From Planctomycetota bacterium (GTDB taxonomy: Bacteria > Planctomycetota > UBA1135 > JADKAF01), in contig JAEUHW010000353.1 in the NCBI GenBank assembly GCA_016793245.1, positions 1 to 64,000 of the forward strand: a stretch of DNA of 64,000 nt. The letters are read 5' to 3'. Under the pieces are notes generated by a model. The model was not told where the DNA came from. It did no database searches and was given only the letters and a program-made list of their open reading frames with translations. Positions within the stretch are counted from its first letter, which is position 1. The number at the start of each line of letters is the position of its first letter. Shown here piece after piece: positions 1-64,000 of the stretch. Position numbers and translations under genes: made by a program.

Positions 1-1326
1 GATCGTTCGCAGCGTCTCCGTCGCGTGCGTCGGCTCCTTCAGCGTGCGCTGCGCCGGCGGCTCCGCGCGATCCACGTACACCAAGCGGACGGAGAGGCGT
101 CGCGCGCCTAGCGCGCGCTCGTCGTGGCCACTGGCGCCGAGCGCGCGCTCGTCGTGGTCGCTTGCGCTCAGCGCGCGCGCGGCGGGGTCACTTGCGCCGA
201 GCGCGCGCTCGCGCTGGTCCGGTGCGTCCGAAGCACGCTCGCTGCGATCACGCGCACCGAGCGCGCGCTTGCGGCGAGCACGCGCGCTGCGTGTGCGCTC
301 TTCGCCCTCGCGCGCGTCGCGAGCCTCGTCGTCCGCGCCGTGCTCGCCGATGCCGTCTGCTCGTGCTCCCGCGAGCTCCGCGCGCAGGGCGCGCGCGCCG
401 GATTCGTTCGCGCGTTGCACGTGGCTCAGCGCGCGCAGTCGCGCGCACGCGCGATCGACGAGATACGCCAGCATCGCGCGCACCTCGGCGAGATCCGCGG
501 TCGGCGCCCCGAAGGTCGTCTCGCGATGGATCGCGGCAGGCAAACGCTCGGGGCGCACGGGCGTGCGATCGATGCCGCGGCAGCGCTCGTAGAGCTTCGC
601 GCCGTGGCGCCCGAAGGTCGCCTCCAGGGTCTCGCGCGGCACGCGCTGCAAGTCGCCCGCGGTGCGGAGCCCCGTGTCGCGGAGGAAGCCGCCGATGCTG
701 CTGCCGATCCCCGGCAGCGCCTCCAGCGCGATCGCGGCGACGAACGCAGGCTCTTGCTCGGGGCGCACCCACGCGACGCCGCCGGGCTTCGCGAGGCGCG
801 TCGCCAGGCGCGCGATCAAGCGGTTCGAGCCCAGGCCCAGCGAGACCGCGAGGCCGCTCGCCTCGCGCACCGCGCGCGCGATCTTCTCACCGAGGTCGAG
901 CGGTCCGGCGCCGTGCAGGCGCAGCGTCCCGCTGAGATCGGCATAGGCATCGTCGATCGAGGTCGCCTCGACGAGCGGGGTGAACGCGCGCACGGCTCGC
1001 AGCACGCGCTCGCGCGCCGCGTTCGCGCGGATCGACGAGCCCGGTAGGAACACCGCGCGGACCCCCGCGCGCCGCGCGATCCGCGCCGCCTGCGGCAGCA
1101 ACATGCCGGGTTTGATGCCGAGGGAGCGCGCGACATAGGAGCACGACATCACGAGGTTCCGGTCGGTGGGGCGGCCGCCCACGATCACCGCCTTCCCGCG
1201 GAGACGCGGATCGTGCGCCTGCTCGACGGAGGCGAGGAAGGCGTCGATGTCGAGGTGCGCGATCACGCGGCCGAACACGTGGTCCAGCGCGGCGCGGTCC
1301 TCCGACCGTGGTTCAGCGGGTGACAT
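1..1326 (-). CDS. dinB: DNA polymerase IV-like Y-family polymerase, 3' end outside the window
   Basis: Translesion DNA polymerase of the DinB class, which copies past damaged template bases at low fidelity. Reading from the ATG at 1326, the protein shows the palm motif HLDIDAFLASVEQ, then RSLGIKPGM, a second acidic motif EATSIDDAYADL (SIDD, the expected catalytic Asp pair) and the helix-hairpin-helix segment ALPGIGSSIGGFLRDTGL. The frame stays open to base 1, so the C-terminus is missing. The little-finger region is interrupted by a low-complexity stretch encoded by a 30-bp tandem repeat, after which a conserved-looking strand (LSVRLVYVDRA) resumes. It is divergent from the sensor gene at 1468, leaving about 140 bp for promoters. 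Family assignment is firm. Whether it is DinB or a DinB-like ImuB relative is less certain, but the intact acidic residues favour an active polymerase. Confidence 0.88.
   Translation of the reverse strand, partial: MSPAEPRSEDRAALDHVFGRVIAHLDIDAFLASVEQAHDPRLRGKAVIVGGRPTDRNLVMSCSYVARSLGIKPGMLLPQAARIARRAGVRAVFLPGSSIRANAARERVLRAVRAFTPLVEATSIDDAYADLSGTLRLHGAGPLDLGEKIARAVREASGLAVSLGLGSNRLIARLATRLAKPGGVAWVRPEQEPAFVAAIALEALPGIGSSIGGFLRDTGLRTAGDLQRVPRETLEATFGRHGAKLYERCRGIDRTPVRPERLPAAIHRETTFGAPTADLAEVRAMLAYLVDRACARLRALSHVQRANESGARALRAELAGARADGIGEHGADDEARDAREGEERTRSARARRKRALGARDRSERASDAPDQRERALGASDPAARALSASDHDERALGASGHDERALGARRLSVRLVYVDRAEPPAQRTLKEPTHATETLRTI
104..283 (-). repeat. Six-unit 30-bp tandem repeat inside dinB
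   Basis: Six consecutive 30-bp units begin at 104, 134, 164, 194, 224 and 254, each starting with a gcgc(c/t) or close variant and containing gagcgcgcgctcg or a variant. In the dinB frame each unit encodes ten residues of the form ERALGASDxD, so the repeat adds about 60 residues without shifting the frame. A seventh, badly degraded unit may follow to about 300. Such runs are prone to slippage. Confidence 0.85.
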
Positions 1327-1467
1327 GGAGCCCCCTTCGGCTCGTTCCTGGTTCGTCCTTTGTTAGGGTACGCCGGGCGGAGCGGCGAAGGGAAGAGGCG
1401 GGTTTCAGCGCGGCGGCCGCGGCGGGCGAAGAGAGGGCAGAACCCTCGCCGGAGCGGAGGAGACCGC

Positions 1468-2505
1468 ATGCGCCGCGCGCGCACTCGAACGACGGAGGCC
1501 CGGCACTCGCGCGGGGCCGACCTGGAGCACGTCCTGAACCGGGACCTCGTGCGCTTGCTGGCCCTGGTGGACGGCGCGCGCGAGGCGCTGCTCTGCCTCG
1601 GCGCCGATGGCGCGGTGCTGCACCTGAATCCCGCGGCCGAGGAGCTCTTCGGCGTCCACGCGCTGGAGGTGCTGGGGCGCGCGTGGCGGGAGGTGCTCCC
1701 GGCGTGGCTGGCGCCCGCGCTCCTGGCGCCCGCGGCGCCGCGCGCCGCCGAGGAGAGCCGCGACGCCGAGCAGCGCTGGTGGGTCTGCACCGAGCGCGGC
1801 GAGCACGAGCTGCGGCGCCGCGAGCTCTCCGCCGGCGAGCGCCTGCTCTTCCTCTCGCCTTCGGCGGCGCCGCGCGCGAGCGCGCCGCAGGTCGAGCTGC
1901 CGAGCTGGGAGGCGCTGCATGGCGCGTCGCGTTCGGCCGAGCGCTTCGCCGAGTGGACCGAGCTCTGCGGCGGGACGCTGGAGCCGGAGGCGCTCTTCGC
2001 GCTCGGTCCCGCGCTCGGCGCGCGTGTGCGGCAATGGGAGGCCGAGGCGCATGCGCGCGGCCTCGCGTTCCGCGCTCGCCTGGACGAGCGCTCCCTCGCG
2101 CAACCGCTCGAAGGCGAAGCGCATCACGCGCTGCGCGCGCTGGAGGAACTCGTCGACAACGCGTTCGCGTTCACGCCGCGCGGCGGCGCGATCGAGCTCT
2201 GCATCGAGAGCGAGGCGGCCGGCGTCGCCTGCCGCGTGCGGAACTCCGGCGCGGGCCTGGGACCCGGCGAATGGGAGCGCGCGCGCCGCGCGTTCGCGCG
2301 CCTCTCCGATCCGCTCGATGGGCGCGCCGCCGGGCCTGGGCTCGGCTTGGCGCTCGTCGATGCGCACCTGGAGCGCCTGCGCACGCGGCCGCTCGCGCGG
2401 CGCGATGCGGATGGCGCCGCGCCGAGCTTCTGCGTCTCGTTCCACCTCCTCGGGGCCCCGCTGCGCATCGCGGAGCGCGTTGAGACTGGCGCGGCGATAG
2501 GTTAG
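1468..2505 (+). CDS. PAS domain protein with histidine-kinase-type ATPase domain
   Basis: Putative sensor kinase of 345 residues. An N-terminal PAS-like segment (roughly residues 25-80, with LCLGADGAVLHLNPAAEELF) is followed by a linker and a C-terminal HATPase_c domain showing the N box ELVDNAFAF, a G1-like motif NSGAGLGPGE and a G2-like GPGLGLALVDAH. I cannot find a convincing phosphoacceptor H-box in the linker (around PSWEALHGASRSAERF), so autophosphorylation is doubtful. No membrane segment is visible, so it should be cytoplasmic. I chose the ATG at 1468 because GGAGGAG lies just upstream; the frame is open further upstream to a TTG at 1360. The next gene, 12 bp downstream, is receiver-like, which suggests a two-component pair. 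Confidence 0.72.
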   Translation: MRRARTRTTEARHSRGADLEHVLNRDLVRLLALVDGAREALLCLGADGAVLHLNPAAEELFGVHALEVLGRAWREVLPAWLAPALLAPAAPRAAEESRDAEQRWWVCTERGEHELRRRELSAGERLLFLSPSAAPRASAPQVELPSWEALHGASRSAERFAEWTELCGGTLEPEALFALGPALGARVRQWEAEAHARGLAFRARLDERSLAQPLEGEAHHALRALEELVDNAFAFTPRGGAIELCIESEAAGVACRVRNSGAGLGPGEWERARRAFARLSDPLDGRAAGPGLGLALVDAHLERLRTRPLARRDADGAAPSFCVSFHLLGAPLRIAERVETGAAIG

Positions 2506-2517
2506 AAGCCGCGCGTC

Positions 2518-2991
2518 GTGAGCCCTGCCGATCCACGAGCCGCTGCCTCATCGAACGCCGCCGGAGCGAGCTCTGTCGCGTCGAGTGCGGCCGTGTCGAG
2601 TGCGGCCGTGTCGAGCTCGACCTCCGAGCCGCGCTGCCGTGCGCTCGTCGTCTGCCGCAACGCGCCGCTCGTGGCCCGGCTCTCTGCCGAGCTCGCTTCG
2701 CGCGGCGTCGAGCTGCGCGCGCTCGAGCAGGTGCTCGATGTGGCCGGACATCTCGAGCCGAAGCCCGCGCTCGTCGTGGTCGATCTGCTGGCCGACGTCC
2801 CCGATCCCTGGCACCGCGTGCACCGCATGGTGCGCCGCTGCCGCGAGGTCGGCGTGCCCGCGCTCTTCTTCGCTTCCGCGCCGGTCGCGGTCTCCGGTGA
2901 AGGCACGGCCTTGGAGCCCTTCGATGTCGAGCGCCTGCTGCGCGACATGCTGCGGCTGCTCGGGTTGCAGCGCGGCGGAGCCGCGAGCTGA
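2518..2991 (+). CDS. Receiver-like protein, degenerate response regulator
   Basis: A 157-residue protein starting at GTG 2518. The first 35 residues are Ala/Ser-rich low complexity, encoded partly by a short tandem repeat (tcgagtgcggccgtg). The remainder resembles a CheY-type fold: strand 1 CRALVVCRNAPLVARLSAEL, then ALVVVDLLADVPD with an Asp at the expected phosphorylation position, and GVPALFFASAPV near the position of strand 4. The acidic pair normally seen after strand 1 is absent and no clear Lys is visible near strand 5, so phosphorylation may not occur. It lies 12 bp after the HATPase gene and 9 bp before the HD hydrolase gene, consistent with one transcript. Function unknown beyond a probable signalling role. 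Confidence 0.55.
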   Translation: MSPADPRAAASSNAAGASSVASSAAVSSAAVSSSTSEPRCRALVVCRNAPLVARLSAELASRGVELRALEQVLDVAGHLEPKPALVVVDLLADVPDPWHRVHRMVRRCREVGVPALFFASAPVAVSGEGTALEPFDVERLLRDMLRLLGLQRGGAAS

Positions 2992-3000
2992 GAGGGATCC

Positions 3001-3570
3001 ATGAGCGAACGAACCAACGCGTCCGCGCACGGCGCCTTGCTGCTCGAGCTCACGCGCCTCTACTGCGAACCGCACCGGCGCTACCACGGCCTCGTGCATA
3101 TCGCCGAGCTCTTGGAGCACGGGCGTTCCCTCGACCTCGACGACGATCAGGTGTGGGCCATCTGGTTCCACGATGCGATCTACGATCCGCGCCGCGACGA
3201 CAACGAGGCTCGGAGCGCTGAGCTCGCCGTGCAGCGCCTGCGCGCGATCGGCTGGCCCGAGGACGGCATCGAGCGCGTGCGCCGCATCGTGCTCGACACC
3301 TGCGGCCACCGCGCGAGCTCCGAGCACTCGTGGAAGGTGCTCGACCTCGACTTGTCGCCGCTCGCCGCGCCGCGCGAGCGCTTCGAGAAGAACTCGCGCG
3401 ACCTCGCCGAGGAGTACGCGCATCTGACGCCGGACGCGCTGCGGGAAGGACGCGCGAAGTTCGCCGCGACGTTCCTCGCGCGCGAGCGGCTCTTCTATAC
3501 GCCGTGGGGGGAGCGCCTCGAGGCGCAGGCGCGGGAGAACTTGGCGCGGCTCCGGGACGGCTTGGTGTAG
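3001..3570 (+). CDS. Predicted metal-dependent HD-superfamily phosphohydrolase
   Basis: Small (189-residue) cytoplasmic protein of the COG4339-like HD family. Visible signatures are LTRLYCEPHRRYHGLVHI near the N-terminus, AIWFHDAIYDP (the HD pair), DDNEARSAELA and a later LDLDLSPLA with acidic residues that would complete the metal site. Length matches the family. Substrate is unknown; members are usually annotated only as predicted phosphohydrolases. The ATG at 3001 follows AGAGGGATCC, and the gene is the third in a row with the sensor and receiver-like genes. Confidence 0.78.
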   Translation: MSERTNASAHGALLLELTRLYCEPHRRYHGLVHIAELLEHGRSLDLDDDQVWAIWFHDAIYDPRRDDNEARSAELAVQRLRAIGWPEDGIERVRRIVLDTCGHRASSEHSWKVLDLDLSPLAAPRERFEKNSRDLAEEYAHLTPDALREGRAKFAATFLARERLFYTPWGERLEAQARENLARLRDGLV

Positions 3571-3763
3571 CTCGCGCGCGACGCCTCGCGTGGACCATGC
3601 GCGCCCTGGTTCGCTCTCGTCGCCGAGTGCTCTCGAGCTCGCGCCTTGACGATCCCTGAGCACGTGCAGAGGATCCACTGCGAAGTGCGAGTGCAGGCCT
3701 GGAGCGTCGCTCGGGGCTTCCGCTGGCGCGGATCGCGATCCCGCTCGCTCGAAGGAGGAAGTC

Positions 3764-5458
3764 ATGCCTTGCTCGGTGCCGCTCGACCGTGCGTTGGTGT
3801 CCATCGCCGCGCTGCTCTTCGGCGGCAGCGCGGTAGCATCAGCGCAAACCGTCGAACGCGTCAGCGTGAGTTCGTGGGGCTCTCAGCCTCTCGTCCGCCA
3901 CGTGTACGTGAATCGCCCCGATCAGAGCATCTCGGCGGACGGTCGCTGGATCGCCTTCTGCAGCATGTCGGCCGAGCTCGTTCCCGGTGTGGGCGGCCAC
4001 TTCTCGATCTTCCTGCACGACCGCTGGACGCACGAGACGACTCTGGTCTCGCGGCGTTCGGACGGGAGCGCCATCTCGATGCCGAATCTCTATCCCGCGT
4101 TGACGCCGGATGGGAGATTCCTGGCCTTCCGTTCCGAGGACCGAGTCCTTCATGGAACCAGCAATACCAATGCTCAGATCTACGTGAAGGATCTGCATTC
4201 GGGCGTGGTAAGGCTCGTCAGTCGTACCCCTGCCGGGCTTCCAGGTAATCTTCACGCAGTGGGTGCGCCTTCGATCTCGGATGACGGGCGCTTCGTTGCA
4301 TTTGCAAGCTTCGCCAGCGACCTGGTGCCCGGAGACACGAACGGCCGAGAGGATGTCTTCGTCCACGATCTAACAATGGGGATCGTCAGTCGAGTCTCGC
4401 TCTCTCCTTCGGGCGTCGAGGGGAATCGCGCGAGCGTCCAACCGTGGATCGCCGGAGATGGAAGCGCCATCTTGTATTTCGGTGGCGCGACCAACTTCTA
4501 TCCCAACACTCCGATCAACACCGCGTTGGTCATGTGGCGCGACCTGCGGACAGGGCAGACCCTGTGCGTGAATCAGGACGCGTCGGGTCAGATCATCGGC
4601 GGAGGATATGGGCCCAGCGCGATTTCGGCGGATGGTCGTCTGGTCTGCTTCAATTCCAATGTGGGGGGGCTCGTGCCGGGTGACACGAACCTGCGCTGGG
4701 ACGTCTTCGTGCGCGATGTGACGACGTGGCAGCTCGAGCGCGTGAGCGTGGATTCGAACGGCAACCAAGGCAATCTCGACAGCTACGGTGGGAGGCTCTC
4801 TCGCGACGGCCGCTTCGTCGTCTTCAAGTCGGAGGCGACGAACTGGTTCTCCGGCCGTCCTGCGAACGTGCTCTACCTCCACGATCGCGTGACCCGCACG
4901 ACGCGCCCCGTCTGCGAGGACGCCTTCGGCAACCCCGCGGATCACATCAGTGCCTACGGCGTGATCTCTGGCGATGGTCGCGTTGTGGCGTTCGATAGCT
5001 TCGCGACGAACCTCGTGCCCGACGACACCAATCGCGAGACCGACTTCTTCGTGCGCGACGTGGAGTGCCCGTCGATCGCGGGCGCCTACGAGCGCGGCTG
5101 CACCGGTTCGAACGGCCGGATCCCGCTGGTCTACCTCGCGGGCTGCCCGAGCGCGGGGCGCGACATCGCGCTCGGCGTGAAGGGCACCTTGCCGAACGCC
5201 GCGACGGCGGTGATCTTCGGCGCGCAACGAGGGAGCTTCCCGCTCGATGCGAATGGCTGCACCGTGCTCTTGGATGCGTTCTTCCTGAGCTCGACGCTGC
5301 TCCTGCCGACCGACGCGGAAGGCAACGCTCACTTGCCGCTGCGCATTCCAGCGTTGCCCGGATTGCGCGGCGACTTCGCGCTGCAGGCGCTGGTCTTCGA
5401 TGCGGGGACGGCGAGCGGGCTCGCGACGACGCGGGGGATCGAGGTGCGGATGCGCTGA
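3764..5458 (+). CDS. Secreted TolB/PD40-type beta-propeller protein
   Basis: Exported protein of 564 residues with a signal peptide (hydrophobic ALVSIAALLFGGSAVASA, cleavage probably after ASA). Residues about 30-440 hold repeated propeller blades, each with an S(A/D)DGRxxAFxS core and a partner LVPGDTNxxxDVFVHD or close variant; at least six copies are seen. The D-x-N-containing loop may bind metal. After VRDVECPSIAGAYERGC comes a Cys-containing C-terminal beta domain ending in FALQALVFDAGTASGLA, a layout common in planctomycete surface proteins (family knowledge, not proven here). A strong GAAGGAGGAA precedes the ATG. The end of this gene has a decayed copy at 13993-14130. Ligand or enzymatic role is unknown. 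Confidence 0.8.
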   Translation: MPCSVPLDRALVSIAALLFGGSAVASAQTVERVSVSSWGSQPLVRHVYVNRPDQSISADGRWIAFCSMSAELVPGVGGHFSIFLHDRWTHETTLVSRRSDGSAISMPNLYPALTPDGRFLAFRSEDRVLHGTSNTNAQIYVKDLHSGVVRLVSRTPAGLPGNLHAVGAPSISDDGRFVAFASFASDLVPGDTNGREDVFVHDLTMGIVSRVSLSPSGVEGNRASVQPWIAGDGSAILYFGGATNFYPNTPINTALVMWRDLRTGQTLCVNQDASGQIIGGGYGPSAISADGRLVCFNSNVGGLVPGDTNLRWDVFVRDVTTWQLERVSVDSNGNQGNLDSYGGRLSRDGRFVVFKSEATNWFSGRPANVLYLHDRVTRTTRPVCEDAFGNPADHISAYGVISGDGRVVAFDSFATNLVPDDTNRETDFFVRDVECPSIAGAYERGCTGSNGRIPLVYLAGCPSAGRDIALGVKGTLPNAATAVIFGAQRGSFPLDANGCTVLLDAFFLSSTLLLPTDAEGNAHLPLRIPALPGLRGDFALQALVFDAGTASGLATTRGIEVRMR

Positions 5459-5462
5459 GGCG

Positions 5463-5498
5463 CGTTCGCCCGATCCCGGATGGGGAGGTGGGCGAACG
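5463..5498. terminator. Hairpin between convergent genes
   Basis: CGTTCGCCC and GGGCGAACG form a 9-bp stem around an 18-nt loop, five bases after the propeller stop codon and before the 3' end of the convergent amidohydrolase gene. There is no T-tract, so intrinsic termination is only a suggestion. Confidence 0.4.
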
Positions 5499-5552
5499 TG
5501 CCCCTCCGCGGCATGCTCGCCCACGACTTCGAGGCCGTGTTCCCGGGGCTGG

Positions 5553-7376
5553 TCAGCGGGCCGAAGACGTCTTCGACGGGATGCCGCCGAAGTGCGCCGC
5601 GGGCAGCCAACCCGAGCTCCACGCCGGCAGCGGGGGCGGGCCGAGCTCCGCGAAGGGAGCGGCGGCGTACACGATCTCGCCACCGGTGACGGTGAGGACC
5701 GACTCGATCTCCGCGATGCGCTCCTCCGGGACGGAGAAGAGATCCTCCGAGAGCACCGCGAAGTCCGCGAGCTGTCCGGGGGCGAGGCGGCCCTTGTCTC
5801 GCTCCTCGCCGCTGAACCAGGCGCTGCCGAGGGTGTAGAGGCGCAGCGCTTCGGCGCGCGAGAGCCGATGCTCCGCGCGGAGCAGCTCCATTCCGCCGAC
5901 GGTGCGACCGCGGACCATCCAAGCGATCGCGACCCACGGGTCGTAGCTGCTGACGCGCGTCGCGTCGGTGCCCGCGCCGACGGGGATGCCGAGCTCCAGC
6001 ATGTGGCGGAGCGGCGGCGCGTCTCGCGCGGCGTCTCCGTAGCGCGCGCAGAACTCCTCGCCGGCGAAGGCCAGGCGATCCTGGATGGCGATGCCGCCAC
6101 CCAAGCGCTTCACGCGGCGCAGGTTCTCGAGGGAGATGGTCTCGGCATGGTCGAGAGCCCAGCGCGACGTGTACTCGGTCTCGCGGAAGATCGGCTCCAG
6201 CACGTCGAGGATGCGCGTGATCGACTCGTCGTAGGTCGCGTGGATACGCAGCGGCCACGCGCGCCGCGCGAGCACGCGCACGACGGCGCCGAGCTCCGCC
6301 TCCATGCGCGCGTCGAGCTCGGGTCGCGGTGCTAAGAAGTTCTCGAAGTCGCCCGCGGACCAGACGAGGTTCTCGCCGGCGCCCTCGAGGCCGAAGCTCG
6401 CGAGGCGCGCCACCGCGCGATGTACGTCGAGACGCTCCGCGGCCGTCCAGCGCTCGAAGTCCGCGAGCTCCGCGCCGCGGGTCTGGGCGAAGAGATAACC
6501 GGAGATGCGCAGCGGCAGAACTTCGCTCTGCGCCAGCGATCGAGTCGCTGCATAGTCCGTGGGATACGCGTGACCTCCACCGCCCGCATCGACGGCACTG
6601 GTCAGTCCGAGTCGGTTCAACTCGCGATAGAAGTGGCGCGTCGAGAGCTCGCGCTCCTCGGCGGAGAGCTTCGGGAGCTGCGCTACCGTCTGATAGAGGA
6701 TCGCGGGGCTCGGCTCGGCGTGCAGGATCGCGCCTCGAGCGAAGCGCTCGATGCGACCGCCCGCAGGGACCTTCGTACTCGCATCGAGGCCGAGCGTGGC
6801 GACGCCGGCGCGATTCAGCAACGCTTGGCTGTAGAGATAGAGCACGAGCGCGGGCGTCGCTCCCGCGGCCGCGTCGATCTCTTCCACCGTGGGCATCCGC
6901 CGCTCCGCGAATTGATGCGGGGACCAGCCGCCGACGACGCGCACCCATTGGCCTGGCGGCGTGCGCTGCGCTTGCTCGCGGAGTCGCCGGAGCGCTTCCG
7001 CGAGCGAGCGCACGCCTTCCCAACGCAGCTCGAGGCCGTAGTAAAGGCCTCCGCGCACGACGTGCAGATGGGAATCGACGAGGCCGGGGATGACCCGTCG
7101 GCCCAGCGCATCGATGACGCGAGTCTTCGGTCCGCGCCAAGGCGCGATCTCCTCGTCGCCGCCGGTCGCGACGATCGAGCCGTCGCGCACCGCCAGCGCC
7201 GCCACCTCGGCGCGCGCGTCGTCCTGCGTGGTGATGCGCGCGTTCCGCACGATCAAGTCGGCGTGAACGATCGGCGTGGGCTCGCCGCCGCTCTGGGTGG
7301 TCTCTTGGGCTCCGAGCGCGCGCGCGAGGAGTGCCAGGATCGTGAAGAGCTGGAGCGGCAGTCGCCGTGCGTTCAT
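5553..7376 (-). CDS. Exported YtcJ-like amidohydrolase
   Basis: Metal-dependent hydrolase of the amidohydrolase-3 family, 607 residues, with an N-terminal signal (LPLQLFTILALLARALGA) predicting export. The composite domain begins ADLIVRNARITTQDD and the metal-binding motif GLVDSHLHV follows IDALGRRVIP. Further family features are IHATYDESI, LDHAETI, and IPVGAGTDATRVSSYDP near the end, then the closing KGRLAPGQLADFAVLSED. The ATG at 7376 is preferred because GAGAGG sits 8 nt upstream; a GTG at 7385 is also open. It is the last gene of a minus-strand cassette with the two hydrolases above it. Substrate unknown; YtcJ relatives act on N-substituted amides or are uncharacterised. Confidence 0.82.
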   Translation of the reverse strand: MNARRLPLQLFTILALLARALGAQETTQSGGEPTPIVHADLIVRNARITTQDDARAEVAALAVRDGSIVATGGDEEIAPWRGPKTRVIDALGRRVIPGLVDSHLHVVRGGLYYGLELRWEGVRSLAEALRRLREQAQRTPPGQWVRVVGGWSPHQFAERRMPTVEEIDAAAGATPALVLYLYSQALLNRAGVATLGLDASTKVPAGGRIERFARGAILHAEPSPAILYQTVAQLPKLSAEERELSTRHFYRELNRLGLTSAVDAGGGGHAYPTDYAATRSLAQSEVLPLRISGYLFAQTRGAELADFERWTAAERLDVHRAVARLASFGLEGAGENLVWSAGDFENFLAPRPELDARMEAELGAVVRVLARRAWPLRIHATYDESITRILDVLEPIFRETEYTSRWALDHAETISLENLRRVKRLGGGIAIQDRLAFAGEEFCARYGDAARDAPPLRHMLELGIPVGAGTDATRVSSYDPWVAIAWMVRGRTVGGMELLRAEHRLSRAEALRLYTLGSAWFSGEERDKGRLAPGQLADFAVLSEDLFSVPEERIAEIESVLTVTGGEIVYAAAPFAELGPPPLPAWSSGWLPAAHFGGIPSKTSSAR

Positions 7377-7388
7377 GACGAGCACCTC

Positions 7389-8174
7389 TCAGCGCTTCGC
7401 CGGGGTCGCGCCCGCGGCGGCCCGATGGCTGTGGAAGACCTCCGCGTACGCCGGCATGTGCTCGATGAAGAGCTGCGCGGAGCCCGGCCCCGTCGGTCGG
7501 CGCCAGTCGGAGAGCAGCTCGCACGAGAGCGCGAACCAGGTGCCGATGATGGCGCCGGCATCGGCCATGCGCATCAGCGCGGCGTTCTGCACCTCGGGGC
7601 TCATCGAGCCCGAGGCATCGGTGACGACGTAGACCTCGTAGCCCGCGTCGAGCGCGGAGAGCGCCGCGAACGCGACGCAGACGTCGGTGGTGATGCCGGC
7701 CATCACGATCTTCTTGCGCCCGGTCTTGCGGATGGCCTCGGCGAACTCCGCGTTGTCGAAGGCATCGATCTGTCCCGGGCGCGAGACGATCGGCGCGTCC
7801 GGGAGCAGCGCGGTCACTTCGGGTAGGTAGGGACCGTTCGGGCCGTTCTCCGCGCTGGTGGTGATCACCACGGGCAGACCGTGGAGCTTCGCCGTCTTCG
7901 CCAGCCCGACGACGATGCTCTTGAAGTCCGTGGTCCGCACGTTGTCGACGAGGTTCATCAGGCCCGTCTGATGATCGATCAACGCGACGACGCAGTTCTC
8001 GCTCGTCCAGCGCTGGCGCTTGCCGCCGGGAGCCCAGGTCGCGGGTGCCGTGGGCTCCTGCGCGCTGAGCTCGCGCGCGCTCGCGACGCGTGGATCGCCG
8101 ATGGCGGCGACGCAAATCGCTCCCAAGGCCAGAGTCGAGACGAGGAGCACGGATGAGAGATCGGGACGCAACAT
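7389..8174 (-). CDS. Exported YcaC-like (isochorismatase-fold) cysteine hydrolase
   Basis: A 261-residue member of the isochorismatase-like fold. The core starts at CVVALIDHQTGLMNLV, where the Asp is the usual catalytic acid, and the nucleophilic cysteine lies in AGITTDVCVAFAALSA, the signature of the YcaC branch. Unlike typical cytoplasmic YcaC, this copy has an N-terminal hydrophobic signal (VLLVSTLALGAICVAAI), so export is predicted. It sits 12 bp upstream of the amidohydrolase start and shares its strand, indicating co-transcription. The reaction is not established for this subfamily. Confidence 0.82.
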   Translation of the reverse strand: MLRPDLSSVLLVSTLALGAICVAAIGDPRVASARELSAQEPTAPATWAPGGKRQRWTSENCVVALIDHQTGLMNLVDNVRTTDFKSIVVGLAKTAKLHGLPVVITTSAENGPNGPYLPEVTALLPDAPIVSRPGQIDAFDNAEFAEAIRKTGRKKIVMAGITTDVCVAFAALSALDAGYEVYVVTDASGSMSPEVQNAALMRMADAGAIIGTWFALSCELLSDWRRPTGPGSAQLFIEHMPAYAEVFHSHRAAAGATPAKR

Positions 8175-8226
8175 CGAAACCTCCGGGGCACAGCCCGCGG
8201 GACGAGAGCCAAGGGAAGAGAAAGGT

Positions 8227-9048
8227 TCAGGACTCGAGGAACGCGAGCAGATCGGCGTGAAACGCCTCGCGATGGGTCACGGTCAGGCCGTGCGGCGCGC
8301 CGGGATAGACGACGAGTCGCGCGTGCGGTAGTAGCTCGGCCGCGGCCAACGCCGCGGCGCGGATCGGCACGATCTGATCATCGTCGCCGTGGAGCAGCAG
8401 GACGGGGACATCGAGGCGCCGTAAGTCCTCGCGGAAGTCGGTCTCCGAGAACGCGCGAATGCAGTCGAGCGCGCCTTTCAGGCCGCACTGCATGCTCTGC
8501 AACCAGAACGCCTGGCGCACTCCCTCCGAGATCGTCGCGCCGGGGCGATTGTAGCCGTAGAAGGCCAGCGTGAGGTCGCGGTAGAACTGCGAGCGATCCG
8601 CGGCGACCGCCGCGCGCACCCCATCGAAATGCGCGCGCGGCTGGCCGAGCGGGTTCTCCTTCGTCTGCAGCATGAGCGGAGGCACGGCGCTGATCAGCCC
8701 GACCTTCGCCACGCGAGCGGTTCCGTGGCGACCGACGTAGCGCGCGACCTCGCCGCCGCCCGTGGAGAAGCCCACCAAGCTCGCCTCCCGCAGATCCAGG
8801 TGCTCGAGGAGCTGCGCCAGATCGTCGGCGTAGGTGTCCATCGCGTTGCCGTGCCACGGCTGGCTCGAGCGTCCGTGCCCGCGGCGATCGTGCGCGATCA
8901 CGCGATAGCCGCGCTCGGCCAGGAAGACCATCTGCTCGTCCCAGCTATCGGCGCTGAGCGGCCAACCGTGCGACAGGACCACGGGGCGCCCGTGGCCCCA
9001 GTCCTTGAAGTAGATCTCGACGCCGTCCTTCGTGGTGAATCTGCTCAT
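8227..9048 (-). CDS. Alpha/beta hydrolase, cofactor-free chloroperoxidase type
   Basis: A 273-residue alpha/beta hydrolase. The catalytic triad can be placed as Ser in [11 protein letters not shown], Asp in [12 protein letters not shown] and His in [12 protein letters not shown]. Together with the opening [14 protein letters not shown] and [10 protein letters not shown] this matches the non-heme haloperoxidase/esterase group; such enzymes are often esterases with incidental perhydrolase activity (family knowledge). No signal peptide is present, in contrast to its two neighbours. It is first in the three-gene minus-strand cassette. The gap upstream to the repeat element ending at 9123 should hold its promoter. 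Confidence 0.87.
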
Positions 9049-9122
9049 GCGGTGCTCCTCGCTCGGCGGGCTTTCTGGCCGAGCTCTACCTCACCTGAGC
9101 GGGAGAGGTGGACAGCACCGCG

Positions 9123-9262
9123 CTCAGAGAGTGAGCAAGAATTGCTCACGAACGGGCTGCAGCGCTGTCAGGCGCTGCGCCAGCAGGCATCGCTGCAGCG
9201 CTGTCAGGCGCTGCGCCAAGAAACAGCAGAGGCTGTAGCATCGATTTCGGCTCAGCCTCTCA
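9123..9262 (-). repeat. Modular stop-codon hairpin repeat, copy A
   Basis: Read on the minus strand this element begins in the kinase stop codon (TGAGAGGCTGAG) and ends in ACTCTCTGAG. It contains a leading hairpin (GAGGCTG with CAGCCTC), two TGAC-loop hairpins (stem GCAGCGC/GCGCTGC) exactly 36 bp apart, and a closing hairpin GTGAGCAA-TTC-TTGCTCAC. The same modules recur at 22249, 44412, 50334 and 61282, and a variant at 30408. Confidence 0.85.
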
Positions 9263-12067
9263 GTCGCGGCCGCGCTCCGCGTCGAGCATCTCGGCGAGCT
9301 CGCCGAGCAGCGTGCGGCGCTGCTCGAGCTCGCGCAGCGGCTCGCCCGGCCAGGCGCGCTCGGATCGCCACGACGCGAGCTCCGCGCCTTCCACGAGACG
9401 CTCGAGAAGCTGCATGACTCGAACGCGCAGATTCGGATCGCTGTTGGACAGTGCCGCGGCGTAGGCCTCTCGCTCGGCAGCGAGCCAGAGCCGAGCCATC
9501 GCGCGGGCCTCCGCACGTCCGGCGTCGTCGGGGGCGTTCTCGATCGGGCTTGCACTCGCGATGGCGATCGCGAGGTGTGCGGCTTCCATGCGGTGCCCGG
9601 CGTCCAGGTCCGTCCCGAGCTCGGGCTCGCGGGCGAACGCGCGTTGGAAGAGCTGCAGCGCGAGGGCCGGGCGCTCCGTCACCGCGGCGAACTTGGCGAG
9701 CTCGAGCAGATCGAGACCGCTCGCCGAGGCGCCGGCCTCGTCGGAGATCGTGGCCAGGCGTCGCTCGAGAAAGTGCATGCGCGCGTAGACCGCACCCACG
9801 CGCCGCAGCTCGTCGGCGCTCGCGTCGTTGGCCAGCACACCGCGCAAGCCTCGATCGAGGAAACGCGCGGCCTCGGCATATTCGCCGAGCCCGACGAGCG
9901 CCGCCGCGAAGACGTGATGGGCCTTGGCGTTCGCGGGCTCTCGCTGCAGCACTTCCTCGGCTTCTTCACGCGCCTCCTCGAAGCGTCGCACCCGGAAGAG
10001 CGCCTGCGCCAGGTCGAGGCGCGCGTGCGTCGCGTCGGGGGTGAGCTCGACCGCGCGGCGCCAGTAATCGGTCGCCTCTTCCAGCCGACCCCGTTCGGAC
10101 AGGGCTACGGCGATGTTCACGTAGGCGGCGTGCTCCTTCGGACGCAACGCGAGCGCTGCGCGGTGATACTCGATCGCCTCGTCATCGTTCCCCAGCATCT
10201 CCGCGAAGGTGAAGTTCACCCAGTAGTCATCGGCGTGCTGCTTCTGCACGCGGCGCAAGAATCCGGTCCCGTCACCGCCAGCGTCGTGCAGCAAGCCGGC
10301 GAGCACGAGCAGCAGAGGCACCGGCTGCGTCGCGCACGAGGGATCCGCCGCGAGCGCCTCGAGCCTCGCCCGTTCGCTCCAACCCGCGGGGTCGCGCAGG
10401 CGATCGCGCCAGGGCTCGGGATCGACGCAGCGCGCGATGGCGAGCAGGCGGGCAAGTCTCGAGCGATCGCGGATGCAGAGCATCCAGTCATCCAGGGCTT
10501 CGATCAGCGCTCGGCGGGCAGCGCTCGTGGCGATCCTGGCGGCGATCTCGGTGGGGGCGTCCTCGAGCGAGCCGAGACCCGCCTCCCGCAGGGTCTGCTC
10601 GTAGGCGCGATCGGTCTTCTCGTCGAAGCGATCGAGGCGCGGCGAATGACCGCGCGCGAGGCGCAAGCTCGAGAGGCGTTCTTCGAGCACGAGGTCCGCG
10701 TGCAAGCGCTCCCGTCGCGCCTGCAGCGGTGAAGCGGAGGCCAGCTTTACCTGTGCGAGGATCGCCCGCGCTTCCGACAAGCGCCCCGAGCGCTGGAGCT
10801 CGCGCACGGCATCGAGGCGCGCGACCTCCGAGGCGAGCGTCCGGTCGCGCTCGCGGGCCGCGGACCATTCGCGGAGCCCGAGGGTCGCGAGCAGCGTCAG
10901 GGTCACGAGCGCGCTGAGGACCAAGACCGCGCCCAGGCGATGACGGCGAGCCCAGCGCATCGCGCGCTCACCGAGCCCGAGGGCGCGCGCGCGGATCGGC
11001 TGTCCGTCGCGGAAACGCCGCAGGTCGTCGGCGAGCTCGCGCGCCGACGCGTAGCGTCGGAGCGGGTCTTTCTCGAGGCACTTCAAGCAGATGATGTCGA
11101 GATCGCGCGACACTTCCGGGCGGGATCGCGAGGGCCGCTCCGGCTCGACTTCCAGCGCGAGGCGCAAGGTCTCCGTCGGCGTCGTGCCGCGAAACGGCGG
11201 TCGCCCCGTGAGCAGCTCGTGGAGCACGGCACCCAAGGCGTAGATGTCGACGCTTGGCGCCGCAGCGCCCGCCACGCCACGAGACTGCTCCGGCGCCATG
11301 TAGCTCGGCGTGCCCAACGGCGCGCCGCTGCGCGTCAGGCGCTCGTCTTCGTCGAGGAGCCTCGCGAGCCCGAAGTCGGTGATCTTTGGCACGCCTTCGC
11401 GATCGAGCAGGACGTTCGCAGGCTTCAGGTCGCGATGCACGATGCCGTGCTCGTGCGCCAACTGCACCGCATCGGCCAAGGCGATGGCGATCTCGACAGC
11501 TCGTTCGACGCTCGGCAGCTCACGGGCGAGTTGCTGTGCCAGGCTGCCTCCCTCCACGAGCTCCATCGTGAAGTACGGCGCGCCTTCGCAATCGCCGATG
11601 TCGAAGATCGGAACGACGTGCGGGTGGCGCAGGCGCGCCGCGGCCTCGGCCTCGCGATGGAAGCGCGTCGCAGCTTCCGCTCCGGCGCGTGTCCCCGCCA
11701 GCAGCATCTTCAGCGCGACATCGCGGCCGAGCTTCTCGTGGCGCGCCGCGTACACGATGCCCATGCCGCCGCTGCCGAGCACCGCGCGGACAGCGTAGCC
11801 CTCGATCCGCGGTAGGCGCTGATCCTCCTGGCTCGTCGCGAAGAGCTCGTCGAGCTCGGTCTCGATCGCGCGGAGCTCGCGCCAGCGCGCGCGCACGGCG
11901 TCGAGATGCTCGGGCTCGAGGCGGCAGAGCTCCTCTGGCGATGCGCCGCTCTCGAGCATCTCCAGGACGAGGGCCTCGACGCGGGAGCGTTCCGAAAGAG
12001 CGCGTCCCTCCACCGGTCGTGGCTCCGAAGCTCGTTGCGCGTCGATTGCAGCATCTCGCTCACTCAT
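9260..12067 (-). CDS. Serine/threonine protein kinase with TPR region
   Basis: A 935-residue Pkn-type receptor kinase. The kinase domain covers about residues 86-360: glycine loop GSGGMGIVYAA, Lys in VALKMLL, catalytic loop HRDLKPANVLL, DFGLARLL and SYMAPEQS. A single membrane helix follows (LGAVLVLSALVTLTLLATLGL). The C-terminal half is alpha-helical with TPR-like repeats (for example LRPKEHAAYVNIAVALSERG and ARLDLAQALFRVRRFEEA). Thus the kinase is cytoplasmic, with the TPR half predicted on the other side of the membrane. It follows an ECF sigma gene by 80 bp on the same strand, an arrangement common in planctomycetes that links sigma activity to kinase signalling. Its stop codon is the first triplet of repeat copy A. 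Confidence 0.9.
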   Translation of the reverse strand: MSERDAAIDAQRASEPRPVEGRALSERSRVEALVLEMLESGASPEELCRLEPEHLDAVRARWRELRAIETELDELFATSQEDQRLPRIEGYAVRAVLGSGGMGIVYAARHEKLGRDVALKMLLAGTRAGAEAATRFHREAEAAARLRHPHVVPIFDIGDCEGAPYFTMELVEGGSLAQQLARELPSVERAVEIAIALADAVQLAHEHGIVHRDLKPANVLLDREGVPKITDFGLARLLDEDERLTRSGAPLGTPSYMAPEQSRGVAGAAAPSVDIYALGAVLHELLTGRPPFRGTTPTETLRLALEVEPERPSRSRPEVSRDLDIICLKCLEKDPLRRYASARELADDLRRFRDGQPIRARALGLGERAMRWARRHRLGAVLVLSALVTLTLLATLGLREWSAARERDRTLASEVARLDAVRELQRSGRLSEARAILAQVKLASASPLQARRERLHADLVLEERLSSLRLARGHSPRLDRFDEKTDRAYEQTLREAGLGSLEDAPTEIAARIATSAARRALIEALDDWMLCIRDRSRLARLLAIARCVDPEPWRDRLRDPAGWSERARLEALAADPSCATQPVPLLLVLAGLLHDAGGDGTGFLRRVQKQHADDYWVNFTFAEMLGNDDEAIEYHRAALALRPKEHAAYVNIAVALSERGRLEEATDYWRRAVELTPDATHARLDLAQALFRVRRFEEAREEAEEVLQREPANAKAHHVFAAALVGLGEYAEAARFLDRGLRGVLANDASADELRRVGAVYARMHFLERRLATISDEAGASASGLDLLELAKFAAVTERPALALQLFQRAFAREPELGTDLDAGHRMEAAHLAIAIASASPIENAPDDAGRAEARAMARLWLAAEREAYAAALSNSDPNLRVRVMQLLERLVEGAELASWRSERAWPGEPLRELEQRRTLLGELAEMLDAERGRD

Positions 12068-12147
12068 GGGTGAGAGCTACTCCGGGGAGAGTGCCGTGGC
12101 GAAGGTGCAGGGCTGAGACGATTCTCCACATCGTGCTTCGCCGCGCG

Positions 12148-12777
12148 TCAGGAGTCGTGCGTCGCTCCCTCGAGGCCGCGTGGAGAAGTGCCCAGCGCGT
12201 CGGCGAGCAAGCAGAGGCTGCGGTTCAGGCGGCGCTGGACGGTCTTCGTGGCGACGCCGAGGATCGCGGCGGTCTCCGCGTGGGTCAGGCCCTGGAGGCG
12301 CACGAGGCCGAAGACCTCTCGCTCCTCTTCCGGCAGCCCGTCGATCGCCGCCAAGACCTGGGTGGTGCGCGCGCCGGTGCCCGTCTCCGACGGCGCGGAC
12401 GCCGCTGCCGGCATGTCCACGAGCTCGAACTCCTGCGGGCGCTGATCCAATCGTCGCGCCCACTCGTTCAGCTCCCAGCGCATGTGCTGATTCGCCAGAG
12501 CGAAGAACTGTCGCACCGTCTCCGGACGCGCGGCTCGCAGCGCCTTCATCAGACGCTCGACCACGGCGCTCAGCATCTCGTCGACCTCGAGGCGGAGCGG
12601 AGGGCGCATCAAGCGCGGATACCGGCGTCGGAGGATCGTGGCGCAGAGCGCGCGCAGGCGTTGCGCGGCGTCCGCGAGCAGCTCGCGGATGATCGGCGCG
12701 GCGGAAGCTTCTCCCGCGTGTTGCCGGAGCTCGTCGAGGTAGCTCTGGACGGCGGCGCTCGTCTGCGAGGTGCGCAT
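12148..12777 (-). CDS. ECF-type RNA polymerase sigma factor
   Basis: Alternative sigma factor of 209 residues. Region 2 lies around LRLEVDEMLSAVVERLMKAL and NQHMRWELNEWARRLD; region 4 is the helix-turn-helix LPEEEREVFGLVRLQGLTHA followed by ILGVATKTVQRRLNRSL. This is the planctomycete-style group commonly encoded beside Pkn kinases. No anti-sigma factor gene is adjacent, so control through the downstream kinase is plausible but inferred. The ATG at 12777 has no strong Shine-Dalgarno. Confidence 0.85.
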   Translation of the reverse strand: MRTSQTSAAVQSYLDELRQHAGEASAAPIIRELLADAAQRLRALCATILRRRYPRLMRPPLRLEVDEMLSAVVERLMKALRAARPETVRQFFALANQHMRWELNEWARRLDQRPQEFELVDMPAAASAPSETGTGARTTQVLAAIDGLPEEEREVFGLVRLQGLTHAETAAILGVATKTVQRRLNRSLCLLADALGTSPRGLEGATHDS

Positions 12778-12999
12778 GAGCCGCGAGTATCACCTCGAGA
12801 GGCGCGACGGCCAACGCGCGCGCCGGCTTTCCGCGCGGAGGCCGCTCCTCGGCGCGCGGCGGGCTCGGGCCATGCTCCGCAGTCGAGCCGGAGAGGCGGA
12901 CTCCTGGCGTTCCCTACACCACCGAGCAGCACGGGAAGGGCAACGAGCACCTGCATCGGTAGTCCTGGCATGCGGAGGACCGCTCCGCGCAGCGCTCGA

Positions 13000-13866
13000 T
13001 CAGGTACAGGTGACGAAGCTCGCGATCATCTGCGCGGCCAGCTCCGGATACTGATGCTGGGGGCCATGGCCACAATCGGGATAGGTGACGACGAACAGCG
13101 TCGGCCAGAGATCGTTCAGCGCATACCAGTTCTCGACGGGAAACATGATGTCGTGATCTCCACAGAGGGCCAGCACGGGGATGCTCGTCGTGCGGAAGAA
13201 CGCGGAGAGAGCACCCTCGGGATCCGGGAACGGCGAGGAGGGATCGCTCGATGCGGCCAACGAGCTCAGGAACACGTCGGGCGGCGTGATGCGGTCTTTC
13301 ACGCCGCTGCGGGAGGCGATGCGCGCGAGAGAGTCATCCGCGAGGCGGCGGCTGCGGCTCGAGCTCGGCTCGAAGAAGAGGACGTACTCGTCTTCCACGG
13401 AGTAGACCGGCTTGGTCGCCGCTTCGAAGAACAGCGGCTCGAACGGCTTGATCATGGGGCCGGGAGGCATGGTGGCGATCGCCAAGACATGGCTCACCTT
13501 CTGCGGATGCATGGCCGCGTACACCATGGCCGCGAAGCCACCCAGCGACCAACCTCCGAGGATCACCTTCTCGAGGCCCAAGGCCTCGACCAGGTCGTGA
13601 ACGTCCTTGGCCATCGCGGCCTTGGCATAGCTGGGCGTTCCCGTGGAGAGCCCCAGTCCAGAGTAGTCGAACACGGTCACCGTGAAGCTCTGCGCCAGCG
13701 TATCGAGGAACAGCGGATCCCACAGGTCCAACGTGCCACGAAAGCGCATGCAGAGCACGAGATCCGGGCCCTCGCCGAACCGGCGATAGGCGAGCTCGCG
13801 TCCATCGATCTTGGCGCTTCGATTCGGCGCCGTGAGCGCAGAGAACTTGGATTCGGTCTTGGTCAT
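13000..13866 (-). CDS. Alpha/beta hydrolase
   Basis: A 288-residue alpha/beta hydrolase with nucleophile Ser in LGGWSLGGFAAM, acid Asp in VLALCGDHDIMFP and His in YPDCGHGPQHQ. No signal peptide. I used the ATG at 13866, preceded by GAAAGGGTG, rather than an upstream GTG at 13908 that adds 14 unlikely residues. Substrate cannot be deduced; motif spacing fits general esterase/lactonase-like members. It is separated from the sigma factor gene by about 220 bp in which I see no gene, and stands alone on its strand. Confidence 0.83.
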   Translation of the reverse strand: MTKTESKFSALTAPNRSAKIDGRELAYRRFGEGPDLVLCMRFRGTLDLWDPLFLDTLAQSFTVTVFDYSGLGLSTGTPSYAKAAMAKDVHDLVEALGLEKVILGGWSLGGFAAMVYAAMHPQKVSHVLAIATMPPGPMIKPFEPLFFEAATKPVYSVEDEYVLFFEPSSSRSRRLADDSLARIASRSGVKDRITPPDVFLSSLAASSDPSSPFPDPEGALSAFFRTTSIPVLALCGDHDIMFPVENWYALNDLWPTLFVVTYPDCGHGPQHQYPELAAQMIASFVTCT

Positions 13867-13992
13867 GAGGGCACCCTTTCCATGGTGGGCGGCGTCGAGC
13901 GAAGGCACGCGCAGTGCGGGCGAGAGAGGATGCCTGGTCAGGCAGGCCCCTTTTCGGCCGGAGGTCGCTGCAGGTGCTGACCTTCGTACTGA

Positions 13993-14130
13993 GCGTGGGG
14001 AGGTGGACAGGGTCTCCCGCTGCTGCGCCGCTCTCTTCGCTACGCATTCACGCTACAGGCGCTGGTCTTCGATCCGGGCACGACGAGCGGGCTCGCGACG
14101 TCACGGGGGATCAACGCGCGGAGGCGCTGA
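13993..14130 (+). pseudogene. Remnant of a secreted propeller-type gene, C-terminal end only
   Basis: The frame ending at TGA 14128-14130 encodes FTLQALVFDPGTTSGLATSR, which matches the end of the propeller gene at 3764-5458 (FALQALVFDAGTASGLATTR), including the closing RGI..R.R and a stop in the same place. Only about 30 codons align clearly; further upstream an LPLL segment may still correspond. There is no start codon or signal peptide, so this is the tail of a lost paralogue rather than a gene. Confidence 0.7.
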
Positions 14131-14138
14131 GGATCGCT

Positions 14139-14175
14139 GTCGATCAAATAGGGGTCTGACCCCTATTTGATCGAC
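14139..14175. repeat. Perfect 17-bp palindrome with GGGGTCTGACCCC core
   Basis: GTCGATCAAATAGGGGT pairs perfectly with ACCCCTATTTGATCGAC around a CTG loop. It starts nine bases after the remnant's stop codon and is AT-rich compared with its surroundings, which suggests a foreign or mobile short palindrome (REP-like) rather than a native terminator. Confidence 0.75.
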
Positions 14176-14187
14176 GGCGAGGATTCG

Positions 14188-14263
14188 CGGGCTTCGCCCG
14201 TTAGCCGGTCGGCCGGCACGCTTGAAGTGCAATCCCGTTGCACCTTGGCTCCCTACATAGGGA
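14188..14263. repeat. Cluster of three further short palindromes before rsmE 3' end
   Basis: Three small hairpins follow in series: CGGGC-TTC-GCCCG (14188-14200), GTGCAA-TCCCG-TTGCAC (14227-14243) and TCCCTA-CA-TAGGGA (14250-14263). They end five bases before the rsmE stop codon. They could terminate rsmE transcription or be parts of a decayed mobile element. Confidence 0.5.
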
Positions 14264-14267
14264 CCGA

Positions 14268-15017
14268 TCACCCGCGCTCTGCGTTCGTCCGCCCGCTGGC
14301 GCGCGCGAGCGAGAGCTGCCCCCAAGCCGCCGCGAGCGCCGCTTCCACGCGCAGCGGATGCGGGCCGAGCGAGCAGCGCGCGAAGCCGCGCTGGGCGAGC
14401 TGCTCGAGCTCGTAGTCGATCCAGCCGCCTTCGGGCCCGAGCGCCAACGTGTAAGGCTCGTCGGCGAGCGCGCGGCTCGGGCCGAGCTGCTCGCCGGGGT
14501 GGGCCAGATAGCGCGAACCCGGCGGCGCCCACGCCTCGAGCTCGTCCTCGACGAAGGGGCGGAAGAGCGGGAAGAGCCGAACCTCCGGCAAGTGCGTGCG
14601 GCGGCCTTGCTCGAGTCCCAGCAGGAGCTGCTCCCGCAGCTCCTCGGCGCGCAGAGCCTGCGCGCCGAGGTGGCTCTTCTCGACGCGCCAGGAGCGCACG
14701 AGCGCGATCTTGCCGAAGCCCATCGCCGCGGCGTCCTCCAGCACGCGCTTCAGGACCTTCGGACGCGGCACGGCGAGGAGGAGCGCGTCGCGCGGCACGG
14801 GCGGCGCCTCGTTCTCGAAGCGCGCGCGGAGGAGCACGCCGCCCGCGGCGTCGCTCAGCACCTCCGCGTGGCCGAGAGCTCCGCCGAGGAGGCCCGCGCG
14901 CACGATGGAGCCGACTTGCACGCGCAGCACGGTGCGCAGGTGATGGGCGCGGCGGTCGCGGAGCTCGACCTCGCCGGCGTGGGAGAGCTCTTCGGGGCGG
15001 AGGAGGAGGAGGTTCAT
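14268..15017 (-). CDS. rsmE: 16S rRNA (uracil1498-N3)-methyltransferase RsmE
   Basis: SPOUT-class methyltransferase of 249 residues that methylates N3 of U1498 in 16S rRNA using S-adenosylmethionine. The N-terminal PUA-like part begins NLLLLRPEELSHAGEVEL and contains DRRAHHLRTVLRVQVG; the SPOUT knot motif is TLALGPEGGWIDYE, followed by SLGPHPLRVEAALAAA. The ATG at 15017 places the protein at the family's usual length; longer in-frame extensions to 15161 look non-coding. It is divergent from the FKBP gene. Confidence 0.9.
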   Translation of the reverse strand: MNLLLLRPEELSHAGEVELRDRRAHHLRTVLRVQVGSIVRAGLLGGALGHAEVLSDAAGGVLLRARFENEAPPVPRDALLLAVPRPKVLKRVLEDAAAMGFGKIALVRSWRVEKSHLGAQALRAEELREQLLLGLEQGRRTHLPEVRLFPLFRPFVEDELEAWAPPGSRYLAHPGEQLGPSRALADEPYTLALGPEGGWIDYELEQLAQRGFARCSLGPHPLRVEAALAAAWGQLSLARASGRTNAERG

Positions 15018-15129
15018 CGCGGATCCGCGGGGTGCTGGCCCGAAGCTACCAAGCTCGCTAGCATCGCGCCTTCCGCCGCCGCGCTTCGCGGCGCCCTCCC
15101 TTCCCTCGCGATCGCCGAGGTCTGCTCGC

Positions 15130-16314
15130 GTGTCCCTCCTCCTCTCCGCTCTCTGCCTCACCTTGATCCAGGATCCGATGCCGAATCAGGACCCGCCGAT
15201 CCCGGCCGACACCGAGATCCAGACGACGGCCTCGGGCCTCAAGTACTCGGTGCTCAGCGCCGGCGAAGCGGGCGGCGCTCGCCCGAGCCTGGGCTCGAGC
15301 GTGAAGGTGCACTACACCGGCTGGCTCACCGACGGCAAGGTCTTCGACTCGAGCCGGAAGAGCGGCGCGCCCGCGGAGTTCCGCCTCGGCCAGGTGATCG
15401 AGGGCTGGAACGAAGGCGTCGCGCTGATGACCAAGGGCGCGCGCTTCAAGTTCACCATCCCGTACGAGCTCGCGTACGGCGAAGCGGGCAGCCCGCCGGT
15501 GATCCCCGCGAAGGCGACCCTGATCTTCGACATCGAGCTGCTCGAGTTCACGCCGGCGCCGGTGCTGCCGACCTTCCAGAAGCTCGACGACGCGAAGGCG
15601 CAGAAGACCGAGTCGGGGCTGCGCTACCAGTTCTTGAGCGAAGGCGAGGGCAATCCGCCGAGCGCGCAAGAAGAGTGGTCGATGTCCTACGCGTACTGGG
15701 ACACCAACGGCAAGCTCATCGAGTGCGATGCACTCGCCGGCCAGAAGATCGAGGCCTCGTGCGCCGCGATGCGCTTCGAGTTCCTGAAGCAGGGACCGCT
15801 GCTCATGAAGCCGGGCGCGGTCTGCCTCTTCGAGGTCCCGCCGGCGCAGCTCTTCGGCGAGCGCGACACGGGCAAGCTCCCTCCGAACTCGACCACGATC
15901 TGGCGCTTGGAGCTCCATCAGGTCTTCCGTCCGCTGCCGGTCCCGGCCTACACGCCGATCGATCCCGCGCAGACGACGACCACCGCGAGCGGCTTGAAGA
16001 TCCAGATCCTGAAGGAAGGCCGCCCGGACGGTAAGAAGGCCAAGATGGGCGAGCAGGTGACCTGCCATTACGCGGGCTGGCTCACCGACGGCGCGCTCTT
16101 CGATTCCTCGCTCGGCCGCGGCCGCCCCTCGTCGTTCCGTCTCGGCCAGGTGATCCCGGGCTGGAACGAAGGCCTGCAACTCGTGAGCGAAGGTGCCAAG
16201 GTCCGCCTGCACATCCCGTGGAACCTGGCCTACGGCGAGTTCGGTCGTCCGCCGAAGATCCCGGCGAAGGCGGACCTCGTGTTCGAGATCGAGCTGATCT
16301 CGGTCGACGGCTAG
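15130..16314 (+). CDS. Triple-domain FKBP-type peptidyl-prolyl isomerase, exported
   Basis: A 394-residue protein that should catalyse cis-trans isomerisation of X-Pro bonds outside the cytoplasm. A short hydrophobic N-terminus (SLLLSALCLTLIQ) serves as signal. Domain 1 (about 30-140) and domain 3 (about 285-394) are canonical: VKVHYTGWLTDGKVFDSS, FRLGQVIEGWNEG and LAYGEAGSPPVIPAKATLIF in the first, with close matches in the last. The middle domain (about 150-270) keeps the spacing but has lost key positions (MSYAYWDTNGKLIECD; PPAQLFGERDTGKLPPN), so it is probably a non-catalytic chaperone-like module. Start is GTG at 15130. A strong hairpin follows the stop. Confidence 0.9.
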   Translation: MSLLLSALCLTLIQDPMPNQDPPIPADTEIQTTASGLKYSVLSAGEAGGARPSLGSSVKVHYTGWLTDGKVFDSSRKSGAPAEFRLGQVIEGWNEGVALMTKGARFKFTIPYELAYGEAGSPPVIPAKATLIFDIELLEFTPAPVLPTFQKLDDAKAQKTESGLRYQFLSEGEGNPPSAQEEWSMSYAYWDTNGKLIECDALAGQKIEASCAAMRFEFLKQGPLLMKPGAVCLFEVPPAQLFGERDTGKLPPNSTTIWRLELHQVFRPLPVPAYTPIDPAQTTTTASGLKIQILKEGRPDGKKAKMGEQVTCHYAGWLTDGALFDSSLGRGRPSSFRLGQVIPGWNEGLQLVSEGAKVRLHIPWNLAYGEFGRPPKIPAKADLVFEIELISVDG

Positions 16315-16337
16315 CTCGCTCCGAGCTCTCCGCACGA

Positions 16338-16364
16338 GCGCCGCGCAGCGTTGCTGCGCGGGCG
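16338..16364 (+). terminator. Hairpin after the FKBP gene
   Basis: GCGCC-GCGCAGC-GTT-GCTGCGC-GGGCGC folds into a 12-bp stem with a single bulged G and a 3-nt loop, 24 bp after the stop codon; TTCTCG follows. It is a likely transcript end. Confidence 0.6.
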
Positions 16365-16511
16365 CTTCTCGTCGCAGCGCGTTCCCGGTGATCGATCGGG
16401 GCGCGCTGCTCGTGTTGTCGTTGTCGGTGCGGATAATCGTGCAGGCGCGCGATGAGCCGCAGCCTGGCACTTTCCTGCAGAACGCGCGGAGGCGTTCGTC
16501 GCGCTGAAGTC

Positions 16512-16949
16512 GTGTTCGAGATCGTTCACACCGTCACCGACTACTACGATGGGCCTCGAGCCGGCATCGCTGAGCTCGAGGGGGGTCCGCATTTCTATCA
16601 GGCTGTGTGGGCTGTCGATGGCGACGACGATGACGACCCTAATGCTGGCACCTATCTCCTGACGCCCATCGATCGTGAGACGCTGGCTCTGGCGCTCGAA
16701 GATGGGGAGATCTGGGCGCGCTGGGTGGAAGCGTTCGAGCGCGGGGAAGCCGAGATCGCCTCGCATCCGGCGCTACCTGCCGATCGCGAGCGACACGACG
16801 AGCTGCAGAAGCTCCTCGGCGATCGACTGCGGATCGATCCGGCGAACGTCGTTCGACGTCGCGCGGAGTTCCGCCGGCGAGCGGGTGCGCCTGCTCGATG
16901 TCTCCATGGAGCTCGTGTGCTCGAAGTCCGGTGGAGCGCTCCCGCGTAG
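16512..16949 (+). CDS. Conserved hypothetical protein
   Basis: Small acidic protein (145 residues from GTG 16512) opening with VFEIVHTVTDYYDGPRAGIA and continuing with PHFYQAVWAVDGDDDDDP and EIWARWVEAFERGEAE. I recall similar uncharacterised proteins in several bacterial phyla but know no function. Start is uncertain: an in-frame ATG at 16452 would add 20 residues of non-coding character, and neither has a convincing ribosome site. The last 40 residues are Arg/Ala-rich and could be an artefact of an unnoticed earlier end. Confidence 0.5.
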   Translation: MFEIVHTVTDYYDGPRAGIAELEGGPHFYQAVWAVDGDDDDDPNAGTYLLTPIDRETLALALEDGEIWARWVEAFERGEAEIASHPALPADRERHDELQKLLGDRLRIDPANVVRRRAEFRRRAGAPARCLHGARVLEVRWSAPA

Positions 16950-17038
16950 GGCTCTTCGACGGCGCGGAGCGAAAACGATGTGAGCATCGCCATGACCGCG
17001 CGTTCTCGATCGGCGCGGGATGGTCCCGCGCGCGCAGG

Positions 17039-18364
17039 CTACGGCACGAGCTCGATCGGGTGCTTCACCGGAATCGCGAGCCCCGCCGCCGCGAGCCCGT
17101 TCTTGATCTGCATCAAGCAGCCCGGATTGCCGGTGACCACGACATCGGGCCGCACCTTCGCGATCGCGGCGATCTTGGGCGAGAGGATCGCGTCCGCGAG
17201 TGTCGGCTGCACGAGGTTGTAGATCCCGGCGGCGCCGCAGCATGACTCCTGGCCGTCGAAGGGGATGAGCTCGACGCCGGGGATCGCGCGCAGGAGCTGC
17301 TTCGGGGCGGCCGAGATCTTCTGCGCGTGGATCAGGTGGCAGGGCTCGTCGTAGGCGACGCGCAGCTTGGGGCCGGGAGCGATGGGGCGGAGACCGCGCT
17401 CGACCAGGAACTCGCTGACGTCGCGCACGAGCGAGGAGAAACGCCGGGCCTCCTCGCCTTCGAGCTGATGCGGATACTCCTTCATCGCCGCGCCGCAGCC
17501 GGCCGAGTTGTTGACGATCGCGTCGAGCGGCTCGCGGAGGAACGCGCGCAGGTTCGCACGCGCGAGCTCCTTCCCTTCGTCGGCGTGGCCGAAGTGGAAG
17601 TGCAGCGCGCCGCAGCAGCCTTGGCTCGGCGGCACGACGACGTCGAAGCCCTGGTCGTTCAGCACGCGGATCGTCGCGCGGTGGACCTCGGGCATCAGCG
17701 GATGCATGACGCAGCCGGTGAGGAAGCCCACCGTCGCTCTTCGCTCGCCGTGCGCGGGATAGCGCTCGAGCAAGGGAGCGCGCTCGCGCCGCGAGGGGAT
17801 CACCGGTAGCAGCGCTTCGCGCGCGGCGAGCTGCGGTGCCAGCCGACGGAGCAAGCCGCTCTTCCGCACGAGCGTCTGCACGCCGCTGCGTTGGTAGAGA
17901 CGCAGGGTGCCGAGCAGCGCGCCGAGCACGCGCCGCTTCGGCAGCACGTGGCGGAACGCAATGCGCTCCACGAAGCCGGCGAGGCCGCGCGGCGGGACGC
18001 GCTTCTTCTCCTCGTCGCGCGCGAACTCCATCAGCTCGCCGAAGCGCACGCCCGAGGGACACGCCGTCTCGCAGTTCCGGCAGACCAAGCACTCATCGAG
18101 CGCCTGCGTGTAGCTGGCATCGGGCTCGAGGCGGCCTTCGGCCACCGCGCGCATGAGGTAGATGCGGCCGCGCGGGGAGGCATTCTCGCGGCCCGTCACC
18201 TGATAGGTGGGGCACGACGAGAGGCAGAGGCCACAGTGGATGCAGTCGAGGGAGCGCGTCCAGTGCGCGAGCTGCTCGCGCGTCGCGACGTGAGCGCCTT
18301 CCGGCGGGCGGGGCGCTTCTCCGCACGCGGTCGCGGGGCGAGCGTTGGCCATCGATTCGCTCAT
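17039..18364 (-). CDS. glcF: Glycolate oxidase iron-sulfur subunit
   Basis: A 441-residue GlcF-type subunit that passes electrons from the flavoprotein subunits. Two 4Fe-4S motifs are at the N-terminus: CIHCGLCLSSCP and CLVCRNCETACP. Two CCG-type cysteine-rich domains follow (VPPSQGCCGALHFHFGH, then DEPCHLIHAQK and FDGQESCCGAAGIYN), and near the end GNPGCLMQI. The ATG at 18364 overlaps the glcE stop by four bases (ATGA), so translation is coupled. With glcD and glcE it forms the three-subunit 2-hydroxyacid oxidase; a lactate-utilising variant cannot be excluded. Confidence 0.9.
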   Translation of the reverse strand: MSESMANARPATACGEAPRPPEGAHVATREQLAHWTRSLDCIHCGLCLSSCPTYQVTGRENASPRGRIYLMRAVAEGRLEPDASYTQALDECLVCRNCETACPSGVRFGELMEFARDEEKKRVPPRGLAGFVERIAFRHVLPKRRVLGALLGTLRLYQRSGVQTLVRKSGLLRRLAPQLAAREALLPVIPSRRERAPLLERYPAHGERRATVGFLTGCVMHPLMPEVHRATIRVLNDQGFDVVVPPSQGCCGALHFHFGHADEGKELARANLRAFLREPLDAIVNNSAGCGAAMKEYPHQLEGEEARRFSSLVRDVSEFLVERGLRPIAPGPKLRVAYDEPCHLIHAQKISAAPKQLLRAIPGVELIPFDGQESCCGAAGIYNLVQPTLADAILSPKIAAIAKVRPDVVVTGNPGCLMQIKNGLAAAGLAIPVKHPIELVP

Positions 18365-19689
18365 GCTCGGGTCTCGCTGGGCGAGGATGCCTCTCGTTCC
18401 GGTTCGGCGCCGTCGAGCTCCGGCCAAGCCCCGGGGCTCAGCAGTCCGTGCGGGTCGAACGCCGCGCGCACACGGCGCATCGCCGCGAGGCCACCACACG
18501 GCGGCCGCAGCGCGAGGAAGTGCTTGGCGCGCAGCTCCTCGTGCAGCGCGCTCGGCGCGGATTCCAGGTGCACGCGCGCTGCGGTGGTGAGCGGAACGCT
18601 CGCCAACGCGTCGAGCAGCGCGGCGAAGCGTTCGCGCGAAGGTGCCGTGGCGAAGCAGGCGCGCAAGCGCGCGCCGGCTCCGTCGGCGTATCGGCGCGCG
18701 CTGGTCGTGCAGCCGCTGCGCTCGAGCGCGTGCGCCAGGATCTGTTCCACCTTCGGCGCTTGCGAGGGCCGGCCCGCGAGCGCGAGCACGAGCCCCGGCT
18801 CTCCGGCGTCTCGCGCGTCCGCGACGCCGAGCGCGCGTCGCGGCGCGCGATCGAACGCGTGCGCGCGGTGCGCGAGCTCGCCTTCCAAGCGCTGTGCGCG
18901 ACCGCCGAGCGCGCTCGCGGCGGAGAGGGCGCGCTCCGCATGCGCGGCGACCACGCGCTCCGTGCCGCGCCAGCTCGCGAGGACGAGCCAGCGCGCGTCG
19001 GCGAGCGGCGCAGGCAAGTCACCGAGCGCCCTTCGCGCGGCTTCGCCATCGAGGGCATCGAGCTGCGCCGGCTGCGGATCGCGCCAGCGGAGAACGAGCG
19101 CGTGCGCCTCCTCGAAGCTCGCGCACGCGGCCGCGACGATCGCGCGCGCCGGCGGGCGCGGATGCACGCGCAGCGCGACCTCCACCAGCACCGCGAGCGT
19201 CCCGCGCGAGCCGACGAAGAGCTTCTCCAAGTCGTAGCCCGTGACGTTCTTCACCACGCGACCGCCGGAGCGCGTGAGCGTGCCGTCGACCTGTGCGACG
19301 CGCGTGCCGAGCACTTGATCGCGCAGCGCGCGGCCGACGGCGCCGGCGCGAGTGGGGAAGTCAGCCGCGAGCAGGCCTCCGATCGTCGCGCGCTCGGGAT
19401 CCTCCGCATCGAGGGCGAGCTCGTGCTCGTTCTCCGCGAGCACGTGCTCGAGCTCGGCGAGCGTGCAGCCGGCCTCGACGGCGATCGTGAGATCGCCGGG
19501 GTCGTAGGCCAGGACCTTCGAGAGCCCCCGAAGCTCGAGCGTTGCCGCGCGCGCGTGCACCGCGGGCTGCGCGGCGCAGTGCGTGCCGCCGCCGCGCGCC
19601 ACGATCGGGAGCTGCTGCGCCGCCGCGTCGCGCAACAGGGCCGCGACTTCCTCGGCGCTCTGCGGCGCGAGTCGGTTCGCCGGGCTCAT
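18361..19689 (-). CDS. glcE: Glycolate oxidase FAD-binding subunit
   Basis: A 442-residue FAD-linked oxidase of the GlcE type. The FAD-binding half shows PIVARGGGTHCAAQP, then LTIAVEAGCTLAELE, GRALRDQVLGTRVAQVDGTL and SGGRVVKNVTGYDLEKLFVG. The C-terminal half is divergent, Ala/Arg-rich, and ends RAAFDPHGLLSPGAWPEL. The start at 19689 overlaps the glcD stop (ATGA) and its own stop overlaps the glcF start in the same way. Confidence 0.88.
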   Translation of the reverse strand: MSPANRLAPQSAEEVAALLRDAAAQQLPIVARGGGTHCAAQPAVHARAATLELRGLSKVLAYDPGDLTIAVEAGCTLAELEHVLAENEHELALDAEDPERATIGGLLAADFPTRAGAVGRALRDQVLGTRVAQVDGTLTRSGGRVVKNVTGYDLEKLFVGSRGTLAVLVEVALRVHPRPPARAIVAAACASFEEAHALVLRWRDPQPAQLDALDGEAARRALGDLPAPLADARWLVLASWRGTERVVAAHAERALSAASALGGRAQRLEGELAHRAHAFDRAPRRALGVADARDAGEPGLVLALAGRPSQAPKVEQILAHALERSGCTTSARRYADGAGARLRACFATAPSRERFAALLDALASVPLTTAARVHLESAPSALHEELRAKHFLALRPPCGGLAAMRRVRAAFDPHGLLSPGAWPELDGAEPEREASSPSETRA

Positions 19690-21119
19690 CGCGTCCCTCG
19701 CTCGCCGCTCGGCAGCGCGGAGCGGAGCTCCAAGCACGCATGCACCGGCAGCACCTTCTCGGGGTTCGCGAGCCGCAGCGGATCGAAGGCCTCGCGCACG
19801 CGGCAGAAGGTGGCGAGGTCCTCCGGCGAGTAGAGGAGATGCATGAACTCGCGCTTCTCGAGGCCGATGCCGTGCTCGCCGGAGAGCGAGCCGCCGACGG
19901 AGATGCAGAGCTCGAAGATCTCGCGTCCGGCTTCGTGCACGCGCTCGACCTCCTCGGCGCGCGTGCCGTCGTAGGCGATGTTCGGATGCAGATTGCCTTC
20001 GCCGGCGTGGAACACGTTCGCGAGCCGCAGGCGATACTTGTCGCAGATCTCGCCGATGCCGCGCACGACCTCGGGCAATCTCGTGCGCGGGACGACGGCG
20101 TCCTGCACGTAGAGGTCGGGGGCGACGCGGCCCATCGCGCCGAAGGCGCCCTTCCGGCCCTTCCAGAGCTTCATCCGCTGCTCCTCGTCGGCAGCGCGCT
20201 GGAGCAGGATCGCATGGTTCGCGCGCGCGATCGCCTCGACGCGCTCGGCGTCCTCCGCGGTCTCGATCGCCGGGCCGTCGAGCTCGACCAGGAGCACCGC
20301 GCCGGCGTTCCGCGGATAGCCCGCGCGGAAGACGCTCGACTCGACCGCATCGATCGTGCGCTGGTCCAGGATCTCGATCGCCGAGGCCTGCACGCCGCGC
20401 GCGATGAGATCGGAGACCGCGCGACAGGCGGCGTCCAGCGTCTCGAACGCTGCGAGCAAGGTCACCACCGACTCGGGCTGCGGGCAGAGGCGCACGGTGA
20501 TCTCCGTCGCGATGCCGAGCGTGCCCTCGCTGCCGATGAAGAGCCCGCGCAGGTCGTAGCCCGCGCTCCCGGCGAAGGGATCGCCGAGCGTCTCGCGGGT
20601 GCCGTCAGGCAGCACGACCTCGAGCGCCAGCATGTGCCGCGTCGTGTTGCCGTACTTCAAGCAGTGCGGGCCGCCCGAGTTCTCCGCGGCGTTCCCGCCG
20701 AGCGTGCACGCGGTCTGGCTCGAGGGATCGGGTGCGTAGAAGAGCCCGTAGGGCTTCACCGCCTTCGAGAGCTCGGCATTCACGACGCCGACCTCGACGC
20801 GCGCGATGCGATCGACGGGGTCGATCTCGAGGATCTGCTTCATCCGCGAGAGCTCGATCAACACGGCGTCGCGCTGCGCGATGGCGCCGCCCGAGAGGCC
20901 GGTGCCCGCGCCGCGCGCGACGAAGGGAGTGCGCTCGCGATGCAGGAGATGCAGGATCGCCTGCACGTCCTCGGTGGAATGGGGGAGCACCGCGCAGCGC
21001 GGCGCGCTCTTGAACTGCGTCAGGCCATCGCACTCGTAGACGAGGAGCTCTCCGCGCGTGGCGAGCACGCGCTGCGGACCGAGCAGCTCCTGCAAAGCGC
21101 GGACGAGCGGATCGCTCAC
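19686..21119 (-). CDS. glcD: Glycolate oxidase FAD-linked subunit
   Basis: The catalytic flavoprotein subunit, 477 residues, oxidising glycolate (or a related 2-hydroxyacid) to the oxoacid. Visible signatures are the PP-loop PFVARGAGTGLSGGAI, the FAD segment ACTLGGNAAENSGGPHCLKY, AGYDLRGLFIGSEGTLGIA and the C-terminal NVFHAGEGNLHPNI and SGEHGIGLEKREFM, which carry the expected metal/substrate histidines. The GTG at 21119 overlaps the stop of the nudix gene (GTGA); the frame is open far upstream, but that part is on top of other genes. First of the three glc subunits here. Confidence 0.92.
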   Translation of the reverse strand: MSDPLVRALQELLGPQRVLATRGELLVYECDGLTQFKSAPRCAVLPHSTEDVQAILHLLHRERTPFVARGAGTGLSGGAIAQRDAVLIELSRMKQILEIDPVDRIARVEVGVVNAELSKAVKPYGLFYAPDPSSQTACTLGGNAAENSGGPHCLKYGNTTRHMLALEVVLPDGTRETLGDPFAGSAGYDLRGLFIGSEGTLGIATEITVRLCPQPESVVTLLAAFETLDAACRAVSDLIARGVQASAIEILDQRTIDAVESSVFRAGYPRNAGAVLLVELDGPAIETAEDAERVEAIARANHAILLQRAADEEQRMKLWKGRKGAFGAMGRVAPDLYVQDAVVPRTRLPEVVRGIGEICDKYRLRLANVFHAGEGNLHPNIAYDGTRAEEVERVHEAGREIFELCISVGGSLSGEHGIGLEKREFMHLLYSPEDLATFCRVREAFDPLRLANPEKVLPVHACLELRSALPSGERGTR

Positions 21120-21595
21120 GATCCTTGCTCCCACACGTCGAAGTCGTGGCGCAGGCGGCGGCCGGACTCGAGGAAGCGGCGGAAGCCGCCGTGGTAGGGG
21201 GCGGTGAAGCGCGCGCGCGCTTCTTCGAGTGGGAACCAGCGCGCGTCGAGCACCTCGGCCCCCGCGCGGGCGACGCTGGTCTCCGGCGCCTCGCAGACGA
21301 AGAAGAAGGAGCGCCAGACTCCGAGGCGCCGTCCCCGCGCGCGGCGTTCGCCCTCCGAGACGAAGAGCAGCTCGCCCACCGCGACGTCGAGCGAGACCTC
21401 CTCCTGCATCTCGCGGACCAGCGCCTCGACCAGCGTCTCGCCGAGCTCGACGCCGCCGCCGGGGAGGTCCCAGGTCTGCGTGTCGCGCCCGTCGATGCGC
21501 CGCTCGTTCGCGACGAGGAGCAATTCGCCCCGGCGTTCGAGCACGCCGAAGACGCCGAGGAAAGCGGTGGTGGTGAGCGGTGCTTCGGCGGTCAT
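21116..21595 (-). CDS. Nudix hydrolase
   Basis: A 159-residue Nudix hydrolase cleaving nucleoside diphosphate-X substrates. The Nudix box is GGVELGETLVEALVREMQEE; the position after it is Val where Gly is usual. The preceding strand has TWDLPGG. Its stop codon overlaps the glcD start, so it leads the nudix-glcD-glcE-glcF transcript. Whether it is functionally linked to glycolate metabolism (for example by acting on a phosphorylated or nucleotide metabolite) is unknown. Confidence 0.85.
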   Translation of the reverse strand: MTAEAPLTTTAFLGVFGVLERRGELLLVANERRIDGRDTQTWDLPGGGVELGETLVEALVREMQEEVSLDVAVGELLFVSEGERRARGRRLGVWRSFFFVCEAPETSVARAGAEVLDARWFPLEEARARFTAPYHGGFRRFLESGRRLRHDFDVWEQGS

Positions 21596-21657
21596 CGCGG
21601 GGCGGGTACGGGGCGCGGCGTGGCGAGGGGCGAGTGGCGCAGGTTAAGTTCTGCGCC

Positions 21658-22251
21658 GTGGTGACGTCCGTCGAAGACTCCTCGGGAACGGCGCGCGAGG
21701 CGCCTAGGGTAGCGGCCGGCGGCGCGCCGAGCACGGCCCTGTCGTCCGAGCCCGAGCGCGCGCGCGGTCGCATCGTGCTCGGAGAAGGCGGGCTCTGGAG
21801 CTTCCTCGGCCCCTTGGCGTGGATCGTGGCCGGTCTCCTGCTCGGCGATCTCTTCCCTCGCGGGCTCTCGTGGGGCGAGGGGCAGGATTGGTTGCCGCTG
21901 CTGCGCGCGACCTTCTTCCTGGTCGGCGCGAGCACGCTGCTGGTCGAGGCCGCGCACTTCGAGCGCTGGATCTTCGACCTCGACGCCCGTACGTTGACGT
22001 GGCGCCACGGCCTCATCGATCTCCGGCCGCGGACGGTCGCGTTCCAATCGTTGGACCGCGTGCGGATCGTCCTCGAGGAGCGCGGCCCCGAGGACTATCT
22101 CGTCGCCGTGCATGTGCGGCCCGAGGAAGAGTCGGTGGCGGAGGCGCTCTCGTGCGGGCGCGGCTTGCCCGAGGAAGCGCGAGAGCGCGCCGAGCGCATG
22201 CGGCGCTTGCTCGACGAAGTGCGGCGCCGCGCCGCGAGCGCCGCGCGCTGA
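21658..22251 (+). CDS. Membrane protein of unknown function
   Basis: About 197 residues with two predicted membrane helices (LWSFLGPLAWIVAGLLLGDL and LPLLRATFFLVGASTLLVEA), followed by a cytoplasmic-looking domain beginning FERWIFDLDARTLTWRHGL that resembles small PH-like or YcxB-like membrane-anchored domains. The start is a GTG-GTG pair at 21658/21661; the frame is open upstream but that sequence overlaps the divergent nudix gene. Its TGA is the first triplet of repeat copy B. Confidence 0.6.
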   Translation: MVTSVEDSSGTAREAPRVAAGGAPSTALSSEPERARGRIVLGEGGLWSFLGPLAWIVAGLLLGDLFPRGLSWGEGQDWLPLLRATFFLVGASTLLVEAAHFERWIFDLDARTLTWRHGLIDLRPRTVAFQSLDRVRIVLEERGPEDYLVAVHVRPEEESVAEALSCGRGLPEEARERAERMRRLLDEVRRRAASAAR

Positions 22252-22352
22252 GAGGCTGAGCAGAAATCGATGACACAGCCTCCTGTGATTCTTGGCGCAG
22301 CGCCTGACGGCGCTGCAGCCCGTTCGAGAGCACTTCTTGCTCACTCTCTGAG
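22249..22352 (+). repeat. Modular stop-codon hairpin repeat, copy B
   Basis: Begins in the stop codon (TGAGAGGCTGAGCAG) and ends at CTCTCTGAG. It is the shortest intact copy: one leading hairpin, one TGAC-loop hairpin (GCAGCGCC-TGAC-GGCGCTGC) and one weaker closing hairpin (GAGAGCACTTCTTGCTCAC). Confidence 0.85.
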
Positions 22353-22383
22353 GCGCGTGCGCAGGATCCAGGCAGGAGTGATC

Positions 22384-25212
22384 GTGGTCGGATCGGGTTG
22401 GAAGCAGAGGAACGGCGCGCGACGCGGCGCGTCGACGGCACTCCTTGCGTTGGGACTCCTGGCCCTTCCGCTGCTGGTCGGATGCGAAGGCTCCGGCAGC
22501 GATGTCGGACCGCGCTTCGAGGACGCCGATCGGCGGATCCTCGTCGGCACGGTGCTCGATCGCCGCGGCGAGCCCTTGCGCTCCGTGCGCGTGCAGATCG
22601 GCACGGCGGTCGGCGCGACCGATGGGAGCGGGCGCTTTCGCGTGGTCGGACCGCCGCGCGGCAAGGCCGTGCTCTCGGTCGATGGAGCGCTCGCGACCGC
22701 TCCCGACGGTCGCTTCGGCTTCGGCGCGCTCGCGCAGGAGCTCGACTTCTCCGGCGCGCGCGACGAGATCGATCGGCCCTTCGTGCTGCCCGCGTTCGTC
22801 GAGAGCGCGACCGCCGAGCTGCCGCTCGCGACGCCGCTCGCTCCCGGCACCGAGCTCGTCGACCCGCGCACGGGGGCCCGGCTCCTCCTCGGCGGAGCGA
22901 CGCTGCGCTGGAGTGGCAGCGGTGCGGCGCCCGCGCAGGTCGAGCTCGGCTTCGCGACGCTCGATCCCGACGATGCGCTCGCGCCGCCGAGCGGGGACCA
23001 ATTGCTGCAGAACGGCGCCGCGGCCTGGATCGGTCCGCCCGGAGTCGCTCTGGAAGATGCCGTGCTGCTGCTCCCGGATCCGCTGCGCTTCGATGCCGCG
23101 GCCGAACCGCTGCGCGCTCTCGGCCTCCGCTCCGTGGACGGGCGCTTCGAGGAGCTCGGACCCGCGACCATCGACGCCGGCTCGGTGCGCTTCGAGCCGC
23201 CGCAATGCGAGACGGGGCTGCTCTACGCGGTGCGCGCGCTGGCACCCGCGCAGACCACCGCGATCGAAGGACGGGTGCTCGATCCGGACGGCTCGACGAT
23301 CGGCGAGGCGACGCTCAGCGTCGGCGCGCGCGACGCCAAGGCGAAGGGCAACGGAACCTTCTCCGCGACCGCGATCCCCGCGGTCGACGGAACCGGAGCA
23401 CCGCTCCAGCTCGAGCTGCGCCTCGAAGCCCCTCAAGGTTGGAGCAGCGCTGGAGAGCGCGTCTCGTTCCTGGCGCAGCCGGGAGACACCCTCGATCTCG
23501 GAGACTTGGAGCTCGACACCGCGCGCGTCGCCGACTTCCGCGGTCTCGTCGTACGTCGCGGCCTGGAGGACGTCGGGCGGCGCGTCACGATCGGCAATCT
23601 GCGCTCGGGCAAACGCTCGGCGTGGAGCGATGACCAGGGCAAGGTGTCGATCTTCGACCTGCCGACGGGGGCGCGCACGGGCTTCGACGCGCACTTGCGC
23701 GAGCGCGTGAACGAGAACAAGACCTTCGCCGACGCGCGCTACTTCAACGTGAGCTCGAGCTCGGCCTATCGCGAGTCGCGCCTCTTCCTCGACGAGCAGA
23801 GCTTGCAGCGCACGCGGCTCCAAGGCGCCGCGCTCTTCCAGGTCTACGTGCGCGGCACCGTCGCGCCGATCGAGCGCGCGTTCTGCATGATCGGTCTCGA
23901 TGGCAACAAGAAGGGCCGCCGCCGCAGCTCGAGCGAAGGCGGCACGGCCAGCTTCAGCAACGCGGGCAACGGATTCGGCATCTACACCGCGGGGCTGCAG
24001 ACCGACGCGCGCTCGCAGGACGGCGTGCACGATCGGCAGCTCGTGATCTCGTATCACAGCTACTACGGCATCGATTCGCGTCGCGCGCAGATGCAGATCG
24101 CCACCGCCATCGACCCCGGCGTGCGACCGCGCGGAGCGCCGTACGGCGTGGTGCGGGCCGATGTGCTCGACCTCACCGATCCGCTCGCGACGCCGCCTTC
24201 GAATCTGGCCTACGACGTGCGCGGGCGCGCGCAGCGCCGCGCGACGCGCGGTGAGATCGCCGCCGAGCTCTTCCAGCTCGAGGTCGACGAGCCGATCGCC
24301 GACAACGATCGCCCCGGGCTCGTGGACCGCGCGAGCTTCGCGGATCCCGAGCTCGTGCTCTCGCTGCCGATCGAGCCGGCGTACGCGTTCGCGGTCGAGC
24401 GCGACGGCGATGCCGCGGGACGCGGGCCGATCACCAAGGTCGGCCTCATCGGGACCCTCGAGGTCGAGGGCGGCGCCGCGGTCTCGCGCGCGATCGCGAT
24501 GCAAGCCGGAGTGCCCGCCGCGCGCACGCTCGTCCTGAACGATTGCGATCCCGTGGTCGTGCCCGCGGGACCGCGCGTGCAGTTCGGTTGGGAGATTGGC
24601 GACGACGATGCCGTGCTCGTCGGCCCGGTCGACGACGCGCTCTGGGATCCGCTCGCGCGGCGCCTCGATCTCGCGCCGCCGCTCGCTCCCGCGCCCTTCG
24701 CGGGCGAAGCCTTCGTGCATGTGCGCTTCGACGGCGCCGACGCGGGGGGCGCGATCGAGCAGCAAGCGGTCGTGCCCGCGGGCGTCGGCACGCTGGGCTT
24801 CGATCTCGTGATCGTGCCGCGCCTCGTCTCGCCGGCACCGGGAGGCGTGCTCGATCCCGCGGTGGGATTGAGCTTCACCGCCGATCCGCGATCCAACGCG
24901 ACGCGCGTCATCCTGCGCCGCGAGCTCACCGTGAAGGTCGACGGCGAGCTCTTCCTCGCGCGCTACGAGTGGGTCATCGACGTCGCGCCCGGCGTGCAGG
25001 AGATCGTCTTCCCGACGCTCCCCCAGGTGAACGTCGGCGGCCGGCCCGTCTCGCAGTTCTTCTCGCCGGGGACCTACGAGGTCGAGATCCTGAGCTGGCG
25101 CGCGGAGAACCTCGACTTCCACGACTGGGCCGCGCATCGCGCGATCCTGGAGGAGAGCGAAGGCGTGCCGCTCGCGGTCTCGCGATATCGCACCCGCGTG
25201 ACCGTGCGCTGA
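22384..25212 (+). CDS. Large lipoprotein with carboxypeptidase-regulatory-like domains
   Basis: A 942-residue lipoprotein. The signal TALLALGLLALPLLVGC ends in a lipobox (LVGC). Two CarboxypepD_reg/CNA-B-like beta-sandwich segments are recognisable: RILVGTVLDRRGEPLRSVRV near residue 55 and AIEGRVLDPDGSTIGEATLS near residue 300. The rest is beta-rich with no motif I recognise. GTG 22384 is chosen because GGAG lies 5 nt upstream; an ATG at 22270 is in frame but falls inside the repeat element and would hide the signal peptide. Function unknown; such proteins often sit in envelope or adhesion complexes. Confidence 0.72.
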   Translation: MVGSGWKQRNGARRGASTALLALGLLALPLLVGCEGSGSDVGPRFEDADRRILVGTVLDRRGEPLRSVRVQIGTAVGATDGSGRFRVVGPPRGKAVLSVDGALATAPDGRFGFGALAQELDFSGARDEIDRPFVLPAFVESATAELPLATPLAPGTELVDPRTGARLLLGGATLRWSGSGAAPAQVELGFATLDPDDALAPPSGDQLLQNGAAAWIGPPGVALEDAVLLLPDPLRFDAAAEPLRALGLRSVDGRFEELGPATIDAGSVRFEPPQCETGLLYAVRALAPAQTTAIEGRVLDPDGSTIGEATLSVGARDAKAKGNGTFSATAIPAVDGTGAPLQLELRLEAPQGWSSAGERVSFLAQPGDTLDLGDLELDTARVADFRGLVVRRGLEDVGRRVTIGNLRSGKRSAWSDDQGKVSIFDLPTGARTGFDAHLRERVNENKTFADARYFNVSSSSAYRESRLFLDEQSLQRTRLQGAALFQVYVRGTVAPIERAFCMIGLDGNKKGRRRSSSEGGTASFSNAGNGFGIYTAGLQTDARSQDGVHDRQLVISYHSYYGIDSRRAQMQIATAIDPGVRPRGAPYGVVRADVLDLTDPLATPPSNLAYDVRGRAQRRATRGEIAAELFQLEVDEPIADNDRPGLVDRASFADPELVLSLPIEPAYAFAVERDGDAAGRGPITKVGLIGTLEVEGGAAVSRAIAMQAGVPAARTLVLNDCDPVVVPAGPRVQFGWEIGDDDAVLVGPVDDALWDPLARRLDLAPPLAPAPFAGEAFVHVRFDGADAGGAIEQQAVVPAGVGTLGFDLVIVPRLVSPAPGGVLDPAVGLSFTADPRSNATRVILRRELTVKVDGELFLARYEWVIDVAPGVQEIVFPTLPQVNVGGRPVSQFFSPGTYEVEILSWRAENLDFHDWAAHRAILEESEGVPLAVSRYRTRVTVR

Positions 25213-25265
25213 GTTCCGATCCCATCATTTGAAGAGCGGATCTTGCCTGCGACGAAGTCGCTCAT
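25213..25265 (-). pseudogene. Probable hepT toxin stub
   Basis: Eight bases past the mntA stop an ATG at 25265 opens MSDFVAGKIRS, which resembles the N-terminus of HepT-type toxins (M-x-D-x-x-x-x-K-I). The similarity ends after about a dozen residues and the frame then runs antisense into the lipoprotein gene (to 25074). HepT is normally 110-140 residues and follows mntA directly, so this looks like a toxin gene lost by deletion. The match is short and could be chance. Confidence 0.35.
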
Positions 25266-25273
25266 CGTCGATC

Positions 25274-25654
25274 TCAGGCAGTGCTCGCCAAGGCGAGCTC
25301 GTCGCGGAACGCGACGTACATCGCGATCGAGTCGAGCTCGAAGGCCGCGCAGGCTCGTGAGTCGATCGGCGCGAGGAGTCGGCCGTCGACCAGCACCTCC
25401 TTCTGCAGCACGATCGGCAAGCGGCGCAAGTCGACGAGGTCGACGTCGCGGCGCGCCAGCACACCGAGCTGGAGTCCGAGGTCGAAGATCCGCACCGCAT
25501 CGAACGGGGTCGGTCCGAGCACGGCGATGTCCAGGTCGCTGTCCGCGTGCGAGGTGCCCTTGGCTTCCGAGCCGAACAGCCAGATGCCCTGCAGGCCCGG
25601 CAATGCGTGGCGCAGATGTTCGACGAGGGCATCGAGAGGCGGCGCGGAGTTCAC
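25274..25654 (-). CDS. mntA: MntA-type nucleotidyltransferase, antitoxin of a HepT/MntA system
   Basis: A 126-residue minimal nucleotidyltransferase. The diagnostic motif is WLFGSEAKGTSHADSDLDIA, a GSx(10)DxD site. Proteins of this family AMPylate and so silence the HepT RNase toxin in type VII toxin-antitoxin systems (family knowledge). Starts at GTG 25654. No intact toxin gene lies on either side: only about 60 bp remain before the lipoprotein gene downstream and 120 bp upstream. It is therefore an orphan antitoxin, probably with a remnant hepT at 25265. A stand-alone nucleotidyltransferase is the alternative. Confidence 0.78.
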   Translation of the reverse strand: MNSAPPLDALVEHLRHALPGLQGIWLFGSEAKGTSHADSDLDIAVLGPTPFDAVRIFDLGLQLGVLARRDVDLVDLRRLPIVLQKEVLVDGRLLAPIDSRACAAFELDSIAMYVAFRDELALASTA

Positions 25655-25777
25655 GTCCGGAATCCTACGGGGCTGTCGCAGGGCGTGCCAAGGCGCAGCA
25701 CGCGACGCGCACCGTCGACGCGCTCCAGCGACCGCGACGAGAACCCCTTCGACGCGTGATCCGCGGAGCAGACAAGC

Positions 25778-26740
25778 TCAGCGCGGAAGCGGGGCGAATG
25801 GCAGCTCGCAAAGCGTCCCGCGCGCGCCATTCGCGAGCACGAGCTCGCTGCCGGCACTCCAAGCTTTCTTCGCGACGAGCACCAGCGCGCGCTGGCACGC
25901 GAAGGCCTCGTCGCGCACGCAGGAGCCGCTGCGCCCGACATCTTCGCCGTCGCGGAGGAGACGCGTGCCGGGCGGCGGCGGCGGTGCCTCGAGCGGCAGC
26001 ACGAGTCCGAAGAGGCGCCGCGGCGGGCCGCCGTAGGTGTCCATGCGCGCGACGGTCTCCTGCCCGGGATAGCAGCCCTTGTCGAGATCGAACGCGTAGC
26101 TGAGACCGGCTTCCGCGGGCCGCACGCCGTCGGAGAGATCCTCGCGGAGGCTCGGGATGCCGTCGCGGAGGCGCAGCAGCGCGAGTCGCGTCGCGTCGCG
26201 AACGTCGAGGCCTGTCGCGTTCAGTCGCGCGGCCAAGCTCGCGAGCTCCGCTCGCGCGGCGAGGACGAGGAAGCGCGGCGTCCGTCCGCGACCGTCGCGC
26301 ACGAGGCGCACCGCGGTGCCAGCGATGCAGCACGCGAGGTGTGCGGCCGTTCGCGCCGGGAGCGCGGCGACGCCGAGCTGCTGCAGCGCTTCCTCCGCGC
26401 CTTCGCCCGCGACCTCGAGCGCGCCGCACTCATCGTCGTCGCGGAGCTCGACGCGCTCCGCGAAGAGGAAGAACTCGAGCTTCGCTCGCCACGCGTCGCG
26501 CTGCCCCTCGTCCGACCAGAGCGCGAAGCGCTGCTCGTCCTCGCAGAGCAAGAGCCCGAGCGCTTGGATGCGGCCGCGGTCGTCGAGCAGCAGGTTCCAG
26601 GCGCCTTCGCCGGGGCGGAGCTTTCGCACGTCGTTCGAGAGCACGCGGTGCAACCAGAGGCGCGCATCGTCGCCGCGCACTTCCAACGCGCGCCAGAGCT
26701 GCAACGCATCGCCGGTCGTCGCGGGATCCAGAGCGGTCAT
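25778..26740 (-). CDS. ygfZ: YgfZ/GcvT-like folate-binding protein
   Basis: A 320-residue protein of the YgfZ family, which uses folate and supports Fe-S cluster assembly or repair. The hallmark is DKGCYPGQETVARM (KGCxxGQE), whose cysteine is essential in characterised members. Upstream are the typical VLSNDVRKLRPG and LLDDRGRIQALGLLL segments. The ATG at 26740 was chosen; the longer open frame upstream overlaps gmhB. It lies 16 bp after the gmhB stop on the same strand, so the two are probably co-transcribed although functionally unrelated. Confidence 0.88.
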   Translation of the reverse strand: MTALDPATTGDALQLWRALEVRGDDARLWLHRVLSNDVRKLRPGEGAWNLLLDDRGRIQALGLLLCEDEQRFALWSDEGQRDAWRAKLEFFLFAERVELRDDDECGALEVAGEGAEEALQQLGVAALPARTAAHLACCIAGTAVRLVRDGRGRTPRFLVLAARAELASLAARLNATGLDVRDATRLALLRLRDGIPSLREDLSDGVRPAEAGLSYAFDLDKGCYPGQETVARMDTYGGPPRRLFGLVLPLEAPPPPPGTRLLRDGEDVGRSGSCVRDEAFACQRALVLVAKKAWSAGSELVLANGARGTLCELPFAPLPR

Positions 26741-26756
26741 GGGCGCGGTTCCGGGC

Positions 26757-27347
26757 TCAGCGTCGCCCCGGAGCTGGCGCATGCTCCAGGATCCAGCGCG
26801 CCGCCTCGGCGAGATCGGCGCAGCGCGCGAGGGGCTGCACCGCGGGAGTCGCGCTCGCGAGCTCTTCCTCGCGCGTGCGTCCGCTGCGCACCCAGAGCGC
26901 GCGCAGGCCCGCGGCCTCGGCGGCCTGCAGGTCGCGCACGGCGTCGCCGACGGCGAAGCTGCGCGCGAGATCGACGCGGTAGTCCTGCGCGGCGTCGAGG
27001 AAGAGTCCGGGCAGCGGCTTCCGACAGCGGCACGCGTAGGTGTAGACCTCGTCGTCGCCCTCGGTCGGATGATGCGGGCAATAGTAGTAGTCCGTGAGCT
27101 GCACGCCATGTGCTTCGAGCAGCTCGTCCAAGTGCTCGTGGATGCCGCAGAGCTGCTCTTCGGTGAGCTTGCCGCGCGCGACGCCCGACTGATTCGTCAC
27201 CACGATCAGCAGATAGCCGGCCTCCTGCAGCGCCTTCAGCGCTTCTGCGGCGCCGGGGAGCAGATGGAGATCCTCGGGACGCGTGACGAAGTCCAGGTCT
27301 TCGTTCACGGTCCCGTCGCGGTCGAGGAAGACGGCAGGTCGATTCAC
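26757..27347 (-). CDS. gmhB: D-glycero-D-manno-heptose-1,7-bisphosphate 7-phosphatase
   Basis: HAD-superfamily phosphatase of 196 residues removing the C7 phosphate from heptose bisphosphate on the way to ADP-heptose for the LPS core (or the GDP-heptose branch). Motifs: VFLDRDGTVNED with the nucleophile and acid Asp, VVTNQSGVARG, the zinc-binding YYYCPHHP and CRCRKPLPGL cysteine/histidine set specific to GmhB, and AVGDAVRDLQAAE. GTG 27347 gives the usual family length; an ATG at 27407 would add 20 atypical residues. Evidence for an LPS-bearing outer membrane, together with lpxH at 39406. Confidence 0.9.
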   Translation of the reverse strand: MNRPAVFLDRDGTVNEDLDFVTRPEDLHLLPGAAEALKALQEAGYLLIVVTNQSGVARGKLTEEQLCGIHEHLDELLEAHGVQLTDYYYCPHHPTEGDDEVYTYACRCRKPLPGLFLDAAQDYRVDLARSFAVGDAVRDLQAAEAAGLRALWVRSGRTREEELASATPAVQPLARCADLAEAARWILEHAPAPGRR

Positions 27348-27469
27348 GAGGCGAGGTGGGGGCGAGGGAGCCGCAGAGAGTACGCGACGGCACGCCCAAG
27401 ACACCATGGCGTGCGCGGCTCGACGCTCTGCTCCGCCCGCGGATCGACGCCGCAGGAGTTCGGCCGGGC

Positions 27470-27925
27470 TCAGCTATCCGTCGTGCGGAAGACCACGTGG
27501 ATCCGCGTCGGCTCGTTGCGCGTGAGCCAGCGCCACGGGAAGAGGATGTCTTCCATGATCCAGTCGGTCGGCAGCGAGCTGCCGAAAGTCGCGGCACCGG
27601 CGTCCTCGATCAGGGGCGGATCGAAGTGCGTGACCCGGCGGACGCGGCGCAGCTCGTTGGGATAGCCCTGAAGCGCGAGCTCGACCAAGGCGTCCTCGCT
27701 CACCGCGATGAGCGCCGGGGTGACGAGGCCGGTCGAGGTCCCGTTCACGCGGATCAGCGCGCCCGGGGGATCGGAGGCGACGAAGAGGCGCTCGTCGGAA
27801 GCGAACGAGATGCAGGACGGCAGACTCGCGGCGAGAGCGAGCAGTGCCGCGCCGAGAGGGGCGCGCGCGATGCAGCGCCTCGAGAGGCGGCGAGGTCCTG
27901 TCGAGCTCGTTCGGTTCTCGCTCAA
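27470..27925 (-). CDS. PEGA-domain lipoprotein
   Basis: A 151-residue protein with a lipoprotein signal ending LAASLPSC and a PEGA domain beginning LFVASDPPGALIRVNGTSTG and continuing VTPALIAVSEDALVELALQG. PEGA domains are small beta modules on surface or cell-wall-associated proteins. The start is a TTG at 27925 without a clear ribosome site, so the N-terminus may differ. The about 270 bp upstream, shared with the divergent LOG gene, show no further gene. Confidence 0.65.
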   Translation of the reverse strand: MSENRTSSTGPRRLSRRCIARAPLGAALLALAASLPSCISFASDERLFVASDPPGALIRVNGTSTGLVTPALIAVSEDALVELALQGYPNELRRVRRVTHFDPPLIEDAGAATFGSSLPTDWIMEDILFPWRWLTRNEPTRIHVVFRTTDS

Positions 27926-28195
27926 GGTCGGGTCTCGGTGCGGCGATCGAAAGAAGCCGGCCGGCGCGCTCGCGCGAACGCGAAGGCGTCGGAACGGCCG
28001 GAGCGTCCTTCTAGCTCTAGTTCGGCCTGCGGACCAGCCGGACGCGAGAACTTTCGCGCGGCCGCGGAGCAGACCGTCTCGAAGGCTTGCTGGGCAGGGG
28101 GCGACTCTGGTTCACTGCCCTGATCGCACCCCGCATTCGCGGTCGCTCCGGCCCCACTTCCGGGGCGAGCCGACGAGCGCGCGAAGGAGTCCCCG

Positions 28196-28918
28196 TTGAG
28201 CTGGAACGACACGCACGAGCTGCGCATCTCGCGGCAGCGCGACACCTGGATGGTCTTCAAGATCATGGGTGAGTTCGTCGAGGGCTTCGAGACCCTCCAC
28301 GACCTCGGTCCCGCGGTTTCGCTCTTCGGCAGCGCGCGCATGAAGGAGGGGCACCCCTACTACGAGCTCGCGCGAACCACGGCGAAGCTCCTCGTGCAGC
28401 GTGGCTTCGCCGTCATCACCGGCGGCGGGCCCGGGATCATGGAAGCGGCGAACCGCGGCGCGAAGGAAGGCGGGGGCAAATCGGTCGGCTTGAACATCAA
28501 GCTGCCGATGGAGCAGGGCGGCAATCCCTACCAGACGCACTCGATCACCTTCGACTACTTCTTCGCGCGCAAGGTGATGTTCGTGAAGTACGCCATGTCG
28601 TACGTGGTCTGTCCCGGCGGCTTCGGCACGCTGGACGAGCTCTTCGAGGCGCTGACGCTCATCCAGACCGACAAGATCCACGACTTCCCGATCATCCTGA
28701 TGGGGCGCTCCTACTGGAGCGGGCTCATCGACTGGATTCGCACGACGATGATCGCCGAGGGCACGATCAGTCCGGATGATCCCGATCTCTTCCACGTGAC
28801 GGATGATCCCGAAGAGGCGGTCTACATCATCGGCCGCTGCCACGACGAGCTGCTCCAGCGCAGCGCCGCGGCGCAGATCGCTTCACGCGGTGAGCTCCAA
28901 CGCCTCTCCGAAGATTGA
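28196..28918 (+). CDS. LOG-family protein (TIGR00730-type, nucleotide 5'-monophosphate phosphoribohydrolase)
   Basis: A 240-residue Rossmann-fold member of the LOG family. The two signature motifs are GGGPGIMEAANRGAKEGG and CPGGFGTLDELFE (PGGxGTxxE), which in characterised members form the active site that hydrolyses AMP-type nucleotides or releases cytokinin bases. AAGGAG precedes a TTG start at 28196; no ATG is available before the conserved core. The end overlaps the likely start of the glycosyltransferase gene. Confidence 0.87.
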   Translation: MSWNDTHELRISRQRDTWMVFKIMGEFVEGFETLHDLGPAVSLFGSARMKEGHPYYELARTTAKLLVQRGFAVITGGGPGIMEAANRGAKEGGGKSVGLNIKLPMEQGGNPYQTHSITFDYFFARKVMFVKYAMSYVVCPGGFGTLDELFEALTLIQTDKIHDFPIILMGRSYWSGLIDWIRTTMIAEGTISPDDPDLFHVTDDPEEAVYIIGRCHDELLQRSAAAQIASRGELQRLSED

Positions 28919-30365
28919 CGCGCGCGTCGAGCCACGCGCGGCGCGCGTGAGCGGGACCGGCGCGAAGACCGCCGGCCTCCTCGCGCTCGTCGCGATTTTG
29001 TTCGCCGCGTGCGTGCGCTTCTCGGATCTCGGCAACTACAGCCTCTGGATCGACGAGGCGTTCAGCATCTCCGACGCGACGAGCCGCCTCGAGGTCGAAG
29101 GCGAGTCCGCGATCGAGAACCCGATCTCCTACCACGTCGTGCGCTGGGGGATCGATCTCTTCGGGCGCGACGAGTGGGGCGCGCGTTTCCTGCCGTGCGC
29201 GATCGGCGTGCTCTCGGTCGGCGTGTTCTGCGCCTGGCTCGCGTGTCGGCTCGGAGTGTTCGCGGCGCTCTGCGGCAGCGTGCTGCTCACGATCTCGCCC
29301 TGGCATCACTTCCTGAGCCAGAGCGTCCGCTATTACACGCTGAACCTCCTCGTCTGCTTGTTGGCGGGGATCGCCTTCGAGGCTTGGCTCCGCACACGTC
29401 GCGCCTGGCCGGCGTTGCTCTCCTTGGCGTTGATCGCCCTCGGGAGCCAGGTCCACGCCTCGAGCTTGCTCTTCGTCGCCGGGTTAGGCTTCGCCGTCGC
29501 GCTCCAGCTCTGCTTCGTCCCGCGAACGAGCTCCGCGAGATTCTGGCGCTCGCCGCTGACCTGGGTTGCGGCCGCCGCGCTGCTGGGCATCGCGTGGATC
29601 GCCTATCAGGACGCCGCTTGGTATCTGGAGCAGAAGGGGCGTTTCTCGACGCCGGTCTACCTCGGCAACCTCGCCTTCTACGGCGGACCGGTGCTGTGGA
29701 TCGCGATCTGCTTCGCGGCCTGGCGCGCGCTCCGCGTGCGCGAGCCGTTCCCTCTCTTCCTCGTCGGCGTGGCGAGCGGCACGCTGCTCTGCGGAGGCGC
29801 GCTCTCGCTGCTCGTGACGGTCAATCACCAATACGTCGTGAGCGCGCTGCCGTTCTTGATCGCGGCCCTCGCGTGGCTCGGCGCGGCGACGTGGAAGGCG
29901 GGCGCGCGCGGCGCGGCCCTGGCGCTCGTGGCGCTGCCCGCGGCCGAAGGGCTGGCCATGCAAGCGCTCTATCGCACGTCCTTTGGCGGCTTCCGCGCCG
30001 AATGGCGCTCCGCCGCGGCGATGCTGCTCGAAGAGCTCGAGCCCGGCGACATGGTGGCCTCGAATCGAGCCACCATCCTCGAGCACTACCTGGCGCCCAA
30101 CGCGACGAACCTCCGCGACCCGCGCCGCGTGCTGCTCCTCGGGCACTTCAACCACGAGCTCTTGCTCGAGCTCATGCAGCATCCCGGTCGCGTCTGGTAC
30201 TTGGTCGGGGAAGACGGCTCCGCGACGTGGGACGCCGTCGATCGCGAGAGCTTCGAGTGGCACGTGCGCACGCGTTGCCGGCATTTCGCCTCGTTCCCCC
30301 GGCGCATCGGAACGAAAGAGCTCGGCATCGAGATCTGGCTGCAGGAGCCGCGCGGGTCGCGCTGA
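28890..30365 (+). CDS. Polytopic GT-C type glycosyltransferase
   Basis: Integral membrane protein of about 491 residues with some ten hydrophobic segments. The first loop contains LGNYSLWIDEAFSISDA, the acidic DE motif expected in GT-C (GT39/ArnT-like) enzymes that transfer sugars from lipid-linked donors outside the inner membrane. A soluble C-terminal part begins around FRAEWRSAAAMLLEEL. GTG 28890 overlaps the LOG gene by 29 bp; GTG 28947 is an alternative. Neither has a clear ribosome site. Acceptor and donor unknown; envelope glycolipid or protein glycosylation is the general expectation. Confidence 0.72.
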   Translation: MSSNASPKIDARVEPRAARVSGTGAKTAGLLALVAILFAACVRFSDLGNYSLWIDEAFSISDATSRLEVEGESAIENPISYHVVRWGIDLFGRDEWGARFLPCAIGVLSVGVFCAWLACRLGVFAALCGSVLLTISPWHHFLSQSVRYYTLNLLVCLLAGIAFEAWLRTRRAWPALLSLALIALGSQVHASSLLFVAGLGFAVALQLCFVPRTSSARFWRSPLTWVAAAALLGIAWIAYQDAAWYLEQKGRFSTPVYLGNLAFYGGPVLWIAICFAAWRALRVREPFPLFLVGVASGTLLCGGALSLLVTVNHQYVVSALPFLIAALAWLGAATWKAGARGAALALVALPAAEGLAMQALYRTSFGGFRAEWRSAAAMLLEELEPGDMVASNRATILEHYLAPNATNLRDPRRVLLLGHFNHELLLELMQHPGRVWYLVGEDGSATWDAVDRESFEWHVRTRCRHFASFPRRIGTKELGIEIWLQEPRGSR

Positions 30366-30407
30366 GCGCCCTGCCGCTGCACGGCGCTCTCCATCGCGGC
30401 GCCGTCT

Positions 30408-30594
30408 CGCGTCTCAACGGCGTCAGCCGTTGAACCAGCCACACGCGTCTCAACGGCGTCCGCCGTCGAACCAGCCACACGCGTCTCAACGGCGTCAGCC
30501 GTTGAACCAGCAAACACGCGTCTCAACGGCGTCAGCCGTTGAACCAGCAAACACGCGTCTCAACGGCGTCAGCCGTTGAACCAGCAGGCATCCG
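30408..30594 (-). repeat. Five-unit 36/37-bp hairpin array downstream of efp
   Basis: Five tandem units start at 30408, 30444, 30480, 30517 and 30554. On the minus strand each reads GCTGGTTCAACGGCTGACGC and continues CGTTGAGACGCG, folding as CAACGGC-TGAC-GCCGTTG. The last unit begins GGATGCCTGCTGG, identical to the linker of the repeat at 50334, so the array belongs to the same family with a different stem sequence. It lies immediately after the efp stop codon and in its sense direction. There are no spacers, so it is not CRISPR. Confidence 0.85.
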
Positions 30595-30597
30595 AGC

Positions 30598-31161
30598 TCA
30601 GTTCGCGCGGCCGAGGAACTCGCCGGTCTCGGTCGAGACCTTGACCTTCTCGCCGACCCCGATGTGCAGCGGGACCTTCAGCTCGAGCCCCGTGTCGGTC
30701 TTCGCGTTCTTGGTGAGATTCGTCACCGAGTTGCCCTTCACGGCGGCCTCGGCCTCGGCGATCTCCAGCACCACGCTGGAGGGCAGCTCGACGGTGACCG
30801 GGCGCTCTTCGAAGAAGGTCACGATGACGCTCTCGTTCTCCTTGATGAAGACCATCTGCTCTCCGACCATCTCGCGCTGCAGCGTGAACTGGTCGAAGTT
30901 CGTCTGGTCCATGAACACGTAGCCGTCGCCGTCCGAATAGAGGTACTCGCAGTTCTTCTTCTCGAGGTAGGCGGGCTCGACCGTCTCGCTGCTGCCCATG
31001 CGCATCTGGCGCTGGGATCCCGTACGGAGGTTCCGCAGGTAGATCTGATTGATGGCGCGCCAGTTCCCCGGCGTGATGTGGTCGTAGCGCGTGACCACCC
31101 ACAGTTCTCCGTCCTGCTGCAAGACCATGCCCTTGCGGACTTCCGTCACCTTGATGGACAC
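30598..31161 (-). CDS. efp: Elongation factor P
   Basis: A 187-residue EF-P that binds between the P and E sites of the ribosome and rescues stalling at consecutive prolines. All three domains are present, ending in LHIGVGEKVKVSTETGEFLG. The domain I loop reads HITPGNWRAINQIYLRNL; aligned to the E. coli loop FVKPGKGQAFARVKLRRL, the modified Lys34 is Asn and the next Gly is Trp. The usual lysine or arginine modification is therefore impossible at that position, so this protein must act unmodified or by a different modification. The EfpL/YeiP branch was considered but domain spacing fits EF-P. A hairpin array follows the stop codon. Confidence 0.88.
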   Translation of the reverse strand: MSIKVTEVRKGMVLQQDGELWVVTRYDHITPGNWRAINQIYLRNLRTGSQRQMRMGSSETVEPAYLEKKNCEYLYSDGDGYVFMDQTNFDQFTLQREMVGEQMVFIKENESVIVTFFEERPVTVELPSSVVLEIAEAEAAVKGNSVTNLTKNAKTDTGLELKVPLHIGVGEKVKVSTETGEFLGRAN

Positions 31162-31396
31162 GGGGAGCGCTCCTCTTCCGTTGCTCGCGACGAGCTGCTA
31201 GTGATTACTGCTGGCGATGCTGCGGAGAGGCGTCGGAACGGCGGCTCCCGCGTCGTTCATGAGAGCACGCATCGCGCGCCTGCGGCAAGAGGCCGGGGCC
31301 CTGGAGCGGCCGGCGCGCCTTCGGCGCAGCATTGCCCGATGAGACGACGCCGGGCCCGAAGAGATGACACGCCGTCCGACGCGACGGTACTGCGCG

Positions 31397-32896
31397 CTAC
31401 TCGAAGATGCGCCGCTGCGTGGAGGAGGGGATGTGCAGGGCTTTCCGGTACTTCGTCACGGTGCGGCGCGCGATCCGCAGGCCATCCTCCTTCTCCAGGA
31501 CGGCGGCGATCTCGTCGTCGGAGAGAGGGTGCTTCTTGTCCTCGACCGCGAGCAGGTCCGAGATGCGCTGCTTGATGGACTTCTGCGAGGCGACCTGGCC
31601 GGAATCCATGGTCGTGCCGCCCGAGAAGAACCACTTCAGGGGAAAGATCCCTCGCGGGGTCTGCGCGTACTTGCCGGCGATCGCGCGCGACACCGTGGAG
31701 ATGTGCACGCCCACTCCCGGCGCTTCGGCGACCTCCTGCATGCGCAGCGGATGGAGGTGGGAGATGCCGTGGTCGAGGAAATCGCGCTGCCGGGCGAAGA
31801 GCTCTTTGGCGATCTTGTACAGCGTGAGCTGGCGCTGGTGCACGGCGTCGATGAACCACTTCGCCGCGTCGATCTTGCGCCGCAGGTACTCGAGGACCTC
31901 GGGGTTCTTGCGCGCCTCTTCGATGAGTCGGCGGTAGTCCGGGGAAACGCGCAGCTCGGGGATGCCGCCGCGATCCAGGCGGATCTCGTAGTTGCCGTCG
32001 ATCTCCTCGACGATGACGTCGGGGCTCACCGTGGCGTTGGGCTCTGCCGCGCCCGGCGCGCCGGGGCGCGTGTCGAGGCGGCTCAACAGCTCGATGGCGC
32101 GGTTCACCTCGTCCACGGAGCGCCCCGTCTCGCGCGCGATCTTCGGCCGGCGATTGTGCAGGATGTCGTCCAGGTGGCGGACGACGAGCGAGCGCGCGAA
32201 GCGGAGGAGCTCGCGCTCGTCCCTAGCGGGCTCCAGAGCATCGATCTGGAGCAGCAGGCATTCCCGCAGGTCGCGCGCCGCGATTCCGGGCGGGCCGAGC
32301 TCGCGCACGAGCGCGATCAACTCGCGCACTTCGGTACCCGTGGCGGGAGCTTCGCCGCGGCCCATCTCGACTTCGATCGCGAGCTCCTCCGGCGTCCGTT
32401 CGAGATAGCCTCGGGAATCGAGGCTGCCGATCACGTGCTCGCCGATCCGCAGCGCGCGCTCCGAGAGCTCTTGTGCGTAGAGCTGGGACAGCAGCTCGTC
32501 CGTGAGCGAGGTCGCGCGCTCGGGCGTGTTGTTCAGCGCTTCGAGGCGCCGATCGCTCTCTTCTTCTCCGGCGGCGCGCGACCCGCGCGGAGCGCGTCTC
32601 TCGCCGCTCTCGTCGAACATCGCCTCCAGCTCTTGGAGGTAGCGGTCCGGATCGGCCTGCTGCCGGTCCTCCGCTTCCGGGGCGATGCTCTCCTCGCGCG
32701 GCGCCTCGGGCTCGAGCCGCTCTTCGCGCGGCGCCTCTTCGTCGACCTCGAGGCAGGGGTTCTCGCCCAGCTCTTGCTCGATCCGCTCGGCGAGATCCAG
32801 CGTGGGGAGCTGCAGGATCTGCATCGCCTGGATCATCTGCGGCGACTGCACGAGTCGCTGCTCCAGGCGGAGATTGTGGGAGAGGCCTAGCTTCAC
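31397..32896 (-). CDS. rpoN: RNA polymerase sigma-54 factor
   Basis: Sigma-54 of 499 residues. The Gln/Leu-rich activator-interacting region I is LRLEQRLVQSPQMIQAMQIL, followed by an acidic region II, the core-binding region, the HTH around SHLHPLRMQEVAEAPGVGVH and HISTVSRAIAGKYAQTPRGI, and the RpoN box ARRTVTKYRKAL near the C-terminus. GTG 32896 sets the family's N-terminus; upstream codons in the same frame look non-coding. The enhancer-binding regulator at 38030 is a candidate partner. The 230 bp upstream are shared with a divergent gene. Confidence 0.93.
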   Translation of the reverse strand: MKLGLSHNLRLEQRLVQSPQMIQAMQILQLPTLDLAERIEQELGENPCLEVDEEAPREERLEPEAPREESIAPEAEDRQQADPDRYLQELEAMFDESGERRAPRGSRAAGEEESDRRLEALNNTPERATSLTDELLSQLYAQELSERALRIGEHVIGSLDSRGYLERTPEELAIEVEMGRGEAPATGTEVRELIALVRELGPPGIAARDLRECLLLQIDALEPARDERELLRFARSLVVRHLDDILHNRRPKIARETGRSVDEVNRAIELLSRLDTRPGAPGAAEPNATVSPDVIVEEIDGNYEIRLDRGGIPELRVSPDYRRLIEEARKNPEVLEYLRRKIDAAKWFIDAVHQRQLTLYKIAKELFARQRDFLDHGISHLHPLRMQEVAEAPGVGVHISTVSRAIAGKYAQTPRGIFPLKWFFSGGTTMDSGQVASQKSIKQRISDLLAVEDKKHPLSDDEIAAVLEKEDGLRIARRTVTKYRKALHIPSSTQRRIFE

Positions 32897-33129
32897 GAGG
32901 CGGAGGGCGCAGCGCGGAAAGGCGCGGCGCGAGAGCACGTGGGGGACGAGGGTGTGTGCGGAGTATAGCCCTGGTCCCGGGCTCGGGCTACGCGTTCGAA
33001 TCGCGTCCATCGAGGCGATGCGGTCGCGGCAGCGGAGAGCGCGCGAGAGAAGGGGGTGCGCGATGAAGATCCGACCGCGGCGTTCGGCATGGGATAGCTT
33101 TGCCTGTCTTCCGCTCGGAGCGGTCCGCC

Positions 33130-33660
33130 GTGCTCGCCCTCTGTCTCGCCGTGCTCTTGCAATCCGCGCTCGATCCCGCGCCGCGCGTCGATCGCGCGGG
33201 GCTCGAGAGCGCGCTCGCCGCTCTCGACGCGCGCGCCTGGAGCGAGCGGGAAGCCGCCGAGGCACGGCTCTCGCTCGCGCCTCGCTCTCAGCTCACGGCG
33301 CTCTGGGATCGCGCGCGTCGCGGCGAGCTCAGCGCTTCGCAGCGCGCGCGGCTGCGCCTCGCGATCGCCGGAGCTCCGCGGCGCGGAGGTGCGGTGAGCC
33401 TCGCGGTCTCGGAGCTCGGCCGTCCGGTCTTCGCGGCTCCGCCGCCGGAGCAGGAGCAGCTCTATCGCGCGTGGACGGCGAGATTTCCCGCGCGCGGTGC
33501 CGTGGACGAACGGCGTCGCGCGTGCGCGTTCTGGGAAGGGCGCGGCGAGGACGCGCTGCACTTCCTCGAGCGCCTCACACCGCCCGAGCCGGAGCTCGCG
33601 CGCTGGATGGAGGCGAGCTCGCGGCGCCTGCGGCTCGAGCTGCACGGCATCATCGAGTGA
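33130..33660 (+). CDS. Exported hypothetical protein
   Basis: A 176-residue protein with a signal-like N-terminus (VLALCLAVLLQSALDPAP) and an Ala/Arg/Leu-rich helical remainder (ALAALDARAWSEREAAEARL). I recognise no domain. GTG 33130 has GGAG nine bases upstream; a TTG at 33100 is also in frame. It is divergent from rpoN and convergent with the GspF-like gene. Confidence 0.5.
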   Translation: MLALCLAVLLQSALDPAPRVDRAGLESALAALDARAWSEREAAEARLSLAPRSQLTALWDRARRGELSASQRARLRLAIAGAPRRGGAVSLAVSELGRPVFAAPPPEQEQLYRAWTARFPARGAVDERRRACAFWEGRGEDALHFLERLTPPEPELARWMEASSRRLRLELHGIIE

Positions 33661-33709
33661 TCGCTCGACTCCTTCGATCTGGCGATCGTGGGAGACCGCG
33701 GTTCGCGCG

Positions 33710-34741
33710 TCAGCGCAGCTCGCGCCGCAGCTCGCCGTAGATCTCGGCGTAGAAAGAGAACACGCTCCACGCGACGGCGAGGGCCGCGCCCAGGTACATC
33801 GCGCCGGCCAGGACGCGGACGCCGGCTCGCGCGCGCAGCTCGGCGTCTTGACGTGCGAGCTGCGCGAGCGACTCCAGCGCGCTCTCGAGCCGACCCGTGC
33901 GCTCCGCGGTCTCCAGATGATCGAGCTCGAGCGGGCGCAGCGCGCCGCAGAGGGCCAACGACTCGCGGTAGCTGCGCCCCGCGTCGAGAGCGGGTTCGGC
34001 GTGCGCGAGCATCTCCGCCAAGGCGCGATGAGGCAGCAGCGCGCGGAGCTCGGCGTGCGCGGCGGCGATGGGCACGCCGGCGCCGTAGAGCGCGGCGACG
34101 CCGTCGAAATAGATCTGCATGCTGCGCGCGCGCACCCACGGTCCGACGCCGGGCATCGCCAGCACGAAGCGCGCCTCCGCGCCGGCGCGCGCGCCGAGCC
34201 ACCAGGCGATGGCCAACAGTCCGAGCCAGGCGATCAGCAGCGGGGCCGCGTTCTGTAGCAGCGCCGTCGCGAAGCCGCCGCGCACGAGGTTCGGTGCGGC
34301 GAGCGCGAAGGGGATCGCGTGGAGGAGGAAGAGCGGATAGGCGGCGCGCTTCGCGAGATCGCCGAGCAGCGCGAGGTCGGCTTCGATCGCCGTCGCGACG
34401 CGCTCGAGCGCGCGCGGGAGGCGCCCGGAGCGCTCGAAAGCGCCGATCGCGGCGAGTGCGGTGGGGGAGAAGAGGCCCAGGGCTTCCAGCGCGACGGCGA
34501 ACGGCGAGCCCGCGCGGAGCTCCGCGAGGGCGCGCGCGAGGTTCTCCCGCCGCGCCGGAGGCCGCGCGCCTTCGAGGGCCGCGGGAGCGGAGATGCCGGC
34601 CTCGAGGTGGGCCGCCAGGCGCCGCGCGAATGCGGCGGTGCGCCGCCGAGGCCAGCGGGGGCGCGGAGGGCGACGCGCTTCAAGCGCGGCCGGGGCGAGC
34701 GACGAAGAAGGAGTCGTCGAGGAGTCGGCGCGACGAGACAT
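33710..34741 (-). CDS. GspF/PilC-like type II secretion inner-membrane protein
   Basis: A 343-residue polytopic protein of the T2SS F family, the platform that couples the assembly ATPase to pseudopilus or pilus assembly. The two duplicated cytoplasmic helical bundles each start with a typical segment (FARRLAAHLEAGISAPAALE and YFDGVAALYGAGVPIAAAHA), and membrane helices follow each (YPLFLLHAIPFALAAPNLV, LLIAWLGLLAIAWWLGARA, VLAGAMYLGAALAVAWSVF). The ERSGRLPRALE and ETAERTGRLESALE motifs recur, as in the family. No other T2SS gene is near, so it may join an apparatus encoded elsewhere. Its ATG (34741-34739) overlaps the ATG of the divergent neighbour. Confidence 0.78.
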   Translation of the reverse strand: MSRRADSSTTPSSSLAPAALEARRPPRPRWPRRRTAAFARRLAAHLEAGISAPAALEGARPPARRENLARALAELRAGSPFAVALEALGLFSPTALAAIGAFERSGRLPRALERVATAIEADLALLGDLAKRAAYPLFLLHAIPFALAAPNLVRGGFATALLQNAAPLLIAWLGLLAIAWWLGARAGAEARFVLAMPGVGPWVRARSMQIYFDGVAALYGAGVPIAAAHAELRALLPHRALAEMLAHAEPALDAGRSYRESLALCGALRPLELDHLETAERTGRLESALESLAQLARQDAELRARAGVRVLAGAMYLGAALAVAWSVFSFYAEIYGELRRELR

Positions 34742-36062
34742 GGCGAGAGCACACACGAGCGAGGCGGCGTCGGCAAGCCGCAGGTACTGGCAGCTCTGGG
34801 TGCACGAGCATCCCGAGCGCGCGGCGCGCGTGCTGATCGCCTGCGCTCTGATGCAGCTCCTGCTCTTGGCCTTCCGCTCGAGCCAGACCGAGACCGGAAC
34901 GGACGTCGCGCGGGAGCGCGCGGCGTTGGCGGCGCCGGCTCCGGAGCCGGCGCCGCGCCCGAGCTCCCTCGGGCCGAAGGCGATCGCGGCCCCGGCCGCG
35001 GCGCCAGCCGCCGAACGATCGAGCGAAGAGGTCTTCGGGCGCGTCACGGACCCCGAGGGGCGTCCGCTGGCGGCCAGGGTCGTGCTGCGCTACGCCGATG
35101 GGCGCCACGTCGAAGGCCAAGGCGATGCCGAAGGGCGCTTTCGTTTCTCCGCCGTCGAGCCCGGCGAGATCAGCGTCGAGGCGCTCCACGCCGGACATCG
35201 CACGCTGCGGCGCGATGCGGCGCCGCGCGGAGAGGAGCTCGTGCTCGAGCTCTCTCGCGGCAGCGGCTTGCGCGGTCGCGTGGTAGATCTCAGCGGTCGA
35301 GCCGTATCGGGTGCGTACGTCGAGGCTCGCGGTTCGGCGGGCTACCTCGAGCTGCGGCGCACCGACGAGGACGGTCGCTACGAGATCCCGCGTCCGGCGT
35401 CGGGGATGCTGAGTTTCACCGTCGCCTCGCCGGGGCACGACCTGCTCGAGACCTCGCGCTTGCCCGTGCGCGTCGAGGACGATCAGCTCGAGGATTGGGT
35501 CTTGCGCGCGGGGATCTCGTTCTCGCTGCGCGTCGTCGATGCGGCGAGTGGAGAGCCGATCGCGGGCGCGCGTATCACGCTCCAGCCCGCGGGCATGCTC
35601 GCCGCCGATGATCTGCGTCGGCGTGCGTATCCGCTGCCCGGTGTCACCGACCGCGACGGCATCTACCCTTGCGACGGGCTCCCCAGCGGTGGGCTGGCCC
35701 TCGGCATCCAAGCTCCTGGTTTCGCTCCCATCGCGCAGACGCTGCGCATCGACGAGAGCGTGCGAGGGGAGCAGCGCTTCGCCTTGGATCGCGGGCGAGG
35801 GGTCCGCGGGAGGATCGAGAGCCGCGGCATGAAGCGGGGCGGCTGGGAGCTCTCGCTCGAGTGCCTCAGCGAGCTCGGGCATTGGAACGAGGTCGGGGTG
35901 CGAGCGACCACGGACGCCGCCGGGCGCTTCGAGCTCACGGGCGGGCCGGTCGATCGCCCGTTGCGCGTGATCGTCTGGCAGGGCCGCTCGCGCGCGAAGA
36001 CCTCGGAGCGCCTGGAGCCCAGTCGTGAAGATCTCGCGGAGCTCGTCCTGGAGCTCGAGTGA
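34740..36062 (+). CDS. Membrane-anchored carboxypeptidase-regulatory-like repeat protein
   Basis: A 440-residue protein with one N-terminal membrane segment (RVLIACALMQLLLLAF), an Ala/Pro linker and at least three CarboxypepD_reg-like beta modules: EVFGRVTDPEGRPLAARVVL, GLRGRVVDLSGRAVSGAYVE and a third at SLRVVDAASGEPIAGARITL. Such modules are structural or binding units of extracytoplasmic proteins. The ATG at 34740 shares bases with the start codon of the divergent gspF-like gene, leaving no 5' leader; a later start at GTG 34799 or ATG 34851 is possible. Function unknown. Confidence 0.65.
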   Translation: MARAHTSEAASASRRYWQLWVHEHPERAARVLIACALMQLLLLAFRSSQTETGTDVARERAALAAPAPEPAPRPSSLGPKAIAAPAAAPAAERSSEEVFGRVTDPEGRPLAARVVLRYADGRHVEGQGDAEGRFRFSAVEPGEISVEALHAGHRTLRRDAAPRGEELVLELSRGSGLRGRVVDLSGRAVSGAYVEARGSAGYLELRRTDEDGRYEIPRPASGMLSFTVASPGHDLLETSRLPVRVEDDQLEDWVLRAGISFSLRVVDAASGEPIAGARITLQPAGMLAADDLRRRAYPLPGVTDRDGIYPCDGLPSGGLALGIQAPGFAPIAQTLRIDESVRGEQRFALDRGRGVRGRIESRGMKRGGWELSLECLSELGHWNEVGVRATTDAAGRFELTGGPVDRPLRVIVWQGRSRAKTSERLEPSREDLAELVLELE

Positions 36063-36124
36063 GCGCGCGCGCCGCGGGGCCGCGGCCGCTTGAGCGCACC
36101 GGCCGCGTCTGCTATCCCAAGGCC

Positions 36125-36934
36125 ATGAACGAATGGCAGCTCCGCCTCGCCTCGACCGGCGCCGGTGATACGCGCTTCGCGCTGACGCAGCGCATGCACT
36201 TGGTCGGCTCCGGGCGCTCCTGCGACATCCAGATCCCGGGACTGCCGGTCGAGGGGTTCCAGCTCTGGCGCGACGGCGCGAGCTATCGCTTGGCGAGCAT
36301 GGGGCCCGCGGGCAGCGTGCTGGTCGGCGGAAGAGCGGCGGACGAGCGCGTCCTCGCCGCGGGCGAGATCGTCGAGTGCGCCGGCCTGGCCCTCTGCTTC
36401 GAACGCGCGGGAACGATCGCCGCGCCGAGTCCGACGAGAGAGGTCCCCGCCGCGCACGTCGCGGCGCCGCTGCGCGACAGCGCACCTGCACCCGAGCGCG
36501 CCGGGCCCTCGTCGGTCGGCGCCCCGCGCTGGATCGCGGTAGCCGCCGCGGCCTGGATCGCGGAGCAGGGCAAGCTCGAGAAGTCGGTGCAGCAGAAGTG
36601 GGAGAAAGTGCTGCGCGACGGCGGTTCGTGGAGCGCGGAGGAGTGCGCGGCCGAAGTGCTCGCCGCGGCCAAGATCGACGACCAGCGCCCGCAAGCGGTC
36701 GTGCACGCGTTGCGCGACGCGTTGGCGAAGCGCTTGATCCGCGCGGCGTATCGAGGGGTCGCTCGCAAGCGCTTCGTCGCGCGGCTGATCGTGCAGCTCT
36801 TCGTGCTCGCGATCGTCGGCGGCGCCGCGATCGGCTTGGCCCTCGTGCTGCGCACGACCTTCGGCGTCGATTGGAACGGCATGATCGACGGATTGCTCGA
36901 GGCCGTACGAAAGCTCGCCGGCGGGGCGTTGTGA
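36125..36934 (+). CDS. FHA-like protein with C-terminal membrane helix
   Basis: A 269-residue protein. Residues about 1-100 look like a degenerate FHA/forkhead fold (MHLVGSGRSCDIQIPGLPVE, then GAGSV-type turn PAGSVLVGG), lacking the usual SxxH. The middle is helical (WEKVLRDGGSWSAEECAAEV) and the end has one membrane segment (LIVQLFVLAIVGGAAIGLAL). ATG 36125 is preceded by AAGG; a GTG at 36059 would overlap the preceding stop codon (GTGA) and add 22 residues. It probably recognises a partner protein at the membrane. The 200 bp after it contain no gene I can support. Confidence 0.5.
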   Translation: MNEWQLRLASTGAGDTRFALTQRMHLVGSGRSCDIQIPGLPVEGFQLWRDGASYRLASMGPAGSVLVGGRAADERVLAAGEIVECAGLALCFERAGTIAAPSPTREVPAAHVAAPLRDSAPAPERAGPSSVGAPRWIAVAAAAWIAEQGKLEKSVQQKWEKVLRDGGSWSAEECAAEVLAAAKIDDQRPQAVVHALRDALAKRLIRAAYRGVARKRFVARLIVQLFVLAIVGGAAIGLALVLRTTFGVDWNGMIDGLLEAVRKLAGGAL

Positions 36935-37136
36935 AGACCGCCTGGGAAATACGTTCCGCGGCGCCCATGGCGACGGCGGTGGTCGGTCAGGTTCTTCGCC
37001 GGGCTCGTCCGATCTCTGATCGGCAGGGACTTCTGCTGTGGAGGTCTCGGATCGACGGGCGAGGTCGCGCGCTGCGCGCGGCCGATCATGCTCCGTCGAA
37101 GGCGCGCGAGACCGATCGCCGCGGAACGGAGCAACG

Positions 37137-37724
37137 ATGGCATCCTCGACCGACATGAGCCGCTTCCACTCGCTCTCGCTCGGCGGCAACGAGCCCGGGC
37201 TCTTCTCCTACGCGCAGATCGTGCACCTGCTGAAGGCGGAGTTCGCGCGTGCGCGCCGGTACCAGATCCCGCTCGCGTGCTTCGTCGTGCACGTCGATCG
37301 CTTGGACAGCTTGCGCGACCTGTACGGCTACCGCGCGAAAGGCTTCATCCTCGATCGCGTCGTGCGTCTGCTGCGACGCGAGATCCGCGCCTGCGATGTC
37401 CTCGGACAAGCCCCTGACGATCAGCTCCTCTTGATCGCGCCGCACACCGACCGCGAAGGGGCGCAAGCGATGTCCGAGCGCCTCCGAGCGACCATCGCGG
37501 ATTGCGAGTTCGAGGTCGAGGGCAAGGCGATCCGCGTCACGCTCAGCTTCGGCGGCGCGATCTACGAAGAGCGGAACACGCTCTTCTACGACGCGCTCGT
37601 CTACGCCGCGGAAGCTGCGGCGGACCAGGTGCTGCGCGCCGGGGGGAACGGCGTCCTCTTCCGGGAGCCCGGAGGCGAGACGGACGAGCTCGACGATCGC
37701 CTCGAGCTCGACGAGGAAGCCTGA
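37137..37724 (+). CDS. Degenerate GGDEF-domain protein
   Basis: A 195-residue cytoplasmic protein with a GGDEF fold but without the catalytic signature. Recognisable elements are LLKAEFARARRYQIPLACFV, VVHVDRLDSLRDLYGYRAKG (the D-x-L-N helix region) and RVTLSFGGAIYEERNTLFYD near the end, equivalent to VTVSIGVA in cyclases. The active-site loop reads QAPDDQLLLIA where GG(D/E)EF would be, so cyclic-di-GMP synthesis is not expected; it may bind a nucleotide or partner. GGAG precedes ATG 37137. It lies upstream of the NtrC-type regulator gene, separated by a 300-bp region with a minus-strand terminator. Confidence 0.68.
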   Translation: MASSTDMSRFHSLSLGGNEPGLFSYAQIVHLLKAEFARARRYQIPLACFVVHVDRLDSLRDLYGYRAKGFILDRVVRLLRREIRACDVLGQAPDDQLLLIAPHTDREGAQAMSERLRATIADCEFEVEGKAIRVTLSFGGAIYEERNTLFYDALVYAAEAAADQVLRAGGNGVLFREPGGETDELDDRLELDEEA

Positions 37725-37816
37725 GCGGCAGTCTCAGCCGCAGACGGAGAGGCAGCTGAGGGGCAGTCCGCGGGGACGTGCGAAGGGCGCTCGGCGCGCA
37801 CGTCCGGGGGGCGAAG

Positions 37817-37855
37817 AAAAAAAGGAGCGGAGCAGGTTTGCACCCGCCCCGCTCC
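37817..37855 (-). terminator. Intrinsic terminator on the minus strand
   Basis: On the minus strand GGAGCGG and CCGCTCC enclose an inner GCGGGT/ACCTGC stem with one mismatch, and seven T follow (A at 37817-37823 on the plus strand). It is the clearest Rho-independent terminator in the window, yet no minus-strand gene lies upstream of it within the 175 bp before the regulator gene at 38030. Confidence 0.7.
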
Positions 37856-37935
37856 TCAGGAGGTCCCTGCGAAGTCCCGAGACCAGAATCGCACTCGGCC
37901 CGCGAAACCAGGTGCCCTTCTTGTCTTTTTTCCCC
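37817..37935 (-). ncRNA. Candidate small RNA ending at the minus-strand terminator
   Basis: The terminator at 37817-37855 implies a minus-strand transcript that must start between it and the NtrC-type gene, so it would be about 100-200 nt. The interval has a purine-rich block (GGGGGAAAAAAGACAAGAAG) that could lie near the 5' end, and several small stem-loops, but no ORF I believe in. I looked for 4.5S SRP, 6S and tRNA signatures and found none. The 5' end given is a guess. Confidence 0.3.
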
Positions 37936-38029
37936 CGGCTTCGCGAAATGACCGGTCTTCGGCGGCCCGTGGATCGGGTGGCCGGCCCACCCCGTGCCGG
38001 ATGACGGACTGCCCGCTCCAAGAGACCGC

Positions 38030-39405
<1,376 letters not shown>

Positions 39406-39409
<4 letters not shown>

Positions 39410-40263
39410 CTCCGTCGGCATCGTCGCGCCTCGCGCCGGCGCGCCCCTCTCCGGCGCTCCGCGTGACGGCCCGCCGCGCGGTGATCCTCGGCGACGCGCA
39501 TTTCGACCCCACGTCCGACGCCGACGTCGAGCGCTTGGCTCGTTTCGTCGCTCGGGCGGCCCTCGACGCGGACCTGCTCGTCGTGTTGGGCGATCTCTTC
39601 GACTACTGGCTCGGGCGGAAGCACCTGCGCCTCGCGCGCCTGGGCCCGTTGCGCGAGGCGTTCGACGCGGCGCGGCAGCGCGGCTGTCGCTGCCTCCTCG
39701 CGACGGGCAACCGCGACTTCCTCCTGGACGCTCCGACCGCCGCCGCGCTCGGGGCCGAGCACGGCGGCGAGTGGATCGAGCTCGAGCTCTCCTCGGGCGA
39801 GCGCTGGCTGCTCACGCACGGCGATGCGCTCTGCCTCGACGATCGGGGGTACATGCGGCTGCGGCGGATCACGCACTCGCGCGCGGTTCATTGGCTGAGC
39901 CGCGCGCTGCCGCTCTGGGCGCTGCGTGCGATCGCCGTGCGCCTGCGCCGCGCGTCGCAGCGCTCGCAGGCGCGCCGTCGCGAGCAGGGCTACGGCGGGC
40001 GGAGCTTCCCGATCCGGCCACCGGCGGTCGAAGCCGTCCTCGCGGACGGCGGACCGCGCGCGGGACTCGTCTGCGGTCACGTGCACTTGGCGCGGCATTG
40101 GGTAGGCGGCGCAGGCGGCGCGTTCCTCGTCCTCCCGGCCTTCGAGCGCGACGACGGGCATCTGGTGCTCGAGAGCGGGCGCGCTCCGTCGTTCGCGGCG
40201 GCGGGGGCCCCGCTCGAGATCGCGCCGCGACCCGTGGCCCCGGGCGCCTTGACCTATGAGTAG
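39406..40263 (+). CDS. lpxH: UDP-2,3-diacylglucosamine diphosphatase (LpxH-like calcineurin phosphoesterase)
   Basis: A 285-residue metallophosphoesterase that would hydrolyse UDP-2,3-diacylglucosamine to lipid X in lipid A synthesis. The metal ligands are in order: ILGDAHFD, LGDLFDYWLG, TGNRDFLLD (the Arg of GNRD marks LpxH), LTHGDALCLDD and CGHVHLA. Start overlaps the regulator stop (ATGA). The C-terminal 30 residues after ERDDGHLVLE are variable. The stop TAG at 40261 is in the same frame as the cmk open frame that follows. An LpxH2-like or unrelated phosphoesterase activity is possible. Confidence 0.85.
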
Positions 40264-40274
40264 AGCGGACTAGC

Positions 40275-41106
40275 ATGTCCGCCCCCTCTCCCGCGGAGCA
40301 CCGCGATCTCGACCGCTCTTCCGCCCTGTCCGACGCTCGCCATCGATGGGCCTTCGGGCTCGGGCAAGAGCACCCTGGCCCGGCGCATCGCCGCAGCGGA
40401 GGGCTTCCTCTTCCTCGATACGGGAGCGATGTACCGCGCGCTGGCGCTGGGTCTCTCTCGGCATGGCTGGGTGGAGCCGTTCCTCGAAGCCTCGGCGGCG
40501 TGGACCGGCGTCCACGTGACCGAAGGGCGAGGGGCGTCCGAAGGGCGGGGGGATTTTGCGGCGCAGCTCGAGGAGGTCCCCGAGCTCGCGGCGCACCTCG
40601 AGAAGATCGACGTCTCGCTCGATGCGGCGGGGCGCGTGCTGCTCGAGGGGCGAGCGGTCGGAGACGAGATCCGCGGCCCGGCGATCGATCGCCTGGTCTC
40701 GCCGATCTCGGCGCTGCCGCTCGTCCGGCATCGCATGGTCGATCTCCAGCGCGAGGCGCGCGACGAGATCGGTCGCACGCGTAGCTTCGGCGGCATCGTC
40801 GCCGAGGGGCGCGACATGGGGTCGGTGGTCTTCCCCGACGCCACGTTGAAGATCTACTTGGATGCGGACGTGCGCGAGCGCGCCCGCAGGAGGCAGGCCG
40901 AGGAATCGGCGCGCGGCAAGGCGCGCAGCTTGGACGAGGTGGAACGCGAGCTCGAGGAGCGCGATCGGCGCGACTCGCAGCGCGCCGCCAGCCCGCTCGT
41001 CTGCGCGCCCGACGCCGTGCGCATCGATACGACGGGTCGCGGACTCGACGAGCTGGAGGAGCGGATTCGCGCGCTGCTGCGCGCGCGCCGCGCCGGCTCG
41101 CGCTGA
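40275..41106 (+). CDS. cmk: Cytidylate kinase, start region disrupted or non-canonical
   Basis: Phosphorylates CMP and dCMP. The P-loop LAIDGPSGSGKSTLARRIAA, FLFLDTGAMYRALAL, the lid region LEGRAVGDEIRGPAID and VAEGRDMGSVVFPDATLKIY are all present, so the enzyme core is complete and about 250 residues long. In this frame there is no ATG, GTG or TTG between the lpxH stop TAG (40261-40263) and the P-loop; the first ATG is at 40429, which would delete the P-loop. An ATG at 40275 opens MSAPSP in another frame and needs a one-base shift before 40340 to join. A sequencing or assembly indel, an ATC start near 40309, or readthrough from lpxH are the options. Precedes rpsA, as in many bacteria. Confidence 0.8.
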
Positions 41107-41319
41107 GCGCGGCGATCCATCCGGAGCACCGCACCCCGAAGAGTACCCACCTTACGAACACCGCCTGCTGCGCCGCCGAGACCGAAGGCTCGCGCGCCGC
41201 ATCGGGCCAACCGCGAAGACGCCAGGTTCCGCTCGTGTGAGCAGAGGCGCCCTGCGCGGTCCAGCCAACCCGTACTTCACGCCTTCGGCGCGGGGCTCCG
41301 AGCCTCGCCTCATCCCCTC

Positions 41320-43167
<1,848 letters not shown>

Positions 43168-43188
43168 GCCCTTCGGCTCGATCGATGG

Positions 43189-43221
43189 GAGAGACGCGGC
43201 CTGCGAACGGCCGCGCCTCTC
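43189..43221 (+). terminator. First hairpin after rpsA
   Basis: GAGAG-A-CGCGGCC and GGCCGCG-C-CTCTC form a 12-bp stem with one A/C mismatch and a TGCGAAC loop, 21 bp after the stop codon. Confidence 0.6.
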
Positions 43222-43228
43222 GCTGACG

Positions 43229-43263
43229 GCGCCCGTGCGGTTCCTCGCGAGCCGCACGGGCGC
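43229..43263 (+). terminator. Second hairpin after rpsA
   Basis: GCGCCCGTGCGG pairs perfectly with CCGCACGGGCGC around an 11-nt loop, seven bases after the first hairpin. No T-tract follows either one; together they probably form a strong 3' barrier or end. Confidence 0.6.
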
Positions 43264-43313
43264 GCGCTATCTCTTGCACCGTGAATCGTCTCCATCGGTT
43301 AGCTTGCACGGCG

Positions 43314-44414
43314 ATGTCTCTCCGCTCCGCCATGAACTCGAGACGAGCTCGTTCCGTGCTGAGCGCCCCGCTCGGGGCCCTGCTCTTCGGCGCGTGCGTC
43401 GAACGCCGCGTCGATCCGGAGATCGCGCCGCCGATCCGGGCCGAGTCCTTCGAGGTCCCGATCGAGATCGAAGAACGCGATCTCGGCGCCGTAGCGCGCA
43501 TGCGCCTGAACCGCCTGCACGAGCTCGTGCAGCAGGGGCTTCACGAGGACGCGAAGATCGAGCTCGCCCGGCTCTCCGAGGAGCCCGAGGGCGCTGCATT
43601 CGTGGAGACCTTGGAGCGCTGGGATCGCTATCTCGACGGCTGCATCGCCTGGCAGAGCCTGCACGGCGTCGCCAAGGCCCCGGCGGGCGAGCGCTCGACG
43701 GCCGGCGAAGCGCTCGAGGTCGAGCTCGAGCTCCGCACTTCCGGGATCGCTCCGATCGAGATCCCCGCGGGCGGGATCGATGCCGGCGAGTACCGCGGCG
43801 GCGACGAGGCGAGCTTCTTCAAGCTGCGCCTGACCGAGTTCGTCTTCGATGGCTTGGGAGCGCACTCGAGCACGGTGCAGTGGACGACGGTGCCGCTCGA
43901 GGAGCCGCTCGCGTGTGCGACTTCGACCGTCGGTAGGGTGCGCCCGGCGTTGCCGCGACACGTCGAGGGGCCCTGGGCCCTGAAGCTGCTCCGCATCGAC
44001 GCCACGCTCTATCCGTGCGCGGCGCTCGTCGGGTCTCGCTACGTTCCGCTGCGGCCGATCGCCTTCGCACCCGTCGTGCTCTCGATCTATCCCAAGGGCT
44101 GGAGGGAGCTCTCCGAGGATCCGCTGCTCGCGCTGCGCGCGGCTTGCTCCAGCGAGGACCCGATCTTCGACCGGCACGCGCTGATCGCCGCGAGTCTGTT
44201 GCCGCGCGGCGGAGAGGAAGAGCGGCGCGCGTACGAGTTCCTGCAGATCGCCTCGACGCAGAGCGCGCCGCGCGTTCGCGCGAAGGCCGGCGCGGCGCTC
44301 GAGTGGCTCCGGCTAGATCGCCAACAGCTCTGGGCCGAGGCGACGCGCCTCGCTCCGACGCGCGAGAAAGAGCGCCGGCGGAACGGCGAGAACTTGCAGC
44401 TCCCGACGCGCTGA
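43314..44414 (+). CDS. Lipoprotein of unknown function
   Basis: A 366-residue protein with an Arg-rich start and a lipoprotein signal APLGALLFGAC. A helical stretch (LHELVQQGLHEDAKIELARL) is followed by a beta-rich region and, near the end, two short helices resembling a HEAT-like pair (AYEFLQIASTQSAPRVRAKA). I do not recognise the family. ATG 43314 gives a normal signal length; GTG 43281 and ATG 43332 are alternatives. It follows the double hairpin of rpsA, so it should have its own promoter in the short gap. Confidence 0.6.
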   Translation: MSLRSAMNSRRARSVLSAPLGALLFGACVERRVDPEIAPPIRAESFEVPIEIEERDLGAVARMRLNRLHELVQQGLHEDAKIELARLSEEPEGAAFVETLERWDRYLDGCIAWQSLHGVAKAPAGERSTAGEALEVELELRTSGIAPIEIPAGGIDAGEYRGGDEASFFKLRLTEFVFDGLGAHSSTVQWTTVPLEEPLACATSTVGRVRPALPRHVEGPWALKLLRIDATLYPCAALVGSRYVPLRPIAFAPVVLSIYPKGWRELSEDPLLALRAACSSEDPIFDRHALIAASLLPRGGEEERRAYEFLQIASTQSAPRVRAKAGAALEWLRLDRQQLWAEATRLAPTREKERRRNGENLQLPTR

Positions 44415-44520
44415 GAGCGCAGAGGTCGAGCCGCGGCCCAGCTGCGGTCTGGGAGCTGAGTTCGGGCACATCGCCTGACGGCGCTGTCGCGTGTCCGCGA
44501 GCGATGCTCGCTGGGGTTCT
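44412..44520 (+). repeat. Decayed modular stop-codon repeat, copy E
   Basis: Right after the stop codon TGAGAGCGCAGAGGTCGA keeps the look of the family's start. A TGAC-loop hairpin (CATCGCCTGACGGCGCTG) and a closing hairpin (GCGAGC-GAT-GCTCGC) follow at 44471-44513 in the correct order. Other modules are unrecognisable. Confidence 0.55.
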
Positions 44521-44541
44521 GGGGCGCTGCGCTCGCCGCGC

Positions 44542-46056
44542 TCAGCGATGGCGGATGCGCGCCCAGTACTCGTCGAAGACGAAGCGCGGGCTGTTCTCCG
44601 CGTCGTGGCAGGCGTAGCAGGTCTCGCGCGCGCGAGCGCCTACGCCGCCCATGGCTGCTCGAGCAGGGCCACTCGGGCGGAGAGTGTGCGCGAGGCCGGG
44701 GCCGTGGCAGGACTCGCAGCCCACGCCGCGGAGATCGAGGTCCAGAGCGCGCTCGGCGACGCCGTGTCCCACGCGCGTCTCCGCGATGCGCGGATCGGCG
44801 AAGCCGAAGGCCAGGCCATAGCCCACGGTATGACAGGAGACGCAGTTGGGGTCGGCGAGCGAACCCTCCGTCTTCGCCTCGGCGCGCGCCAGCGTATCGT
44901 GCGCACGCGCATGTGCGCTCCCGCGCCAGATCTCGAAGGCCTCGGCATGGCAGCGCGCGCACGCCTGCGAGCCGACGTAGAGATCGCCTCCCTGCGGCAG
45001 CGCTTGTCCCGCGTAGTGCTGCGTGAGCGGCGGACGATTGGCCGCGGCCCTTGCGCGGAACTCCGGGGTCAGGCGCGAGAGGCGGGCATCGCGCGAGGAG
45101 CTATCGTCGACGGCGTGGGCCTGGATGCCCTCGATGCGCGTCGCGTCGTTCTCGCGCGCGAGCTCGAGCTCGAGGATCTTCGTGCCGCGCGACCCGGGGG
45201 CCACGATCGCGCAGCCGCCTTCCATCGCGATCGGCTGCGAGGCGTCATCGGTGTGATCGTGATCGGCCCACAGGACGAGCCCGAGCTCCGGCACGGCGCG
45301 CGCGAGCTCCTTCGCCGCTTCCCGGCTCGGGCCATGGAAGACGCAGACGAAGAGATCGAGCGGGCCCTCGGCGACGGCGGCGGCGTGGGCTTCGCGCAGC
45401 GCTTCGGCCGCATCGCGATGGGTGTACTCCGCGCTCCAGAGCGGGTCCGGCGCGGCGATCGCGCAGGTGAGCAGCACGCGTGTGCCGCTCTCCGCCCCGA
45501 GCACGCGCCAGGGCTTCCACAGATCGGGAACCGCGCAGCTCACGTTCGAGAGCACCGGCGCGCGATCGAAGAGCATCTGCCCGACCGCCGCGAGACCGTA
45601 GAACTCGGTGTCATACGGGCTCGGAAGCTGGAGGCCCGTCTCGAAGGGCGGAATGCGCAAGTCGCGATCGCCGATGCAGAAGGCGTCGTAGGGCATCTTC
45701 TCCAGGGCCTGGAGCACGAGCGCCTGCTTCAGCGTGTCGAACAGCGGGAGCTGCGGCAGGTGCGGCAAGCGCGGCGGTCCGGTGAGATCGCCGCAATCGA
45801 TCGCGAGCGTGCGCGGATCAGAAGCCAGCGCGTGGAGCAGCGAGATGCGGCGATCCAAGCCTCCGTGCATGCCCGCGGAGCAGCCGCAGGGATCGAGCTC
45901 GCCGTAGGTCGGTCCGGTGACGACGAGGTGGACCTTCGCCCGCGTCGGCGCGACCGCCGGAGCGTCGATGCGCGACGGGACCGCGAGCGAGGCCAGCCCC
46001 AGCGTCGCGAGGAGCAGCGCCAACGGCGCGGTCGTGGAGAGGGAGGGGATCATCAT
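44542..46056 (-). CDS. Exported multiheme cytochrome with degenerate phosphoesterase-like domain
   Basis: A 504-residue exported protein. The N-terminal two-thirds follow the layout of UshA/calcineurin-like phosphoesterases (IDCGDLTG, CIGDRDL where GNHD is usual, VCVFHGPS, LVLWADHDHTDD) with several ligands changed. It also has a GELDPCGCSAGMHGGLDRR motif I have seen in similar planctomycete cytochromes. The last 150 residues contain four CxxCH heme sites: CARCH, CVSCH, CESCH and CYACH. Signal: LALLLATLGLASLAVP. It should act in periplasmic electron transfer; the N-terminal domain may be structural. Second gene after the DUF1573 protein, 25 bp apart. Two ATG codons at 46056 and 46053 are possible. 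Confidence 0.8.
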   Translation of the reverse strand: MMIPSLSTTAPLALLLATLGLASLAVPSRIDAPAVAPTRAKVHLVVTGPTYGELDPCGCSAGMHGGLDRRISLLHALASDPRTLAIDCGDLTGPPRLPHLPQLPLFDTLKQALVLQALEKMPYDAFCIGDRDLRIPPFETGLQLPSPYDTEFYGLAAVGQMLFDRAPVLSNVSCAVPDLWKPWRVLGAESGTRVLLTCAIAAPDPLWSAEYTHRDAAEALREAHAAAVAEGPLDLFVCVFHGPSREAAKELARAVPELGLVLWADHDHTDDASQPIAMEGGCAIVAPGSRGTKILELELARENDATRIEGIQAHAVDDSSSRDARLSRLTPEFRARAAANRPPLTQHYAGQALPQGGDLYVGSQACARCHAEAFEIWRGSAHARAHDTLARAEAKTEGSLADPNCVSCHTVGYGLAFGFADPRIAETRVGHGVAERALDLDLRGVGCESCHGPGLAHTLRPSGPARAAMGGVGARARETCYACHDAENSPRFVFDEYWARIRHR

Positions 46057-46081
46057 CGGGGGCTCTTCTCGAAGGCCGTTC

Positions 46082-48661
46082 TCAGCGAGCGCCGGAGCCG
46101 GTGGTGCGGATGCGGAAGGGCACGCGCGCGACGACGCGATCGGTGCCGGCCAGCGAGAGCTCGATCTCTCCGCGGGCCGCGCTCTTCGAGCCGCGCGGGA
46201 GGCGCAGCACGAGGCGCGGATCGGGGTGCTCCGGCAGCTGCGGCTCGAGGATCTCGACCTCGAGCGCCGGGGGGGACTCGCTCTCCTCGCTCCAGCGCAG
46301 ACGGGGCCGCGGATCGAAGGCGAAGGAGGTCTCGCCACCGAGGTAGCGCAAGCGCTCCTCGCGGCGGAGCTCCTTGCCTTCGGTGGCCGGAGCGAGCACG
46401 AGCTCGTCGATCGGACGCAGGAACTGCGCGAAGAGCATCTCACCGCCCGGTCCGGAGCGATCGCGCAGCGCTTCCTCGCGAACGCAGACGATGTCCTCCA
46501 GCACCTCGCCGTGGACTTCGGCTTCGAAGGTGTAGCCGCCGCCGATGGCCGTCTGGATGCGCACGCGCCCGCGGTAGGCGGCCGGGGACTTCTCCCCGCG
46601 CACCTCGAAGCGCAGCGCGATCAGGCGCGTTCCATCTACTTCGGTGCGCTCTTCCGCCGTCACCGCGAGGAACCCCGGCCAAGGCATCTGCGAGGAAGGG
46701 CGCACTTCGGTCTCGAAGGCGCCGTCCCATGCTCGCGCTGGTCGCAACTGCACTTCGTGCGTGCGCGATCCAGTGCGTCCGACCGGCGGGATCCAGATGT
46801 CTCGCAAGGGCAGAACGAGCTCCGGGTTCTCGGCGCTCGTGCCGAAGAGACCCGCGGGATACTCGATCATGGCCGTCGCGCTGACGCGCACGCGCGGCGT
46901 CACGCGATCCTCGCTCTCGATCTCCGCGCTGGCGAAGACGCGCGACGTGCCGCGCGTGAGCGGTGCGGTGTCGAGCGCGAAGACGAGACGCAATGATCCG
47001 CGCGCGGGGACCTGCGCGAGGATCGCGGGCTCGGGGCCGATCGCGCTCGTCGATGCCGGAGCGGGGGCGGCCGTCGGCGAGCCCTCGACGGGCTCGGCGC
47101 GCACGAAGCGGAGCGGCGGTCCCTGATCCGGAGAGATGCGCCGGATCGCGAGATCGCGAGCGCCCGGGTTCGATACTTCGAAGGCGACCTCGGGCATCGC
47201 GCCGTGCACGACGTGGCCGAGGTCGGTGCTCGCCTTCGCGATCAGCAGCCGCGGGACCTCGCTCTCGCGTCCGCCGGGCGCCGCAGCCGCGCGCTGGGGA
47301 ACGACGCCCTGGATCTGCAGCACGAGCTCGTGCGGCGGCAACGCGTCGACCGGCTCGCAGCCGAGCTCCAGATCGACGAGGAACGAGCTGGCGGCTCCGC
47401 GCGGCAGCTCGACCTCGAGCGTCCAGGTTCCGGGCTCGGCGGCGTGGAGGCGAGGCGCGATCTCGACTTCGGGGGCCGCTTCCTCCGACGCGCGTTTCAC
47501 GCGGGCCGAGGTGAGAGCGAAGCCCGTCCGAGCTCCGACGTAGCGCAGCGTGCGGCGCACGGTGGTGGGCTCGTTCGGCTGCAGCACGCCGAAGGCGACG
47601 CGCGGCAGCGTCTCGCGCTGTCCGGTCAGCGTCTCCAGGTAGAGATCGCTCCCGACGAGGCCGCGCACGTTCAGCTTCACCGCGTGCCCGCCGTGGATCG
47701 AGGTGGGCACGGTGATCTCGTGCTGCAGTCGGCCCATCGGCTTTCCGGCACCCAGGTCCAGCACCAAGCGCTTTCGCGGCATGCCGAGGCGCTGCGCTTC
47801 CTCGATCGAGAGGGCGAGATAGGGCGGGCCGTCCTTCCACGGGCGACCATCGACGGTGATCTCGCCCTGCTGTTCGAAGTTCCCCGCGGAGCCCTCGCTC
47901 AAGTCGATGATGTCGATCCAATACGAAGCGCGCTCGCTGCGCCCGAGCGTGCCGAGCTCGACCTCGCGTTGGCGAGAGGCGCGAAAGTCCTCGGCGCCCG
48001 CGCGTCGCACCTCGACGCCGATGAGGTAGAGGAAGGTCGCCTTCAACTCGAGGTAGACGCGTTCGTGCCCGAGCGCATTGGTCACGAAGTGCAGGCTCGA
48101 ATTGCGCGTCTCGCGCTGCGTCGTCGCGCCGGAGGGAAAGGTCCGCAGATCGAGGTAGCCGCGTTGACCCGGCAGCAGCGTGAGCACGTTCTTCTCGCGC
48201 TGGCTGTCCACCGGAGTCGCACCCCCGTGGCTGTCGAAGGTGCCGAGAGCATCGATCGCGATGCAGGTGCACGGCTTCACGATCTCCAGGATCGTGAGCT
48301 CCTCGCTGCCCGCGTTCCGCAGCTCGAAACGGTGGGTGGCATGCGAGCCGTCGACGACTTCACCGAAGTCGTAGGAGGTCTCGGCGAACTCGAGCCGGCC
48401 GCGCGTCTTCGGCACGGTGACCTCGCGATTGCCGAGCTCGTCGGTCCACGACGTCTCCATCGAGCCCCGGCCCTCGAAGACCCCGGGAGCGAGCGCGCGG
48501 AGCGCGATCGCCGCGAGGGCGCCGCCGGCGAGGAAGACGAGGAACACGGCGGCCGCGGGCAGCTTCTTGCGCTGCGCAGGGCTCGCGGAGGAATCGGGAG
48601 GAGGGCTCTGCGTTTCCGTGCTCGTGGGGTTCGAGGCCATCGACGTCTCATCGTGCCGCAT
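46082..48661 (-). CDS. Large membrane-anchored DUF1573-type protein
   Basis: An 859-residue protein with one N-terminal membrane helix ([23 protein letters not shown], shortened). The first beta domain matches DUF1573: [20 protein letters not shown], then [18 protein letters not shown], whose CTC pair is typical. A second module appears near residue 480 ([20 protein letters not shown]). The remainder is a series of Ig-like beta domains. DUF1573/ASH-like modules are extracytoplasmic binding units of unknown ligand. The ATG at 48640 is an alternative start. Upstream of and probably co-transcribed with the tetraheme protein, so the two may form one periplasmic complex. Confidence 0.75.
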
Positions 48662-49061
48662 CGCCCGCCGGGGAATCCAGGGGCGACGGGAAAGGGTAGG
48701 CGGAACGCGCGCCTCGGCAACACCGGCGGAGCCCCTCTGGCAGCCTGTTCAAGGCCGTCTTCCGGGCTGGAGAACGCGCCTCGGTCGCCTCGCCTGTGTT
48801 GCCGGAACCTGGCGGAAGCGCCCGCTTCCGCGCCGATTCCCGCGCCTTGGCGAGACACCCGGTGCATCGCTTCCAGCCTCGAAACAGCTTTCGACAGGCT
48901 GCTGGGGAACGGCCCTCGAGCAGACGCCGCGCAGCGTCGAACGGCGCCCGCGCGCGCGCCGCTGCAGCCCGCGCTTCATCCACCGCGCGCGCCCGGGTAG
49001 AACCACTCGGGCGCGGCGCCGACCGCGCCTCGTACTACGAAACCGTGAGCGGAGTGCTCCC
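48662..49061. other. Gene-free stretch between DUF1573 gene and glyA
   Basis: About 400 bp hold the divergent promoters of the DUF1573 and glyA genes. I see a perfect hairpin GCGGAAGCG-CC-CGCTTCCGC near 48820, and an imperfect inverted pair CTGGCAGCCTGTTC (about 48738) and CGACAGGCTGCTGG (about 48892) about 150 bp apart. I found no glycine or THF riboswitch consensus. Confidence 0.45.
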
Positions 49062-50336
49062 TTGCAACCTCTCGAAGCCCTGCGCGAGCAGGACCCCGAA
49101 CTCTTCGCCTCGATCGCCGGCGAGCTCCAGCGCCAGGAGACCCAGCTCGAGCTGATCGCCTCGGAGAACCACACCAGCCTCGCGGTGATGGGGGCTCAGG
49201 GCTCGGTCCTGACCAACAAGTACGCCGAGGGCTATCCGGGGAAGCGCTACTACGGCGGCTGCGAGTTCGTGGACAAGGCCGAGGAGCTGGCGAAGGCCCG
49301 CGTGATCGCGCTCTTCGGCGGCGAACGCGCGAACGTCCAACCGCATTCGGGCACGCAAGCGAACATGGCCGCCTTGATGGCGCTCGCCGAGCCGCATTCG
49401 CGCGTGCTGGCGATGAGCCTCGACCACGGCGGGCACCTCTCGCACGGTCACCCGAAGAACTTCAGCGGCCTGCTCTACGAGTTCCATCACTTCGGTGTCG
49501 AGCCCGAGACGGAGCGCATCGATCCCGCGCGCGTCGCGGCGATGGCGCGCGAGCTGAAGCCGGCGGTGCTGCTGATCGGCGCCAGCGCTTATCCCCGCAC
49601 GCTCGACTTCCCGCGCTTCGCGGAGATCGCGGCCGAGGTCGGGGCGAAGCTGATGGTCGACATGGCGCACATCGCGGGGCTCGTCGCCGCCGGTGTGCAC
49701 CCGAGCCCGGTGCCGCATTCCGACATCGTGACCTTCACGACGCACAAGACGCTCCGCGGTCCGCGCGGTGGGGCGATCCTCTGCCGCAAGGAGCACTTCC
49801 CGCTCGTGCAGTCGCGCGTCTTCCCGGGGACGCAGGGCGGGCCGCTCATGCACGTCATCGCGGCGAAGGCCGCGGCCTTCGGCGAAGCGCTGCAGCCTTC
49901 GTTCCGCACCTACCAGCAGCAGGTCGTCACGAACGCGCGAGCTCTCTCCGAAGAGCTCCAAGCCGGCGGACTCCGCATCGTCTCGGGCGGCACCGACACG
50001 CATCTCATGCTCGTCGATCTGCGCTCGCTCGGCATCACCGGCAGCGAGGGCGAGGATGCGCTGCACCACGTCGGGATCACCGTGAACAAGAACCTGATCC
50101 CCTTCGATCCGCAGCCGGCGACGAAGGCCTCCGGCGTGCGCATCGGCACACCGGCGATCACGACGCGCGGATTGCGCGAGCCCGAAGTGCGACGCCTCGG
50201 CGCGTTGATCGTGCGCGCGTTGAAGGGGCGCGGAGATGCCTCCGAGGTCGCGCGCGTCGGAGCGGAGGTCCTCGAGCTCTGTCGCGCCTTCCCCGTGTAT
50301 CCGTCGCTGCAGCAGAGCTACGGCTTGCGCGACTGA
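49062..50336 (+). CDS. glyA: Serine hydroxymethyltransferase
   Basis: PLP enzyme of 424 residues converting serine and tetrahydrofolate to glycine and methylene-tetrahydrofolate. Motifs: [47 protein letters not shown], and the PLP lysine in [14 protein letters not shown]. Length is typical. The TTG at 49062 is chosen because GGAG sits 7 bases before it and the protein then begins exactly where family members do; the frame is open far upstream but that is non-coding. Its stop codon is the first triplet of repeat copy C. Confidence 0.94.
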
Positions 50337-50585
50337 GAGGCTGTGCAGGACTCGATGGTACAGCCTCTCAGATGCCTGCTGGCGCATCGCCTGACGGCGC
50401 TGCGACGCGGAGGCTGTGCAGAACTCGATGGTACAGCCTCTCAGATGTCTGCTGGCGCATCGCCTGACGGCGCTGCGAAGCGGAGGCTGTGCAGAACTCG
50501 ATTGTACAGCCTCTCAGATGCCTGCTGGCGCATCGCCTGACGGCGCTGCAGTCCGTTCGCGAGCAATTCTTGCTCGCGCTCTGAG
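50334..50585 (+). repeat. Modular stop-codon hairpin repeat, copy C, expanded
   Basis: Starts in the glyA stop codon and ends at CTCTGAG. A 73-bp unit carrying the leading hairpin (GAGAGGCTGT with ACAGCCTCTC, 10 bp) and one TGAC-loop hairpin is repeated three times (units begin at 50337, 50410, 50483), followed by a single closing hairpin GCGAGCAA-TTC-TTGCTCGC. It is the longest copy and shows how the family grows by internal duplication. The 130 bp beyond it hold no gene. Confidence 0.88.
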
Positions 50586-50714
50586 CTGCGGATCGACGGC
50601 GCTGCGGAGCGGCCGAGTGCATCGCGCGAGAGGCGCCGCTCGCTCCGCTCGCATGCACACAGCGGCGCGCACGCGCGCGCCGCGTGCTCGCGCTCCGAGC
50701 GCCTCCGCGCGGCG

Positions 50715-51137
50715 TCACCAGCGCTCGAGCGGGCCGACGCGCAGGTCCTCGATCAAGAGCACCGGCGGGTCGCCTGCTTTCGCGCGCCGCACGATCCCTT
50801 TCACGCAGAGCACGGTCCCGCGCGGCGCGCGGCGGTTGTAGCGCGCGAGCGCGGGATTCGATCCGGCCACGCGGAAGCGCACGCCCTTCCAGCGGAAGCC
50901 GAGCGCGCCATCCGCGCCGGTCTCGGCCTTGGCGAGGACCGTGTGCGGCAGATGCACGTGCACGCGCCGGCCGACCCAGGCCTCCGCGCCGTCCGCGTAG
51001 AACGAGCGCACGCGCTCCGGGCGATCGATGCGGACGTACGAGCCGCCGCCGCCGGATTGCGCGAAGAGCGGCGGCGCGGCGATGGCGAACCAGAGGACGA
51101 GCGCGGCGGCGAGGCGACGCGAGGGAGACGGTGGCAC
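50715..51137 (-). CDS. Small exported hypothetical protein
   Basis: A 140-residue protein with signal RRLAAALVLWFAIAAPPLFA and a beta-rich body (SYVRIDRPERVRSFYADGAE, VHVHLPHTVLAKAETG) that could be an OB-like fold. GTG 51137 is preceded by GGAGGAA at good spacing. Convergent with glyA and divergent from eboE. No function known to me. Confidence 0.6.
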   Translation of the reverse strand: MPPSPSRRLAAALVLWFAIAAPPLFAQSGGGGSYVRIDRPERVRSFYADGAEAWVGRRVHVHLPHTVLAKAETGADGALGFRWKGVRFRVAGSNPALARYNRRAPRGTVLCVKGIVRRAKAGDPPVLLIEDLRVGPLERW

Positions 51138-51296
51138 GGCGGGTTCCTCCGCGGAAGGTGGACGGCAGCACGACGCGGAGGCGCGGGAGCGGTCGCGGCC
51201 GCGCCGAGTTTTTTCCGGCGCGCGCGAGCTCTCCGCTCGCGCCGCTGGAGCGCCGGGCGCAGGCGCAGTAGGCTGCGGCCGATCCACGGAGAACGC

Positions 51297-52499
51297 GTGC
51301 GCTTCCTCGGTTCCGACGGCCGCCTCTTGCACCTCGCTTACTGCACGAACGTGCATCCGGGCGAGGATCTGGATTCCATCCTCGCCGGACTGCGCGACGT
51401 GAGCGCGGCGCTGCGCGCGGAGCTGCGACCCACCGGCGAGCTCGGGATCGGTCTCTATCTGCCGAGCGCGGCGGCGCGCGAGGTGGAGGCGAGCGCGGCG
51501 CGCTTCGATGACCTGCGCCGCGAGCTCGACCGCGGCGGGCTCTACGTCGCGACGATGAACGCGTTCCCGTTCGGCGCGTTCCACGCCGCGCGCGTGAAGG
51601 AAGAAGTCTTCCGCCCCTCGTGGGCGGAGCCCGCGCGCCTCGAACACACGCTGCGCTGCGCGCGCCTCCTCGAGCGCTTGGCGCCTCTCGACGTGCAGCC
51701 CTGTCTCAGCACGCACACCGGAGGCTGGCGTCCTTGGGGGCAGGAAGAGGGCTTCGGAGCCGCGGTGCGCCGAGGACTCGAGAGCGCGCGGCGATCCCTC
51801 GAGGGCTTTTCACGCGAGATCTTGCTCGCGCTCGAGCCCGAGCCCGACTCGATGCTCGAGAGCACGACCGAGCTCGCGGACTTCCTCGTCGAGGAGCGCG
51901 AGCGGCGCGGCGGTTCCCTCGAAGCGCAGCGTCTCGCGGTCTGTCTCGATACCTGCCACGCCGCCGTGCTCTTCGAGTCCGCCGATCTGGTCGAGCGCGC
52001 GCTCCGCGGTCGCGCGCGCGTCGCGAAGCTCCAGCTCAGCTCGGCGCTCGAGCTGTCCGAGCCCGGAGCTGCGGCGGCCGCGCGCCGCGAGCTCGCGAGC
52101 TGGCGCGAGCCGCGCTGGTTCCACCAGGTGCGTGGTCAGGCGCGCGATGGAGCGATCCTCGGGGCTTCCGACTTGCCCGCGTTGCTCGATGCGGAGCCGA
52201 GCGCGGAATGGCTCGCCTGTCGCGCGTGGCGCGTCCACTTCCACGTCCCGATCTTCGCCGAGACCATCGGCGCGCTCGCGACCACGCGCACCACCCTGGT
52301 CGAGCTCTTCGAGCGCGCCGTCCGACAGGACTGGACGCGGGTCTTCGAGGTCGAGACCTACACCTTCGATCGCTTGCCGGCGGATCTCCGCGGCGGCTCC
52401 GGGAGCGGCGCGCTCACGCGCTGCCTCGAGCGCGAGCTCCGCTCCGCGCAGGCGATCCTGGAGCGCCTCGGTTTCCGTCCCGGGGAGCGCTCCCGCTGA
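51297..52499 (+). CDS. eboE: EboE-like sugar-phosphate-isomerase-fold protein
   Basis: A 400-residue TIM-barrel protein. The start LLHLAYCTNVHPGEDLDSIL and the later LSTHTGGWRPWG, LALEPEPDSMLESTTEL and CLDTCHAAVLFE match the EboE family (metabolite traffic protein, named from the eustigmatophyte/bacterial ebo cluster), where His, Glu and Asp line a metal site. No other ebo gene is present here, so its role outside a full cluster is unclear. GTG 51297 follows GGAG. Confidence 0.72.
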   Translation: MRFLGSDGRLLHLAYCTNVHPGEDLDSILAGLRDVSAALRAELRPTGELGIGLYLPSAAAREVEASAARFDDLRRELDRGGLYVATMNAFPFGAFHAARVKEEVFRPSWAEPARLEHTLRCARLLERLAPLDVQPCLSTHTGGWRPWGQEEGFGAAVRRGLESARRSLEGFSREILLALEPEPDSMLESTTELADFLVEERERRGGSLEAQRLAVCLDTCHAAVLFESADLVERALRGRARVAKLQLSSALELSEPGAAAAARRELASWREPRWFHQVRGQARDGAILGASDLPALLDAEPSAEWLACRAWRVHFHVPIFAETIGALATTRTTLVELFERAVRQDWTRVFEVETYTFDRLPADLRGGSGSGALTRCLERELRSAQAILERLGFRPGERSR

Positions 52500-52583
52500 T
52501 TCCGAGGGAGCCTTCCGAGAATCTGGCCGAGGTGGTGTTGACCGTGTGAAGGGTGCTCGCTAACCTCTGCGCCTCACTTGCCC

Positions 52584-52658
52584 GGCCCCATCGTCTAGTC
52601 AGGCCTAGGACATCAGGTTTTCATCCTGGTAACAGGGGTTCAAATCCCCTTGGGGTCA
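52584..52658 (+). tRNA. tRNA-Glu (anticodon TTC)
   Basis: Cloverleaf folds completely: acceptor GGCCCCA with TGGGGTC (one G-T pair), anticodon stem TCAGG with CCTGG around TTTTCAT (anticodon TTC), and T arm AGGGG-TTCAAAT-CCCCT. The discriminator base is A and CCA is not encoded. Confidence 0.95.
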
Positions 52659-52663
52659 TCGAT

Positions 52664-52703
52664 CGAAGAGCTCTCTTCCCGCGCGCGGGAGGAGAGCTCT
52701 TCG
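52664..52703 (+). terminator. 40-bp palindrome after tRNA-Glu
   Basis: CGAAGAGCTCTC pairs with GAGAGCTCTTCG and an inner TCCCGC with GCGGGA, with a T-G wobble between and only two unpaired bases at the turn. GGCGTTTC follows. It probably ends the tRNA transcript. Confidence 0.65.
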
Positions 52704-52754
52704 GCGTTTCTGACCGCGCCGCTCGGGTGTTCTCGCCGGCGGCGTTCGAAGCTC

Positions 52755-54053
52755 TCAGCCTTCGCTGTCGCCTCGTCGAACGGCGGCGATCGGAGGGGCG
52801 ATCTCGCCGGAAGCCGCCGTATCGCCGCGCGCCGCCGTATCGCCGTGCGGAGCAGCACCGAGCGCCTCATCCGCGCCGGGCTTGGCTCGCGGGCGGCGCG
52901 ATGCGCTCGATCTCGCCCGACGAGGCCGCGCGGCATCGACGTCGTTCGCGCCCTTCGACCGCGGCTCCGACTCCGCCGGGGCCGACGCGGCGTCGCGTGA
53001 GCTCGTGTCGCGCCGAGCGCGCGGATGCGCGCGCTGATAGACATCCCGCAAGCGCGCGATCGAGACGTGCGTGTAGATCTGCGTGGTCGCGAGATCGGCG
53101 TGGCCGAGGAGCTCTTGCACGGAGCGGAGATCGGCGCCCGAGTCGAGCAGATGCGTCGCGAAGCTGTGCCGCAGCGTATGCGGGCTCGCGTGGGTCTCGA
53201 TGCCGGCGCCGCGGCGATGGCGATCGACGATCGAGCGCACGGCGCGATCGCTGAGTGCTCCGCCGCGCTGGTTCACGAAGACCCGCGCATGGGCGGGGGA
53301 GTGCGCCGCGCGCTCGACGAGGTAGCGCGCGAGGGCTTCGCGCGCCGGGCCGCCCAGGATCGCCAATCGCTCCTTCTTGCGCTTGCCGAGGACGCGCACG
53401 AGGCCGTTCGCGAGATCGACGCGCTCGAGCTCGAGCCCGACGAGCTCGCTCACGCGCAGTCCCGTCGAGTAGAGCACCTCGAGCAGCGCGGTATCGCGCA
53501 GCGCGAGGAACCCGCCGCTCGCGGGACGCGCGAGCAGGCCCTCGATCTCGCGTTCGCGCAGCACGCTCGGGAGGCGTTTCTCCCGCTTCGGCGCGCGCAG
53601 CGTGCGCGCCGGGCTGTCCTCGATCGCGCCACGGCGCTCCAGATAGCGCAGCCACGAGCGGGCGGACGAGAGATGGCGGGCCACCGAACACGCATCCAAG
53701 GAGGCGTCGCCGAGCTCGTGGATCCAAGCGCGCAGATCGTTGCGCCGGATCTCCACGGGCTCCAGGATGCCGCGTCCCGCGAGCCAGGAGGCGAGCGTCG
53801 CGAGATCGGTGCCGTAAGCTCGCAGCGTGTGCTGCGACGCATCGCGGGCTCGCAGATCCGATAGGAACGCGGCGATCGAACGCTGGATCGCGCTCGGCGG
53901 CGGAGGCTCCGTCGCCGCGCGTTCGACGTGTTTCTCGACGTGTTCCTCGCTGGCTTGCTGGCCGCGTTCCTCGCGGCGTTCCTCACCGTGTGCGAAGGCG
54001 CGCTCCTCGGCGCGCGCGCTCGCCGCGCTGCGCCGCCGCTCCCCATCGCCCAT
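52755..54053 (-). CDS. XerC/XerD-type tyrosine recombinase
   Basis: A 432-residue integrase-fold recombinase. The N-terminal SAM-like domain begins [20 protein letters not shown]; the catalytic set is Arg in [12 protein letters not shown], Lys in [11 protein letters not shown], HxxR in [12 protein letters not shown], His in [11 protein letters not shown] and the nucleophile Tyr in TQIYTHV. The core length fits chromosomal Xer proteins that resolve dimers, but both ends have extra low-complexity tails (about 50 Arg/Glu-rich residues N-terminal, 70 Ala/Arg-rich C-terminal). Which of XerC or XerD it is cannot be told. Neighbouring tRNA-Glu is the kind of site phage integrases use, but no other phage gene is present. 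The ATG at 54053 overlaps the start of pabB on the other strand. Confidence 0.85.
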
Positions 54054-55524
54054 GTCGCCGTCCTCGCCGACGATCGTCGTCACCGCGCGCTCCGTGGAAG
54101 CGGACTTCGATCCGTGGCTGATCGTGCGCGCGCTGCCCACGCGCTGGCGGCCGATTCTGCTGGACTCGGGTGGAGACGTCGAGCGCGCGCGCTGGAGTCT
54201 CTGGGCCGCGCGCCCGACGCAGGTGCACGCCGTGCGCGCCGCCGAGCTGCTGCCTCTCGCGCGCGACGATCGCGCGCGGCGCCTCTACGGCCCGCTCGCG
54301 CCGCCCGAGGTCGCTTGGCGCATCGAGGCCGAGCTCGCGATCGACGAGCTGCCGTTCCTCGGAGGGTGGATCGGGCGCATCGACTACGAGGCCGGAGCTC
54401 TCTGCGCCGCGCGGCCGCTCGCGCCGCGCGATCCGCGCGCCGCGCGCGACGTGCTGCGCTTCGGCTTCTATCCCCGCGTGTATCTGCACGATCGCCGCGA
54501 GCACCGCGTGCTGCGCTGCGAGCTGCGGAACGCGCCGGCGCGTCGCTCCTCGCGCCGCTCCGCGCGTCGCGCGACGCGCGTTGCGGATCGCTGCGCGGGG
54601 CCGAGCGCCGAGCTCGCCGCCTACGAAGCGCGCGTCGAGGAGGCGCAGAGGCTCATCGCCGCGGGCGACATCTATCAGGTGAATCTCTCCGCCGAGCTCG
54701 CGCGCGGAGCGGCACTCGATGCGCGCCGACTCTACGGCGCGCTGCGCGCGATCTCGCCCGCGCCGTACGGCGCGTTCGCCGCGGAGCCGGAGGGCGCGCT
54801 GCTCTGCAACTCGCCGGAACTGCACTTCCGCACGCGCGGACTGGCCTGGCATACGGAGCCGATCAAGGGGACGCGCGCGCGAGGGGCCGAGCCGCGCGCC
54901 GATCGCGCCGCGCGAGAAGAGCTGCTCGCTTCGGAGAAGGACCGCGCCGAGCTGGCGATGATCGTCGATCTCTATCGCAACGACCTCGGGCGGCTGGCGC
55001 TCCCCGGGAGCGTCCGCGTGCCCGAGGGCATCCAGCTCCGCAGCTTCGCCAACGTGCACCACCTGATGGCCGAGGTGCTCGCGCGCTCCGCGGCGAGGAT
55101 CGACCCGGCGCGGGCCTTGCTCGCGCTCTTTCCCGCGGGCTCCATCACCGGGGCGCCCAAGCAGCGCGCGATGGAGATCGTGCGCGCGCTCGAAGAGCGG
55201 GATCGCGGGATCTACTGCGGGGCCATCGGCGCAGTGGACGTGCGCGGAGAAATGATGTTCAACGTCGCGATCCGCAGCGCGGAGGTCGTCCGCGGCGAGC
55301 TCTCCTTGCGCATGGGCGCCGGCATCGTCGCGGACTCCTCTCCGGCGAGCGAGCTGGCCGAGCTGCACGCCAAGGCCGCGGCTTGGCGGCGCGCGCTGGC
55401 GTGCGTGTCCGACCACTCGGTCGCCTCGCGGCGCCGGAATCCATCGCGCGAGAACGGCGCGCCAGCCGACGACGAGCCGCGACGGCCGAGTCCTGAAGCA
55501 GCGAGCGTGAAGGAGCCAGCGTGA
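54052..55524 (+). CDS. pabB: Aminodeoxychorismate synthase component I (PabB-like)
   Basis: A 490-residue chorismate-binding enzyme making 4-amino-4-deoxychorismate for folate. Motifs: [15 protein letters not shown], the active-site [27 protein letters not shown] and [16 protein letters not shown]. Anthranilate synthase TrpE is the alternative, but the neighbouring class IV aminotransferase-fold gene favours PabB. The C-terminal 40 residues are variable and encoded by short imperfect repeats. ATG 54052 shares bases with the Xer start codon; an in-frame GTG near 54097 would separate them. Confidence 0.85.
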
Positions 55525-55549
55525 AGCAGCGAGTGTGGAGGAGCGAGCG

Positions 55550-56443
55550 GTGAAGGAACTCGTGCTCTTCGTCGATGGCCGCCGCCTCGCGCGCGGCGAA
55601 GCGGCGATCGAGGCCGACGATCTCGGCGTGCTGCAGGGGATCGGGGTCTACGAGACGATCCGCGTGGATGGAGGTCGGCCGGTGTGGCTGGAGGACCACT
55701 TGCGGCGTTTCGCCGAGGGCCTCTCGCGCGTCGGCATCGATCCGCAGCAGGTGATCGGCGGCGTCGGCTCGGAGCTGCGTCGCTCCATCGCCGCGGCCTG
55801 CGCCGCCTGGGGCACCGAAGACGCCGGCTCGCTGCGCGTCACCCGGACCTTCGGTCGCGATGGGCGCGACGGCAAGACGCTGCTCCTCGTGCGGCCGCGC
55901 GATGTCCTCCCGCCCGAGGTCAGCGTCTCCGTCGCGACGCGCGCGAAGGACCCGTCCGATCCGCTGGAGGGCATCAAGGGCACCTCTCGGCTCCGCAACT
56001 TCCTGCTCCAGCGCGAAGCGCGGGCCGCCGGGCACTACGACTGCCTGGTTCCCACGCGCGACGGCGATCTCTCCGAGGGCACGATCTGCAATCTCTTCGT
56101 CGTCGTGACGGGCACGGTCTGGACGCCGACCTTGGATCGCGGCTGCCTGCCGGGCGTCACCCGCGATCACGTGATCCAGGTGATGCGCCGCCTCTCGATC
56201 CCGATCCGGAAGGCCGCGGTGCAGGTGCAGCACTTGCTGGATGCGGAAGAGGTCTTCCTCACCAACAGCTCGAACGGCGCGCTGCCGGTGCGCGCGATCG
56301 CCGGCCTGCGCGATGACTTGCCCGGCGCGGCGGGGCCGATCGTGCAGAAGATCCAGAATCGCTATCTGCTCGACGTCGAGCGCCACCTGAAGGACGCCGC
56401 CGAGGATCGCGCGGCAGCCGGCGGCGCGGTCTGCGATGGATGA
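55550..56443 (+). CDS. Class IV aminotransferase / aminodeoxychorismate lyase
   Basis: A 297-residue fold-IV PLP enzyme. The opening ELVLFVDGRRLARGEAAIEA, the PLP lysine in GIKGTSRLRNFL, LSEGTICNLFVV and LTNSSNGALPVRAI are typical of PabC/IlvE/Dat proteins. As it lies 25 bp after pabB, release of pyruvate to give 4-aminobenzoate is the likely role, but branched-chain aminotransferase cannot be excluded by motif alone. GTG 55550 follows GGAGGAG. Confidence 0.83.
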   Translation: MKELVLFVDGRRLARGEAAIEADDLGVLQGIGVYETIRVDGGRPVWLEDHLRRFAEGLSRVGIDPQQVIGGVGSELRRSIAAACAAWGTEDAGSLRVTRTFGRDGRDGKTLLLVRPRDVLPPEVSVSVATRAKDPSDPLEGIKGTSRLRNFLLQREARAAGHYDCLVPTRDGDLSEGTICNLFVVVTGTVWTPTLDRGCLPGVTRDHVIQVMRRLSIPIRKAAVQVQHLLDAEEVFLTNSSNGALPVRAIAGLRDDLPGAAGPIVQKIQNRYLLDVERHLKDAAEDRAAAGGAVCDG

Positions 56444-56893
56444 CCCTCCGGGCTTCGCGCGGCCTCGCCGCTGAGAACGCTGGATGCCACGGCTGACGCG
56501 GTCGTGAGCGGAGTCCTTGGACCTCGGGCCGGGAACTCGACGCAAGCGCATCGACGTGCCCGGCCCAAGTGAGCTCGCGCGTTCCGCGCCCTCCTCGCCG
56601 TCCGCGCGGGCGCTCGCCTCGTGGCTCGCTCTCGACGTCCGCGTTCGATCCGGGCTGCGCCCGCCTCGTGCGCGCCCCTCGGCGGCGGCGGGCGAGAGGC
56701 GCGAGAAAGGCGGCGCTGCGCCGCGTCGGAGTCCTCGGCGGTCGCCGGCCCCGCTCGCGGATCGTCGCAGCGCCTCGCTTCGCGCGCCTTTCGCTCCGCT
56801 GCGCTCGACGTTCGCGTCCGATCCGCGCTAGGCTCTCCATCCGGTCCCTGGTCCCGCGGAGCCGGGTTGGTTCTTGCGGAAGGAGTTCGTGCG
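56444..56893. other. 450-bp stretch without a recognisable gene
   Basis: No ORF here has credible protein character. I note an imperfect direct repeat, CTCGACGTCCGCGTTCGATC near 56632 and CTCGACGTTCGCGTCCGATC near 56804, and a ribosome site AAGGAG for the next gene at its end. Confidence 0.5.
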
Positions 56894-57622
56894 ATGACGC
56901 TCGTGCGCACGCTGATGGCGCTGCTCTTGCTCTGCGGCCTCTCGTTCGGTCAGGAAGAGGAGGCGAAGAAGGACGACCTGCCGGAGGTGAAGCAGGCGTG
57001 CGAAGCGCTCGACAAGGCGTACAAGGACAAGGACGACGATGCGGCGAAGAGCGGCATGCGCGCCCTCGTCGATCGCATGCCGAACGCCGGTCCGAAGGAC
57101 CAGAAGAAGATGCTCGGAGCGTTCGCGCGCGCCTACGATCAGCGCCGCGACGACAAGGGGCTCTACGTCGGGGCGACCGTCGCGCTGGGCGCCTGCGGCG
57201 CGCCGGCGGCGGCGACGCTGCAAGCTGCCTTCGCGCACAAGGCGTTCAAGAAGGACCCCGAGATGCTCCGGCTGATCGCGGTCGAGATCGGGCGCACCCT
57301 CGACGAGAAGTCCGTGTCCTTCCTCGTCGATCTCCTCGACTTCAAGTTCTTCGAGGTCACCGCGGGCGCCGCCGAAGGGATGTCGTTCTTCCACTCGGCG
57401 CCGCTGAAGACGCGGAAGCTCCTCGTCGGTCCGCTCGTGAAGGCCCTGGAGTCCGCCTCGAACGACGCGCTGGACTTGCAGAACGTGCTGGCGAAGGAGC
57501 GCTACGGCATCATCGGCTCGCCGATCATCGACGCGCTCCAGAAGCTGAGCGGACAGAACCTGCGCCAGCCGCTCGAGTGGACCAAGTGGTGGAACGACAA
57601 CAAGAAGGCCACCGACTGGTGA
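56894..57622 (+). CDS. Exported HEAT-like repeat protein
   Basis: A 242-residue protein with signal LVRTLMALLLLCGLSFG and a Lys/Asp-rich helical body resembling HEAT/armadillo repeats (VKQACEALDKAYKDKDDDAA, LIAVEIGRTLDEKSVSFLVD). The ending LEWTKWWNDNKKATDW is similar to ends of planctomycete HEAT proteins I know as hypothetical. AAGGAG precedes ATG 56894. Its stop overlaps the next start (TGATG), so both are translated from one mRNA. Confidence 0.68.
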   Translation: MTLVRTLMALLLLCGLSFGQEEEAKKDDLPEVKQACEALDKAYKDKDDDAAKSGMRALVDRMPNAGPKDQKKMLGAFARAYDQRRDDKGLYVGATVALGACGAPAAATLQAAFAHKAFKKDPEMLRLIAVEIGRTLDEKSVSFLVDLLDFKFFEVTAGAAEGMSFFHSAPLKTRKLLVGPLVKALESASNDALDLQNVLAKERYGIIGSPIIDALQKLSGQNLRQPLEWTKWWNDNKKATDW

Positions 57623-58329
57623 TGCGATCCTCCGCGGTCCACGCGGCGCTCTGCGCCGCGCTCGTGCTCCCGGCCTGCGGTCCGCGCGAGCCAGCGACCC
57701 AAGGTTCCGGCCCGGTGGTCGAGCGCCCGCGCGAGCGGCTCGAAGTGCTCGTCGGACGGCGCGGGCCGATCGTGTTCCTCGCGTTCCCCAAGGCCTGGGG
57801 CGCGGGTTACGACGAGGCGGCGCTCGCCGAGCGAGCGCGCGCTCTGGGGGTTCCGACGCCGCATGCGGTCTACGAGATCGTCGCCGTGCACACGGGACTG
57901 AGCGCGGATGGCGCGGAGGCCTTGGCGTTCGATCCGCGAACGGTGGAGCTCGTGCTGACGCGGCGCGAAGACATCGTGGCGCGGGGGCGCGCGCTGGCCT
58001 CGCTCGAACGCACCGCGGCGAGTTCCTCTTCGGCGCCGCTCTGGACGGCCTGGAGCGGACCGCTCGGCGGCCTGCCACCGGAGTCCGTCGGGCGCTGGAC
58101 CTATTTGCTCGATGCGCCGACTCGGCCGGAAGGCCGCGACGGCGCGCCCGTCGAGGGGCGCCTCGAGTGGTCCGGCGAAGGGGCGCCCGAGCCGGTCTTC
58201 CTCGGCGTCTGGCGCGTCGAGGAGAGCGCTTTCCTTCGTCATCTGCGCATGCCGAGCAGCGAGCTGCTGCGCGTGGCCGAGATCAAGCACGCCTTCCGCG
58301 GTGACGCGCGCGCGACGCGCCGAGGCTGA
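57622..58329 (+). CDS. Lipoprotein of unknown function
   Basis: A 235-residue lipoprotein (AALCAALVLPAC lipobox) translationally coupled to the HEAT-like gene. The body has VFLAFPKAWGAGYDEAALAE and FLGVWRVEESAFLRHLRMPS but no motif I can name. Envelope-located by its signal. Confidence 0.6.
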   Translation: MRSSAVHAALCAALVLPACGPREPATQGSGPVVERPRERLEVLVGRRGPIVFLAFPKAWGAGYDEAALAERARALGVPTPHAVYEIVAVHTGLSADGAEALAFDPRTVELVLTRREDIVARGRALASLERTAASSSSAPLWTAWSGPLGGLPPESVGRWTYLLDAPTRPEGRDGAPVEGRLEWSGEGAPEPVFLGVWRVEESAFLRHLRMPSSELLRVAEIKHAFRGDARATRRG

Positions 58330-58365
58330 AGCGCGTCACCCGAGAGCTCTTCACTCCGTGCACGA

Positions 58366-59844
58366 ATGAACGAAGTCGCTGCTCCTCCTCCGCGCTCGCC
58401 GCGCTTCTCTGCGCTGGCGTCGGGACTCGCCCTGGGCTTCGTCTCCGCCACGGCGATCGCGCTCGCCGGCGTTGCGGCCTGGAGCGCCGGTCTGCCTTGG
58501 TTCGGCGCGGGAGAATCGCCGGCGCTGCGCGATCTGCGCCGACGCCTCGAGGAGCAGGAGCGGCGCTCGGCCACCCCGACGGCGCCGGCCACGGTGGCTC
58601 CGCCGAGCGCGGAGGTCTCCGCCGAGCAGCGGATCGCGGCCGGTGTCTACGAGGCGGAGCGCCAGCGCGCCGAGCGCGCGGAGCGCGCCGCGGATGAAGC
58701 GCGAGCCGCCGTCCTGGAATTGCGCGAGGATCTCGCGCGGGCGAAGGCGCAGCTCGAGGATCTACAGAGCGAGATCGACGAGCACGTCGTGGCCCGCGCG
58801 AAGCTCGAGTCCGCTCATGGCGCGCTGCTCGAGCGCGCCGTCGCCGCGGAGATGCGCGAGCGCGAGCTCGGTGGTCGAACGGGCGCGGACGAGCGCCTCT
58901 CGCCGGCTCCGCAAGTCGAGACACTGCTCGGCTCCTCCTCCTTCATGGAGGAGATCGCGAAGAACCTGCCGCCCGATCTGCTCGGGCCTCCTCCGAGCGC
59001 GCCGCCCGCGGCGGCAGAGCCGAGCGCGGATCGGCGCGCGGCCGAGGAGCGCGCCACGGCGGAGGCCGCTGCACTCGCCGCGAAGCGCGGCTCGATCGAA
59101 GAGCTCCGCGCGCAGGCCAATCGGCTGCTCGAGATGGACGGCTACGGTGAGATGCAGCTCGTGCGCGTCGGCTCCGTCGCGGACGGCGCGCTCTGCGACG
59201 TGGCGCTGCGCGAGGTCGGGCCTCTCGGCGAGACGCGGCGCTTCCTGGCGGCGAAGGAGCTCCGCTTCGAGGCCTTCCCCGGTCTGCGCTCGCTGCGCGT
59301 GCATCTGCGGGACGGCTACGAGCAACAGGGCTCCGGGGCGAGCGAGCCCTTCGCGCAGGGCGCGAGCGAGGTCACTTTCGCCGACGTCCGCATCGACGAT
59401 TGGAAGGCGCTGCTCTTCGCGCCCGGGCTCTGGCACGAGACCGGCGCACAGCGGAGCGGAGCGGTGGACGAGCGCTATCCTCCCGCTCCCACGCTCGCGA
59501 AGCTGAACGAGCTCTTCGCGCGGGCGAAAGGCGCACGGCGCTTCGTGCTTCGGCGTCTCGACGAAGTGCAGAGCGGCCCTCTCTGGCGCGGCATCGAGCT
59601 GCACCAGCTCGAAGTCGGCGGGGGGGGCTTGCAGGTGATCTACGAAGCCGAGTCCGCGGAGCTCTGGTGGGATCCCGTTCAGAAGAGCGCGGAGCTCCGG
59701 CTCGAGCACGGCTTCCAGCGCCGCGGCACGCAGCGCATCCCGTTCTTCGAGAAGCGCGCGCGCGTCTATCTCGGCTTCGAGGACGAGCAAGGCTGGGACG
59801 CCGCGGTCATCCCGTTCCAGATCGTGGCCCCCTCCGCGCGATGA
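58366..59844 (+). CDS. Membrane-anchored coiled-coil protein
   Basis: A 492-residue protein with one N-terminal membrane helix (ALASGLALGFVSATAIALAG), a long coiled-coil stretch (about residues 80-170, ERQRAERAERAADEARAAVL and RAKAQLEDLQSEIDEHVVA) and a C-terminal beta-rich domain (WRGIELHQLEVGGGGLQVIY). It looks like an envelope spacer or scaffold protein. Third in a row with the HEAT-like and lipoprotein genes, ending 7 bp before xseA. Confidence 0.62.
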   Translation: MNEVAAPPPRSPRFSALASGLALGFVSATAIALAGVAAWSAGLPWFGAGESPALRDLRRRLEEQERRSATPTAPATVAPPSAEVSAEQRIAAGVYEAERQRAERAERAADEARAAVLELREDLARAKAQLEDLQSEIDEHVVARAKLESAHGALLERAVAAEMRERELGGRTGADERLSPAPQVETLLGSSSFMEEIAKNLPPDLLGPPPSAPPAAAEPSADRRAAEERATAEAAALAAKRGSIEELRAQANRLLEMDGYGEMQLVRVGSVADGALCDVALREVGPLGETRRFLAAKELRFEAFPGLRSLRVHLRDGYEQQGSGASEPFAQGASEVTFADVRIDDWKALLFAPGLWHETGAQRSGAVDERYPPAPTLAKLNELFARAKGARRFVLRRLDEVQSGPLWRGIELHQLEVGGGGLQVIYEAESAELWWDPVQKSAELRLEHGFQRRGTQRIPFFEKRARVYLGFEDEQGWDAAVIPFQIVAPSAR

Positions 59845-59851
59845 GCCCGCG

Positions 59852-61291
59852 ATGAACGCGAGCGGAGGCTGGAGCGGAGGCTGGTCGCGTCGCCCTGCGG
59901 CCGGGCGCGCGAACGACGATGGCGTGGAGTCGGTCTCCCAGCTCACCGGACGACTGCGCCACGATCTCGCGCAGCGCTTCGCGCACGTCGGCGTGCGCGG
60001 CGAGATCGGCGAGTGGACCCGCGCGGCGTCCGGACACGTCTATCTCTCGCTGAAGGACGCGACGGCGCGGCTCTCCGCGGTGATCTGGCGTTCGGCGGCG
60101 GCGCGACTCGCACCTCGCGATCTCGCCGTGGGCAGCGAGGTCATCGCGCACGGTCGCATCGACGTCTACGCGCCGCGCGGCACCTATGCGCTGCAGATCG
60201 AGCGCCTCGCCGTCGCGGGGCGCGGCGATCTGCACGCGCGCTTCGAGCAGCTGAAGGCGACCTTGCGCGCGCGCGGCTGGTTCGATCCGGAGCGCAAGCG
60301 CGCGCTGCCGCGCATCCCGCGCGCGATCGGCGTCGTGACCTCGCCGGGCGGCGCGGCGTTGCACGACTTCTTGGAGACCTTGCTCGGGCGCTTCCCCTCG
60401 GTCGCCGTCGCGATCCAACCGGCGCGGGTGCAGGGCGAAGGCGCGGCGGCGGAGATCGCCGAAGCCGTGCGCGCCCTCGATCGCCGCGGTGGCTTCGATG
60501 TGATCGTGGTCACGCGCGGCGGCGGCAGCCTCGAGGACCTCTGGGCCTTCAACGAGGAAGTCGTCGCGCGGGCGATCTTCGAATGCTCGGTGCCGGTCGT
60601 GAGCGGCGTCGGGCACGAGACCGACATCACCATCGCCGATCTGGTCGCCGACGTGCGGGCGAAGACGCCGACCGAAGCCGCCGTGCTCGTCGCTCCGCGT
60701 CGCGCGGATCTGCTCGCCGAGTTGGAGCGCTTGCACACGCGCGCGCTGCGAGCCGTTCGCCAGCGGCTGGAACGCGCGCAGCGCGAAGTCGAAGCACTCG
60801 CGGCAGGTCGCGCGCTCGGAAGACCGGAGCTCGAGATCGAGCGCTGGCGCCGCGAGCTCTCGATGCTCGCGGTGCGCGGTGCGCGCGCGATGCGAGCGCG
60901 CGTCGCGCGCGGCGCGCAGGAGACCGCGGCGCTCGAACAGCGCTTGCGCGCCGCCGCGCCGCGCCGTCGGCTCGACGACGATGCGCAGCGCCTCGCGGAG
61001 GGCGAACGGCGCCTGCAGCGCGCGATCCGCTCGCGCTGCGCGCGCGCCGAAGAGGACCTCGCGAGGATCGCGGGGCTCTTGGAGGCGCATTCGCCGGTGC
61101 AGATCCTCGCGCGGGGGTTCTCCGTCGCGGTTCGCGCGGGCGAGCGGCAACCGCTAACATCCGCCGCCGGGCTCGCGGTCGGGGAGCTGCTGGAGACGGC
61201 GTTCCTCGATGGTCGCGCGCTGAGTCGCATCGAGAAGCTCGAGCGACAGGATTCGCTCGCGGGCGATCCGGGATCGTCGCCGAGAGGCTGA
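59852..61291 (+). CDS. xseA: Exodeoxyribonuclease VII large subunit
   Basis: The catalytic subunit of exonuclease VII, which degrades single-stranded DNA from both ends. The OB-fold N-terminus has VSQLTGRLRHDL, GEIGEWTRAASGHVYLSLKD; the catalytic core has RAIGVVTSPGGAALHDFLET, VVTRGGGSLEDLWAFNEE and SGVGHETDITIADLVAD, followed by a long coiled coil typical of XseA. 479 residues, as expected. The ATG at 59852 gives about 25 extra Gly/Ala/Arg-rich residues. The stop codon lies inside repeat copy D, which contributes the last codons. Confidence 0.93.
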   Translation: MNASGGWSGGWSRRPAAGRANDDGVESVSQLTGRLRHDLAQRFAHVGVRGEIGEWTRAASGHVYLSLKDATARLSAVIWRSAAARLAPRDLAVGSEVIAHGRIDVYAPRGTYALQIERLAVAGRGDLHARFEQLKATLRARGWFDPERKRALPRIPRAIGVVTSPGGAALHDFLETLLGRFPSVAVAIQPARVQGEGAAAEIAEAVRALDRRGGFDVIVVTRGGGSLEDLWAFNEEVVARAIFECSVPVVSGVGHETDITIADLVADVRAKTPTEAAVLVAPRRADLLAELERLHTRALRAVRQRLERAQREVEALAAGRALGRPELEIERWRRELSMLAVRGARAMRARVARGAQETAALEQRLRAAAPRRRLDDDAQRLAEGERRLQRAIRSRCARAEEDLARIAGLLEAHSPVQILARGFSVAVRAGERQPLTSAAGLAVGELLETAFLDGRALSRIEKLERQDSLAGDPGSSPRG

Positions 61292-61458
61292 GCAGAGATC
61301 GATGCTTCAGCCTCTCGGATTCTTGTTGGCGCAGCGCCTGACGGCGCTGCGGAGATGCTTGTTGGTGCAGCGCCTGACGGCGCTGCAGGGATGCTTGTTG
61401 GCGCAGCGCCTGACGGCGCTGCTGCCCGTTCGTGAGCAGTGCTTGCTCACTCTCTGAG
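61282..61458 (+). repeat. Modular stop-codon hairpin repeat, copy D
   Basis: Begins GAGAGGCTGAGCAGAG, its TGA being the xseA stop codon, and ends at CTCTCTGAG. It has a leading hairpin (GAGAGGCTGA with TCAGCCTCTC), three TGAC-loop hairpins at exactly 36-bp spacing (61331, 61367, 61403) and a closing hairpin GTGAGCA/TGCTCAC. It separates xseA from xseB within an apparent operon, so it cannot be a complete terminator unless xseB has its own promoter. Confidence 0.87.
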
Positions 61459-61476
61459 TCGCGCATCGGAGCACGC

Positions 61477-61842
61477 ATGACCGCACGCCGTCGCAAGGAG
61501 AAGGAAGGCCCATCGTTCGAGGATCAGCTCGCGGAGCTGCAGCGCATCGTCGCCGCCCTCGAGGACGGTGATCTGCCGCTGCTCGAATCGATCGAGCAAT
61601 ACCGCGCGGGCATCGGTGCGCTGAAGCGCTGTCGCGAGCTGCTCGACGTGGCGCGCGGCACGGTGGAGATGCTGAGTCGCGAAGGGGCCGAGACGAGCGT
61701 CGGTGGGGCGGCGGGCGATGCGACCGCGCGCGGTGGCGACGCAGACGAGGAAGCCGCCAGCGACGACGAGCACACGGCTGACGAAGACACCGCCGACGAA
61801 GGCACCGCCGACGAGGACGACGCGCGGGGGGCGCGCCGATGA
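61477..61842 (+). CDS. xseB: Exodeoxyribonuclease VII small subunit
   Basis: A 121-residue XseB. The conserved core is [20 protein letters not shown] followed by [19 protein letters not shown]; it oligomerises on the XseA coiled coil. The last 50 residues are an acidic low-complexity tail with a TADE(D/G) repeat, absent from typical XseB. ATG 61477 is the first start after repeat D; a GTG at 61432 lies inside the repeat. The stop overlaps ispA (ATGA). Confidence 0.88.
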
Positions 61843-62729
61843 GCGCCTTCGCGGAAGTGCTGCGCGCATGGAAGCCGCGCCTCGAGACCTGGCTCGACGA
61901 AGTCCTGCCGAAGGAGAGCACCGAGCCGACGCGCCTGCACGAGGCCATGCGCTACAGCGTCTTCGGCGGTGGCAAGCGCTTGCGCGGGGTCTTGGTCGTG
62001 CTGGCCGCGCAGGTCTTCGACGCCGCTCCCGAGGTCGCGCGCGAGCCCGCCTGCGCGGTCGAGCTCGTGCACACCTACAGCCTGATGCACGACGATCTGC
62101 CGTGCATGGACGACGACGACCTGCGCCGCGGGCGTCCGACCGCGCACAAGGTCTACGGCGAGGCGCTCGCCTTGCTCGCGGGCGATGCTCTGCTCACGCG
62201 CGGCCTGGCGTTGCTCGGCGAAGCGCGACGCGCGGAGGCGATCGGCGCCATGTTGCGGGAGCTCGGTCTCGCCGCCGGCTCCGTGGGCATGGTCGGCGGT
62301 CAAGTGCTCGACCTCGAGAGCGAAGGGCGGCCGATCGATCGCGACGCGCACGCGCTGCTCCGGCGGATCCACCTCGGCAAGACCGCGGCGATGATCCGCG
62401 CGTCCGCGGCGCTCGGGGCGCTGGTCGGGGGTGCGGACGCCAACTCGGTCGCGGCCTTGCGGACCTTCGGGGAGCACGTCGGGCTCGCGTTCCAGATCGC
62501 CGACGACGTCCTCGACGAAACGGGCACGGCCGCCGAGCTGGGCAAGACGCCGGGCAAGGACCGCGACCAGGGCAAGCTGACCTACGTCGCGGCCCTGGGG
62601 CTCGAGGGCGCGCGTCTCGCGGCGCGCGAAGAAGCCGAACGCGCGATCGCCGCATTGAAGCCGTTGCGCGCCGGTTCTACGGATCTGCTCGCTCAGCTCG
62701 CGCGCTTCGCGGTGGAACGTACGAGCTGA
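61839..62729 (+). CDS. ispA: Polyprenyl (farnesyl/geranyl) diphosphate synthase
   Basis: A 296-residue all-trans prenyltransferase condensing IPP with allylic diphosphates. First Asp-rich motif [20 protein letters not shown], second [11 protein letters not shown], with [15 protein letters not shown] upstream. The residues before the first motif (YSLMHDD) fit a farnesyl-class short-chain enzyme. Coupled to xseB by a four-base overlap and followed by dxs, the same order as in E. coli (xseB-ispA-dxs). Confidence 0.92.
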
Positions 62730-62894
62730 GATTCGAGCCGCGCCGTCCGGTCGCACCGGAGGTGAGGCTTTTCCGCGGGAAGGGCCCGAGGGCTTCGGGT
62801 AAGCTCCTCCGCTCGCCAAGCCGGCCGGACCCCCGCGCCGGCCTCGCTCCCGATCCCCAGCAGCGCGACCCGCCCGGCGAGGGCAGGACCCGAT

Positions 62895-64000
62895 GACCGA
62901 ACCCGTGGCCGCGGCACACGATCCGAGATCCAAGCACTCCGTCTCCGGCGCCCCTGCGATGGGGAACCTCCTCGCGCGCGTCGGCGGTCCCGAGGACGTG
63001 CGTGCGCTGGATAAGCGCGAGCTCCCCGTGCTGTGCGCCGAAGTGCGCCAGTTCATCCTCGATACGGTGCTGAAGACCGGGGGCCACCTGGGCTCGAACC
63101 TCGGCATCGTCGAGACCACGGTGGCGCTGCATTACTGCTTCGACTTCTTGCGCGATCGCCTGGTCTTCGATGTGAGCCACCAGGTCTATCCGCACAAGAT
63201 CCTGACGGGGCGCGGCGCCCAGCTGCACACGATCCGTCAGACCGACGGGATCTCGGGCTTCTGTCACATCGACGAGTCGCCGTACGACATGTTCACCGCG
63301 GGGCATGCGGGTACGGCGATCTCCTCCGCGCTCGGCCTGCGCTGCGGCTTCGATCACGCTCCGGCGCCGAAGCCCGCGCGCACGCCCGAAGAGGAAGGCT
63401 CGCCCTGGGTCGTGTCGCTCGTCGGCGACGCGGGACTCGGCGCGGGCGTCGCCTTCGAGGGCCTGAATCACGCGGGCGACCTCGACAAGTCGCGCTACAT
63501 GGTCGTGCTGAACGACAACGAGTGGTCGATCTCGAAGTCGGTCGGCGCGCTGGCGAAGTATCTCTCGCGCATCCGCACCTCGCCGCTCGTCCACGGCGCG
63601 ACGAAGAAGATCGAGGACCTGATCGCCGCGATCCCGATGATCGGCGGCAAGGTCGTCGGCAAGGCGCACGAGCTCGGCAACGTGCTGCGCCACCTCGCCG
63701 TGCCCGGGCACATCTTCGAAGAGCTCGGCATCACCTATGTCGGGCCGATCGATGGCCACGACGTGGTGGGGCTCGTCGATACGCTGCAGCGCTTGAAGAA
63801 GCTGGACGGCGTCGTCCTCCTGCACCTCCTCACGCAGAAGGGCAAGGGCTACGACGCGGCGAAGAACGATCCCGAGCGCGGTCACGCGGCGAAGCCCACG
63901 GCGAAGCCTTCGAAGGAGACGCACAAGATCGAGGTGCGCACGGATCAGAACGGCACGCACGCCGTCCCGCGCAAGTCGATCTCCTTCACGCAGTCGTTCG
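62895..64000 (+). CDS. dxs: 1-deoxy-D-xylulose-5-phosphate synthase, 3' end outside the window
   Basis: Thiamine-diphosphate enzyme joining pyruvate and glyceraldehyde 3-phosphate, first step of the MEP isoprenoid pathway. Visible are GGHLGSNLGIVETTVALHYC, FDVSHQVYPHKILTGR, GFCHIDESPYDMFTAGHAGT, the ThDP/Mg motif GDAGLGAGVAFEGLNHAG (GDA where most DXS have GDG) and ITYVGPIDGHDV. The transketolase second half continues beyond base 64000. ATG 62895 used. The 165 bp between ispA and dxs contain no gene; ispA and dxs may still be co-transcribed. Confidence 0.9.

Follow-up and report, generated by a model that had tools for sequence, protein, structure and literature searches.

The interval considered here lies in a 64,000-nt stretch of DNA from a Planctomycetota bacterium (the window), between a gene for an alpha/beta hydrolase (13000-13908, minus strand; PF00561, E 5.2e-28) and rsmE, which encodes a 16S rRNA (uracil1498-N3)-methyltransferase (14268-15017, minus strand; PF04452, E 2e-24; NF008700, 252.7 bits, cut-off 252). 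Between the two genes, reading from the hydrolase gene, come a gene remnant, a palindrome, and a stretch of weak hairpins. The remnant (14047-14132, plus strand) consists of 27 codons and a stop codon, and is related in frame to the end (5375-5460, plus strand) of the PD40 beta-propeller gene at 3764-5458, with 75 of 86 nt identical (87%). The original prediction, that the tail of a lost paralogue of this gene ends at 14130, was correct in its relationship and end point, but the tail is shorter than supposed; likeness at the DNA level is confined to 14047-14132, and positions 13993-14046 lie outside the match. A search of the genome for the parent of the remnant, as had been advised, returned 5357-5455 and the remnant itself, with no other protein matches at E ≤ 0.001. 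The remnant has its own stop codon (TGA, 14128-14130), 8 nt ahead of the repeat unit described below, and its DNA similarity to the propeller gene stops 2 nt past this codon, 1 nt short of the extended palindrome.

The palindrome (14139-14175, assigned to neither strand) is perfect over 18+1+18 nt, and is made up of GTCGATCA, an AT-rich linker, AGGGGTC-T-GACCCCT, a second linker, and TGATCGAC. Arm comparison and DNA folding extended it to 23+1+23 nt with one mismatch (14134-14180), the arms 14134-14156 and 14158-14180 being 96% complementary around one central base. A perfect palindrome had been predicted right after the remnant, and it is indeed present at 14139, but it is perfect for 37 nt only. 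Its predicted contrast in composition with the surroundings was also confirmed, as it is richer in AT, with 16 G or C in 35 nt (14140-14174) versus 70% for the fetched loci and the window. Folded as DNA, the window palindrome reached -25.2 kcal/mol (z -10.35), and none of 200 shuffled sequences did equally well. Rfam at gathering scores found one tRNA in the window and nothing else.

Between the palindrome and rsmE there are four weak hairpins (14188-14264, assigned to neither strand) that lie outside the palindrome family. Folding of 14183-14265 gave z -2.8 on the plus strand (4 of 200 shuffles equally good) and -3.1 on the minus strand (0 of 200). Part of this stretch (14225-14260, plus strand) is a portion of a low-copy repeat that has two further places in the genome, on contigs C257 and C259. 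The further hairpins of the original prediction exist, but they are weak and separate from the palindrome repeat, and what had been taken for an island is not one unit, as the palindrome and the hairpin piece recur separately in the genome. The three copies of the low-copy repeat (14225-14260 in the window, L228:1501-1559, and L229:1501-1536) carry a GTGCAA..TTGCAC hairpin followed by CTTGGC..CTACATAG; the repeat lies 7 nt past the rsmE stop codon in the window, and 23 nt past an ORF stop codon in L229.

The palindrome belongs to a family that is dispersed through the genome (family 1). The family core, AGGGGTCTGACCCCT, had 51 exact matches in the 7.57-Mb genome, while the reversed control had none, and a looser pattern found 64 copies. 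These counts, together with the folding result, rule out a chance palindrome. With a 92-nt query from the window, matches elsewhere comprised the palindrome and up to about 20 adjacent bases, and extended no further. Forty-three regions around copies were fetched, picked from among the matches listed for the core, the looser pattern (128 strand-wise matches in all), and the 92-nt query. Six of 87 core-like matches had no GATC arms and were excluded (one of these, L094:6899, resembles a degenerate copy), leaving 81 copies, which represent a sample and not the whole family. Many copies lie near contig ends, for example on C49, C50, C268, C277, C305, C322, and C409, and in 16 of the 81 one side lacks a called gene up to the end of the contig or of the fetched stretch; repeats at contig ends may have broken the assembly, with the result that copies are undercounted. 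Two copies, L106:253 and L122:2489, have near-identical flanks and opposite central bases, and represent a duplicated stretch that took its palindrome with it.

Pairing analysis of the 81 copies divided the unit into two parts, an inner stem and an outer arm. Counting from the centre, pairs 1-6 of the inner stem are kept in 76 to 81 copies and pair 7 in 56, with pair 2 being TA in 63 copies and CG in 16. The AT-rich linker (positions 8-10) is loose, and pairs no better than shuffled sequences. In the outer arm, pairs 11-16 are kept in 71 or 72 of 81 copies, pair 17 in 62 of 80, and pair 18 in 45 of 78, the last two values being above those of 499 of 500 shuffles, while from position 19 outwards pairing falls to chance level. 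Pairs 2, 17, and 18 covary across the copies.

Neighbouring copies less than 300 nt apart formed 26 pairs, of which, with orientation read from the central base, 16 are '-+', five '--', four '++', and one '+-'. The doublets of L108 and L125, which are at unrelated places, had a spacer score of 52 (99% null, 23) and a best outer-flank score of 21, and those of L131 and L133 scored 46 (99% null, 20) and 19, respectively. A weaker spacer match between L133 and L095 was no better than their own outer flanks. Because the spacers are shared while the outer flanks do not match, the doublets appear to have been copied as one unit. REPINs and BIMEs, in which two inverted units move as one, are comparable to these '-+' pairs and their shared spacers.

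The same palindrome surrounds a transposase gene. Its product, P0001 (C282:3377-4333, equal to L094:3377-4333; 318 aa, start codon not certain), is the best Y1_Tnp match of the genome (PF01797, E 4.9e-9); it scored 66 bits to the NCBI profile REP_Tyr_transpos, below the cut-off of 80, and its nearest PDB sequence was TnpA_REP 4er8 (E 4.6e-4). Inverted palindromes flank the gene at C282:3280-3312 and 4323-4355, the second of which is identical to the window copy at 46 of 46 nt and contains the stop codon of P0001, and an exact inverted repeat of 36 nt surrounds the gene (L167). A second protein, P0002 (C80; L032:26-973), is 56% identical to P0001 and adjoins a different palindrome, TTGCACAGAAAAGGTGCCTGGCACCTTTTCTGTGCAA; the copy on one side of the gene is complete, and the one on the other side is truncated where the contig begins. 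The family of this palindrome (family 2) has the core AGGTGCCWGGCACCT, with 106 exact copies in the genome. Phylogenetic tree reconstruction placed P0001 and P0002 as sisters (support 100/100), with the homologues of genomes G152 and G354 as the next pair (98/94). Only these two genes of their kind were found in the genome, indicating that the transposase gene itself hardly multiplies. At the C-terminus, P0002 matched HTH_23 (1e-4), HTH_28 (4e-4), and DnaA_C (0.0043), and P0001 matched DnaA_C (0.004) at the expected place, all below the Pfam cut-offs. In both proteins, both His and the Tyr motif (YIHLNPV and YVHLNPV) are present, and the middle residue of the HUH motif is Asp (NHDH); among homologues whose motif was recognised by the search, this residue was Y, F, V, L, W, or I, and the G152 enzyme is regular in this motif. 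It is because both transposases have NHDH instead of H-hydrophobic-H that their activity is regarded as unsure.

In a phylum-wide comparison that was able to fail, 391 other genomes were searched separately for P0001 and for the family-1 core. A P0001 homologue (E ≤ 1e-20) was present in 47 genomes, the best being that of G152 (E 4e-54), and the core was present in five, with 57 copies in G152 and one or two in each of the remaining four. The genome with the best P0001 homologue was, among the 391, also the sole other genome with many cores. The G152 transposase gene has an identical 43-nt palindrome on both sides, which carries the same inner core as family 1 and another outer arm, CTACTGTCACC. 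Six G152 units read at four loci (L232, L251, L256, and L258) have one inner core and three outer arms, as if several sub-families shared one core. Genome G354, with the second-best homologue and sister to that of G152, had zero copies of the core, and its short locus had no palindrome and no inverted repeat of 14 nt. Across 19 homologue loci at the phylum level, ten had exact inverted repeats 14 nt or longer, spaced at a gene-like distance and containing GGTC in all ten and GGGGTC in seven, and nine had none. At the order level, exact inverted repeats of at least 17 nt, spaced 700-2400 nt apart, were found in 21 of 29 homologue loci (and were lacking in the other eight) versus 0 of 29 rsmE loci, and their sequences were mostly unlike family 1. 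The rsmE loci of relatives (the best about 50% identical, from genomes without the repeat) served solely as the control for inverted repeats. At one locus, L179 of genome G020, a transposase homologue lies between nearly identical 83-nt palindromes (1249-1331 and 2510-2592). Contigs of named organisms were scanned with the palindrome pattern and by alignment of P0001 and P0002, and neither scan yielded a locus, the 28 pattern matches of the second being all unconfirmed.

The explanation preferred here, with a probability of roughly 85%, is that the window palindrome belongs to a TIRYT/TIRtron system as a non-autonomous, REP-like repeat, namely the dispersed, self-palindromic inverted terminal repeat of the gene for P0001, a tyrosine (Y1) transposase that would act on single strands. 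The repeat is dispersed, flanks a transposase gene, occurs together with that transposase in a distant genome, forms doublets with shared spacers, and is placed at stop codons (see below). The earlier suggestion that the site is one where a mobile or once-mobile element inserted is well supported by the 51 cores, the flanked transposase, the doublet spacers, and the distant co-occurrence. The transposase has probably spread the repeat to dozens of places, mostly beside gene ends. The mechanism proposed leans by analogy on E. coli-type enzymes, for which single-strand cutting is described in PMC8266576. In DNA made single-stranded by replication or repair, the unit would fold into the hairpin GGGGT(CTG)ACCCC and an outer arm; as for which arm the protein would read, the transposase may recognise the inner core, possibly along with the outer arm. 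It would then cut beside the unit, and rejoin single units or inverted doublets elsewhere. Copies within genes would be removed by selection while those beside stop codons remain, some of the retained copies supplying the stop codon themselves, often as ..SIK*. The window copy would have landed, or been kept, 8 nt past a stop codon, and the body of the gene lost later, with the last 27 codons still recognisable.

TIRYTs were described by Di Nocera et al. (2013; PMC3733652) as RAYT-like genes flanked by inverted repeats, some with GGGGWSAS, and some of the repeats are reported there as dispersed, dimeric, or self-complementary. P0001, an IS200-like Y1 gene between terminal inverted repeats, corresponds to this description, and P0002 has a partial second copy. 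GGGGWSAS is represented by GGGGTCAG on one strand of family 1, and is not shown by family 2 (AGGTGCCW..), while the 51 exact cores and 26 neighbouring pairs make up a dispersed family with dimers. The system is accordingly classed as a TIRYT/TIRtron, and as a high-copy member whose REP-like behaviour is unusually clear. It differs from TIRYTs as presented in that text by having two sister transposases in one genome, with a separate palindrome family for each (51 exact cores in one family and 106 in the other), and by showing in TIR-type repeats the stop-codon position that was reported there for GTAG and CGTC REPs. In the classification of Quentin et al. (2018; PMC6006769), 20 of 26 TIRYTs belong to subclass 2.1, characterised by a C-terminal DnaA_C/HTH_23/HTH_28-like domain, and the authors' searches, in their account of this subclass, found no REP-like sequences nearby. 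The system described here has a Y1 core and a weak C-terminal match of just this type, and probably belongs to subclass 2.1, or RAYT group 1, but palindromes lie beside both of its genes and are dispersed as well. Two sister genes that resemble this subclass, and that each go with a high-copy REP-like family in one genome, thus contrast with what the survey of 2018 reports on subclass 2.1.

Similarities to the elements of other RAYT groups (GTAG REPs, REPINs, and BIMEs) include short palindromes, inverted doublets, a cognate Y1 transposase, a place at gene 3' ends, and stop codons within the element. In contrast to GTAG REPs, the 91-nt consensus of the 81 copies has no conserved GTAG foot, and the palindrome of family 1 has two parts and a length of about 37 nt. 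CGTC is the commonest outer-end sequence in family 1, as in CGTC REPs, but in the descriptions available for the latter it is an unpaired tag next to a stem of 8-9 bp with a loop of 4-5 nt, whereas in family 1 it lies in the outer arm, with GTC (positions 16-18) mostly paired. CGTC REPs are also said to lack a transposase, which family 1 has. Both family cores were sought in the open-licence PMC literature, and no paper was found.

To place the units relative to genes, gene calls were made with a simple, home-made gene finder based on codon usage, and the stop-codon analysis rests on these calls. Of 55 family-1 clusters, 12 lay out of reach of any gene 3' end and were left out, and in 33 of the remaining 43 a unit edge was no more than 15 nt from a stop codon, a closeness shared by 7.6% of noncoding bases. 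For gene 5' ends the corresponding values were 7 of 47 clusters and 10.1% of bases. Family 2 provided an independent set (30 loci of the 106 cores, three of them left out without a gene 3' end in reach), and 25 of its 27 assessable copies lay within 15 nt of a stop codon. In gaps of at least 30 nt, single units within 12 nt of a stop codon numbered 11 of 13 in family 1 and 9 of 9 in family 2, with 2.1 expected in each, or 20 of 22 in the pooled families versus 4.2 expected; outside these 22 were units in called genes (one in family 1 and three in family 2), units in divergent gaps (three and one), and all gaps shorter than 30 nt. That the palindrome's own stop codons create the closeness was considered and rejected, as only a minority have the stop inside the unit (10 of 33 close clusters in family 1, and 7 of 25 close copies in family 2); it is wholly outside in 20 (at 0-12 nt) and 18, respectively, and touches the unit by one base in three of family 1. 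Targeting of stop-like triplets was likewise rejected, because 954 of them are located at stops or in noncoding DNA and only 177 are real stops. The stop codon has an identical palindrome position in nine family-1 clusters, usually within TCG ATC AAA TAG (..SIK*); the in-palindrome stops of the ten clusters comprise nine at -13 and one at -8. Measured against called genes the window copy is an apparent exception, 92 nt from the stop codon of rsmE, but it lies 8 nt from the stop codon of the remnant, within the usual range.

These positions resemble those reported by Di Nocera et al., in whose data, for the REP-rich genomes analysed, convergent GTAG-1 and CGTC-1 REPs are mostly less than 20 bp from 3' ends, and GTAG REPs frequently supply the stop codon. 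The two families described here suggest that such parking extends beyond GTAG and CGTC REPs. The placement in both families, and the excess in the longer gaps, also fit a different explanation, in which the palindromes are host-functional 3'-end signals (two-way terminators, protectors of mRNA, or ribosome-stalling hairpins) selected at gene ends, with the link to the transposase secondary; covariation of some arm pairs would be consistent with it. This alternative is considered unlikely. The flanked transposase gene, the second transposase-palindrome pair, and the co-occurrence in G152 would all be left unexplained, and a terminator scan of 13850-14450, which covered the window copy, found zero sites of the intrinsic type (a hairpin followed by a T run). 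The looser palindrome pattern was, in addition, absent from all 100 order-level relatives (the nearest genomes compared, all of other families), unlike a general 3'-end signal. The palindrome is, then, neither unique in the genome, as the search proposed with the original prediction established, nor a conserved terminator of rsmE. An origin as a mobile unit and retention as a 3' element can hold together.

The original prediction had gone further, taking the palindrome as the probable mark of a recombination or insertion site that had lost a surface-protein gene by deletion. A true remnant does end 8 nt ahead of the unit, and the similarity ends 1 nt before the extended palindrome, but diverged paralogues would be expected to stop matching at about this point in any case, 2 nt past the stop codon. 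As units of two families sit at stop codons genome-wide, a palindrome beside the remnant is expected without any deletion at the palindrome. Of the 81 sampled copies, one is located within a gene, and 53 occupy tandem or convergent gaps or extend across gene 3' ends. Among eight proteins with the stop codon in a palindrome (P0001 excluded), seven had a Pfam match, which in six reached to within 10 positions of the profile end, so that these do not look cut off (the exception, Amidohydro_2, ends at 253 of 289), and one had none. A recombination hotspot with deletion of such a gene is accordingly judged very improbable. On the preferred reading, the unit was parked behind the gene that the remnant represents, and this gene was lost later, in a separate event, the order of the two being inferred. 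Adjacency to a gene remnant does not by itself make a palindrome the scar of a deletion.

A broader proposal, tentative but possible, extends the TIRYT/TIRtron reading to group-1 RAYTs (TIRYTs) in general. These would drive two-module palindromes, in which the inner core, AGGGGTCWGACCCCT, persists with the transposase clade across families while the outer arm is free to vary, as with TCGATCA in this genome and CTACTGTCACC next to the G152 transposase gene. When the transposase was duplicated in this lineage, one copy would have retained the original core, and a new palindrome, with the core AGGTGCCWGGCACCT, would have evolved with the other. In the boldest form of the proposal, units would be placed at stop codons by targeting, for example of a single-stranded or hairpin-bearing end of the transcription unit, and not by selection alone. 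If it is true, P0001 and P0002 form a natural pair in which the change of hairpin by a Y1 enzyme can be tested. The two sister genes with their palindrome families, and the recurrence of transposase and core together in a distant family, offer a clean test of transposase-palindrome specificity.

That some other Y1 protein moves the palindromes instead of P0001 is the least probable of the alternatives, since, although the genome has many Y1 genes (51 further Y1_Tnp matches) and one of them resembles REP_Tyr_transpos, the family-1 core was beside none of the 28 of these loci that were searched (L033-L060), while P0001 and P0002 each lie within their own palindrome family. The other Y1 genes at L033-L060 were not detected with P0001 at E ≤ 1. 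The further matches, which include C109:12709-12900 (L033) and others on C170, C9, C186, C367, C256, and C228, are possibly a multicopy Y1 family of another class. The one gene of this set that was scanned matched REP_Tyr_transpos below the cut-off, and several of the 51 are paired, about 1.6 kb apart.

Follow-up and report, generated by a model that had tools for sequence, protein, structure and literature searches.

A five-unit hairpin array behind efp and a candidate family of single-strand mobile elements at stop codons in a planctomycete genome

Results

The five hairpin units that follow efp probably arose by amplification of the core of a non-autonomous mobile element, now degenerate, of the IS200/IS605 or REP type, which inserted at the CTGA of the efp stop; such an element would have been moved by a Y1 transposase with a target that keeps the stop codon. 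We also lean, though only slightly, towards a wider reading in which the array belongs to a single-strand mobile element family that targets a tetramer made of C and the stop codon behind it (C-TGA or C-TAG). The stop would then serve as a safe harbour, with insertion flush with the gene end and the protein intact, and the family would comprise three sub-lineages with two targets and one core hairpin that can be amplified into arrays. We infer mobility from sequence alone, namely from fixed ends, tetramers, nested insertions and copies carrying a transposase. The window, i.e., the whole analysed stretch of 64,000 nucleotides, comes from a fragmented assembly of 7.57 Mb in 458 contigs, 89.6% complete.

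Layout of the array behind efp

The array sits between efp, located on the minus strand, and a convergent gene ending at position 30365, with a gap of 17 nt from the efp stop codon (Table 1). Tandem Repeats Finder reported a repeat at 30408-30586 with a period of 37, 4.9 copies and 95% matches. The stem-loop TTCAACGGCTGACGCCGTTGA was found on the minus strand at 30414, 30450, 30486, 30523 and 30560, one copy having two mismatches; no match occurred in 100 shuffles of the window. The repeat finder, the motif scan and the shuffles all bear out the preliminary description of five minus-strand units next to efp with a period of 36-37, the actual spacings being 36, 36, 37 and 37. The unit reads GCTGG-TTCAACGGC-TGAC-GCCGTTGAG, units are connected by the joiner ACGCGTGTTT or ACGCGTGTG, and the stem comprises 9 bp with the outer pairs T-G and T-A included. 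Two substitutions had been assigned to the stem of the unit at 30444-30479, our unit 4. Two changes are indeed present, but only one of them is in the stem, where a G-T pair is retained, and the other is in the loop. The linker described beside efp was found as GATGCCTGCTGG, and the leading and closing modules are both missing, as had been noted; for the class A left end the best edit distance at the array was 13, random masked windows giving mostly 11-12. The closest relatives of efp in the contig search were distant, with 56-60% identity; judged by them only, the host probably belongs to Planctomycetota. No empty site was seen among these genomes, all of which lie outside the genus and family of the host.

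Table 1. Positions of the efp array and of related elements in the window.
Feature	Position	Strand
Tandem array of five units with class A stems, behind efp	30408..30594	-
Hairpin unit 1, efp-proximal, TTCAACGGC-TGAC-GCCGTTGAG	30559..30580	-
Hairpin unit 2 of efp array	30522..30543	-
Hairpin unit 3 of efp array	30485..30506	-
Hairpin unit 4 of efp array, variant, TTCGACGGC-GGAC-GCCGTTGAG	30449..30470	-
Hairpin unit 5 of efp array	30413..30434	-
Linker GATGCCTGCTGG, common to class B and C elements	30581..30592	-
CTGA, C + efp stop codon; presumed insertion tetramer (from family pattern)	30598..30601	-
efp (elongation factor P), gene that hosts the array	30598..31161	-
Complete class B element: stop TGA, left, core and right hairpins, CTCTCTGA	22249..22351	+
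Class B element, left hairpin and core both in three copies, single right end	50334..50584	+
Class B element with mutated left tetramer (CCGA), three core hairpins	61281..61457	+
Class B element, two core hairpins, both ends	9124..9262	-
Core hairpin, degenerate class B copy	44467..44488	+

The hairpin family in the genome

The 21-mer of the efp-array hairpin has 75 near copies genome-wide at up to two mismatches, with none for the reversed control, and the other stem present in the window has 87 matches in the genome. In 806 kb of long contigs, hairpins with a 9-bp stem and a 4-nt loop most often had CTGG as the foot and TGAC as the loop (28; runner-up 12), a pair combined with the stems CAACGGC, CAGCGCC or CATCGCC, and CAACACC or CAGCACC. 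The family survey covered 1.69 Mb of the genome, much of it picked for hairpin or transposase matches, and yielded 196 hairpins at 109 loci, with the foot mostly GCTGG, a 9-bp stem and the loop mostly TGAC. They were sorted into three stem classes: A with CAACGGC (the efp array), B with CAGCGCC (the other copies in the window) and C with CAACACC. A covariance model of the unit matched the genome at least 139 times, scoring having been limited to 150 candidates. Stems of the family, which were chosen for diversity, covary with a score reached by none of 500 shuffles. Rfam returned only a tRNA for the window, the hairpins having no match at gathering score.

The efp array had been described as the same family with a different stem. 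The common GCTGG foot, 9-bp stem, TGAC loop and 12-mer linker agree with this, as does the covariation, and the sequences thus support placing the array in one family with the class B copies of the window. Its membership rests on hairpin and linker, because the array has neither end.

Architecture of the elements

Alignment of the loci on the hairpin placed the hairpins as cores of elements of 104-126 bp with fixed ends, having a left and a right hairpin in addition. Elements with a single core hairpin cluster in length at 105 bp in class B, 104-105 bp in class C and 126 bp in class A. Class B consists of CTGA followed by GAGGCTGAGCAGAAATCGATGATACAGCCTCTCAGATGYYTGCTGG-hairpin-GCCCGTTCGTGAGCAATTCTTGCTCACTCTCTGA; class C, in the direction of the host gene, of CTGA followed by GAGCTTGTCGATNAATCGACAAGCTCGTGC-inverted hairpin-CCAGCAGTCACCGAAGAGCCTGTCGGAGACATTCTCCGACAGGCTCTGA; and class A of CTAG followed by CGGGGCTTCGCCCCAGCCCCGCTAGCATGTTGGCTGG-hairpins-GCACGAGTCCTTGGGCGGGAAACTCGACTCAAGTACAACGACTTTCGCGGCCCAAGGACTCTAG. 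The same tetramer bounds both ends, CTGA in classes B and C and CTAG in class A. On the left it was present in 39/44 class B, 15/16 class C and 17/23 class A copies, and on the right in 24/32, 13/15 and 10/16, respectively. The left and right end hairpins of all three classes fold as single-stranded DNA with z from -2.9 to -8.6. Two nested insertions were found: in C317 a class B element sits at the right CTGA of a class C copy, and in C405 a class A element sits at the right CTAG of another copy. We read the elements as IS200/IS605-like and non-autonomous, with a target coinciding with stop codons.

Two further observations concern individual copies. At 61270-61300 of the window, where the tetramer is CCGA, the host frame apparently enters the element and ends at an internal TGA. 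At four loci (L041, L091, L098 and L206, on C109, C181, C395 and C163) class A hairpins are located inside a different element with the long outer inverted repeat ACCGAACGTACGGTGCCAGAGCA / TGCTCTGGCACCGTACGTTCGGT.

In arrays elsewhere in the genome the linker between units repeats the flank specific for the locus, i.e., TGATAGCTGGG including stop-codon bases in C198, GAAATGCTGGG in C32 and AGCATGTTGGCTGG in C374. This points to duplication in place after insertion and supports the tandem growth of one module that had been proposed for efp. The linker GACGCGTGTTTGCTGG is common to the efp array and to an array on C31 beside a tRNA, so exchange between loci is also likely. The latter array (L085, C31:44433-44632) has six units of the same hairpin and directly follows the tRNA gene. 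The efp array combines class A stems with a linker of the class B and C type directly behind the CTGA stop of efp; a mosaic or eroded copy with a multiplied core would explain this most simply.

Placement at stop codons

The gene caller was trained on the sampled DNA, and its calls are approximate. At 47/48 loci class B has the same orientation as the upstream gene. Among recognisable left ends, the tetramer is formed by the stop of that gene and the C before it in 37/44 for class B and 11/16 for class C, and in only 9/23 is class A flush with a called stop. Sites were considered tolerated if they formed an in-register stop or lay entirely between genes, on either strand, with the elements masked; stops make up 43% of such sites for CTGA and 13% for CTAG. 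The excess of stop codons over tolerated sites has p of ~2e-8 for class B, 0.03 for class C and 0.001 for class A. Selection against insertions in promoters could yield a part of this excess, and true targeting of stop codons is therefore not proved. The copies at right-end tetramers in C317 and C405 suggest that the tetramer, and not translation, is needed.

Elements of this layout are also present in two genomes from other genera of the order. Class A hairpins begin at a TAG stop at six loci of G056, and G092 has class B hairpins with CTGA ends. The near-complete G020, from the same order, has tandem arrays of the hairpin CCAACGGC-GCCA-GCCGTTGG with CTAG once per 56-bp unit (L273-L279, L155), and no Y1_Tnp match above cut-off was found in this genome.

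Connection with Y1 transposases

The genome has 53 Y1_Tnp matches. Its main Y1 family is a protein of 247 aa with an HLH (HUH) motif, which scores above the cut-off of PF01797 and below that of the NCBIfam REP transposase model; the transposase profile matched no solved structure. A class A left end (edit distance ≤7) precedes 14 of the 48 testable transposase copies, seven such ends being flush with a called stop codon, and a class A right end (edit distance ≤5) follows 13 of 47. Six copies have both ends, 1.64-1.99 kb apart. At these limits masked controls gave 1/400 on the left and 0/400 on the right; a looser right-end threshold had been unspecific (85/150 control windows) and was tightened against the masked controls. 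This pairing suggests a single element in two forms, one being the short class A copies and the other the copies with a transposase. Since the gene of the 247-aa protein also has GTAG hairpins of its own, this protein is not proved to be the mover of class A, and its pairing with class A, given these GTAG-type REPs, may be composite. Ends of class B or C were not found together with any transposase. In G056, two RAYT genes had no class A ends within ~1 to 1.5 kb, and the element ends did not flank a Y1 gene of G092 (L284).

In most descriptions RAYT genes have a low copy number. The RAYT-like transposase of 247 aa is present in about 50 copies (G000 C170, C9, C228, C367 and others; L031-L084). 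Several of the copies are arranged in tandem, many are located at the ends of contigs, and inverted hairpins tagged with GTAG (GTAGCATGAGTTTCGGAGCCC...) frame each of them; this gene looks IS-like. Two Y1 transposases of another type, 319 aa in length (L039 and L040, on C282 and C80), are flanked by the palindromes GGGGTCAGACCCC and AAGGTGCCAGGCACCTT.

Discussion

Alternative explanations

Were the linker coincidental, the efp array would be a simple tandem repeat unrelated to the other copies. The 12-mer is common in the GC-rich window when two mismatches are allowed (15 found, 7.8 expected), which would favour coincidence. In the 1.69 Mb, however, 19 of 23 exact copies of GATGCCTGCTGG have such a hairpin behind them, the corresponding share being 4.5% for GCTGG as a whole and 2.8% for a control pentamer, and the 75 near copies of the hairpin are spread over the genome. 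A coincidental linker in a separate family had been named as the finding that would overturn the relationship; after this count we regard it as extremely improbable, its sole escape being the bias of the sample towards hits. The hairpins could also be classical REPs, the cognates of the RAYT genes, with the arrays as BIMEs, and the 53 Y1_Tnp matches in the genome, with class A hairpins upstream of several of them, speak for this. Yet GCTGG stands at the foot in place of GTAG, and what is repeated is an element of three hairpins that ends in CTGA or CTAG. The hairpin was dropped as a candidate for the cognate REP because the RAYT genes have their own GTAG-tagged flanking hairpins, the link to them being the shared outer ends; the REP/BIME explanation as a whole is quite improbable.

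An unlikely but somewhat better alternative is that the hairpins are 3'-UTR RNA elements under selection, e.g., a terminator, a barrier to RNase or a protein-binding site, alike because of gene conversion and not transposition. The nearly uniform sense of class B relative to the upstream gene would be expected of such elements, the stop codon lies within the stem of the class B and A left hairpins, and the RNA of the efp 3' region folds strongly (z = -3.85). A role of the array as terminator or stabiliser had been suggested along with a folding check. The strong fold is the outcome of that check, but the suggested role finds little support, as no terminator-like site and no T-tract behind the hairpins were detected in 30300-30700; the array may still stabilise the RNA. 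Class C has the conserved hairpin in the reverse orientation to its host gene, and this speaks against an RNA signal that depends on the strand. Identical end tetramers, nested insertions and copies carrying a transposase are unexpected of a regulatory RNA.

Proposed origin and significance

For a mobile element, events may have proceeded as follows. A Y1 single-strand transposase would recognise the hairpins and cut at the tetramer, and the element would insert 3' of CTGA or CTAG, with the target tetramer remaining on the left. A site made of C and a stop would then retain its stop codon with little harm, and copies would accumulate at the 3' ends of genes. At efp, a copy would have entered at the CTGA stop and later lost both ends, and its core may have grown into five units via slippage or unequal exchange. 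The array is probably without essential function, and it would add strong predicted hairpins to the efp 3' UTR.

If this is true, a target at the stop codon would give mobile elements a way of spreading without gene breakage and a route to high copy number in a gene-dense genome. It also calls for caution in such genomes before a hairpin directly behind a stop codon is taken for a terminator. One scheme may unite the orphan CnGA hairpins described from planctomycetes (PMC6006769), the REPs that supply stops (PMC3733652) and the PATEs (PMC3119063).

Comparison with known systems

According to the sections of Quentin et al. (2018, PMC6006769) considered here, hairpins of class 3 TnpA-Y1 occur mainly in Planctomycetes and Acidobacteria, have the foot CnGA and reach high copy numbers, ~600 in Solibacter usitatus. 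The CTGA of classes B and C fits this foot, whereas the CTAG of class A does not, and a motif scan of the sampled loci for the class 3 protein (HUH NHVH, Y motif YV[VI]xEQ) found none. Placement at stop codons, CTAG ends and a third core hairpin are not described in those sections. The PATEs of Haloquadratum are, in the portion of PMC3119063 used here, short and transposase-free, with palindromes near the termini and no target duplication, and are related to IS605-type transposons via shared ends. Classes A, B and C resemble them in the subterminal hairpins at both ends, which the efp array itself lacks. As for IS200/IS605-type elements, in most copies a fixed tetramer flanks the left end and a matching one is present at the right. 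Class A ends also bound Y1-carrying copies, six of which have both, and no such partner was found for classes B and C. The same portion does not describe a core hairpin amplified in tandem or placement at stop codons for PATEs, and the transposase in the present genome is RAYT-like.

GTAG REPs, REPINs and BIMEs with their RAYTs share with the present family dispersed intergenic hairpins, tandem clusters and a Y1 transposase (PMC3733652, PMC2817692), and the ends of GTAG REPs often supply a TAG stop to flanking ORFs (PMC3733652). In those REPs the GTAG tag stands beside a single hairpin, whereas here CTGA or CTAG bounds a three-hairpin element. The hairpins of the family have GCTGG at the foot and lack a 5' GTAG (GT[AG]G), and the GTAG hairpins around the RAYT genes are separate. 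As judged from these sequences, the family is set apart from the known kinds by the tetramer CTGA or CTAG on both sides, a core hairpin in addition to the two at the ends, and a placement flush with stop codons.
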